Of a DNA stretch of 37,026 nt, positions 1 through 37,026 are shown in pieces; the first letter of the stretch is position 1; every line of letters starts with the position of its first letter. The translations under genes and the position numbers were made by a program. The DNA lies in contig JAAZEM010000124.1 of the NCBI GenBank assembly GCA_012512265.1, forward strand, positions 1 to 37,026, read 5' to 3'. This stretch comes from Armatimonadota bacterium (GTDB lineage Bacteria; Armatimonadota; JAAZEB01). The notes under the pieces are model-generated. The model searched no databases. It saw only the letters and a list, made by a program, of their open reading frames with translations, and had not been told where the DNA came from.

Positions 1-584
1 ACGATCTGCCGGACTTCCGGCTGGCTGTGATCCACTCGGGGATCGAGCAAGCGTTGGTGAGCACCGGCTACAACCGTCGGGTTGCCGAGTGTCAGGAGGC
101 CGCGCGGCTGCTGCTCGAGGCGTCCGGCCAGCCCCCACGCGAGCGCCCCGTGCTGGGCGACGTTTCCCCGGAGCTGTTCGCGGAGTACGGTCACCGGCTG
201 CCGGCCGATCTAGCGAAGCGTGCCCGGCATTTCTTCACGGAACAGGAGCGGACGAGCGAGGGCCGCGCGGCCTGGGCCGCGGGTGACCTGCGCCGCCTCG
301 GCGCGCTCATCGCCGCTTCCGGGGAGAGTTCCATCACCAACTACGAGTGTGGCACGCCGGCGCTCATCGATCTCGTGCGCATCCTGAACGGCGTTCCCGG
401 CGTCTATGGCGCGCGCTTCAGCGGGGCGGGCTTCCGAGGCGCCTGCTTCGCGCTGGCGGCTCCGGATGCGGGCCCGGCGATTGAGGAAGCACTGGAGCGC
501 GAGTTCAACCCGCGCCATCCCGACCTGGCCGGACGGTGGCGCCTCGATCTGTGCCGCCCGGATGAGGGAGCCCGAGTTCTATGA
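1..584 (+). CDS. Galactokinase-type GHMP kinase, C-terminal part (5' end outside window)
   Basis: This is the C-terminal 193 residues of a sugar kinase that would phosphorylate a sugar at C1 with ATP in the cytoplasm. The frame is open from base 3, so the true start lies before the window; the GTG at 27 is internal. What shows the family: the opening segment DLPDFRLAVIHSGIEQALV, then YNRRVAECQEAARLL, then the glycine-rich GHMP C-terminal motif GARFSGAGFRGACFAL near the end. These match galactokinases in order and spacing, but the glycine motif departs from the usual MTGGGFGG form, so the sugar may not be galactose. Its TGA overlaps the ATG of the nucleotidyltransferase (ATGA at 581-584). The two enzymes therefore look translationally coupled: kinase makes a sugar-1-phosphate, the next enzyme activates it to an NDP-sugar. 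Confidence 0.8.
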   Translation, partial: DLPDFRLAVIHSGIEQALVSTGYNRRVAECQEAARLLLEASGQPPRERPVLGDVSPELFAEYGHRLPADLAKRARHFFTEQERTSEGRAAWAAGDLRRLGALIAASGESSITNYECGTPALIDLVRILNGVPGVYGARFSGAGFRGACFALAAPDAGPAIEEALEREFNPRHPDLAGRWRLDLCRPDEGARVL

Positions 585-1375
585 AAGCACTCATTCTTGC
601 CGCGGGTTATGCCACCCGCCTCTATCCCCTGACCAAAGACCGGCCCAAGCCGCTCCTTCCTATCGGCGGGCGCGCGCTCATCGACTATCTGGTAGACCAA
701 CTGGAGACACTAGACGAGCTAGACGGCATCGCGGTGGTGACCAACCACCGCTTTGCCGATCACTTTCGGGATTGGGCCCACAGCAGGCAGGCGCGCCTGC
801 CCCTGGAAGTGCTCGACGACGGCACCGATACCCCGGAGAACCGACTGGGCGCCATCGGCGACGCTGCTTGGACGATCCGGATGCTCGGTCTCGATGAGCC
901 GCTCCTGATCGCCGCGGCCGACAACATCTTCCCCTTCTCCTTCCGGGATTTTGCTGCCTTTGCCGCCAAGAAAGGCACGGACTGCCTTTCCTGCTACCGG
1001 CTGGACGATCCGGAGCGCCTGAAACGCACGGGAATCGTGGCTGTCTCCCCCGAGGGCCGCGTCCTCCGCTTCGAGGAGAAGTCGCCCCAGCCCTGGAGCG
1101 ACCTGTCGGTGCCTCCGGTCTACCTGTACCAGCGCGAGACGTTGCCGCTTTTTGAGGAGTACCTGGCGGGCGGGAACAACCCGGACGCGCCCGGCCATTT
1201 CGTACCGTGGCTTCTCGCCCGGCGCCCGGTGCATGCCTTCCGCTTCGAGGGCCCTGTGATGGATATCGGCACCCCGCAAAGCTACGCGGCCGCCTGCCGT
1301 GCCTTCGAATCAAAAGCCGGAACCAGCCGCACCGCCCCGCCCCACGCGCAGGAGACCCAAGAGGGCCGCTTCTGA
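581..1375 (+). CDS. Sugar-1-phosphate nucleotidylyltransferase (NDP-sugar pyrophosphorylase)
   Basis: This 264-residue protein belongs to the NTP_transferase family, which makes an NDP-sugar and pyrophosphate from a sugar-1-phosphate and an NTP. Visible landmarks are the nucleotide-binding loop LAAGYATRLYPLT (residues 6-18), KDRPKPLLPIGG (19-30), a metal-binding aspartate in AADNIFPF (Asp114), the FEEK substrate motif (about 164-167) and DIGTPQSY (228-235). It has no left-handed beta-helix extension, so it is the short thymidylyl/guanylyl/uridylyl-type form; the NTP and sugar cannot be told from sequence alone. The start overlaps the stop of the upstream GHMP kinase. About 35 residues after the last core motif are hydrophilic and probably disordered. 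Confidence 0.85.
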   Translation: MKALILAAGYATRLYPLTKDRPKPLLPIGGRALIDYLVDQLETLDELDGIAVVTNHRFADHFRDWAHSRQARLPLEVLDDGTDTPENRLGAIGDAAWTIRMLGLDEPLLIAAADNIFPFSFRDFAAFAAKKGTDCLSCYRLDDPERLKRTGIVAVSPEGRVLRFEEKSPQPWSDLSVPPVYLYQRETLPLFEEYLAGGNNPDAPGHFVPWLLARRPVHAFRFEGPVMDIGTPQSYAAACRAFESKAGTSRTAPPHAQETQEGRF

Positions 1376-1391
1376 GGGAACCGAGGATTAC

Positions 1392-1444
1392 GCGCGGGGG
1401 TTTACGCCCGCGCAAAGCAGGCGACGCGGGCCCTGACGCCCGCG
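1392..1444. terminator. Paired GC-rich hairpins between convergent genes
   Basis: Two short inverted repeats follow the nucleotidyltransferase stop: GCGCGGG/CCCGCGC (1392-1413) and CGCGGGC/GCCCGCG (1425-1444). They lie between convergent genes, so could stop transcription from both sides. Neither has a clear T-run, so intrinsic termination is inferred only from position. Confidence 0.35.
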
Positions 1445-1474
1445 CCACCTGCTCGCCCGGCTCCTCCAGGCCCG

Positions 1475-1711
1475 TTACTCGCTCTCAGCTTCCTTGCCCT
1501 TCTCGATCAACTCGCGTACGCGCTGGCCGCCTTTGTGACCAAGCTCCTCGTAGCCCTCGTGCCCAAGCTGCCGCTTGCGCACCTCGCCGCCCTTCTCGCC
1601 ACCCAAGTGGCCAATCTCCTCGTAGAACTCGCGGCCATGGCGCTCCGCGGTCGTCTCGCCGCCCTTGCGGCCGGCCTCGCGAACCGTCATCTCGCCTTCG
1701 CGTTTTGCCAT
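1475..1711 (-). CDS. KGG-repeat stress protein (hydrophilin, GsiB/Em-like)
   Basis: A 78-residue, strongly hydrophilic protein rich in Gly, Glu, Lys and Arg with no predicted membrane segment. Three KGG-type repeats can be read: [19 protein letters not shown] and GHKGGQRV. The middle segment [16 protein letters not shown] resembles plant group-1 LEA (Em) proteins and Bacillus GsiB, which accumulate under desiccation, osmotic or general stress and stay soluble and disordered. The start is well set: GGGGAGGTGAAGCGCG precedes the ATG on the minus strand. It stands alone, convergent with the sugar nucleotidyltransferase gene. A protective role is inferred from the family; no specific partner is suggested here. 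Confidence 0.85.
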
Positions 1712-2126
1712 CGCGCTTCACCTCCCCATCCCGGAGCCGGCATGGCATCCGCCGCCCCCAGCCGTCCCCGTCGTACCCGGCCCCTTTGTGCCCCAAACGT
1801 CCTCTATGGGGAGTATCCGCAGATGGCACAGATGAACACAGATAATACCTGTGATGGTCTCCGGATGACGAAATGAACCGCTGGCAGTGACGCGAAGGCC
1901 CCCCGGGAGTCATGCACCCCCGCCCTGGCTACTCGGGAAGAAAAGGGAGGCGGGTCGCTCATGGCGAACAAGAACCCATCAGCACGCCACGCGACAAGTA
2001 ACAACCGCGGGCCCCAATGACGTGTTCCGCGAATCACCCTTCAGTTGGCCCACCCGCCGAGCCAGAACCGCCCTCGCTGGTCTCTCTCGCGGTTTTCGGA
2101 GCCGGCTTCAGAAACAAAGACCAACG
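1712..2126. other. Intergenic, divergent region between KGG gene and methyltransferase
   Basis: This 415-base gap should hold the divergent promoters of both flanking genes, but I could not find a convincing -35/-10 pair on either strand. It contains the CACAGAT-type repeat at 1814-1845. The methyltransferase frame stays open back to a GTG at 1887, but that upstream stretch shows no family motif. Confidence 0.5.
1814..1845. repeat. CACAGAT-type short dispersed repeat, copy 1
   Basis: The segment starts TATCCGCAGATG and contains three staggered CAGAT units about 10-11 bases apart (CGCAGATG, CACAGATG, CACAGATA). A second copy with the same opening lies at 35531-35562. Similar CACAGAT strings are widespread in environmental bacterial genomes; their function is not known to me. 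Confidence 0.6.
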
Positions 2127-3092
2127 ATGCAGCAAGAGATGATGGGAGAGACACCACCCGCCTGGCAAATCACTCGCCGGGAGCCCGGCCGATGGGAGGC
2201 AGCCCAACAGCGCGACGATGGAACAACCGCCACGATCACGTTGATCTGCGGCGACTGTCTCGAAGGAATGTCCGGGCTCCAACCGGGCAGCATCGACGTA
2301 GTGGTGACCTCGCCCCCCTACAACCTGGGTATCCGCTATTCCCGGTATGACGATTCCATTCCGCGGGAGGAGTACCTGGAGTGGATCGGCCGCTGGGCAG
2401 CGGCCGTGAAGCGAGTTTTGGCCCCGCAGGGCTCGCTCTTTCTAAACGTCGGGAGCAAGCCGAGCGATCCCTGGGTACCTCTTCAGGTCGCTCTACGCGT
2501 GGGGGATTATCTGCAACTGCAGAACACCATCCACTGGGTGAAGTCGATTGCCATCGACCCGGAGACGATGGGGCGTGCCGGGCGGGAGGCCACGCCATTG
2601 GGGATCGGCCACTTCAAGCCGATCAATTCAGCGCGGTTTCTAAACGACTGCCATGAGTATATCTTTCACTTCACGCACGCCGGCGACGTGCCGCTCGACC
2701 GACTTGCCATCGGCGTGCCGTATCAGGATAAGTCGAACGTTCGCCGCTGGCGGCAGGCGGCGGACGACGTACGCTGCCGTGGGAACACCTGGTTCATCCC
2801 GTACGACACCATCCAGAACGGCAAGACGCAACGCCCCCATCCGGCCTCTTTCCCCATCGCCCTCCCCGAATGGTGCTACCGGTTGCATGGCAGCAACGCC
2901 GCGTCTCTATGCATGGATCCCTTCCTGGGCATTGGCAGCTCCGCGCTTGCCGCCGCGCGGCTCGGCCTCTCCTTCATCGGCTTCGAGCTGGATGAGGGCT
3001 ATTTCGCGGAGGCAGTAGCGCGGTTAGAGGCACGCGCGTGCCACATGGAATCGAGCCAGGGCCGGGGGACCGCAGGGGTATCGCGCCGCTAG
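2127..3092 (+). CDS. DNA methyltransferase, beta-class N4-cytosine/N6-adenine type
   Basis: This enzyme would transfer a methyl group from S-adenosylmethionine to an exocyclic amine in DNA. The catalytic motif IV, TSPPYN (residues 61-66), comes first and the AdoMet-binding motif I, DPFLGIGSS (264-272), comes last, followed by IGFELDEGYF. That order defines the beta class. SPPY is commonest in N4-cytosine enzymes but also occurs in some adenine enzymes, so the base is uncertain. I chose the ATG at 2127 because the conserved core begins soon after (ITLICGDCLEGM); ATGs at 2139 and 2142 are alternatives, and no start has a strong ribosome-binding site. No restriction endonuclease is adjacent, so it looks solitary. 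Its TAG overlaps, on a shared CTAG, the stop of the convergent membrane-protein gene. Confidence 0.85.
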   Translation: MQQEMMGETPPAWQITRREPGRWEAAQQRDDGTTATITLICGDCLEGMSGLQPGSIDVVVTSPPYNLGIRYSRYDDSIPREEYLEWIGRWAAAVKRVLAPQGSLFLNVGSKPSDPWVPLQVALRVGDYLQLQNTIHWVKSIAIDPETMGRAGREATPLGIGHFKPINSARFLNDCHEYIFHFTHAGDVPLDRLAIGVPYQDKSNVRRWRQAADDVRCRGNTWFIPYDTIQNGKTQRPHPASFPIALPEWCYRLHGSNAASLCMDPFLGIGSSALAAARLGLSFIGFELDEGYFAEAVARLEARACHMESSQGRGTAGVSRR

Positions 3093-3355
3093 CGGCGGCG
3101 CGAGGCCAGAATCTCGCGGCTGGCGCGGATGGCGAGGTAAGCAGCCACCACCCAGAGGATGTAGACAAGCCAGTTGCCGACTCCCAGACCGCGCGCCAGC
3201 AGGGAGATCCCAAGAAGGATGAGTGCGACGCCGTTGAAGACGTAGGGCCGGCGCTCCGTGCCAAAAGTGGCGCCGCGCATGAAGAGGACCACGGCCGTAT
3301 AGGCCAGGCCGAGGAGGGTGAAACCGATCCCCAGGTAAAAAGCGAAATCCTTCAC
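3089..3355 (-). CDS. Small three-helix membrane protein
   Basis: An 88-residue protein with three hydrophobic helices at about residues 5-26, 40-57 and 62-76, joined by a short RGATFGTERR loop and ending in a basic tail (ASRRR). I do not recognise a family. A GTG start at 3355 is chosen because it lies 7 bases after the response-regulator stop and begins directly with the first helix (KDFAFYLGIGF). The longer open frame upstream only reads through the response-regulator gene in another frame. The spacing implies co-transcription with the response regulator, so it may be a signalling accessory protein, but that is only a guess from context. Confidence 0.6.
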   Translation of the reverse strand: MKDFAFYLGIGFTLLGLAYTAVVLFMRGATFGTERRPYVFNGVALILLGISLLARGLGVGNWLVYILWVVAAYLAIRASREILASRRR

Positions 3356-3362
3356 AGAGTGC

Positions 3363-3797
3363 CTATCTCTTTGAAGCGGCCGAACGGAGATCCTCCGCGC
3401 TCTCGCATCCAAGCGCCTGCCGCCCCCCCAGAATGGCGGAAATGAGCGAGACAATCCTGGAGTTCTCCACCGGCTTGGTGAGGTACATCGTGGCGCCCGC
3501 TCTGACCCCCGCGATGATATCCATATCCGTCCCAAGCGCGGTCAGCAGGATGATCGGGGTGTTTCGGGTGGCCGCCTTGCCGCGAAGTATCTCCAGCGCC
3601 TGCAGGCCATCCATGCCAGGCATCATCACATCCATCACGATCAGATCGGGGCACGCCTGTTCCACCGCATCCAACGCCTGTTGGCCGTTGAACGCCGTCT
3701 GTACCTGGTAGCCCGTCCGCTTGAGCGCCTCGCAGAGGGACTCCACGATGCCTGGCTCATCATCCACTACCAGGATCCTCGGCGAACCCGCTGCCAT
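3363..3797 (-). CDS. Single-domain response regulator (CheY-like receiver)
   Basis: A 144-residue receiver-domain protein without an output domain. The acidic pocket is VVDDEP (Asp12, Asp13), the phospho-acceptor is Asp56 in LIVMDVMMPGMDG, and the switch residues are Thr86 (ILLTA) and Lys108 (YLTKP). All catalytic residues are present. The roughly 20-residue C-terminal tail (GCESAEDLRSAASKR) is not a DNA-binding domain, so it probably acts by protein contact. The ATG at 3797 is preferred over the one at 3803: AAGGAGG lies 6 bases before it but directly abuts the upstream ATG. No histidine kinase is next to it. Transcription probably starts from the promoter at 3922-3950 and continues into the small membrane protein. 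Confidence 0.85.
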   Translation of the reverse strand: MAAGSPRILVVDDEPGIVESLCEALKRTGYQVQTAFNGQQALDAVEQACPDLIVMDVMMPGMDGLQALEILRGKAATRNTPIILLTALGTDMDIIAGVRAGATMYLTKPVENSRIVSLISAILGGRQALGCESAEDLRSAASKR

Positions 3798-3921
3798 GGG
3801 CATCCTCCTTGCTGCAGAGCACGTGTTGCTGGCACCTGCTGGCGCAGTCACTCCCGAACAGTGCCCCAGGGGCCACTGCGAGGGAGGGCAATGACCGGGC
3901 GGCAAGGTGCAACGCGCCCGT

Positions 3922-3950
3922 ATTATAGCACCTATCCGCCTGCCTGTAAA
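3922..3950 (-). promoter_or_regulatory. Sigma-70-type promoter for the response regulator
   Basis: On the minus strand TTTACA (3945-3950) is followed after 17 bases by TATAAT (3922-3927), preceded by TGC to give the extended form TGCTATAAT. It lies about 120 bases upstream of the response-regulator start. Confidence 0.75.
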
Positions 3951-4009
3951 CCGCGCCTGCCGCGCGAATCCGCTCCCCTTCCCCAGGCCAGGCGAGGGGC
4001 CGGAAGGCA

Positions 4010-4049
4010 GGAAAGGGCCGGGGGATGCAGGAAACCCGCGCCCGGCCCT
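4010..4049 (-). terminator. Hairpin after DUF1559 copy 1
   Basis: An 11-bp perfect inverted repeat AAAGGGCCGGG/CCCGGCCCTTT with an 18-base loop begins about 26 bases past the minus-strand stop of the prepilin-like gene. The 3' arm ends in only three T residues, so termination is plausible but not strong. It may also insulate the promoter of the response regulator. Confidence 0.5.
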
Positions 4050-4074
4050 TTCGCGGCATCAAGAGGTCAGAATC

Positions 4075-4734
4075 TCACTCGCGATCCCACAGCTGGTTCT
4101 TGTAGTTGGGGTCGGCAGAGTTGGTGATGTTGTTGCCGGTCCAGTTCCCAAGCGGCGCCGTCGCTGGGTAGAACGCGCTGCCCGCCTTGTACCACTTGAC
4201 ATGCCCGTCGACGAAGGTGACGTTGGCGCCATCGCCGTGCCGCCACGCCGGGCGCGCAGTGTAATCATAGGTGGTCTGGTGCGGTGAGTTGATATACACC
4301 CGGCCCACTTGCGCGCCCGTATCATCCCAGGCACCGTCGGCGAAAGCCACCGTCTCTGCGGGGTTCTGGACCGACGCCATCGTGTAGGTGCTGCTGGCAG
4401 AGCCGTTGCCCAGGTAATAGTGGTTGTACCCGTAGCAAACCGACGCGCTCTGGGGGGCAGACGGGCACCGGAGCACGCCCGTGTTCTTCAGATACGGCTC
4501 GAGCATCTTCATCCAGTTGCCCACGTTCGTGAGGTTGTAATGGACCAGAGTCTCGTCATAGTCCTGGGTGTACTGCATCGCCGCCAGGCCGATCTGCTTC
4601 AGGTTGCTCTGGCAGGTGGACTTGCGCGCGTTCTCCCTCGCTCGCGCGAACACGGGGAAGAGAATCGCCGCCAGGATGGCAATGATGGCTATGACGACGA
4701 GCAATTCGATGAGCGTAAATCCCTTCTGCTTCAT
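4075..4734 (-). CDS. DUF1559 prepilin-like protein, copy 1
   Basis: A 219-residue type IV pilin-like protein. The N-terminus [20 protein letters not shown] carries the prepilin-peptidase site (cleavage expected between Gly and Phe, with Glu at +5) and a single hydrophobic helix. The conserved [19 protein letters not shown] follows. The C-terminus has the H-X9-DG signature ([18 protein letters not shown]). Such proteins are expected in the cell envelope as pseudopilins or structural subunits; their real role is unknown. The ATG at 4734 follows GAGGAGGGAACCGT. It is transcribed alone, with an extended -10 box upstream at 4807-4812 and a hairpin downstream. No pilus assembly or type II secretion gene is near. 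Confidence 0.9.
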
Positions 4735-4806
4735 ACGGTTCCCTCCTCTTCCTGCGCGGGGTATAGCACCCCCCTGGTACGGAGACTGTCTGTGCCTCAC
4801 GCCATC

Positions 4807-4812
4807 ATTATA
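4807..4812 (-). promoter_or_regulatory. Extended -10 promoter for DUF1559 copy 1
   Basis: The minus strand reads GTGTGCTATAAT here, about 75 bases before the ATG at 4734. I see no good -35 at 16-18 bases, so the TGn extension would have to compensate. A weaker TGCTATA-like string also lies near 4760. Confidence 0.6.
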
Positions 4813-5024
4813 GCACACGAGCGCAAGGATACGATCAGGGTTCGGTGGCCATTCGCAGAGATTCCATCGAAAGGAGAGACACGCCCTCGCTCCGGGGGAC
4901 ACGGGAAGCGCCGGCGGGCGCAAAGGGGGGATGGATGCCTTGCGTGCCGAATGCTACCTTGCGGCTCATCGGGGCTGTCGGCTCCGCCAGGAGACCAGGA
5001 GCGGGCGTGAATAGGAGGAGACGA

Positions 5025-5900
5025 ATGAGGCGAGAGGTACGCTGGGAGCGCATGTTCGCGGATGAGCTGGATGCAGCGTTTCAGGAGTGCCCGGTTGTCT
5101 ACCTACCTTACGGCCTCTGCGAGCCCCACGGCCCGCAGAACGCCCTGGGCATGGATGGGCTTCGGGCTCACGCCTACGCCTGCCGCGCCGCGCGGGAGCA
5201 CGGTGGGATCGTGGCGCCCCCCTTCTTCTGGAACGTTCATGAGCTCGGGATCTACGCGGCCTGGGCCCACCCGCTCATCGGGGAGGCAACGCCCTGGCTC
5301 ACCGCAGTGCCCCCCTGGCTTTTCTTCCATGAGATCTGCTACCACGTGCGCTCCATGGATGCCCTCGGCTTCAAGGCGATTCTCCTCTTCTCCGGGCACG
5401 ACGGCCCCCACGGTCGCGACCTCAAGCGGCTGGAGAACCTCCTCCAGCCCCACTTCGCCGCGCGCCTCTGCTTCCTGACCGACGCGTCGGCGCTCCGGCT
5501 GGAGGGATTCCATCACGGCGGCAAGATCGAAACCCCGCTGCTGTGGGCGGCGGAGCCGGATTGCGTCGACACGTCGCGCTTCCCGGCGCCCGATGACCCC
5601 GGCCCGCACTTCGCGATGGGCCCGGATGCGCGGGAGGCCGACCGCCGCCTGGGCGAGGAGCTGATCGCCCGCTTCGTCAGTGCGCTCGCCGCGAAAGCGA
5701 AGGAGCTGCTGGAGGCGTATGACCGCCTGCGGCCACAGCGCCGGCCGCTCACTTTTGAAGAGACCGAGCGGATCTGGCAGGAGGAGATTCGCCCGCGAAT
5801 GGGCGAGATGGCCTCGATGTGCGACACGCGCCCCGGGCAGGCGCCGCCCCCGCCGGAATCGCGCTGGCATCATAACTGGAAAGTGCCCAAGCTGGACTAG
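5025..5900 (+). CDS. Creatininase-family amidohydrolase-like protein
   Basis: A 291-residue member of the creatininase family, metal-dependent enzymes that act on amide or lactam bonds; many members have unknown substrates. Recognisable metal-site segments are CEPHGPQNALGMD (Glu33, His35, Asp44) and FSGHDGPHG (His125), matching the E-x-HGPH...GTD and GNGHGGN motifs. The start at 5025 follows AGGAGGAGACGA; the frame upstream is not conserved. The gene heads a run of four same-strand genes (to 9177), 10 bases before the next. Being next to a sugar isomerase and an oligogalacturonate-lyase-like protein suggests a sugar-derived substrate rather than creatinine. That is inference from context. Confidence 0.8.
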   Translation: MRREVRWERMFADELDAAFQECPVVYLPYGLCEPHGPQNALGMDGLRAHAYACRAAREHGGIVAPPFFWNVHELGIYAAWAHPLIGEATPWLTAVPPWLFFHEICYHVRSMDALGFKAILLFSGHDGPHGRDLKRLENLLQPHFAARLCFLTDASALRLEGFHHGGKIETPLLWAAEPDCVDTSRFPAPDDPGPHFAMGPDAREADRRLGEELIARFVSALAAKAKELLEAYDRLRPQRRPLTFEETERIWQEEIRPRMGEMASMCDTRPGQAPPPPESRWHHNWKVPKLD

Positions 5901-5910
5901 GAGTGAGAGT

Positions 5911-6735
5911 ATGCTGCAACCGAAGCTCGGAGCTTCGCTCCACACCATAGAGAAGAACCTGACGCCCGAGGCGCTTGCCGCGGTCGAGGGCTCGCGGATC
6001 GCCACGGTGGAGATCCACCCGATCCTTTTCGCGGCGGACGCGGAAGGCTCGATGCGTGCCGCCCTGAAGGAGATGCTCGCACGCACGGGGATCCGTCCGA
6101 TGACGATCCATGCGCCGTTTGGTGGGGCGTATGACCTCTCCAGCCTCGACGAGAGGACGAGACAGGCCGGCCTGGAGGTGGTTCTCGAGGCCGTCGACCT
6201 GGCGGTAGAGTTCAACGCGCCGATGGTCGTCGTCCACCCTAGCGCCGAGCCGATCCCGGCGGAGGAGCGCGAGGAGCGCCTCACACGCTCACGGCAATCT
6301 CTAGCCCGGGTAGGCGAGCGGTGCGCCGAAACCGGCCGGCAGGTTGCGCTGGAGCTGCTCCCGCGCACCTGCCTCGGCAACACCATCGAGGAGCTTTTCG
6401 CCTTGCTGGAGAGCCTCCCCGAGGAGCAGTTCGGGGTCTGCCTGGATGTGAACCATCTGATGGACCGCTTCGCGGAGCTGCCGGAAGCCGTCCGGCGCCT
6501 TGGCTCGCGGCTCATCACCACGCACCTTTCCGACTATGACGGCGTGGATGAAAAGCACTGGCTGCCAGGCCAGGGCGTCATCGATTGGGGCGCTCTCTTG
6601 AAAGCGTTCGATGCGACCGGCTACACCGGGCCGCTCAACTTCGAGTGCCGGCTCGAAGCGCCCACGCCCGCGGAGCGCGTGCGCTCGTTGGAAGAGCGTT
6701 TTGATTGGATGGTCGCGCGCTGGCGGGAGCGATAG
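5911..6735 (+). CDS. Sugar phosphate isomerase/epimerase-type TIM barrel
   Basis: A 274-residue AP-endonuclease-2/xylose-isomerase-like TIM barrel. Members bind a divalent metal and interconvert keto or epimeric sugars. Metal-ligand candidates occur in the family order: Glu in VALELLPRTC, Asp and His in GVCLDVNHLMD, His in ITTHLSDYDG, and Glu in LNFECRLE. The region HWLPGQGVIDWGALLKAF is the usual G-x-G-x-I/L-D/N-W motif before the last strand. GGAGTGAGAGT precedes the ATG. It starts 10 bases after the creatininase-like gene, so the two are almost certainly co-transcribed. The substrate cannot be read from the sequence. Confidence 0.85.
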   Translation: MLQPKLGASLHTIEKNLTPEALAAVEGSRIATVEIHPILFAADAEGSMRAALKEMLARTGIRPMTIHAPFGGAYDLSSLDERTRQAGLEVVLEAVDLAVEFNAPMVVVHPSAEPIPAEEREERLTRSRQSLARVGERCAETGRQVALELLPRTCLGNTIEELFALLESLPEEQFGVCLDVNHLMDRFAELPEAVRRLGSRLITTHLSDYDGVDEKHWLPGQGVIDWGALLKAFDATGYTGPLNFECRLEAPTPAERVRSLEERFDWMVARWRER

Positions 6736-6822
6736 CGGGCTGGTAACCGGTAGCCGAGGCGGCATGGCAAGCACCCCATCCTGCCCACCGGGGAGAGCAA
6801 AGGCCTGGTGAGGAGCGAGAAG

Positions 6823-7920
6823 ATGCCGAAGATCGCAACGATGACGAGCATCGAGCGGATGCAAAATACGCTGGAGAGGAAGCCCGTTGATCAGACGCCG
6901 GTCGCCGTCAGCCCATGGGGAACGACCATCGCGCGGTGGCGAAAGGAGGGTCACCTCGCGGAGGGCGAGGACGTTGCCGAGCACTTTGGCCAGGACCTGC
7001 GCACCGGCGGGTGGCTGAACTCCACGGCCAACCTCGACTTCACGCCGGTGGTCCTGGAGGAGACGGAGGAGACGATCCTCACTCTCGATGGCAACGGTGC
7101 CCGGCTGCGCCGACACAAGCTGCACGAGAGCACCCCGGAGCACGTCGGCTTCACCGTGGTGGATCGGAAGAGCTGGGAGGAGCACGCCAAGCCGTTTCTG
7201 ACGGACCTGGACCGGCGGCGGATCCCGTTCGAGGGGTATCGGAACGCGAAGCGGTTCGCGGCGGAGAAGCAGCGCTTCTTCTGCTGGGCGGGCGTCGGCC
7301 CGTTCGAGCAGATGCACCCGCTGTGCGGGCACGAGGCGATGCTGATGGGCATGGCGCTCGATCCAGAGTGGGTGAAGGAGATGGTGATGACCTACGTCTC
7401 GCTCACCATCCACCACCTGGAGGTCCTCTTCGCCGAGGAGGGGAAGCCGGATGGGTTCTTCGTCTACGAGGATATGGGGTTCAAGGGCCGGCCGTTCATG
7501 TCGCCTGCCATGTACCGAGAGATCATCCTTCCCGGGCACAAGCGCCTCTTCGACTTCGCCCACTCGTTGGGATGCAAGGTGATCGTCCACTCCTGCGGCT
7601 ACGTCGAGCCCCTGGTGCCCGGCCTCATCGAAGCCGGCATGGATTGCCTCCAGGCGATGGAGGTGAAGGCAGGCATGGACCTCCCAACGCTCTTCCGCCG
7701 GTTTGGCGACCGCATCGCGTTCTACGGCGGCGTGGATGTGCGCACTCTCATCAGCAACGACCGCGCGCGAATCGACGCGGAGATGGATCAGAAGATCCTC
7801 CCCGTAGTGCGTGGAGGCGGCGGCTACGTCCTCCATACCGACCATTCCGAGCCGCCCGAGATCGACTATGAGACGATGCGCTACTTCGTCGAGCGCGGGC
7901 GCACCCTGGGGCGAGACTGA
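6823..7920 (+). CDS. Uroporphyrinogen-decarboxylase-like (MtaA/CmuA-type) protein
   Basis: A 365-residue protein of the UroD superfamily, which contains haem-pathway decarboxylases and zinc methyltransferases acting on corrinoid cofactors. It has the N-terminal TSIERMQNTLERKPVDQTPV segment and the zinc-ligand pair His256-x-Cys258 in VIVHSCGYVEPL. Where methyltransferases have a third ligand (Cys), this protein reads GGYVLHTDHSEPPEI (about 334-348), so a His may serve. These features make a haem role unlikely. Such copies are common beside carbohydrate genes in Armatimonadota and Planctomycetota; their substrate is unknown to me. The ATG at 6823 follows GAGGAGCGAGAAG. It lies 87 bases after the isomerase gene and 75 before the propeller gene, within the 5025-9177 run. 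Confidence 0.75.
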   Translation: MPKIATMTSIERMQNTLERKPVDQTPVAVSPWGTTIARWRKEGHLAEGEDVAEHFGQDLRTGGWLNSTANLDFTPVVLEETEETILTLDGNGARLRRHKLHESTPEHVGFTVVDRKSWEEHAKPFLTDLDRRRIPFEGYRNAKRFAAEKQRFFCWAGVGPFEQMHPLCGHEAMLMGMALDPEWVKEMVMTYVSLTIHHLEVLFAEEGKPDGFFVYEDMGFKGRPFMSPAMYREIILPGHKRLFDFAHSLGCKVIVHSCGYVEPLVPGLIEAGMDCLQAMEVKAGMDLPTLFRRFGDRIAFYGGVDVRTLISNDRARIDAEMDQKILPVVRGGGGYVLHTDHSEPPEIDYETMRYFVERGRTLGRD

Positions 7921-7995
7921 CCGGAAAAACGAGGCGCGGGCGCCCGCCTGTCGCGAAACGCGCCCGGCTCCGCCCCGCTCCTGAAGGGACTTGAG

Positions 7996-9177
7996 ATGAC
8001 ACAAGAAGCTCTGGTGCCCATCCGGGCGATCACGCGCGGGCCGAAGTTTCACTGGTTTGCATACTACGATAAGCTGCAGTTCGACCCGTCAGGGCGTTTT
8101 ATCCTCGGCATGGAGGTTGATTTCGAGCACCGCTCTCCCCAGCCGGGCGAGGCGATCAAGGTCGGACTGATCGACCTGGAGGACGGCGACCGCTGGACGG
8201 AGCTGGGCGAGAGCCGCGCCTGGTGCTGGCAGCAGGGGTGTATGCTGCAGTGGCTCCCCGGCTCCGAGAGCGAAGTGATCTGGAACGACCTGGAGGGCGA
8301 CCGCTACGTCTGCCACATCCTGGACGTGCGCACCGGCAAGAAGCGCACTCTCCCGGCGCCGATCTACAGCGTCAGCCCGGACGGGCGCTGGGCCGTGGCC
8401 CCGGATTTCCGCCGGCTGGGCCACATGCGCCCCGGCTACGGCTATGTCACGCTTCCAGACCCCAACAAGGATGTGAACGCGCCGGAGGACTCCGGGATCT
8501 GGCGGCTCGACCTGAAGACGGGCAAGAACGAGCTGATCCTCTCCCTGGCCGATATCGCGAAGATCCCCCGTGAGGGCTTCGATTTTGCCAACGCGCGCCA
8601 CTGGTTCAACCACCTGCTGATCAACACCGACGGCACGCGCTTCGAATTCCTCCACCGCTGGCGCGACGTGGCTCCCGATGGCACGCTGGCCCCCACCTGG
8701 CTGACGCGCATGTTCACCGCCAGCCCCGAGGGAAAGGAGATCTACCCCCTCAACGACTTCGGGAAGACGTCGCACTTCATCTGGCGCGATCCCGAGCACA
8801 TCCTCGCCTATGCCGACTATGATGGCAAAGGCTGGCGCTTCTGCCTCTTCAAGGACCGCACCCGAGAGGTGGAGGTGATCGGAGAGGGCATCATGGTCGG
8901 CGATGGCCACTGCACCTACCTGCCTGGGAATGAGTGGATCCTGAACGACACCTATCCCGACAAGGAGCGGCGGCAGCAGATCTACCTCTATCACGTGCCT
9001 ACGGGGCGCAAGGTGGTCCTCGGGCGCTTCACAGTTGCCCCCGAGTACACGGGCGAGTGGCGGTGCGACTTCCATCCGCGCTTCAGCCGCGATGGACGGT
9101 GGGTCACCTTCGACTCGCCGCATGGGGGGAACGGGCGCCAGATCTACCTGCTCGACATCTCGGGCATCGTGGGCTGA
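7996..9177 (+). CDS. Oligogalacturonate-lyase-like beta-propeller protein
   Basis: A 393-residue protein with repeated WD40/TolB-like strands such as FDPSGRFILGM, YSVSPDGRWAV and RFSRDGRWVTFD. This fits a seven-bladed propeller of the oligogalacturonate lyase (Pectate_lyase22) type, which cleaves unsaturated galacturonides with a metal held by His residues. Conserved-looking histidines occur at HWFNH (202, 206), TSHF (260), GDGHC (305) and DFHPR (360), and RQIYLLDIS closes the propeller. No signal peptide is visible, so it would act in the cytoplasm on imported oligosaccharides. GAAGGGACTTGAG precedes the ATG. It is the last gene of the 5025-9177 run. A non-catalytic sensor propeller is the alternative. 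Confidence 0.7.
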   Translation: MTQEALVPIRAITRGPKFHWFAYYDKLQFDPSGRFILGMEVDFEHRSPQPGEAIKVGLIDLEDGDRWTELGESRAWCWQQGCMLQWLPGSESEVIWNDLEGDRYVCHILDVRTGKKRTLPAPIYSVSPDGRWAVAPDFRRLGHMRPGYGYVTLPDPNKDVNAPEDSGIWRLDLKTGKNELILSLADIAKIPREGFDFANARHWFNHLLINTDGTRFEFLHRWRDVAPDGTLAPTWLTRMFTASPEGKEIYPLNDFGKTSHFIWRDPEHILAYADYDGKGWRFCLFKDRTREVEVIGEGIMVGDGHCTYLPGNEWILNDTYPDKERRQQIYLYHVPTGRKVVLGRFTVAPEYTGEWRCDFHPRFSRDGRWVTFDSPHGGNGRQIYLLDISGIVG

Positions 9178-9272
9178 GCGGCAGGGGCGAAGGCCCGACC
9201 AATCGGTATTGAGCATCCCGGCTGGGCAAGCCGCCTTGCCCGGCCGGGCGCGCCCGGCAGCTCCGGACGTGC

Positions 9273-9301
9273 TTGACATCCCCGCCACCCTGTGCTATAT
9301 C
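9273..9301 (+). promoter_or_regulatory. Sigma-70-type promoter for DUF1559 copy 2
   Basis: A perfect TTGACA (9273-9278) is followed after 17 bases by TATATC (9296-9301), with TGC just before it (TGCTATAT). It lies about 75 bases upstream of the ATG at 9374. Confidence 0.75.
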
Positions 9302-9373
9302 TATCTATAGTGACGCGGTGTAGCGGGTGAGCCCACTCTCACCCGCCCTATCTGCCATGGGAGGAGGAGTATC

Positions 9374-10015
9374 ATGCCGGCGAGGAAAGAGGGCTTCACG
9401 CTGATTGAGCTGCTAGTGGTGATCGCCATTATCGCTATCCTGGCGGCGATCCTGTTTCCCGTCTTTGCCCGGGCTCGCGAGAACGCGCGCAAGTCCACCT
9501 GCCAGAGTAACCTGAAGCAGATAGCCCAAGGGATCGCGATGTACGTGCAGGACCACGACGAGGTGTGCTTCGGAGGCAACGGCTACCAGGGCAACTCTGG
9601 GAACTACCAACTCATCATGCAGCCGTACTTCAAGAACACGAACATCTTCACTTGTCCCAGCCGGGGCTTCTCAGCCTTCGAGTACGGCGGCGATGGAGTT
9701 TATGGCCGGTTCACGCTGTGGCATGGCTACTCGAACATCTACCGGCGCGGGGCCAGCATGGCCCAGATCTCGGCGCCCGCCGAGACCGCGATGGTGAACG
9801 ATGGCTGCCACCCGGCGGTTGAGGGCCCTCGTGGCGCGGTGCCCAAGGTCTGCAAGGGCTTCGATCCGTGCCAGACGACGGTTATCACCGCTTCCCACTT
9901 CTACCACAGCGAGGGGAGCAACGTTGCCTTCTGGGACGGCCACGTGAAGTGGTACTCCTGGCAAAACCTGAGCATTACGGGGAATAACCCGCCTTCCATC
10001 TGGCGCACGAACTGA
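9374..10015 (+). CDS. DUF1559 prepilin-like protein, copy 2
   Basis: A 213-residue prepilin-like protein. After MPARKE it has the [20 protein letters not shown] methylation and membrane segment and [19 protein letters not shown]. The C-terminal H-X9-DG signature reads [17 protein letters not shown]. The middle differs from the other copies: it is rich in Gly, Asn and Tyr ([13 protein letters not shown]) and has several Cys residues ([19 protein letters not shown]). GGGAGGAGGAGTATC precedes the ATG. It is the only intact plus-strand copy and has its own promoter. It is probably processed by a prepilin peptidase and displayed in the envelope. Confidence 0.9.
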
Positions 10016-10293
10016 GGCCATCTGGAGCGCCGCACGCCATCGGCGCACTGGCGTGGCGTGCGAGCCTGAAGACCCGCGCGCCACGTCCGTGGGGGTAGGC
10101 CCATGCGACGCCCATCCGGGCCAATCGATGTGCGGGTTCTGATAGCCCTCCCACCTTCTCGGCAAACGCCCTAGGGACCTCGGCTCCTCCCAGGCCAGCC
10201 TGGGTTGCCCGGTGGGCTAGCCCAGGCCGTAGGGTTTTGCCCACACGCAGCACGGGTGTCGATGCCCGCCGCGATCTTTACGCCCGTGCCATT
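10016..10293. other. Intergenic between convergent DUF1559 copies 2 and 3
   Basis: About 280 bases with several short GC-rich inverted repeats, for example CCCAGGC/GCCTGGG (10188-10203) and CGCACGCC/GGCGTGCG just after the plus-strand stop. I see no coding potential. The family-2 mobile element at 10298-10325 closes this gap. Confidence 0.5.
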
Positions 10294-10297
10294 CTAG

Positions 10298-10325
10298 CCC
10301 GCATTATTCATCAGAATGATGCGGG
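10298..10325. mobile_element. Family-2 miniature element, palindromic 28-bp form at a stop codon
   Basis: A 28-bp near-palindrome, CCCGCATTATTC, loop ATCA, then GAATGATGCGGG. It is flanked on both sides by CTAG (10294-10297 and 10326-10329), which looks like a 4-bp target duplication. Its first 24 bases match the left end of the element at 33231 at 21 positions. The right-hand CTAG supplies the TAG stop codon of DUF1559 copy 3 on the minus strand. In RNA it would form a 16-bp hairpin that includes the CTAG flanks, so it may also act as the gene's terminator. A pure terminator without a mobile origin is the alternative. Confidence 0.6.
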
Positions 10326-10952
10326 CTAGGGCGCGTAGCGCCACGGCGCGGCCACGCCCGGCTGGGCTTTTTGCAGCTCGCGCGTGGGGTACCACTTCAC
10401 GTGCCCATCGACGTGGCCCATCACGCCGCCCTCCGAGTGGCGTTTGGGCAGGTAGGTGGCGTGCCGCCGGTAGAGGTAGAAGAAGTATTGCGGCTCGGCA
10501 CGCGCGCCCAGATCCTCGCTATCGCCGAGCAAGATCGTCTCCGCAGGGTTCTCCACCTCCCCAAGATGGGTGCACCAGCCAGTGCCCGGCGAAGAGGGCC
10601 AGTAGCCAAACTCCAGGTAATTCCAGCCGTAGCCCAGCCCGCCATAGCCGGCGTGCTTCATGCTGGGGCACCGGATAATCTCGGCGTTCTTGAGGTAGGG
10701 GTCGAGGAGTTCGTACCAGTAGATGTACGAGCTGCCCTTCGGCGGGCACGCCCCGGGAATGAGCGTCTCGTCATAGTCCTGGGCGTAGCTTAGAACCGCC
10801 ATGATGATCTGCTTCACGTTGGAGGTGCAGTTGGCCTTGCGCGCATTCTCGCGAGCCCGGGCAAAGACCGGGAAGAGAATCGCCGCCAGAATAGCGATGA
10901 TGGCTATGACGACGAGAAGTTCGATAAGCGTGAAACCGGCGCGCCGGTTCAT
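10326..10952 (-). CDS. DUF1559 prepilin-like protein, copy 3
   Basis: A 208-residue prepilin-like protein with the [20 protein letters not shown] start, [19 protein letters not shown], and the C-terminal H-X9-DG signature ([17 protein letters not shown]). It is about 90% identical by eye to copy 4 (11311-11937), same length and strand, so the two arose by a recent tandem duplication. The duplicated unit includes the promoter layout (TTGACG, 17 bases, TATAAT). Copies 3 and 4 read KANCTSN where copies 1, 2 and 5 read KSTCQSN, so they form a subgroup. AAGGAGGGTTTCA precedes the ATG. The stop codon lies inside the CTAG flank of a family-2 miniature element. Confidence 0.9.
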
Positions 10953-11015
10953 TGAAACCCTCCTTCCGGCCCGGCAGTGGGAGCGTCTGATCTCCCCCCT
11001 GCTGAGCCGGTGCTC

Positions 11016-11044
11016 ATTATAGCAAGCGCGTCTCCCTCCGTCAA
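11016..11044 (-). promoter_or_regulatory. Sigma-70-type promoter for DUF1559 copy 3
   Basis: On the minus strand TTGACG (11039-11044), 17 bases, TATAAT (11016-11021), with TGC before the -10. It is about 65 bases upstream of the ATG at 10952. Confidence 0.8.
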
Positions 11045-11167
11045 CGAGATTCTCAGGCCTCTGTTGTTGCTCAGGGAAAATGTCACTCCCTACGGTGAAG
11101 CGCAGAGTACGGAGTGTATCGTATTGAAGAGAGATAGCAGCACCGGATTGGGGTAATCACTCGGTTC

Positions 11168-11269
11168 ATGGCAGAGAAGCTAGAAGCGAGTGTGGCTGCT
11201 GAAACCCTGAGCGCGGCACAGGTGTCAGAGACGAGCAGCGCGGGCCTGTTGGCCCGCGCTGCTGCCTGA
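11168..11269 (+). CDS. Candidate 33-residue small protein (weak)
   Basis: An ATG-to-TGA frame in otherwise empty DNA encodes an Ala-rich, helix-compatible peptide starting MAEKLEASVAAETLSAAQV. Its last third overlaps the hairpin at 11234-11263. The ribosome-binding site is poor (GGGGTAATC well upstream) and no promoter was found. It may be chance. Confidence 0.2.
   Translation: MAEKLEASVAAETLSAAQVSETSSAGLLARAAA
11234..11263. terminator. Strong 13-bp hairpin without T-run
   Basis: AGCAGCGCGGGCC/GGCCCGCGCTGCT, a perfect 13-bp stem with loop TGTT. It lies about 48 bases past the minus-strand stop of DUF1559 copy 4 and could terminate it, but no T-run follows on either strand. Confidence 0.45.
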
Positions 11270-11310
11270 TAAAAAGGCGTTAGCTTCGCGCGATGCGCGC
11301 CCGCGCCACC

Positions 11311-11937
11311 CTAAGGCGCGAAGCGCCACGGCGCGGCCACGCCCGGCTGGGCCTTTTGTAGCTCGCGCGTGGCGTACCACTTCACATGGCCGTCGACGTG
11401 GCCCATGATGCCGCCATCCAGGTGGCGCTTAGGCAGATAGGTGGCATGCCGCCGGTAGAGGTAGAAGAAGTATTGCGGCTCGGCACGCGCGCCCAGATCC
11501 TCGCTATCGCCGAGCAAAATCGTTTCCGCGGGGTGCTCTACCTGCCCCAGAGTGGTACACCAGCCAGTACCCGGGGAATCGGGCCGGTAGCCAAACTCCT
11601 GGTAGTTCCAGCCATAGCCCAGCCCGCCATAGCCGGCGTGCTTCATGCTGGGGCAGCGAATAATCGCGGCGTTCTTGAGGTAGGGGTCGAGGAGCTGGTA
11701 CCAGTAGATGTACGAGCTGCCCTTCGGCGGACACGCGCCAGGAATGAGCATCTCATCATAATCCTGGGCATAGCTCAAGATCGCCATCATGACCTGCTTC
11801 ACGTTCGAGGTGCAGTTGGCCTTGCGCGCGTTTTCTCGCGCCCGGGCGAAGACCGGGAAGAGGATCGCCGCCAAGATGGCGATAATTGCGATGACGACAA
11901 GGAGCTCGATAAGCGTAAATCCGGGGCGCCGCTTCAT
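11311..11937 (-). CDS. DUF1559 prepilin-like protein, copy 4
   Basis: A 208-residue paralogue of copy 3. It begins [18 protein letters not shown], has [19 protein letters not shown], and ends with the H-X9-DG segment ([17 protein letters not shown]) and a [11 protein letters not shown] tail. By eye it differs from copy 3 at about 19 of 208 positions, mostly conservative changes in the C-terminal half. The ATG at 11937 follows AAAGGAGGTTCACA; the longer open frame upstream is not conserved. It has its own promoter (12002-12030), so copies 3 and 4 are separate units rather than an operon. Two near-identical envelope subunits may be redundant or co-assembled. Confidence 0.9.
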
Positions 11938-12001
11938 TGTGAACCTCCTTTGGGCTCGGCTGAGCGAGCGACTCACCTTCCCTCGACTGGATACCGCGCC
12001 C

Positions 12002-12030
12002 ATTATACCAAGCGCTCCCTGTGTCGTCAA
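12002..12030 (-). promoter_or_regulatory. Sigma-70-type promoter for DUF1559 copy 4
   Basis: On the minus strand TTGACG (12025-12030), 17 bases, TATAAT (12002-12007), with TGG before the -10. The layout matches that of copy 3. Confidence 0.8.
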
Positions 12031-12144
12031 CGGCATCCTCACCCCATCGCATGGGATTTGGCACGTCGGCATGGTCGCCGATAGAAACGGGCTGGTGCAG
12101 GGCGCACCCACGGAGTTGTGAGCCCTTGCCTGAGAACTGAGCGC

Positions 12145-12174
12145 TTGCTACCTCATGTTAAGGTGTAGTATAAT
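12145..12174 (+). promoter_or_regulatory. Promoter for the outer-membrane barrel gene
   Basis: TTGCTA (12145-12150), 18 bases, then a perfect TATAAT (12169-12174), about 85 bases before the ATG at 12260. The -10 lacks the TGn extension seen elsewhere in the window. Confidence 0.65.
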
Positions 12175-12259
12175 GCAAGCGGGCTTGCTGATCCAGCACC
12201 TTGTGCCCAATGGGGGGTTCTTCAGGCGCCGGACAGCCAGCCCGAAGGAGGGACCATAA

Positions 12260-12847
12260 ATGAGGTTCGTAACCGCAGCAACGGTGGCGCTCTTGGCGAT
12301 GGCCGGCAGCGCCGCGATGGCTCAGCAGAGCGACCTGCCCACGCGGGCGGGCGACAAGGCGATCTACTTCTCGATCGATGGCCTCGGCGAGTTCAACGTG
12401 GGCCAGGTCAATGTCGACAACACCTTCGTTGGTGTCTCTGGCATCGAGGGGAAGTGCTTCTTCCGTGACAACATGGCGTGGCGCCTCGGCCTCGGTTTCG
12501 GGCGCAACGAGACCACGGATGCCCAGGGCAACGACGTCACCACGACTCGCTTCGCCATCGCTCCTGGCTTTGAGTATCACTTCGTCACCGCAGAGCGCTT
12601 CAGCGTCTACACGGGCGGAGTGCTCTCCTACGCGGTGCTTGACCAGAAGACCGACTTCCCCGGGGGCCGGGTGGTAGACAATGACCAGGGCTTCGGACTG
12701 GCTGCCCTCCTGGGCGTGGAGTTCTATCCCTGGCAGAACGTCAGCCTGGGCGCCGAGTATCGCGCGGGCTTCGAGACCGGAAGCAACGACACCACCAACT
12801 GGGCCATCTCGAGCGGTGGCCGGGTGAAGCTCGGGTTCCACTTCTGA
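12260..12847 (+). CDS. Small outer-membrane beta-barrel protein
   Basis: A 195-residue exported protein. Residues 1-21 form a clean signal peptide ending AMA before QQSD. The mature part alternates hydrophobic and polar residues in about eight strands (for example WRLGLGFGRN, TRFAIAPGFEYHF, FSVYTGGVLSYAV, VSLGAEYRAGF) and ends on Phe (VKLGFHF), the usual assembly signal for an outer-membrane barrel. It resembles OmpX/OmpA-barrel-type porin-like proteins in size, but I cannot name a specific family. GAAGGAGGGACCATAA precedes the ATG. It is a single gene with its own promoter. Its presence supports a diderm envelope. Confidence 0.8.
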   Translation: MRFVTAATVALLAMAGSAAMAQQSDLPTRAGDKAIYFSIDGLGEFNVGQVNVDNTFVGVSGIEGKCFFRDNMAWRLGLGFGRNETTDAQGNDVTTTRFAIAPGFEYHFVTAERFSVYTGGVLSYAVLDQKTDFPGGRVVDNDQGFGLAALLGVEFYPWQNVSLGAEYRAGFETGSNDTTNWAISSGGRVKLGFHF

Positions 12848-13267
12848 TTTCGGAAGTGTGCAAGACTATCGCTTGATGCGGTGCGGGAGGGAGAGAACGC
12901 GCGCTGGTAGCCTGTGCTACCATGCTCCGCGAGTGGCGTGATCGAGCATCCTCAGATGCCCCACATGCCCCACATCCTCACAAAGAGTGGTGGTGGAACA
13001 CTCAACCGAGAGCGTGCTCCTCTGAGTAACACCGCAACCTGACTATTATCCAGAACGACCTAGGAGAGGCGCAGTCGCCTTGTGCGCGCCGCCTACGGGC
13101 CGGGTAACCTTGGAGGCCGGACCAACAGGCAGCCCACTGGTTGCTGCGCCTCTGCTACGTACCAAGTGGATGAGTCGCTGCCAGGAGAGGGACGCGGTCC
13201 TGTCGAACATCCCCCGCATGCGAGCGGCCCGGCCCCCCGGGCCAGCGGTCATGGCGGAGGCCCCGAG
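12848..13267. other. Intergenic between barrel gene and radC
   Basis: About 420 bases without a convincing gene. A short hairpin TGGTAGC/GCTACCA (12905-12922) may end the barrel transcript, and CCCCACAT is repeated twice near 12958-12975. The radC frame stays open upstream to 13082, but that stretch is Pro/Gly/Arg-rich and not family-like. Confidence 0.5.
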
Positions 13268-13957
13268 ATGACTACCGAGCAACCGCACTACGTGGGACAC
13301 AGGGAACGGTTGCGCGCGCGCTTCCTGCAGTCGGGCCTGGAAGGATTGGCCGACTATGAGGCGATCGAGCTGCTGCTCACCCTGGCCATCCCGCGCCGCG
13401 ATGTGAAACCCCTCGCCAAGACACTTCTCCAGCGCTTTGGCAGCATCCGTGGCCTTCTGGACGCGCCTTCGGAGGAACTCGCCGGGATCGCCGGTGTAGG
13501 CACCAGTGTGGTCGTGATGATCCGCCTGGTTCGGGAGTTGGCGGAGGTCTACCTGCGCCAGGCCGTGGAGGGGCGCGAGTTCGTGGGCAGCCCGGAGCTG
13601 ATGGCGCGTCTCTGGCGGGCGCGCATGAGCCGGCTGCGCCACGAGGTGTTCGAGGTGGCCTACCTGGACTCCGGCGGTCGGCTGATGCGCGACGGCATCG
13701 AGACAGTCGAAGAGGGGAGCATCGGCTACGCGGCCGTCTACCCCCGCCGGATCATCGAGGCGGCGCTGCGTCGGGGAGCCGCGAGCATGGTCTTCGCGCA
13801 TAACCACCCAGGCGGCACGCCCACCCCGAGCGAAGATGACAAGGCGATTACCCGCAAGTTGGCGCAGGCCGCCTCCGCGGTCGAGATTCAGGTTCTCGAT
13901 CACCTCATCGTCGCCGGCAATGAGGTGTTCAGCTTCCGCCTGCACGGCCTGCTGTGA
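13268..13957 (+). CDS. radC: RadC-family JAMM/MPN domain protein
   Basis: A 229-residue RadC homologue of normal length. The N-terminal helix-hairpin-helix part (residues 28-80) includes YEAIELLLTLAIPRRDVKPL and GIAGVG. The C-terminal metalloprotease-like domain has the JAMM signature H178-x-H180-PGGTPTPS188-x2-D191. All zinc ligands are present. Despite its name, RadC's role in repair is doubtful; its biochemical target is unknown. The ATG at 13268 is set by GGAGG seven bases upstream and by the conserved start of the family. It stands alone between the barrel gene and DUF1559 copy 5. Confidence 0.9.
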   Translation: MTTEQPHYVGHRERLRARFLQSGLEGLADYEAIELLLTLAIPRRDVKPLAKTLLQRFGSIRGLLDAPSEELAGIAGVGTSVVVMIRLVRELAEVYLRQAVEGREFVGSPELMARLWRARMSRLRHEVFEVAYLDSGGRLMRDGIETVEEGSIGYAAVYPRRIIEAALRRGAASMVFAHNHPGGTPTPSEDDKAITRKLAQAASAVEIQVLDHLIVAGNEVFSFRLHGLL

Positions 13958-14167
13958 ACAGGCAGCAGCGCGCCATCCGACGGGCACGGCGCAGAAGGAG
14001 GAGACTCGTGCCCCACCGAAAGAGGGCGCAAGGAGGGTGAAGACACCGCTGGTAGACTGAGGCGCAGGGTGAGCGTTGATTCCCCGCGAGACGACTTGCC
14101 GCTTTCGCCCGGCGCGAACGCGAGTTCTCCTGCTGGCCTCCGGTCGCGTGGATGAGGAGGGATCTCA

Positions 14168-14901
14168 ATGGCAACACGGATGCGGAAGCGCGGTTTTACG
14201 CTTATCGAGCTACTCGTTGTGATCGCGATCATAGCCATCCTGGCGGCGATCCTCTTCCCGGTCTTCGCGCGCGCGAGAGAGAACGCGCGCAAGAGCACGT
14301 GCCAGAGCAACCTGAAGCAGATCATGATGGGTGTCCTGCAGTATGCGCAGGACTACGATGAGCGCATGCCAACCTACCGCTGGAACAACGCCGCAGTCCC
14401 GAGCGTATGGCTGGACCGTGACAACAGCGCCGCGAATGACCGGCACTTCTGGCTGGAGCGACTAACCGCCACTTCTGGCTGGAGGCAATCCAGCCTTACC
14501 TGAAGAACACCCAGATGCTCTTCTGCCCCAGCCAGAGCTTCGGACCAACCACCCTGAGCAACGGGAAGATGCAGGCGGCCTATGCCTACAACGGCGCGAT
14601 GAGTGGCAAGAGCCTGGCCGTGTTCCAGAACACCGCCGATAAGATCTGTATCGGCGACATTGGACAGAGGTATACCGACCGCACGCCTCCTGGCTACGTG
14701 GAAAACTGGTTCATCAACAGCGACGGCAGCACAAACTGGAAACAGATATCGTGGTGGACATCCATCCACCTCGGGGGCGGCAACTACGGCTACCTCGACG
14801 GCCACGTGAAGTTCCACACGGAGAAAGACAAGGTTTTGGGCCCAGTCCTCGCCACCGGAAGCAGCCTCCCGGGCGATCAGACCGGTTACTGGATGCCCTA
14901 A
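14168..14901 (+). pseudogene. DUF1559 prepilin-like gene, copy 5, frameshifted by a 26-bp insertion
   Basis: The first frame reads a normal DUF1559 N-terminus ([39 protein letters not shown]) but shifts at about 14459 and stops at 14501-14503 after QSSLT. The family continues in another frame to 14901 with MLFCPSQSFGP and a C-terminal H-X9-DG (HLGGGNYGYLDGHVKF). A 20-bp direct repeat (14439-14458 and 14465-14484, one mismatch) adds 26 bases. Removing one unit restores [20 protein letters not shown], the exact family consensus. GGAGGGATCTCA precedes the ATG, so the promoter-proximal part is intact. It may be a true pseudogene, a reversible slippage switch or an assembly error. Confidence 0.85.
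14439..14484 (+). repeat. 26-bp-period direct repeat that breaks DUF1559 copy 5
   Basis: Two 20-bp copies (19 of 20 identical, sharing CACTTCTGGCTGGAG) are separated by CGACTA. The period of 26 is not a multiple of three, so it shifts the frame. Confidence 0.9.
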
Positions 14902-14984
14902 GTCGAAGGCGCGGCTGGGATGGACGCCGGGCGCGCTTGCGCCGCGACCCTGCCCATCCTGTCGCTACCCTCATCTTTGATCTA

Positions 14985-15014
14985 CATGCCCTCGCTTGCT
15001 TGTAGCGAGGGCAT
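14985..15014 (+). terminator. Intrinsic terminator after DUF1559 copy 5
   Basis: CATGCCCTCGCT/AGCGAGGGCATG, a perfect 12-bp stem with a 7-base loop, followed by CTTTCCCTT. It lies about 85 bases past the stop and is the best terminator in the first half of the window. Confidence 0.6.
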
Positions 15015-15256
15015 GCTTTCCCTTGCGACTTCGCCCAGTCACACCTTCCCCTGTACCCCGCATCCCTCGCTTCCTACGTAGCCGCGGAGGATCCCTCCTG
15101 CTTAGGCGAAGCCAGGCATCACCGCTCCCGATGAAAGCAGAAACGGGCACCCGCGCGGCGCTTCCTATCGCTCCTTTCGCACACAAGGGGATAGGCGGCA
15201 CGCCGTGGAATAGCAATCGTGCGGAGGGCCTGCTCTGGAGTAGTGAAGGGACAGTC
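15015..15256. other. Upstream region of the amidohydrolase pair
   Basis: The gap from 14902 to 15256 holds the terminator above and then about 240 bases with no promoter I can defend. The frame of the next gene stays open here, but codes for Arg/Pro-rich sequence unlike the family. Confidence 0.4.
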
Positions 15257-16159
15257 ATGACTGCTAAAGACCATATGCGCGGCCTGGTCGAGCTCCCCGA
15301 GGGCGACCTTCAGGCAGCGGAACGCATGGTCCGCGGCGTGAAGCAGTATGCCGCGGGCGCAGAGACGGCGCCGTTGGAGGCGTTTGTGCGGCAGGCAACG
15401 CCTGGGGAGGCGCTCCCCCTGTTCGATGCTCAGGCGGGATTCGGTGGGGCCAGTAAGGGCGATCCCACCACCGTCTCCGCGGATGATTGCCTGCGTGCCA
15501 TGGCCAAAGTGAGGGTGCACCGCGCCCTCGTTCGCACCGAACCAGACACGCTGGCAGTGGACCCGCTCCTCGCGAACGACCTCTTGCTCGAGGCGTGCGA
15601 GGTCTCTGACAGCCTGGTGCCCTGCCCCATCGTCCTCCCCGCGACGGGCGGCGACGTGCCGCCGGAGGCCGACCAGGTGGACCACCTGATCCGCTGCGGC
15701 GCCGGCGCGGCGATGGTCCGGCCCGCCCAGGATGACTGGCAGTGGCTCCCCTTTGTTTACACGCCGTTGATGAACGCGCTCTCGGAGAGGCGGCTGCCGC
15801 TCTTCTGCATCGAGCGCCACGTCTCGCTAGGGCAGGTGGCCGATGTGGCGGCGAGATTCCCGGATCTGCCGATCATCGTGGCGAACGTCGGCTATCGCGC
15901 ACAGCGCACGCTGGTGCCCCTCCTCGCCACCTATCGGAACGTGCACCTCTCTCTCGGAAGCAACTGGACCGTCCACCGCGGGATCGAGCAGATGGTGGAG
16001 TGGTTGGGTCCAGAGCAGCTTCTTTTCGGCACCGGCTTCCCGGCGGCAGAGCCGATGATGGCGATCACACAACTGATGTATGCCGAGATCTCCGAGGAAG
16101 CGCGGGCGCTGATTGGCTCCGGGAACCTGGAGCGCCTGTGGTCGGGGGTGAAGCGATGA
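15257..16159 (+). CDS. Amidohydrolase-2-like TIM barrel lacking all metal ligands
   Basis: A 300-residue protein that aligns with the gene that follows but has lost the catalytic site. Where the active partner has DMHGHFG this one has DAQAGFG (57-63), so both His of HxH are gone. AHSG becomes ANVG (209-212), the LLHAWG His is replaced in the PLFCIER segment, and the GSD aspartate becomes Gly (LLFGTGF, 256-261). The fold motifs remain, for example LGSNWTVHRGIEQMVEWLGP and an NLERLW C-terminus. It is probably a structural or substrate-binding partner. GAAGGGACAGTC precedes the ATG at 15257. Its TGA overlaps the next ATG (ATGA), which favours equal synthesis and a heteromeric complex. This is inferred, not shown. 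Confidence 0.8.
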   Translation: MTAKDHMRGLVELPEGDLQAAERMVRGVKQYAAGAETAPLEAFVRQATPGEALPLFDAQAGFGGASKGDPTTVSADDCLRAMAKVRVHRALVRTEPDTLAVDPLLANDLLLEACEVSDSLVPCPIVLPATGGDVPPEADQVDHLIRCGAGAAMVRPAQDDWQWLPFVYTPLMNALSERRLPLFCIERHVSLGQVADVAARFPDLPIIVANVGYRAQRTLVPLLATYRNVHLSLGSNWTVHRGIEQMVEWLGPEQLLFGTGFPAAEPMMAITQLMYAEISEEARALIGSGNLERLWSGVKR

Positions 16160-16941
16160 AAACCCTTTTGGAACGTGCCCGCAGCGGCGAATCGCTGGCA
16201 GATCTCGAGATTGTGGATATGCACGGCCACTTCGGGCGTTACCTTCACGCGATCCCCGACCTCACCGCAGAGGGCCTGGTTCGCGTGATGGATCGCCTGG
16301 GCGTCCGGTCGATCCTGGTGTCGCACATGCAGTGCATGTCGCAGCACACGCACCGTGGCAACGAGGAGGTGCTGACGGCGATGCACGCCTTTCCCGGGCG
16401 GATCCTCGGCTATGCCGTGGTCTGGCCGGTGGATGGCGACACGCGCGCGGAGATGGAGTGGTGCGCCGCACATGGCTTTACGGGCCTGAAGCTGCACAGC
16501 AGCAACGGCTTTGCCTATACGGATCCTGTCTATGCCGGCGCTCTCTCCGTGGCCAACGAACGGCGCATGCCCGTGCTGCTCCACGCCTGGGGCGCCGCCT
16601 CGGATTTCGCAGCGATCCGCGAGCTAGCAGCGAAATACCCGGAAGCGAGCTTTCTCTTCGCGCACTCGGGCACCGGAGGCGCGGAAGCGGAGTGCATCCG
16701 CTTGGCGCGCGAAGTGCCCAACGCCTATCTGGACCTGGCCTACAGCCAGGGCCCGCGTGGCCTCGTGGAGCGGCTTGTCGCCGGCGCGGGCGCGGAGAAG
16801 GTCCTCTTCGGTTCCGATTGCTACTTCTTCAGCATGACCCAGCAGATCGGCAAGGTCCTCGGCGCCGATCTCTCTGATGGCGAGAAGCGAAAGATCCTCT
16901 CGGAGAACGCGCTCCGCATTCTAGAGCGCGTCCAGCGCTGA
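16156..16941 (+). CDS. Amidohydrolase-2 family metal-dependent hydrolase
   Basis: A 261-residue TIM-barrel hydrolase or decarboxylase of the Amidohydro_2 family (the ACMSD/gamma-resorcylate decarboxylase type). The metal and catalytic residues are all visible: His23-x-His25 in VDMHGHFG, His114 in LKLHSS, His143 in LLHAWG, His170 in FAHSGTG, and Asp221 in LFGSDCYF. No signal peptide, so cytoplasmic. It overlaps the upstream ligand-less paralogue by four bases, and the pair is probably co-translated. The M14 peptidase gene follows after 154 bases on the same strand. The substrate cannot be inferred. Confidence 0.85.
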   Translation: MKTLLERARSGESLADLEIVDMHGHFGRYLHAIPDLTAEGLVRVMDRLGVRSILVSHMQCMSQHTHRGNEEVLTAMHAFPGRILGYAVVWPVDGDTRAEMEWCAAHGFTGLKLHSSNGFAYTDPVYAGALSVANERRMPVLLHAWGAASDFAAIRELAAKYPEASFLFAHSGTGGAEAECIRLAREVPNAYLDLAYSQGPRGLVERLVAGAGAEKVLFGSDCYFFSMTQQIGKVLGADLSDGEKRKILSENALRILERVQR

Positions 16942-17095
16942 CCGACGGCGGGATCACGTGCCTTCACTGCCGTCAGGTGTCGATGGCGCTCGCAGGCCGC
17001 TGCTTGCCGACGGAGGAGCCCAGAGCGGGGAGCCGGCAAGACCGATTCGGGGGCGAGTAAGAGCGAACATCATCTGCGCGAAAGGAGCCGGATCC

Positions 17096-18805
17096 ATGAC
17101 CGTTCGCTATTCTTACCGGGCGGGGCTGATGGCCGCCATCCTGCTGCTCGGCGGGGCCGGCCAGACGGCGCTTCTCGCGGGCCAGGCGGCTGGCGCCGCG
17201 CGCGTCTCCGGCGAGCAAGAAGGCGTGCTGCAGGTAAAGGACGGGAAGCTGCCTGCCGGGCCGGCCGAGATTCGCCAGGGAGGCGCGGTGGTCGGTTTCG
17301 CGCGCGTGGATCCCGAGGGCGTCGCGCGTCGCGTGTTGGGCCAGGCGCCGCGGGATGCTGAGATCCACCCCATCGCCGCCCAGGAGCCGCGCGTGCTCGT
17401 CATGGCGCCGCCGGATCACCCCGCTGCGAAAGAGGCGGGCGTCTTGTTTGGAGCTGGAATGTCGCTCGCGCCCGACGCGCCCGCGTCCGAGGCGGATGCC
17501 GCCATCCTGATCCAGCTTCCGGAGGGTAACGCCAACATCCCCAAGGCAGGCACGCTCTTCCTCTCGCTGGATGCCTATGCCGCGCTCCGCGGCCTGGAGG
17601 TGCGCTCTCACCAGGTGACGAAGCGGCCGGCGCTGCGCATCACGGTGGTGGCACCGTGGATGCCGGGGCTGGAGGTCGGGCACGAGATCTCCTGGTTTGG
17701 CAAGGAGGGCGACCGGTTCACGCAGCGCTCGCTCCCGGCGGAGGGCCTGCCGGATGGCGCGCGTGTTCTGGCGGTGTCTACCCTCGATCAGGGCCCCATC
17801 CTTCTTGAGGAGACGCTGCCGGATGGCCGGCGGCTGGTCGCCCTCGACCTGGAGTCGCCAAACGGCCGGGCGGGCTACGACCCCGGAAGCAAGCTCAAGT
17901 GGTTCTTCATCACGCGCGCGCTCGATACGAAGGCTTTCTATGGGCGCCACGTCCCGCGCCGGCTCACCGTGGATGAGTATACACAGCGGTTGCGCGAGCT
18001 CGCGGCTCGCCACACCGGGCGCGCGACGCTCACGGAGATAGGGAAAGGCTCCGCCGGCGATCCGATCCTCTCGCTCTCGCTTGGCAAGAAGGACGCGCCC
18101 CGCTTCGTCTTCACCGGCGTCCTCCACGGCGGCGAGGTGATGAATGCCTATGGCCTCCTACGCCTGGCCGAGGTGCTCCTGGAGAACCCGAGGGAGGATG
18201 CGCGGATCTCGCGCCTGTTGGGGGAATATGGCGTTGAGATCATCCCGCTGCTCAACGCCTGGGGCTATGCCCACGGGAAGCAGACGAACAGCCGCGACTG
18301 CGACCTGAACCGCAATTTCGACTACCTGTGGGAGAAGTTCCAAGGCGATAGCGGGTGGCGGGCGGCGATCAAGCCCGAGGTGCTGCGCGGGCCGGCACCC
18401 TTTTCCGAAGGCGAGACGCAGGCCGTGCGCGACCGTCTGCTGGCGGGAAAAGTGGCCGGCTACATCGACTTTCACCAGCACGGCATGGAGCACGGGCACA
18501 TGCTGATGCTCCCGCACCGGCCGGTGCAGCGCCAGCCGGAGGTACTCCGTTTGCTGCATGAAGTCCTGAACGCCCGCCTGGCCGGCCGCGCCCTCTACGG
18601 AAGCGATCAGAGGTTGCAGCTCGTTCTCAGCGGCACGGGCTCACCGCGGCCCTTCGCGCAAAACTGGGCGGCCTCGCGCGGGATCACGGCCTGCACCTTC
18701 GAGCTGCCCGGCGGCGTCGAGGAGAGCCTTATCCTGACCGATATGGTGGTCCAGGAAGCGCTCCATTTCATGTGGATTCTGGCCGCCACATCGCCGGGTT
18801 CGTGA
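17096..18805 (+). CDS. Exported M14-family zinc carboxypeptidase
   Basis: A 569-residue exported protein. An N-terminal hydrophobic segment (LMAAILLLGGAGQTALLAG) serves as signal peptide or anchor. Residues 35-285 form an N-terminal region I do not recognise. The M14 domain starts near 290: zinc ligands His344 and Glu347 in LHGGEVMNAYG, substrate-binding DLNRNF (403-408), third zinc ligand His460 in YIDFHQHG, and the general base Glu536 in CTFELPGG. All key residues are present, so it should be active. Likely role: trimming peptides or peptidoglycan-derived peptides in the periplasm. AAAGGAG lies 8 bases before the ATG at 17096. Confidence 0.85.
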   Translation: MTVRYSYRAGLMAAILLLGGAGQTALLAGQAAGAARVSGEQEGVLQVKDGKLPAGPAEIRQGGAVVGFARVDPEGVARRVLGQAPRDAEIHPIAAQEPRVLVMAPPDHPAAKEAGVLFGAGMSLAPDAPASEADAAILIQLPEGNANIPKAGTLFLSLDAYAALRGLEVRSHQVTKRPALRITVVAPWMPGLEVGHEISWFGKEGDRFTQRSLPAEGLPDGARVLAVSTLDQGPILLEETLPDGRRLVALDLESPNGRAGYDPGSKLKWFFITRALDTKAFYGRHVPRRLTVDEYTQRLRELAARHTGRATLTEIGKGSAGDPILSLSLGKKDAPRFVFTGVLHGGEVMNAYGLLRLAEVLLENPREDARISRLLGEYGVEIIPLLNAWGYAHGKQTNSRDCDLNRNFDYLWEKFQGDSGWRAAIKPEVLRGPAPFSEGETQAVRDRLLAGKVAGYIDFHQHGMEHGHMLMLPHRPVQRQPEVLRLLHEVLNARLAGRALYGSDQRLQLVLSGTGSPRPFAQNWAASRGITACTFELPGGVEESLILTDMVVQEALHFMWILAATSPGS

Positions 18806-18806
18806 C

Positions 18807-18830
18807 CCCGCCCGTGGATCCACGGGCGGG
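18807..18830 (+). terminator. Perfect 24-bp palindrome after the M14 gene
   Basis: CCCGCCCGTGGA is followed by its exact reverse complement, starting 2 bases after the stop codon. No T-run follows, so it is a terminator or a transcript-end hairpin by position only. Confidence 0.45.
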
Positions 18831-18887
18831 AGAGCGTGCCTCTGCGTTCCGAGATCTCCGAGCAGGCCATTGCGTACACGAGACGGA

Positions 18888-18951
18888 CCGGCCGCGCAAT
18901 CGCTGCGGCCGGCCCTTATTCGTGGGCCTCATCCGGCAAGGCCGGACGAGG
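18888..18951 (-). terminator. Two hairpins after the ferredoxin gene
   Basis: On the minus strand, first an 11-bp stem CCTCGTCCGGC/GCCGGATGAGG with a 3-base loop (18927-18951, one G-T pair), then CCGGCCGC/GCGGCCGG (18888-18912). The first starts 9 bases after the ferredoxin stop. T-runs are missing. Confidence 0.45.
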
Positions 18952-18959
18952 GGGCTGCA

Positions 18960-19136
18960 TTAGGCAGCCTCGCTAATCGACTCGGTCGGGCACTCCTCCA
19001 CACAGGTGCCGCAGTCCGTGCAAGCATCCGCGTCGATGACGTAGGAATCGGTGCCTTCAGAGATCGCCTCGACGGGGCAGGCCTCGGCGCAAACCCCGCA
19101 CGACGTGCACGTATCCGGATTGATCACGTGAGCCAT
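18960..19136 (-). CDS. Small 2[4Fe-4S] ferredoxin
   Basis: A 58-residue bacterial-type ferredoxin starting MAHVINPDTCTSCGVCAEAC. Two full Cys-x2-Cys-x2-Cys-x3-Cys-Pro motifs are present: CTSCGVCAEACP (10-21) and CTDCGTCVEECP (39-50). Each cluster takes three Cys from one motif and the fourth from the other. It carries electrons at low potential in the cytoplasm. The ribosome-binding site is weak (AAAGGAC about 14 bases before the ATG). A promoter lies at 19220-19225 and paired hairpins follow the stop, so it is a single-gene unit. No partner oxidoreductase is adjacent. Confidence 0.95.
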   Translation of the reverse strand: MAHVINPDTCTSCGVCAEACPVEAISEGTDSYVIDADACTDCGTCVEECPTESISEAA

Positions 19137-19219
19137 AGTTTAACGAGAGTCCTTTCTACAAAATCGCAAACTCGAGACCGGGCCACGCCCAGCCGGCAGC
19201 GTGTCGCATCGCCGACCCC

Positions 19220-19225
19220 ATTATA
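19220..19225 (-). promoter_or_regulatory. Extended -10 promoter for the ferredoxin
   Basis: The minus strand reads TGTGCTATAAT, ending about 84 bases before the ferredoxin ATG. No good -35 is present at the usual distance. Confidence 0.65.
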
Positions 19226-19368
19226 GCACATTCCTGGCAAGAGTGCTCCCTATTTCCAGAAAATAGCGCGGATTCCGAGAAAACCGCGAACCCCGCACGA
19301 TAGCCCCCTGTCGGTTGCGCGGCTCTGAGTGCCCGCGCCCCACGGCGCCAACTGTTTCGCAACCGAAG

Positions 19369-19605
19369 CTGGAATTCCGGCATAAGGAGAGGGCCGCCCA
19401 CACGCGCGGAGCTCGAAGCTCCGCGCTGCTTTCCGGCAAAGCCCCCTCGGGGCTTCTCCTCCCAGCCACCGCCGTTTTGAGACATCTGGGAGTATCCCCA
19501 ATCCAGCCCGGCAGGGCTTCGCTTGCAAGCAGCGCGGTGATTTATCGCCGCGCGCTGGGTTGCGCACTGCCACCGTGGCTTCGGATTCCTTATGTCGGAA
19601 TCTCA
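19369..19605. mobile_element. Family-1 miniature inverted-repeat element, copy A
   Basis: A 237-bp element with terminal inverted repeats: left CTGGAATTCCGGCATAAGGA; the right end is its near-complement (16 of 19 positions, ending CGGAATCTCA). It is flanked by GCAACCGAAG (19359-19368) and GCAACCGAGG (19606-19615), a 10-bp target duplication with one difference. Inside are several hairpins, such as GCGCGGAGCT/AGCTCCGCGC and AAGCCCC/GGGGCTT. No transposase is encoded, so it would need one in trans. The core is nearly identical to copy B and, as far as it is visible, to copy D. Confidence 0.85.
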
Positions 19606-19786
19606 GCAACCGAGGGAACTGCCCGCCCTGTTGCCTCTCGCCCAAATCCGGTTGCCCACGGGATCGGCAGCCGGAACGGGACGCGCGCGTTGGCATGACA
19701 TCTGCCTGTGTCGTTCGCATCTACCCGCGCGGGGGTATAAGGATCACACCGTCTGATCCGGGTGATTCGGCCAGGGGGATGTGTCG

Positions 19787-20851
19787 ATGAGCTATCCGGA
19801 AGTGCGCAAGGCGATCTTGCTGGTGGCCGGGCTTTACCTGCTCTACCGGTTTGTTGGCACGGTGACGGCGATCCTCTTCCTCTTTTTTGCCGTCTTCATT
19901 CTGGCGATGGCGCTCAACCCGATTGTCAACTGGCTGGCGGCACGCCGAGTCCCGCGGGCTGCCGGCGCCGTCTTGATCGCGCTCGCTCTTCTGGCGCTGC
20001 TGACGGTTGCGGCACTGGTGATCGTGCCCCCGATGGTAGCGCAGGGGGAGCAGTTTGTTCGCGACGCCCCAGGGTATTGGGCGGCCGCGCAATCCCGGGT
20101 CGAGCGCATTCTCGAGCGGTTCCCCGTAGTGCGTGAACGGCTGGCGACGGATGGCCAGTTGGGCCAGGAGATCGTGCAGCATGCCAGCAACCTGATCCGA
20201 TCCGCCGGGCGCTATACGGTGACCGCCGCCGGCCTGGTTTTCGCACTGCTGCTCGCCTTGATCCTGACGGTCTATGCGCTCGCGCAGCCGTGCCCTCTCG
20301 TGAAAGGACTCCTGGGCGCGGTGCCTGCAGAGCATCGCGAGAAGACGCGCACGGCGCTCATCCGGATCGCCAGCCAGGTGCGCGCGTGGGTGGTCGCCTC
20401 GGTGCTGTTGGGCGCGGTGGTCGCCTTCGTGGCGTGGCTTGGGCTCACCCTCCTGGGGGTTCCAAACGCCCTGCTCCTGGCCATGCTGGCGTTTTTCGGT
20501 GAAGCCGTGCCGAACTTCGGCCCCATCGTGGCCGCCATCCCCGCAATCTTGATCGCCTTCGCTGTCAGCCCGATCACCGCGCTCTGGGTAGCGGTGCTGT
20601 ATGTGGCAATCCAGCAGGTGGAGAGTTACCTCCTGGCGCCCCTCATCATGGGAAAGCAGCTCCACCTGCATCCGATCACGGTCGCGTTTTTCGTGCTGGT
20701 GATGGGAGCGCTCGCGGGCCTCATCGGGGCGATCCTCGCGGTGCCTACCGCGGCGATCGCGCGGATTCTCTACGAGGAGTTCTACTACAAGCCGCGCCAC
20801 CCGGACGAGGAGGCGATCACCCGCGACGCTAACGAGGTCATTGCCGCTTGA
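19787..20851 (+). CDS. AI-2E family transporter (PerM/TqsA-like permease)
   Basis: A 354-residue integral membrane protein with about eight hydrophobic helices in the AI-2E/PF01594 pattern: two at the start (ILLVAGLYLLYRFVG, ILFLFFAVFILAMALNPIV), one near residues 60-80, a soluble loop (about 85-145), then a C-terminal bundle. The late motif FGEAVPNFGPIVAAIPAILI followed by QQVESYLLAPLIMGK is diagnostic. Members export autoinducer-2 or act as sodium or proton-coupled transporters; the substrate here is unknown. The ATG at 19787 is preferred over a GTG at 19781 because GGGGG lies 8 bases before it. It converges with the gene at 20861, leaving 9 bases between stops. Confidence 0.85.
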   Translation: MSYPEVRKAILLVAGLYLLYRFVGTVTAILFLFFAVFILAMALNPIVNWLAARRVPRAAGAVLIALALLALLTVAALVIVPPMVAQGEQFVRDAPGYWAAAQSRVERILERFPVVRERLATDGQLGQEIVQHASNLIRSAGRYTVTAAGLVFALLLALILTVYALAQPCPLVKGLLGAVPAEHREKTRTALIRIASQVRAWVVASVLLGAVVAFVAWLGLTLLGVPNALLLAMLAFFGEAVPNFGPIVAAIPAILIAFAVSPITALWVAVLYVAIQQVESYLLAPLIMGKQLHLHPITVAFFVLVMGALAGLIGAILAVPTAAIARILYEEFYYKPRHPDEEAITRDANEVIAA

Positions 20852-20860
20852 AACCGGTGT

Positions 20861-21418
20861 TCACTGCACGAAGGCATCTTGTAGGGCGCTGGTCGCATCG
20901 GTGGAGATGGCCATCCAGCGGCTCTCACTGAAGAAGAGGCGCCGGCGCGCCGTCTCGCGGACGAGCTCCACCTTCATCGGGCCCTCGAAGCGCACCCGAT
21001 TCCCCGATGGGTCGATCCCCTCGGCCTGCACCTCCATCTCCGCCGTGGCGCGCTCCCCCCGCACCTGGATGTCGCGCACGTAGAGGACGACGCGCACCTG
21101 ACCGTATTCGCGCAGGCCAAGGGAGAGCATGCTCCGCAGCGTCTCATACTTGTAGCTGCCATCATCGTAGCGCGTCGAAACATACCGCATGAAGCGCCCG
21201 GCGTTGTGCGCTTCCACGGCCTGTCGCGCCATCTCTAGCGTCTCGCGAATCCGCTCCTCTTCCGCGGGCGAACCGCCGCGCGGGATCACCAGCCACCCGA
21301 GCAGCACTCCCGCCAGAAGAACGGCCGCCAGCACAAGGCGTTTCAGGGCACACCACCTCCCGCCGAATGCGAGCCCATTGATCTCACCTCCGCGGCGCTC
21401 GCCTACGGCTCGACCCAC
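20861..21418 (-). CDS. Membrane-anchored NTF2/SnoaL-like protein of unknown function
   Basis: The reliable part has a transmembrane anchor (RLVLAAVLLAGVLLGWLVIP) followed by a soluble domain of about 115 residues: ERIRETLEMARQAVEAHNAG, then alternating beta strands (VRVVLYVRDIQV, ATAEMEVQAEG, MKVELVRE). That layout resembles SnoaL/NTF2-like cone-shaped domains; I do not recognise a named family. The start is uncertain. A GTG at 21418 overlaps the upstream dehydrogenase stop. A GGGAGG lies nine bases before an in-frame CTG at 21346, which would begin LKRLVLAAV and give a better anchor. It follows the alcohol dehydrogenase on the same strand, so the two may be co-transcribed. Confidence 0.6.
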   Translation of the reverse strand: MGRAVGERRGGEINGLAFGGRWCALKRLVLAAVLLAGVLLGWLVIPRGGSPAEEERIRETLEMARQAVEAHNAGRFMRYVSTRYDDGSYKYETLRSMLSLGLREYGQVRVVLYVRDIQVRGERATAEMEVQAEGIDPSGNRVRFEGPMKVELVRETARRRLFFSESRWMAISTDATSALQDAFVQ

Positions 21419-22431
21419 ACCTTGATCGCGCCGGTCGACTTATCCAGGGCCGTCTCAAACGCCTCCTGGATCGACGCGAGAGGCACGCGGTGGGTGACCA
21501 GTGGCGCCGGATCCACTTTGCCGGACGCGAGGAGGTCGATGGCCAGGGCAAAGTCGCTGCGCCCGTCGATGAGCCCGTAGCAGTTGGAGCCGACGAGGCG
21601 GAGCTCCCGGCCGATCACCTCGCTCAGCGGCGTGCGCGGAGGCATCACATAGGAGCCAACCAGCGAGATCACTCCCCCGCGGCGCGCCACCTTGATCGCC
21701 AGGTCAATCGCCTGTGCGCCCCCGACGCTCTCCAGGACGACATCGACGGCGTCCTCGCCGGCGCGCTCGAGGATCGCCTCGGCGGGATTGCCCTCTCCCA
21801 GGCGGATCACGTCCCGGATGCCCATCTGCTCGGCGGCAGCCGCCTGATGCGGGTACTTCGCCGTCAGCAGAACGCGCCCGGCACCCAGCGCCCGTGCCGC
21901 CGCGGCGGCCAGGAGACCAATGGTTCCAGCGCCAAGGACCACCACGGTGTCGCCCCCCATCAGCGGGGCGCGGCGCAGGCCGTGGACCGCCACAGCGAGC
22001 GGCTCCACGAGCGCGCCATACTGCTGCGCCGGGCCCTCTGGGAGCGCCAGCAGGCAGCGCGCCGGCACGACCATCTGATCCGCGAAGCCACCATCGCGGT
22101 GCCAGGAGATGAACTCGTGGCGCGTGCAGACGTTATACTGCCCCGACCGGCATGGTCGGCACTCGCCGCAAGAGACGAACGGCTCCAGCGCGACGGCATC
22201 GCCCACCCTCACGTTGGAGACGCCCTCGCCCACCGCCTCGACCGTGCCGGCGACCTCATGCCCGGGCACAACCGGAGGCTGTGGCCAGCGATTCTGGAAC
22301 GAATGGAGGTCGCTGCCGCACACGCCGCAGGCGCGCACGCGCACCATCGCCTCGCCCGGTCCCGGAACACGCTCCGGCACCTCCTCCAGGCGGATCTGGC
22401 CTTTTCCGTTGTAGAACGCAGCTCTACCCAT
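21403..22431 (-). CDS. Zinc-dependent medium-chain alcohol/polyol dehydrogenase
   Basis: A 342-residue MDR-superfamily dehydrogenase of the sorbitol/threonine dehydrogenase type; it oxidises a secondary alcohol with NAD(P). The catalytic zinc site is Cys35 (RACGVCGSD), His58-Glu59 (PGHEVAG) and a later Glu in VEPLAVAVHGL. The structural zinc is held by Cys88, 91, 94 and 102 (CGECRPCRSGQYNVC). The nucleotide fold shows GAGTIG (167-172). The ATG at 22431 follows GGGGGTGTGATCTG. With the hydroxypyruvate-isomerase-like gene 131 bases upstream on the same strand, it probably acts in catabolism of a sugar acid or polyol. Confidence 0.88.
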   Translation of the reverse strand: MGRAAFYNGKGQIRLEEVPERVPGPGEAMVRVRACGVCGSDLHSFQNRWPQPPVVPGHEVAGTVEAVGEGVSNVRVGDAVALEPFVSCGECRPCRSGQYNVCTRHEFISWHRDGGFADQMVVPARCLLALPEGPAQQYGALVEPLAVAVHGLRRAPLMGGDTVVVLGAGTIGLLAAAAARALGAGRVLLTAKYPHQAAAAEQMGIRDVIRLGEGNPAEAILERAGEDAVDVVLESVGGAQAIDLAIKVARRGGVISLVGSYVMPPRTPLSEVIGRELRLVGSNCYGLIDGRSDFALAIDLLASGKVDPAPLVTHRVPLASIQEAFETALDKSTGAIKVWVEP

Positions 22432-22562
22432 CAGATCACACCCCCAGGATCGTATTCGACACTCCCCATTCAAACCCCGCCAGCGAGGCGCCAGCACGTG
22501 CGGTGGCCCACGCGCCTCGGCCCGCGAGAGCCCGGCGCGGCCCCCGCGGGCCAGCCACAGCT

Positions 22563-23327
22563 TTAGCCCCTGGCGAGAGCGAGGGTGTTCTTGAGCGTCT
22601 CGGCCGGATCGGCGAGGGGGTGATACTCCAGGCCGACGTAGCCCTGGTAGCCCGCAGCCTCAATCGCCTTGAAGACGTTGCGATAGTTGATCTCGCCGGT
22701 GCCCGGCTCGTTGCGCCCGGGGTTGTCGGCCACGTGGAAGTGACCGATGAGGTCGATGCCGTCGCGGATGTTATTGATCAGGTTCCCCTCGGTGATCTGC
22801 TGGTGGTAGATGTCAAAGAGGAGCTTCACGTTCGGGCTACCCACCTCGCGGAGGATCTCGAAGCCCTCGGCGGAGGTGGAGAGATAGTAGCCCTTGTGGT
22901 TCACCAGGACGTTGAGCGGCTCGAGAACCAGCGTGATCCCCTCGCGCTCGGCAATCGGCGCGCCCTCCTTCAGGGCGGTGACGATGTTGGCGTGTTGCTC
23001 GGAGCGAGGCTTGCCGGGGATCTCCTGGCCAGTGGTGACAATCAACGTCCGCGTGCCCAGGCGGTGCGCGGCCTCGCACGACGCCTTCAGGCCCTCGACG
23101 AAAGTCGCGGCGCTGCCGTCGGCCACCAGCGGGCCTCGGGTGTCACACGAGCAGCACGCGATGGCGATCCCAGCGGCTTCCTTCGCCTTGACGATGGCGT
23201 CGAGGTCCTTATCGACCCAGCGCCAGAACTCGCACGCAGGCAGGCCGCACTCAGCGACTTTAGCGATCCGGTCTGGGAAGGGGAGATCTCGGAAGATCAT
23301 CTCGATGCAGGCAGAGAGCTTCAGCAT
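22563..23327 (-). CDS. Hydroxypyruvate-isomerase-like TIM barrel (Hyi family)
   Basis: A 254-residue xylose-isomerase-like barrel. The Hyi family motif HFHVADNPGRNEPGTGEINY is almost complete (about 195-214). Metal ligands are seen as Glu in LVLEPLN, Asp and His in LLFDIYHQQ, His and Gln-equivalent in the motif above, and Glu in VGLEYHP. Known members interconvert hydroxypyruvate and tartronate semialdehyde, or isomerise 2-keto sugars. The ATG at 23327 follows AAGAGGGATCGCC. It is transcribed away from the sdhCD promoter and probably leads a unit with the dehydrogenase and possibly the NTF2-like gene downstream. Confidence 0.85.
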   Translation of the reverse strand: MLKLSACIEMIFRDLPFPDRIAKVAECGLPACEFWRWVDKDLDAIVKAKEAAGIAIACCSCDTRGPLVADGSAATFVEGLKASCEAAHRLGTRTLIVTTGQEIPGKPRSEQHANIVTALKEGAPIAEREGITLVLEPLNVLVNHKGYYLSTSAEGFEILREVGSPNVKLLFDIYHQQITEGNLINNIRDGIDLIGHFHVADNPGRNEPGTGEINYRNVFKAIEAAGYQGYVGLEYHPLADPAETLKNTLALARG

Positions 23328-23446
23328 GGCGATCCCTCTTTTCCGAAGAAACGGTGGCAGGCACGCACCCCCGCGCGGGGCAGGAGCGTGTCGCTTGCGA
23401 TCAGGATTCCGAGGAGGCGCCGATCTTCCTCTTTGCCGATCCGCTG

Positions 23447-23475
23447 TTGACACCCCCCGGTGCGTCTGCTATCAT
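23447..23475 (+). promoter_or_regulatory. Consensus promoter for sdhCD
   Basis: A perfect TTGACA (23447-23452), 17 bases, then TATCAT (23470-23475), preceded by TGC. The start of sdhC is 33 bases beyond the -10. The -10 lies inside the palindrome at 23463-23483. Confidence 0.8.
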
Positions 23476-23483
23476 AGCAGACG
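23463..23483. promoter_or_regulatory. Perfect 21-bp palindrome over the sdhCD -10 box (candidate operator)
   Basis: The half-site CGTCTGCTAT is followed by one central C and its exact reverse complement ATAGCAGACG. The palindrome covers the whole -10 box, where a bound dimer would block RNA polymerase. As DNA-level symmetry with a 1-base centre it fits a dimeric repressor; as an RNA hairpin it would lie at the very 5' end, so an operator is more likely. I do not recognise the protein. Confidence 0.65.
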
Positions 23484-23507
23484 GTTGTTGTTGGGAGGAG
23501 CGACGGG

Positions 23508-23873
23508 ATGATCCGCGAGATCTTCACTTATCGGGGGAAAGAGGGCTACTGGTTGTGGGTGCTCCACCGCGCCACGGGCGTGGGCATCTTCCTCTTTCTG
23601 GCAATCCATATCGTGGACACCCTGCTCGTCTTCTGGCCTAACCTGTATGACGCGGTGACCGGCCTCTACCGGCACCCGCTCTTCCGCGTGGGCGAGATTC
23701 TCCTGGTCGGCATGGTCCTCTTCCACGCCGTCAACGGCCTGCGCATCCTCGTGCTGGACCTCTGGGAGGCATCGACGAAGCACCGGCGAGAGCTGTTCTA
23801 CGCGACGCTGGCGCTCCTGGCGGTGCTCCTCATTCCAGCGCTTCTTCTGATGGTGCGAGAGATTATCCTGTGA
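23508..23873 (+). CDS. sdhC: Succinate dehydrogenase cytochrome b subunit
   Basis: A 121-residue membrane subunit with three helices (about 13-40, 60-83, 96-117). It has the SdhC signature HRATGVGIF (residues 20-28) and a haem-ligand motif FHAVNGLRIL (His73). Together with SdhD it anchors the SdhAB flavoprotein/iron-sulfur pair and passes electrons to quinone. GGGAGGAGCGACGGG precedes the ATG. It is the first gene after the strong promoter and palindrome, and sdhD follows after 13 bases. No sdhA or sdhB follows, which is unusual; they must be elsewhere. Confidence 0.9.
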   Translation: MIREIFTYRGKEGYWLWVLHRATGVGIFLFLAIHIVDTLLVFWPNLYDAVTGLYRHPLFRVGEILLVGMVLFHAVNGLRILVLDLWEASTKHRRELFYATLALLAVLLIPALLLMVREIIL

Positions 23874-23886
23874 GTGGGAGGGTGTG

Positions 23887-24309
23887 ATGGCGCTAGGCAA
23901 ACGGCAGATCGCGGAACAGCCTCGGCCTACGGGGAACTTCGAGCTCTTCTCGTGGTACTTCATGCGCGTCTCGGGAGTGGTGCTCCTCTTCCTCATCCTG
24001 GGTCATCTGGCGGTGATGCATCTCTTCGGGAGCGTGGAGGATGTGAGCGCCGCCTTCGTAGCCGAGCGCCTGGCCAATCCCCTCTGGCGCGTGTATGACC
24101 TGACGATGGTAGTCCTAGCGCTGCTCCACGGCGGCAACGGCGTGCGCTGGATCCTCGATGACTATGTGCATAGCAACCGGTGGCGCCTGATCGCCTTCTC
24201 TACGCTCTATACGGCCCTCTTCGTGCTCCTGGTGGTGGGCTCGCTGATCCTTCTCACCTTCCAGGTCCCTGGCTCGCCCGCAGCTGGTAGCTTCAGCGCG
24301 ATGCGCTAA
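23887..24309 (+). CDS. sdhD: Succinate dehydrogenase membrane anchor subunit
   Basis: A 140-residue membrane protein with three helices (about 24-48, 70-90, 101-126). It carries the HGGNGVRWILDDYV motif (His81 onward), parallel to His73 in SdhC; a His-x3-Gly-x-Arg motif in each anchor would fit a di-haem type of anchor, but this needs checking. GGGAGGGTGTG precedes the ATG at 23887. Its 3' end overlaps the convergent glycosyltransferase gene by 17 bases. A short Pro/Gly/Ser tail (VPGSPAAGSFSAMR) follows the last helix. Confidence 0.85.
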   Translation: MALGKRQIAEQPRPTGNFELFSWYFMRVSGVVLLFLILGHLAVMHLFGSVEDVSAAFVAERLANPLWRVYDLTMVVLALLHGGNGVRWILDDYVHSNRWRLIAFSTLYTALFVLLVVGSLILLTFQVPGSPAAGSFSAMR

Positions 24310-25483
24310 ACCGCCGGGTCCGCACCCATTCCGAGGGTGCGCGCGCCGTCGCGGATGCATACAGCGCCAGCTTCCAGGCGCAGTAGCCGGGCGCGTAGAG
24401 GAGCGACCGCCAGACGCTGCGCGGTGCCTTGATCCGAATCAGCCCAACGAGGACGTGGCCGCCGAGAGCGACTCCAATGCCGGTCGGCACCCACCAGGTC
24501 CCGCCCAGCCCCGGCAGCAGTGCCATGAGGGCGAGCAGCAGCGTGCCGGCAACCAGGGCCGAAAGCGGAGGCACCAGGAGGTCGATAGCCGCCTCCAGCG
24601 CGACCAGGTCGCGATGCCGCACGGCATGTCGGAGGAGCTGAGGAACCCACTTGCGCACGACAAGCAGCCGGCCTGCCTCCCAACGGAGGTTTTGCGATCG
24701 GCTCTCCCTGACCCCGGGCGGCATCTCGGCCCACACGCACGCTTCCGGAACGAAGCGCGTGCGGATCCCATCGAGGAGCAGGAGCACGCCATGCTCGGCA
24801 TCCTCTGCCAGCGAATAGGCAGCCCAACCGTGCCGGCGAATCACGGCGGCCGGGAAGCACATGCCGTTCCCCTTCAGCCCTGTCGAACAACCGAGGGCGT
24901 TCTTACCCAGGGGCCGCAGGTAGTTGACCAGCGCCAGCGCGGCAAAACGGATGGCGGCGCCGATCCCCTCGCCCGGGTTGAGAACGCTGTAGTGCGCCTG
25001 GAGCACCTCATCCTCGCGGGCCAGCGTCTCATCCATCACCCGGAGGAAGGCGGGATCGACGCGCGAGTCGGCGTCGAAGATCACGAAGGCGTCGTACTTC
25101 TCGCCCGTCTCCGCGATCCGCTCCAGGAGCCAGCGCAGCGCGTAGCCCTTCCCCCGTTGTTCCCGATCCGCGCGCTCATAAACGCGAGCGCCGCGCGCGC
25201 GCGCCACCGCAGCCGTGGCATCGGTGCAGTTGTCGGCGACGACGAAAACCGAGTAGTGAGACGAGGGGTAGTCGAGCCCGGCCAGGCTGTCGAGCAGGCC
25301 CGCGATCGTCTCTTCCTCGTTATGCGCCGGGGCCATCACGGCAAACCGCTTCGCCGGGCCGGCCTCCCGCCTGGGACGAGGCATCGCCCGAAAGCTCGCC
25401 GCCGTGAGGAGCAACAGGTAGCCGGCGGCGCCGGCCAGGAGGGCTGCCAGGATCCAGAAAAGCCCCTCGATTGCCAGGTGCAT
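24293..25483 (-). CDS. Membrane family-2 glycosyltransferase
   Basis: A 396-residue GT2 enzyme. An N-terminal helix (LFWILAALLAGAAGYLLLL) precedes the GT-A domain: VMAPAHNEEETI (49-60), metal-binding DADS (137-140), an acidic SLAEDAEHG catalytic candidate (about 224-232) and QNLRW (264-268). Two or more helices follow at about residues 300-350 (LSALVAGTLLLALMALLPGL). This is the layout of processive or undecaprenyl-linked polysaccharide transferases. The sugar and acceptor are unknown. GGGGGAGTGGGA precedes the ATG at 25483, 17 bases after the DoxX stop, so the two form an operon. The 3' end overlaps sdhD tail to tail. Confidence 0.85.
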   Translation of the reverse strand: MHLAIEGLFWILAALLAGAAGYLLLLTAASFRAMPRPRREAGPAKRFAVMAPAHNEEETIAGLLDSLAGLDYPSSHYSVFVVADNCTDATAAVARARGARVYERADREQRGKGYALRWLLERIAETGEKYDAFVIFDADSRVDPAFLRVMDETLAREDEVLQAHYSVLNPGEGIGAAIRFAALALVNYLRPLGKNALGCSTGLKGNGMCFPAAVIRRHGWAAYSLAEDAEHGVLLLLDGIRTRFVPEACVWAEMPPGVRESRSQNLRWEAGRLLVVRKWVPQLLRHAVRHRDLVALEAAIDLLVPPLSALVAGTLLLALMALLPGLGGTWWVPTGIGVALGGHVLVGLIRIKAPRSVWRSLLYAPGYCAWKLALYASATARAPSEWVRTRRFSASR

Positions 25484-25500
25484 TCCCACTCCCCCCAGCC

Positions 25501-25935
25501 TCACTCGCGACGGAACGGGTTCCAAACGGCATACCGGCCCGGCCCGCCCAGGATCAACGCCACGGCGGCAGCGAGCAGGATCAGGGGAAACTCAACTCCC
25601 CCGGCGTTGTTGAAGAAGCCGTTCGCCCAATGGACCCTCCAGATCGCCACCAGCATGTTGATCGCGAAGAGGAGGGCGCCCACCTCCGTGGCGGCCCCCA
25701 GAATTATCAACAGGCCGCCGCCCAGCTCGGCGATCATGGCGAGCCACGCCCACACCGCCGCCGGCTGGAAGCCGATCGTTCCGACCATTTCGGTGAAACC
25801 GGCCGGTCCAGGCCCTCCGAGCGCGCCAAACACTTTCTGGGCGCCATGGAGGAACATGATCAGCCCCAGGGGGATCCGAAGCGCGAGCGCCCCGAGGTCC
25901 CACGACTGCCACCCAAACAGACTCCGTCCTTGCAT
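25501..25935 (-). CDS. DoxX-family membrane protein
   Basis: A 144-residue protein with four hydrophobic helices and the DoxX signature GLIMFLHGAQKVFG near residues 23-36, then GFTEMVGTIGF. DoxX-type proteins are small membrane components linked with quinone or thiosulfate oxidation or with oxidative-stress complexes; for most, including this one, the role is open. The ATG at 25935 has AGGAG about 10 bases upstream; a GTG at 25944 sits too close to it. A family-1 miniature element lies 104 bases upstream. Confidence 0.85.
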   Translation of the reverse strand: MQGRSLFGWQSWDLGALALRIPLGLIMFLHGAQKVFGALGGPGPAGFTEMVGTIGFQPAAVWAWLAMIAELGGGLLIILGAATEVGALLFAINMLVAIWRVHWANGFFNNAGGVEFPLILLAAAVALILGGPGRYAVWNPFRRE

Positions 25936-26039
25936 CGGAAGCACTCTCCTGGGGAGCGGAGCAGGCAGAATACGGGCCAGAAGGGATTTGGATGGGAGGG
26001 TTTGCCTGGCCGCGCCAGGAGCGCCACCTCGGATGAAGG

Positions 26040-26337
26040 CTGGGATTCCGAGATAAGGAATCCGAAGCCTCGGAGGCAGCGCGCAACCCGGCGCGCGGCG
26101 ATAAAATCACCGCGCTGCTTGCAAGCGAAGCCCTGCCGGGCTGGATTGGGGATACTCCCAGATGTCTCAAAACGGCGGTGGCTGGGAGGAGAAGCCCCGG
26201 AGGGGCTTTGCCAGAAAGCAGCGCGGAGCTTCGAGCTCCGCGCGTGCGCGCGGCCCTCTCCATCCGTGGTGTCGAAGGTGGCGCACGTGTGGGAGAACGC
26301 GGGCCACCCTATGAACGTTCCCTATCTCGGAATCCCA
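26040..26337. mobile_element. Family-1 miniature inverted-repeat element, copy B
   Basis: A 298-bp element in opposite orientation to copy A. The left end is CTGGGATTCCGAGATAAGGA and the right end is its reverse complement with one change in 19 (ending CTCGGAATCCCA). It is flanked by perfect 10-bp duplications CGGATGAAGG (26030-26039 and 26338-26347). The core is nearly identical to copy A. About 60 extra bases, absent from A, lie next to the right terminus (about 26262-26318). It carries no transposase. Confidence 0.9.
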
Positions 26338-26551
26338 CGGATGAAGGGGCCAGGCGTGGATGACTTAACCCCCGGCCCCTCGTCGGCTCCAGGGAAGGGG
26401 AGCGACTGTGTGGGTCTCGCGGAGGACGCCGAAGGCCGGACGAACGTTCGTCAGGGGGTACAGGGCGAACACCAAGGGTTCGCCCCCACCGCTCATTGGT
26501 CCGGATATCGCGTTCCGCGTGCGCCCGTTCGTTCCGTCCGGGCGCCCGGTG
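26338..26551. other. Short hairpins downstream of the esterase gene
   Basis: After the target duplication this gap contains the palindrome GACGAACGTTCGTC (26439-26452) and the 8-bp hairpin GGGCGAAC/GTTCGCCC (26463-26485), 67 bases past the esterase stop on the minus strand. The hairpin resembles a GGGCGAACAC...GTTCGCCC type common in environmental genomes. No gene is seen. Confidence 0.5.
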
Positions 26552-28501
26552 CTATGGGCGCCAGGTGAGCGCGTCGCTCTGCTGCCAGGAAGAGTCGAAG
26601 TAGCCGGCGCAGATGGCTGTTGGTGTGCGCGAGGGGTCGGCCACGTCCAGCTCCTTACGGAAGAAGATGAAGTCGGGCGCCAGGTCGAACTTGTGGTTGA
26701 TATCGAGGCCGTCTCCCCAGAACTCGCCGCTGTAGACGCAGACCAGGCGCTCAGGCGCGAGCGGGTTGGGATAGACCATCAGGAGGCCGAGGCCCTCGGC
26801 GGGTGTCTCTTTCCGGCCAACGCGGTAGCCCGCCGGCGTGAGCTCCACCGGGAGGCGGTCGGCGATCCGTGCCAGGATGGCGTTCGTCCGGCGGTCGCCA
26901 AAGAGGACCAGATTGTACTGGCGCATCTCCTCGTCGGTGACCGCGATGTCGGGCTTCACGGGGGGGATTCCCTCGGCGAAGGCATACCACTCCTCCACCC
27001 AGCGATCCGCCCACTCCGAGAGCTGCCGCTCGTCAGCCGGATCCCCCTGCGTGCCGGGAACGAGCAGGAACGGCGAGAGGAACACCTCGCGCACGGGGCC
27101 GCAGAGATCCGCGCTCTTCACCAGAGGCCCGGCGAGCTTCGCGAGCTCGATCCGGAGCGGTGCGCCCGGCTTCCACTCTGCGCGCGTCTCCCGGCGCCCG
27201 TTCACCGTGATCTGCAACGGCTTCCCCGCCTGCAACAGGCTGGCGGGCGGGCTCACGAGGCACGCGGTGGCATTCTCCACCGAGAGCACGATCCGGTTGC
27301 CGGCGTCCACCCGGGCACGGATGCGCGCCGGCTTTCCCCATTCGACGATCCCCTCGATCTCCACCCAGTAGGCGCGGCGGTACTTGGGCGTGAACGTGGT
27401 GTAGACCACCTCGCGCGGCTCCGAGTTGCGCCGGAGCTTCTTCGCCCAATCGTAGGCCTTGGCGTGCGCCTCGCGCTTCCAGTAGATGTAGTGGTCGTGG
27501 TCGCGCCACTCCTCGTAGGTGATGGGACAGCCGAGCTGTCTCCACTTCGCGGCGAGGCGGCGTGAGTGCGCCGGGTTGGTGAGGTAGTCGCGCTCGCCCT
27601 GTTGCAGGTAGACCGGTAGGTTCTTCGCGTTTTCCGCGAGCGTGATCGGCACGTTCGGATCCACCGCGATCCGCTTGAACTCCGGCAGGTTGTCGGGATA
27701 GCGCTCTTCCACCACGTAGGGGATGCTCCGCCCGCACATCGGCACCAGGCCCGCGAAGAGATGCGGGTGGTGCAATCCGATCACGTAGGTGCCGTAACCG
27801 CCCATCGACGGCCCGCCCATGAAGACCCGGTCCGGGTCGATCGGATAATGGCGCTTCGTCTCCTCGATCACGGTCAGCACATCTTGCTCGCCAATCCCCT
27901 CGAAATCGGTGTTCTTCCGCCCGTGGGGCACAGCGACGGCGAAGCCCTTCTCCTCTGAGAGCTCCCAGAACTCCTCGGTAGGGAGCCAGGGGTCGATCTT
28001 GCTCGTGCTCGGCACGTAGCCGTGGAGGTAGACCAGCAGCGGCCATCCCTCCTTGGGCGGCTTCGCCTTGGGAACGTAGACCCAGTAGGGCTGGGCTGAG
28101 CCATCCGTGGGCGAGAGGTAGGCGCGCTCGACCAGGCCGGCAGCGCCGTCGTGGATCTCCTTGCCCTCGGCAAGGAGCCTGAGCGCGCGCTCCGCATCCT
28201 CGAGCGCCTCGGCCGCCTTATCGGTTCCGCCCCACGCCGAGGCCAGGTGCAACTGCGCCTTTTCCACCTGCACCAGCGCGTAGGGGATGTTCGCTTCAAA
28301 CGCGCGCGCGCTGGTGCCTGGGCCGGCCTCCTGCGCCCGGTGGATCCGCGTGAGAAGCTCCATAGCGCGCCGGGAGAGCTCCTCCGCCTGAGGCGCCTGG
28401 CGTGAGTTCCGATTGCCCGCCCCCCGCGCCCCACGGGCATCGGGCCCGAGCCCGCCCGCAAGCAGAAGCATGAACGTGATGGAGAGAATGAGCGTTCGCA
28501 T
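26552..28501 (-). CDS. Exported alpha/beta-hydrolase esterase or peptidase, two-domain
   Basis: A 649-residue exported protein. Residues 1-19 (MRTLILSITFMLLLAGGLG) are a signal peptide. Residues 35-125 form a helical region. The hydrolase core follows: PYWVYVPKAKPP, LLVYLHGYVPS (oxyanion loop, 156-166), the nucleophile Ser232 in GGPSMGGYG, acid candidate Asp305 in GERDYLT, and His335 or His337 in WRDHDHYIY. It resembles PHB-depolymerase/feruloyl-esterase type enzymes with a prolyl-oligopeptidase-like fold. The C-terminal 300 residues contain a beta domain (TVNGRRETRAEWKPGAPLRI) and a segment I do not recognise (VLFGDRRTNAILARI). AGGGGAGC immediately precedes the chosen ATG. It diverges from the qNOR gene. 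Confidence 0.8.
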   Translation of the reverse strand: MRTLILSITFMLLLAGGLGPDARGARGAGNRNSRQAPQAEELSRRAMELLTRIHRAQEAGPGTSARAFEANIPYALVQVEKAQLHLASAWGGTDKAAEALEDAERALRLLAEGKEIHDGAAGLVERAYLSPTDGSAQPYWVYVPKAKPPKEGWPLLVYLHGYVPSTSKIDPWLPTEEFWELSEEKGFAVAVPHGRKNTDFEGIGEQDVLTVIEETKRHYPIDPDRVFMGGPSMGGYGTYVIGLHHPHLFAGLVPMCGRSIPYVVEERYPDNLPEFKRIAVDPNVPITLAENAKNLPVYLQQGERDYLTNPAHSRRLAAKWRQLGCPITYEEWRDHDHYIYWKREAHAKAYDWAKKLRRNSEPREVVYTTFTPKYRRAYWVEIEGIVEWGKPARIRARVDAGNRIVLSVENATACLVSPPASLLQAGKPLQITVNGRRETRAEWKPGAPLRIELAKLAGPLVKSADLCGPVREVFLSPFLLVPGTQGDPADERQLSEWADRWVEEWYAFAEGIPPVKPDIAVTDEEMRQYNLVLFGDRRTNAILARIADRLPVELTPAGYRVGRKETPAEGLGLLMVYPNPLAPERLVCVYSGEFWGDGLDINHKFDLAPDFIFFRKELDVADPSRTPTAICAGYFDSSWQQSDALTWRP

Positions 28502-28699
28502 GCTCCCCTGGTTCGGAGGCAGGCCGCCGCTTTCCTGTTTGCCCACAAGACCGCACCCGGGCAGGCGTGGGGAAGCGCGTGTTTAGCAGGCGCTCGATCC
28601 GGGAAGACTCCCTCTTAACCGGGCGAGCATGTGCCCCCATCAAGCCAGGGGCCACCGCGCGGCGATTCAGACTTCGGCGCTCTGGCGGAGGAACCGGCA

Positions 28700-30988
28700 A
28701 TGGCAGAGAAACGACGGCGCGAGATGACGCTCTCCCCCTTCTGGCTTCAAGCGTCGATCATCACCTTCGTAGTCGGCTTCACCATCCTCGGGATCCTGGC
28801 CTACGTGATCTACCGCGACCAGCCCCCTATTCCCGAACGCGTTGTCGGCCCGGCAGGCGAAGTCCTCTTCACCGGCGATGACATTCGGAAAGGGCAAGAC
28901 GTCTTTCAGAAGTATGGCCTGATGCAGTACGGCACGCTCTATGGGCATGGCGCCTACCTTGGTCCCGATTTCACCGCGGACTACCTGCACCGGCAGGCGC
29001 TCTTGATGCTGGAGGTCTATCGAGACGACCCGGCGGCGAGCGAGCGCGTGCGCGCCGAGCTCCGGCGCAACACCTACGACCCCGCGTCCAAGTCCGTGAG
29101 CTTCACGGAGGGGCAGGCTGAAGCCTACCGGCGGCTCATGCCCGTCTATGCCGAGGCGTTCCGCAACCCGCGGGCGGTGGGCCCGGTGCCGGCGGTCTAT
29201 ATCCGAGACGCGGAAGAGGTGAGACAACTCACCGCCTTCTTCGCCTGGGCCGCCTGGACGACCACCGCCGAGCGCCCGGGGAAGCCGTACTCCTACACGA
29301 ACAACTGGCCGCCGGAGCCGCTGGCGGGAAACTTCCCGACCGCCGACGCGCTCCTCTGGAGCGCGCTCAGCATCATCGCGCTCCTTGGTGGCACCGGACT
29401 CATCCTCTACCTCTTCGGGCGGTATGACTGGCTGGGGTGGCGCGCGGACGGCGATGGAGGCTGGCGCGTCCGGCCGCCCGGCGAGGTGGCGATCACCCCC
29501 GGGCAGCGAGCAACGCGGTGGTACTTCCTGGTCGTGGGCCTGCTTTTCCTGCTGCAGACGCTGGTGGGAGGCCTGAACGCGCACTACCGCGCCGAGCCGG
29601 GCGGCTTCTACGGGATCGACCTATCGGCGTACATCCCCTACATGGTGAGCCGCACCTGGCATGTGCAGCTCGCCCTCTTCTTCGTCGCCGCCGCTTACCT
29701 GGCCACCGGGATCTTCATCACGCCGTTCATCGCCGGTCGCGAGCCGCGCGGGCAGGCCACCCTCGCCTACCTCCTGTTGGGCGCCGTCGCCGTAGTTGTC
29801 TTCGGCAGCCTGCTGGGAGAGGCCGCCGGGATGCATGGCCGGCTGCCGGGAGAGCTGTGGTACTGGATCGGTGCCCAGGGATGGGAGTATCTCGATCTAG
29901 GCCGGCTGTGGCAGCTTTTACTCGTGGGTGGACTCTTCATCTGGGCGGGGATCATCTATCGCGGCTTGCGCGGGCGGTTGCAGGGCGAGCACGTGGGGAA
30001 TATGCCCTATCTCTTCCTCTATGCCACACTGGCGATCCCGACGTTCTACGCCGTGGGCCTGCTTGCCACGCGCCACGCGAGCTTCGTGGTGACCGACTTC
30101 TGGCGCTTCTGGGTAGTCCACCTCTGGGTGGAGGATTTCCTGGAACTGTTCACCACGGCAACGGTCGCCTACATCTTCGTGCTCCTCGGGATCGTGAGCC
30201 GGACGACCGGCACGCGCGTCATCTATCTTAGCATCCTCCTCTACTCCGTCGGGGGCGTGGTCGGCACGATGCACCACCTCTACTTCAGCGGGGCGCCCTC
30301 GGCGCACATGGCGCTCGGCGCTTTCTTCTCCGCGATGGAGGTGATCCCGCTCACGCTCCTCACGCTGGAGGCCTACAGCTTCCTCCGCCTGGGAGCGCTG
30401 GAGACGCCTTTCACGCGGCAGTTTCCACACCGGTGGGCCGCCTGGGCGCTCGTCTCCGTCGGTTTCTGGAACTTCCTGGGCGCGGGGGTGTTCGGCTTCC
30501 TGATCAACCTGCCGATCATCAGCTACTACGAGATCGGCACCGCGCTCACCGCGAACCACGGGCACACGGCGATGTTCGGCGTGTACGGGATGCTCGCGGT
30601 GGGGCTGATGCTCTTCTGCCTGCGTTACCTGGTGCCACCGGAACGCTGGAACGACCGTCTGGCCGCGATCTCGATCTGGTCGCTGAACATCGGCCTGGCG
30701 TGGATGGCGCTCTTCAACCTCTTCCCCATCGGCGTGATCCAGCTCTACGACAGCTATCAGGTGGGCTACTGGCACGCGCGCGAGCTCGCCTTCATGCTCC
30801 AGCCGGTGATCAACTTCCTGGAGTGGCTGCGCATGCCCGGTGACCTCCTCTTCATCGCCGGTGGGGTATTCCCGCTCCTCCTCCTGGCATGGCGTGGCGC
30901 GCGCTACGCCCGGCCAGCCACGGCCACCGAGACGGTTGGTCCGCTCTTCACGCAAGCCGGCCAGGAGAATTCCGCGCTTCCGAGGTGA
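28700..30988 (+). CDS. norZ: Quinol-dependent nitric oxide reductase (qNOR)
   Basis: A 762-residue membrane enzyme that reduces two NO to N2O with electrons from quinol. The N-terminal part (residues 20-220) is the cytochrome-c-like domain fused in qNOR but without a CxxCH haem-c site (GHGAYLGPDFTADYLHRQ is typical of it). The NorB-like core has low-spin haem ligand His321 (RTWHVQLALFF), the FeB site His474, Glu478 (VHLWVEDFLE) with His525 and His526 (TMHHLYFSG), and the haem ligands His620/His622 (ANHGHTAMFG). All are present. GGAGG lies eight bases before the ATG. No nitrite reductase, NorC or regulator is adjacent, so it looks like a detoxifying reductase. I saw no NsrR or FNR-type site in the 198-base divergent gap. 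Confidence 0.92.
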   Translation: MAEKRRREMTLSPFWLQASIITFVVGFTILGILAYVIYRDQPPIPERVVGPAGEVLFTGDDIRKGQDVFQKYGLMQYGTLYGHGAYLGPDFTADYLHRQALLMLEVYRDDPAASERVRAELRRNTYDPASKSVSFTEGQAEAYRRLMPVYAEAFRNPRAVGPVPAVYIRDAEEVRQLTAFFAWAAWTTTAERPGKPYSYTNNWPPEPLAGNFPTADALLWSALSIIALLGGTGLILYLFGRYDWLGWRADGDGGWRVRPPGEVAITPGQRATRWYFLVVGLLFLLQTLVGGLNAHYRAEPGGFYGIDLSAYIPYMVSRTWHVQLALFFVAAAYLATGIFITPFIAGREPRGQATLAYLLLGAVAVVVFGSLLGEAAGMHGRLPGELWYWIGAQGWEYLDLGRLWQLLLVGGLFIWAGIIYRGLRGRLQGEHVGNMPYLFLYATLAIPTFYAVGLLATRHASFVVTDFWRFWVVHLWVEDFLELFTTATVAYIFVLLGIVSRTTGTRVIYLSILLYSVGGVVGTMHHLYFSGAPSAHMALGAFFSAMEVIPLTLLTLEAYSFLRLGALETPFTRQFPHRWAAWALVSVGFWNFLGAGVFGFLINLPIISYYEIGTALTANHGHTAMFGVYGMLAVGLMLFCLRYLVPPERWNDRLAAISIWSLNIGLAWMALFNLFPIGVIQLYDSYQVGYWHARELAFMLQPVINFLEWLRMPGDLLFIAGGVFPLLLLAWRGARYARPATATETVGPLFTQAGQENSALPR

Positions 30989-31078
30989 GCCAGAAGGCAG
31001 TTACTCCCTCGCCTCAGCCTGGCCGGGGAGGAATCCGGGTTGGATCCCAGAACTGGTGCCTCGGTCAAGGAGGCACGC

Positions 31079-32167
31079 ATGGCAGACAAAGTGAGAGTTG
31101 GGATCCTGGGCGGTGGCGGGATTCTCGGGGCGCACGCGCCGGGATTCCTCAAAGCCGCCGACCGATGCACCGTCGTCGCCGTCGCCGAGCCAGACGAGAG
31201 CCGGCACGCCCGCGTCCGCCAGCTCCTCGGCGAGGAGGTTCGGCTCTGCCGCGACTATCGCGAGGTGCTGGAGATGCCGGATGTGGACGCGGTGGATATC
31301 ATTCTACCGCACTTCATCCACATGCCGGCCACGATTGCCGCCGCCGAAGCGGGCAAGCCGGTCCTCGTCGAGAAGGTGATGGCGCGCAACGTCTGGGAGT
31401 GCGACCGGATGATCGAGGCGTGCGAGAAGGCCGGCGTCTCGCTCACGGTTTGCCATGACCGCCGCTATCACGGCCAGTGGATGGCGCTGAAGGAGGTCGT
31501 CGACTCCGGCGCCCTGGGCGAGGTCTTCTACTGGAAGCTCGAACACAACCAAAACGTCCTCTTCCCCGAGGGGAGCTGGGTGCGCACCCGCGACGGCATC
31601 GGCGGCGGCGCGATCATGAGCTGCCTCACGCACCAGATCGACTCGCTCCGCTACTACGGCGGCGAGGTGAAAAGCGTCACGTGCATGACCCAGGTCCTGC
31701 CGGAGCGCATGGAAGGCGAGACGGTAGGCGTCATCGCAGCGCGGATGGCCTCCGGGGCGCTGGCGCAACTCTCCATCAACTGGTTCACGCGCTCGCACCG
31801 CGCCGATCAGGGGCTTTGGTACGAGCTGGTCCACGTCTGCGGCACGCGTGGCGAGGCCTACTATCAATCGGGGAAGGGCACCTTCGTGCTGTTGCACGAT
31901 GACAGCAACGCCGCCGCCATCGAGCGCTATGGCCGGGCAGCCCTAGAGGGCTTCGTGCCCGTGCCCAGTGGCGAGTGGACCGGGCACGAGCGGTGCATCC
32001 TGGAGTGGGTGAAACACCTGCGTGGCGAGGAGGCGCGCATCCTCACCAGCGGGCGCGAGGTGCGCGGCACCGTGGAGGTGGCCGAAGCCGCCTACCTGGC
32101 CGAGGAGACCGGCCAGACCGTGACGCTCCCGATCGAGCCCCGCCCCTGGCCCGCTGCGAGCCAGTAG
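31079..32167 (+). CDS. Gfo/Idh/MocA-family oxidoreductase
   Basis: A 362-residue NAD(P)-dependent sugar or inositol dehydrogenase. The Rossmann part begins VRVGILGGGGILGAHAPGF (residues 5-23) with DIILPHFIHMP at strand 4-5. The catalytic-lysine motif reads VLVEKVMA (Lys99) in place of the commoner EKP. The C-terminal domain has GGGAIMSCLTHQIDSLRYYG, with the usual His-x2-Asp. AAGGAGG lies five bases before the ATG. It is followed after 15 bases by a sugar isomerase, a pairing typical of pathways that oxidise a sugar to a keto form and then isomerise or epimerise it. Substrate unknown. Confidence 0.88.
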   Translation: MADKVRVGILGGGGILGAHAPGFLKAADRCTVVAVAEPDESRHARVRQLLGEEVRLCRDYREVLEMPDVDAVDIILPHFIHMPATIAAAEAGKPVLVEKVMARNVWECDRMIEACEKAGVSLTVCHDRRYHGQWMALKEVVDSGALGEVFYWKLEHNQNVLFPEGSWVRTRDGIGGGAIMSCLTHQIDSLRYYGGEVKSVTCMTQVLPERMEGETVGVIAARMASGALAQLSINWFTRSHRADQGLWYELVHVCGTRGEAYYQSGKGTFVLLHDDSNAAAIERYGRAALEGFVPVPSGEWTGHERCILEWVKHLRGEEARILTSGREVRGTVEVAEAAYLAEETGQTVTLPIEPRPWPAASQ

Positions 32168-32182
32168 CCCGAGGAGAGAGTG

Positions 32183-33166
32183 ATGCAAGTAGGCCTCGAT
32201 ACATTTACCATCCGCGAGCTGGGGCTCGATCCCTTCGCGACGCTCGACTTCATCCGGGAGAACGGGCTGGAGGGCGCGCAGTTTGGCTGGCTACGCGGCC
32301 TCAGCCCGGAGCTCGACGCGGGGAAGCTGCGGGAAGTACGCGCCCACGCGGATGAGCTTGGTCTCTACACGCACGTCTCGGTGCCCACGTGCAACCCGCA
32401 CCTGGTGCAGGGGAGCATCGACGACCACCTGGCGGAGATGGCCCGGCAGATCGAGCTGGCCGCCCAGTGCGGGTGGCACGAGCTCCACTCCTCGCTTGGG
32501 AACGGCCCCGAGCGTTACGAGCACCCCGTGCGCTGGCCCCAGCACCTCGCCGATTCCGCGGATCTGATCCGACGGCTCGGGCCGGTGCTCCGCGCGCACC
32601 AGAGCCGGATCAACTTGGAGACTCACGGGGATACGACCACGTTCGAGCTGGTCCGCCTCATCGAGGATGTGGGCCCGGATATCGCCGGCATCTGCCTGGA
32701 TACGGCGAACGTCCTCTGCCATGCCGAGGACCCGGTGATGGCTGCCCGGCGTGCGGCACCCTACACGCACCTCACCCACACGAAAGACGCGATCATCTAC
32801 TTCTCCGAGACGGGTTACACCCGGCAAGGGCGCGCTCCCGGCCAAGGCTGCCTCGATTGGGAGGCGACCCTGCCGATCCTCGGCGAGTTCTCACCCGACC
32901 TGCCGCTCTCCATCGAGGATCACAAGTGGCTCTTCCCCGCCCACATCTTCGACCGGCACTGGCTCGCGCTCCATCCCGATCTCACCCCGCACGAGCTGGC
33001 GCAGGTGGTGAAGCTCGCGGCGGAATGCGAGAAGCGGATCACCAGGGGCGAGCTGGAGCAGCCCGAGGAGTATGAAGCAATCCCCTATCGCGACCAGATG
33101 ATGGAGCGCCTGCGCTTCGGGCGCGACTACCTTCTGGGCGTGCTGGAGCGCCGGGGCTTGCGATAG
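32183..33166 (+). CDS. Sugar phosphate isomerase/epimerase-type TIM barrel
   Basis: A 327-residue AP-endonuclease-2-like barrel starting MQVGLDTFTIRELGLDPFAT. Metal-ligand candidates are Glu in INLETHGDTT, Asp in GICLDTANVLCH, His in THLTHTKDA, and Glu in LSIEDHKWLFP. GAGGAGAGAGTG precedes the ATG at 32183; an adjacent GTG at 32180 is less likely. It is longer than the usual 270-280 residues, with a C-terminal helical extension of about 50 residues (HELAQVVKLAAECEKRITRG onward). It is coupled to the Gfo/Idh/MocA gene. A family-2 miniature element lies 64 bases downstream. Confidence 0.85.
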   Translation: MQVGLDTFTIRELGLDPFATLDFIRENGLEGAQFGWLRGLSPELDAGKLREVRAHADELGLYTHVSVPTCNPHLVQGSIDDHLAEMARQIELAAQCGWHELHSSLGNGPERYEHPVRWPQHLADSADLIRRLGPVLRAHQSRINLETHGDTTTFELVRLIEDVGPDIAGICLDTANVLCHAEDPVMAARRAAPYTHLTHTKDAIIYFSETGYTRQGRAPGQGCLDWEATLPILGEFSPDLPLSIEDHKWLFPAHIFDRHWLALHPDLTPHELAQVVKLAAECEKRITRGELEQPEEYEAIPYRDQMMERLRFGRDYLLGVLERRGLR

Positions 33167-33230
33167 CACTCGGAGTGGAGCCCCCACGGGCAACTTGTGC
33201 AGGAGCCACCGCTTGCTGGCGCGGCGCTAT

Positions 33231-33394
33231 CCCGCATTATTTGTCAGAATAATGAAAAGAAGTCTCTCTGCCAGGCGTGGCGCGGATTCGTGGGCACTGT
33301 CTCCGAAAACACCCTGCTTCCGGGCGCTTGTAGCGACAACGGTGTGTCACCAGACAAGAGACTTCTCTTGAAGTATTCTGGCGAATACTTCGGG
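33231..33394. mobile_element. Family-2 miniature inverted-repeat element, 164-bp form at a stop codon
   Basis: Imperfect terminal inverted repeats of about 37 bases bound this element: left begins CCCGCATTATTTGTCAGAAT (33231), right, read inward, begins CCCGAAGTATTCGCCAGAAT; the inner ends AGAAGTCTCT/AGAGACTTCT are exact. CTAT flanks both sides (33227-33230 and 33395-33398), a 4-bp target duplication. Each end holds its own hairpin, for example GAAGTATTC/GAATACTTC (33370-33391). The right-hand CTAT supplies the TAG stop of the acyltransferase. It has no coding capacity. A 4-bp CTAN target is seen in IS5-related elements, so a parent of that kind is possible. Confidence 0.75.
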
Positions 33395-35251
33395 CTATGC
33401 CGCCGCGCCTCGCCGGCCGTGGTATTCCAGGAAGCCCGCGGCGCCATCCTTGCCCATGTAGCGCTCGAGGAGCTTCGGGTCGGTCTTCGAGAGATCGACC
33501 AGGACGAGCACGTCGAGGACGTCGCTGAAGTCGGGGTCGACGTTGAAGCCCAGCGGGCAGGCGCCGAGCTTCAGGTAGTTCTTCAGCAGGATCGGCACGC
33601 CCTTCTGGTCTTCCTCGATGTGCGAGATCACCTCCGAGATGCCGTCGATATCCGCGGCGTCTTCGAGGGCAGAATAGGTGAGCGCGCGCCGGCGCAGGCC
33701 AGGCTTGGCGCGCCGGAAGGGGTTGCGCGGGCGCACGAAGCGTGACCACGGGTGCATCTGCTCCACCTGCCGGAGGTAGGCGACGATCAACTGCCGCGAG
33801 ATCACCTGGTAACCGTTCGAGATGCTCACCGGCCCGAAGAGCGTCTTACAGTCGGGGTGCCGGCAGACGTACTCGCCGATGCCTCTCCAGAGGAGGAGCA
33901 GCCCGGCATAGGAGCGCTGGTACTCCGGCCGGACGAAGGAGCGGCCCATCTCTAGCGCCGGACCCATCAGGTTGAACAGCTCCCGATGGTAGCGGAAGAG
34001 CGTCTGGGTGTACAGCCCCCCAAGACCATGGCGCGGGAGGATCTCATCGGTTCGCCCCAGACGGTAGGCGCCCATGATCTCCTGCTTTTCGCGGTTCCAG
34101 ACGAAGAGGTGGAGGTAATACTCGTCAAAGGCGTCGATATCCAGCGCCTTGCCGGTACCCTCGCCGGCGCCGCGGAAGGTGTACTCGCGCAGGCGCCCGA
34201 TCTCGCGCAACAGGTGCGGGATCTGGTTGGCCCGGGCATAGCAGACGAGGTGCTCTTTGCTCTCCACGAGGATCTGCTCCTCGGGCAGTGAGCGGACTTC
34301 CTCCGCCAGCACCTCGGCGGGCTCCGCCTCGACCAGCGGCTCCAGCTGGGCCACCTTCGGCCGGCGTATCGAACGGCGCGCCGGGGTCGCCTGCGAGCGC
34401 GCACGCATCCCCAGGAGGTAGGTCCGGTCGCGCAGGAGATCCACCATCTCGTCATCGGTGTAGGCGCAGAGCTTGCGTGAGGGGATGGGGTCGCCTACGC
34501 GCGCTTCGATCACGCGCCCGCGCTTGTTCACCATCTCGCGCGGGAGCATCACCGTGCGCAACAGCGGGTGCGCCAGACCCAGCATCTGAAAGAGCGGGCC
34601 GTTGCACCCGGCGAAGTAGACGGGAAGCGCGGACGCCTTGGTATGGCGGAAGAGGCGCGCGATGGTGCCGCTCCACTTCGGATCGGTCACCTGCAGGCTG
34701 CGCAGGTGGAGATGCGACACCGTGCCTGAAGGGAAGATCGCGAGCATGTCTCCCTCTTCCACCCAGCGGATCGCCTCGCGCAGGCCACGGATGTTGGCGC
34801 GCGAAGACTCAGGACGCCCAAAGGGATCCACCAGGATGAAGGAGTCGCGCAACTGCGGGATCCGCCCGAGGAGGAAGTTGGCCATCACCTTCACATCGGG
34901 GCGCACCAGGCGCAGCAGCCAGATCAGCGCCAGGCCCTCGATGCCGCCGAAGGGGTGGTTGGCCACGGCAATCGCCGGCCCTTGCTTGGGAATGCGTGCC
35001 AGATCCCTTTCGGTGATATCAACCCGCGTCTCCAGGATGGAGAAAACCGCCTCGATGAAACGAACGGGATCCTCCTCTTTTCTGACGCTGGCATAGATCT
35101 GTTCCATCGCCCTCAGAGCGACAATGCTCTCCAAGGGGGGTGCCAGGTGGGAGAAAAGCCGCTGGCCGACTGGGTTCTTGCACCGGAGGGCAAGCTTAAA
35201 GATCCGCTCTGATTGGTCACTATGCGTCTGCATGTCGCACCCCAAGATCAT
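33395..35251 (-). CDS. Bifunctional acyltransferase, OlsF-like (PlsC-type plus GNAT-type)
   Basis: A 618-residue fusion. The N-terminal half is a PlsC-like O-acyltransferase with ANHPFGGIEGLAL (97-109, catalytic His99) and FPSGTVSH (173-180). The C-terminal half (about 310-500) is an OlsB-like N-acyltransferase of the Acetyltransf_5/GNAT type: FDEYYLHLFVWNREKQEIMG, AYRLGRTDEIL, ELGRSFV-like EMGRSFVRPEYQ and LFGPVSISNGY. The order matches OlsF, which makes ornithine lipids by acylating ornithine twice. These phosphorus-free lipids replace phospholipids when phosphate is scarce. A C-terminal extension (from about 500) is also typical. The ATG at 35233, after GGGGTGCGAC, is an alternative start. 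The stop codon lies in the target duplication of a miniature element. Confidence 0.8.
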   Translation of the reverse strand: MILGCDMQTHSDQSERIFKLALRCKNPVGQRLFSHLAPPLESIVALRAMEQIYASVRKEEDPVRFIEAVFSILETRVDITERDLARIPKQGPAIAVANHPFGGIEGLALIWLLRLVRPDVKVMANFLLGRIPQLRDSFILVDPFGRPESSRANIRGLREAIRWVEEGDMLAIFPSGTVSHLHLRSLQVTDPKWSGTIARLFRHTKASALPVYFAGCNGPLFQMLGLAHPLLRTVMLPREMVNKRGRVIEARVGDPIPSRKLCAYTDDEMVDLLRDRTYLLGMRARSQATPARRSIRRPKVAQLEPLVEAEPAEVLAEEVRSLPEEQILVESKEHLVCYARANQIPHLLREIGRLREYTFRGAGEGTGKALDIDAFDEYYLHLFVWNREKQEIMGAYRLGRTDEILPRHGLGGLYTQTLFRYHRELFNLMGPALEMGRSFVRPEYQRSYAGLLLLWRGIGEYVCRHPDCKTLFGPVSISNGYQVISRQLIVAYLRQVEQMHPWSRFVRPRNPFRRAKPGLRRRALTYSALEDAADIDGISEVISHIEEDQKGVPILLKNYLKLGACPLGFNVDPDFSDVLDVLVLVDLSKTDPKLLERYMGKDGAAGFLEYHGRRGAAA

Positions 35252-35530
35252 GACCCGCGGACCGACCCAGATGCGGATCGCCCGCGGGAGGCCGGAAACG
35301 GAGGATCGCGGCGAGCACCTTCACACAAACCAGAAGCAATACGCTCCCCGCGCGACATGGGCCGGCTCGGTCCAAAGCCCCGGATGCTTCCCGTAACAGG
35401 CCAAAAGAGATCCCGGCCATCGCCGGGAAAGTGCATTACGTCACAGTATACCATATTCCAGGCCGATTGGGACCCGATTGGCGCCTCCCGCGGCGGCTTT
35501 TTCGTCGCGCCCCGGGGGGAAAGATCGTCT

Positions 35531-35562
35531 TATCCGCAGATGACCACAGATGGGCGCAGATG
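35531..35562. repeat. CACAGAT-type short dispersed repeat, copy 2
   Basis: The segment opens TATCCGCAGATG, as does 1814-1845, followed by CACAGATG and GCGCAGATGG. Units are about 10-11 bases apart. It is intergenic, as is the first copy. Confidence 0.55.
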
Positions 35563-35693
35563 GTAGGGAAGGGTACCGCTTCATCTGGGGGGCGATGCAT
35601 CCGGGCGTCGACCCCCACAGGCCCCAGGGAAGGAGGGCGACCGCGCGGCGGTCGTGGGGAACGCGCAGGCGTGAACAACCGCCCCACCCCGAT

Positions 35694-35850
35694 CGCGCGG
35701 TGGTAAATCACCGCGCTGCTTGTGGACGAAGCCCTGTCGGGCTAGGCTGGGCTGCACGCGGGCACCGGTACTGGCGCGGGCTGGCAGGGGGAGGCCCGCA
35801 AGGGGTTTTGCCGGAAAGCAGCGCGGAGCTTCCAGCTCGGCACGCCGGGT
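35694..35850. repeat. Decayed family-1 element core, copy C
   Basis: Patches match the copy B orientation: CACCGCGCTGCTTG, CGAAGCCCTG.CGGGCT, GGGGTTTTGCCGGAAAGC and AGCAGCGCGGAGCTTC. The middle is replaced by unrelated sequence, and I cannot find terminal repeats or a target duplication. It is probably an old or recombined copy. Confidence 0.6.
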
Positions 35851-36008
35851 GTCGCCGCACTCCCGAAGGGATCGCATGCCCTACGCGCCGCGGCCCGGGC
35901 GCAAACGCCCGCGCCCGGGCATCAGCGACCTGCACGGGCCACCCACACCACCGGGGCGAGCACAGGCGCGCCGGCATTGCCCGCGCGCCCCAGCGGTTAG
36001 GCACCCTA

Positions 36009-36539
36009 TCAGTCACGCCCCTCCAGTTCTGGATAGACGGGCAGGTACTGACGCCAGACATCGTGCCGTGCGCCTTGCATGAACTTTGATAGGCTGATAA
36101 AGGGGATGAACCCCGGCTTGCGCGGCTCACGCAGGAGCTTCATGCCGGCCTGCTGCAGCGTCTTGTCGCCCTTCTTGCCGTTGCAGCGACGGCAGCAGGC
36201 CACCAGATTCTCCCAGGCGTCGCCCCCGCCCAACCGCTTCGGCACGACATGATCGATCGTCATCTCTTTGCCGGTCTCGCCGCAGTACTGGCACGTGTAA
36301 TTATCCCGTGCGAAGATACTGCGCCGAGAGAGGCGTAGCCTTGGGCGAGGTCGCCGCACCTGATGGCGGAGCCGGAGGACGGATGGAGCGGTGCTGCTGC
36401 CGTTGACCGTGGTCAGCGTCTTGCCATCCACGTGCAACACCTCCGCCTTTCCGAGGTACACCAGGACCGATGCCCGCTTCAGATTGCAGATATTCAGCGG
36501 CTCGTAGTCCCTATTCAAAACCAGTACCTCCCCTTCCAT
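36009..36539 (-). CDS. HNH endonuclease (HNH_5-type)
   Basis: A 176-residue protein. The N-terminus EVLVLNRDYEPLNICNLKRA (4-23) and VLVYLGKAEVL are typical of a widespread stand-alone HNH group. The nuclease core has CQYCGETG (Cys83, Cys86), TIDHVVPKRLGGGDAWENLV (Asp96, His97, Asn111) and CCRRCNGKKGD (Cys116, Cys119, Asn120): a zinc-ribbon HNH with catalytic residues intact. These proteins are present in many genomes as single genes; their target is unknown. The ATG at 36539 is used; a GTG at 36560 is an alternative. A GAGAGGAG lies upstream. A promoter at 36821-36850 and a long leader precede it. Confidence 0.88.
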   Translation of the reverse strand: MEGEVLVLNRDYEPLNICNLKRASVLVYLGKAEVLHVDGKTLTTVNGSSTAPSVLRLRHQVRRPRPRLRLSRRSIFARDNYTCQYCGETGKEMTIDHVVPKRLGGGDAWENLVACCRRCNGKKGDKTLQQAGMKLLREPRKPGFIPFISLSKFMQGARHDVWRQYLPVYPELEGRD

Positions 36540-36581
36540 CCTCGTTGACGCTCCTCTCACGACGTTCCACGCAATAACGCA

Positions 36582-36619
36582 AGAAGCCCGCTACGTCCGT
36601 ATTGGAGGAGCGGGCTTCT
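36582..36619 (-). terminator. Terminator-like hairpin in the HNH leader
   Basis: AGAAGCCCGCT/AGCGGGCTTCT, a perfect 11-bp stem with a 16-base loop, followed on the minus strand by TGCGTTATTG. It lies about 43 bases before the HNH ATG and about 195 bases after the predicted transcription start, so it could end a short transcript or attenuate HNH expression. Confidence 0.55.
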
Positions 36620-36814
36620 CTAGGTGCGCATTCGTATCCGGGCTATCCGGAACCCCGGTGGTGGGAAGTGATCCTCTAATCGACGCACGCGCAGAGCCGC
36701 CCCCCGGCGATCACCGCCGCCGTGGTGTTGAGTATGAATAGTCATGGCTCGTCTCTGCATTACAGTGCGCATCTTTCCCAGGCATTCGGGCCAGATCGTC
36801 CGGCCCATTCAACC
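36582..36814 (-). ncRNA. Candidate short structured transcript or leader RNA upstream of HNH
   Basis: A strong promoter and a terminator-like hairpin bound a 230-base minus-strand transcript. Inside, GTGATC (about 36711) can pair with GATCAC (about 36671), CTCT with AGAG within that loop, and TCCGG with CCGGA near the 3' end. The stretch also contains a possible 41-residue peptide starting MTIHTQHHGGGDRRGAAL and ending just before the hairpin, with a poor ribosome-binding site. I could not match it to 6S, SRP, RNase P, tmRNA or a known riboswitch. It may be a small RNA, an attenuator leader or a small gene. Confidence 0.4.
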
Positions 36815-36820
36815 GAAAAT

Positions 36821-36850
36821 ATTATAGCAGCCAGGCGCGGCAAATGTCAA
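36821..36850 (-). promoter_or_regulatory. Consensus promoter upstream of the HNH leader
   Basis: On the minus strand a perfect TTGACA (36845-36850), 18 bases, and a perfect TATAAT (36821-36826) in the form TGCTATAAT. The family-1 element, copy D, begins 10 bases upstream of the -35. Confidence 0.85.
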
Positions 36851-36860
36851 CGCGCGTGTG

Positions 36861-37026
36861 CTGGGATTCCGAGATAAGGAGAAGGCCGCCCGCACGCGTG
36901 GAGCTCGAAGCTCCGCGCTGCTTTCCGGCAAAGCCCCCTCGGGGCTTCTCCTCCCAGCCACCGCCGTTTTGAGACATCTGGGAGTATCCCCAACCCAGCC
37001 CGGCAGGGCTTCGCTCGCAAGCAGCG
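36861..37026. mobile_element. Family-1 miniature inverted-repeat element, copy D (cut by window end)
   Basis: The element begins CTGGGATTCCGAGATAAGGA, identical to the left end of copy B, and continues with the copy A core through GGGAGTATCCCCAACCCAGC to the end of the window. By eye it differs from copy A at only a few positions. The presumed left target site is CGCGCGTGTG (36851-36860). The right end is not visible. Confidence 0.85.

Follow-up and report, generated by a model that had tools for sequence, protein, structure and literature searches.

An IS1380-type MITE family with an unusual excess of insertions on stop codons in an Armatimonadota bacterium

We found a new family of IS1380-type MITEs with an unusual excess on stop codons in the genome of an Armatimonadota bacterium. 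The overlap with stop codons exceeds that of matched target sites about 2.5-fold, and the gene ending there is unbroken. With high confidence, we regard the family as MITEs with IS1380-type ends and NTAN target duplications, likely mobilized in trans by an IS1380 transposase and overlapping stop codons above matched sites.

The first member was seen in the window, the whole stretch of 37,026 nucleotides analysed here, as a 164-bp element between two convergent genes, with CTAT on both sides (Table 1). The overlapped stop codon is on the minus strand, so that the element comes after the stop of its target gene, and its exact placement on the TAG of an acyltransferase gene, as originally predicted, was confirmed. 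The unfilled site of the window is GGCGCGGCG-gcATAG-CGCCGCGCC. The related genome G002 encodes a homolog of the target protein that is 64% identical across residues 4-617 of 618, indicating that no conserved part of the protein was lost to the insertion. This homolog is eight residues longer, ends with TGA and has no element behind its stop; a homolog search in another genome (G001) gave no match. The element is short and non-coding and has terminal inverted repeats, target duplications and many copies, which are the properties of a MITE. An Rfam scan of the window at gathering cut-offs gave no family.

Table 1. Positions of the element, the solo hairpin and their target genes in the window
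Feature	Position	Strand	Remark
IS1380-type MITE, 164 bp	33231..33394	-	Family orientation CCCGAAG...GCGGG is the minus strand
Left 4-bp target duplication, CTAT	33227..33230		
Right 4-bp target duplication, CTAT	33395..33398		TAG stop of the target gene (minus strand) at 33395-33397 (CTA)
Left terminal inverted repeat, 37 nt	33231..33267	+	Contains the inner hairpin 33235-33254
Right terminal inverted repeat, 38 nt	33357..33394	-	Contains the inner hairpin 33370-33391
Target gene, GNAT/acyltransferase protein, 618 aa	33395..35251	-	Gene call and domain scan
Convergent neighbour, xylose isomerase-like TIM barrel (AP_endonuc_2)	32183..33166	+	
Solo 28-bp hairpin	10298..10325	+	Two element ends back to back; DNA fold -10.5 kcal/mol
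CTAG duplication left of solo hairpin	10294..10297		
CTAG duplication right of solo hairpin	10326..10329		TAG stop of gene 10326-10952 (minus strand) at 10326-10328
Paralog of gene 10326-10952	11311..11937	-	89% identical over 300 nt; equivalent gene end, no hairpin

The element's own genome, 97% complete, comprises 5.03 Mb in 219 contigs. A BLAST search of it with the element returned 46 matches at E<=1. Thirty-one are full or nearly full copies of 142-167 bp, which diverge from the consensus by 7.6% on average in the alignment, and the remaining matches are fragments, contig-end pieces and relics. Four solo 28-bp hairpins, each consisting of two element ends back to back, are also found in this genome; because the ends were located by pattern, the counts may miss copies whose ends have decayed badly. 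The tandem pair L018/L028 was treated as one site, giving 30 full-copy sites and four solo sites. The truncated L032 and L033, the contig-end L034 and L035, the outer host copy of L021 and a relic at C105:17738 are outside these 34 sites, and a short derivative in L036 was excluded from the later counts. In L021, one copy is nested inside another, and the rejoined flanks read as an element copy. This nested copy, together with the hairpin-free paralog in the window, whose gene end reads as a natural unfilled site for the solo hairpin, makes unfilled sites visible.

Beyond this genome, no whole-element DNA match was found in 60 relatives at E<=0.001. The hairpin-end pattern with one mismatch allowed occurs in six of 291 genomes of the phylum, with 58 ends in the element's own genome and one or two in each of the five others. 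In a set of genome contigs, from which records of the own genome may be absent, the end pattern gave 26 matches. One of these, L062, lies in a short contig of another genome record and is the L027 locus (99% identity over 2860 nt); its element carries a 22-base tandem duplication. A search of that genome for the element returned this copy only, split into two matches. Another, L051, is a solo hairpin apparently identical in sequence to L150 (see below), and the other genome-contig matches had no partner end downstream. A single end-pattern match in viral contigs was taken by eye as chance.

Two further observations concern the surroundings of these elements. Another repeat family, marked by a strong GC hairpin (GCGCGGAGCTTCGAGCTCCGCGC), is found in the window at 19368-19607, 26039-26261, 35689-35844 and 36860-37026, and a sequence like this hairpin repeat adjoins the IS1380-type element in L032, L034 and L035. 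The window also contains a likely pseudopilin array, with repeats and genes at 4547-4737, 9374-10015, 10326-10952, 11311-11937 and 14180-14503; N_methyl and DUF1559 domains were identified in the two members scanned, 10326-10952 and 11311-11937.

The target duplication is an exact 4-bp repeat at 19 of the 30 full-copy sites, matches at three of four bases in eight and is mismatched in three. Exact duplications also flank two of the four solo hairpins. With the 46 BLAST matches, this supports the predicted mobile element with a 4-bp CTAN-type duplication. All 21 exact duplications are NTAN: CTAG (10), CTAA/TTAG (5), ATAG/CTAT (3), GTAA (1), ATAA (1) and GTAG (1). The GC content over the 16 flanking bases is 79% at these 21 sites; for NTAN sites it is 63% in non-coding DNA and 68% at stop codons. 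CTAG occurs at 210 coding and 167 stop or non-coding sites, and CTAA/TTAG at 195 and 214, respectively, in sequence that is 84% coding; CTAG and CTAA are scarce in the coding DNA of this 65% GC genome. The targets show a weak dyad symmetry (P=0.006 against matched sites, P=0.02 against shuffled flanks), which might serve as a cue. A palindromic target as the sole cause of the stop-codon link was set aside on the weakness of these values.

We called genes with a home-made codon-usage gene caller, trained on the window and run on 817 kb of the 5.03 Mb and on the 34 unfilled sites; the 817-kb background has 620 called genes and is 84% coding, and missed genes would raise its expected stop share. 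A called stop codon is overlapped at 15 of the 30 full-copy sites and two of the four solo sites (17/34), the overlap in L018 being with a TGA on an inexact duplication and dependent on the side kept. Among the exact full-copy sites, 12/19 are on stops against 3.5 expected from 4-mer-matched non-coding and stop sites (P=1e-5), in a background that retains element-adjacent sites; the later own-genome tests omit them. When the two exact solo sites are added and the background is matched for both 4-mer and flank GC, 14/21 are on stops against 5.05 expected (P=4e-5). Because the idea arose from the window, its two cases were also removed, leaving 12/19 against 4.73 expected (P=4e-4; non-coding and stop sites matched for 4-mer and flank GC). 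Thus, the predicted stop-codon link stands as a statistical excess. Neither an absence of duplications nor a lack of closeness to stop codons, the two outcomes that had been named against the prediction, was observed. Composition alone was rejected as a full account of the link, since the excess survives 4-mer and flank-GC matching; composition explains part of the excess, not all of it.

The genes bearing these stops look real. Pfam was scanned for the two window genes and for 14 others, without L018, and 13 of these 14 gave a match, that of L011 lying below the family cut-off and L020 giving none. Several of the matches extend to a few residues from the gene end. The neighbouring genes are convergent in 8/17 cases and tandem in 9/17, while 102 of the background TAG/TAA stops are convergent and 191 tandem. 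Two of the 30 full-copy sites (L005 and L017) are inside genes. In L005, the copy at 1504-1667 between exact CTAA duplications interrupts a PRA isomerase gene of the tryptophan pathway; in L017, the copy is in a histidine kinase gene, close to its 3' end.

An excess on stops could also arise by retention only, if the element inserted at any NTAN and survived on stops but was lost from genes, promoters and operon gaps. Although most NTAN sites are coding, the 21 exact sites comprise 14 stops, six other non-coding positions and one position in a gene, as such losses would leave them, and the available part of PMC9208149 reports that IS1380 elements are over-represented between genes. However, the excess holds not only against non-coding sites but also against sites in the 60 nt that follow stops (14:1 observed, 8.65:6.35 expected, P=0.002). 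Moreover, some of the stop copies lie in tight tandem gaps of 5 bp (L008), 10 bp (L024) and 18 bp (L011), which should retain insertions poorly. Retention only is a serious candidate, which we nevertheless lean slightly against.

The element has CCCGCATTATTC at one end, in the window copy CCCGCATTATTT, and CCCGAAGTATTC at the other, read from that side; these ends fit the IS1380 group. The IS1380 transposase domain (PF13701) is present in 57 of the 291 Armatimonadota genomes, and six of 30 PF13701 loci examined have both ends like those of the window element. CTAG flanks five of the six on either side, and L122 is flanked by CTAA and CTAG; a CCCGNANTATTCAYGA-like sequence follows the CTAG or CTAA, with the terminal sequence being CCCGNATTATTC-like. 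The most divergent ends among them are CCCGCATTTCTC (L116) and CCCCAATCATTC (L119). The other 24 loci have one such end or none, except that L140 has two, separated by only 880 bp and accompanied by CTAG and CTAA. Three of the six two-ended loci were also recovered independently, by searching for inverted ends with duplications. Among these six, the open frames ending on the duplication have 424 codons in L118, where however an antisense frame is equally long, 127 codons in L121 and 49-64 codons in L117, L119 and L122; L116 has none.

The window element shares with IS1380-derived MITEs the CCCGNATTATTC-like terminal sequence and a duplication of 4 to 5 bp, here CTAN. Judged by its CCCGNANTATTC ends and CTAN duplications, it is an IS1380-type MITE and not an IS5-type element. 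The latter had been proposed in the original prediction. IS5 elements make 4-bp duplications of the YTAR type, which would suit the duplications seen here, but the ends and the duplications match those of the IS1380 elements of the phylum, and the IS5-type assignment is now very improbable. Hairpin ends, solo hairpins and a tetranucleotide at the hairpin foot would also suit a REP/RAYT-like palindrome mobilized by a Y1 transposase. To our knowledge, REP insertion makes no direct target duplication, whereas exact direct duplications such as CTAA/CTAA and GTAA/GTAA are present here, and this origin can hardly be maintained.

The IS1380-type transposase itself was not found in the element's own genome, either with PF13701 at E<=0.001 or with NF033539 at E<=1 (97% complete, 219 contigs), so the link to IS1380 is drawn from the ends. 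An autonomous copy with matching ends, which the original prediction had suggested looking for, was likewise not found in this genome. From the ends alone, the helper is likely an IS1380 transposase, and it may have been lost or left unassembled.

Similar elements exist elsewhere in the phylum. A stricter end pattern (TARCCCGNATTATTCAYRA) was found in 29 of the 291 genomes, at up to 53 per genome, and the reversed control gave 0. Sixty stretches were examined from nine genomes with this pattern. They contain 19 elements of 71-310 bp that have ends of this type and an exact duplication, the latter being a requirement of the search. Seven of these 19 MITE sites are on a stop codon against 2.76 expected (P=0.011), a modest excess over a null that is matched for 4-mer only and includes element-adjacent sites. 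Three of the 19 are inside called genes. Other IS1380-type MITE families with NTAN duplications are L225-L230 (G012, about 83 bp), L195-L205 (G033, about 72 bp), L235-L241 (G237, 199-310 bp) and L247-L252 (G278, about 220 bp). Solo palindromes of IS1380-type ends also occur, with 19 bp between CTAGs in L133 (G134) and 28 bp between ATAG and CTAA in L150 (G250).

We then considered the hairpins. Each end of the element folds as its own palindrome, with a DNA fold of -3.4 kcal/mol (z -5.85) for the left inner hairpin and -7.1 kcal/mol (z -8.45) for the right one. The original prediction had the element turning a stop codon into a stop plus terminator. This part was not borne out, as a scan of 33100-33500 for a GC hairpin followed by a T run gave 0 sites, and the intrinsic terminator reading was rejected.

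Alternatively, the stop copies may have been kept for host use, with their hairpins stabilizing or processing the 3' ends of RNAs in a REP-like manner. In the family orientation, RNA folding of the window copy is far stronger than that of shuffled sequences (z -4.97; z -3.33 for the other strand). In the 31 aligned copies, the first-hairpin stem, in the right terminal inverted repeat, has three substitutions in 557 cells against 261 in 2529 cells of the core, and its singletons are depleted (1/557 against 37/2529, P=0.009). The second-hairpin stem has nine singletons in 485 cells, no fewer than the core. Two positions of the outer arm are not the same in the two ends; the partner positions of the inner arm are changed as well, and both hairpins therefore still pair. 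These paired differences fit selection for pairing or templated correction of quasi-palindromes, a known mechanism. The region of the second hairpin is 1.7% diverged in stop copies and 4.9% in the others, a nominal difference, with a few of the others gapped or misaligned there. The first hairpin, however, is equally conserved in both groups (1.6% and 1.5%), and covariation in the consensus fold is weak, with double changes in two of 32 pairs. Conserved ends are also explicable by transposase binding, and the empty terminator scan adds to the points against host use. We therefore consider retention through host use unlikely, and a host role of the hairpins is only a possibility.

From the element, its ends and duplications, the match to the IS1380 loci and the stop excess, we infer how an IS1380-type MITE would come to lie on stop codons. 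A DDE transposase would bind the CCCGNANTATTC ends and insert the element into NTAN sites of GC-rich DNA that are cut with a 4-nt stagger; this stagger would give rise to the 4-bp duplication. The favoured CTAG and CTAA are rare in coding DNA and would be supplied by TAG and TAA stops, making gene ends a large share of the harmless sites. At a stop, the duplicated 4-mer would be N+TAR (N+TAG or N+TAA) in the sense of the gene, with the element beginning at the next base; since the 4-mer includes the stop, the gene would keep its stop and its protein. Selection would remove most insertions within genes. Scarcity of the 4-mers and selection against genic insertions would together account for part of the stop bias, and the remaining excess of about 2.5-fold points either to an insertion preference or to retention. 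A preference at the time of insertion for gene-end DNA, possibly for GC-rich dyad-symmetric sites, is possible and is put forward tentatively; some copies, in tandem gaps of 5-18 bp, weigh against retention alone. Whether IS1380-type elements in general have a built-in stop-codon preference, in which an NTAN target and a gene-end context form a safe harbour and leave a hairpin after each stop, is a more doubtful proposition.

Mobile elements in gene-dense genomes need harmless sites. A transposon family whose 4-bp target coincides with TAG or TAA, with copies there above the matched background, would offer a simple safe-harbour rule, checkable wherever IS1380 elements occur. Genes that acquired a hairpin immediately past the stop codon would then form a natural set. 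If the proposed preference is true, it would allow spread through dense genomes without breaking genes. A stop-codon preference of IS1380 is not described in the available parts of PMC3281130, PMC10813416, PMC10969869, PMC2229807, PMC7290912, PMC9208149 and PMC4133298, a set that covers few subscription papers and lies outside ISfinder.

Among known systems, the closest are the IS1380 sequences and MITEs of the phylum-mates, which share the terminal CCCGNATTATTC and the 4-bp CTAG/CTAA duplications. Unlike IS1380 sequences, the present element has no transposase, and it has 37/38-bp ends that are each palindromic, 28-bp solo hairpins and the excess on stop codons. IS1247 of the IS1380 family is listed with 5-bp repeats in the part of PMC3281130 available. 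In the accessible part of PMC10813416, IS1380 serves as an outgroup to piggyBac; the piggyBac superfamily resembles our element in its TA-centred 4-bp target and CCC ends, a likeness of target and ends only, but is eukaryotic and uses TTAA. REP and BIME hairpins occur at the 3' ends of genes, as the present hairpins do, but our element duplicates its target, which REP/BIME, as far as we know, do not. A link between target and stop codon is also known for ISPsp10 (IS5 family, IS427 group), where, according to the available part of PMC4133298, the target supplies a stop; in that case the transposase gene gains a stop, whereas here the host genes keep their own. Finally, the YPAL and RU-2 repeats resemble our element in having targets at or near dyad symmetry, and differ in their 3-26 bp duplications and in that no stop-codon link is reported for them in the part of PMC2229807 available.
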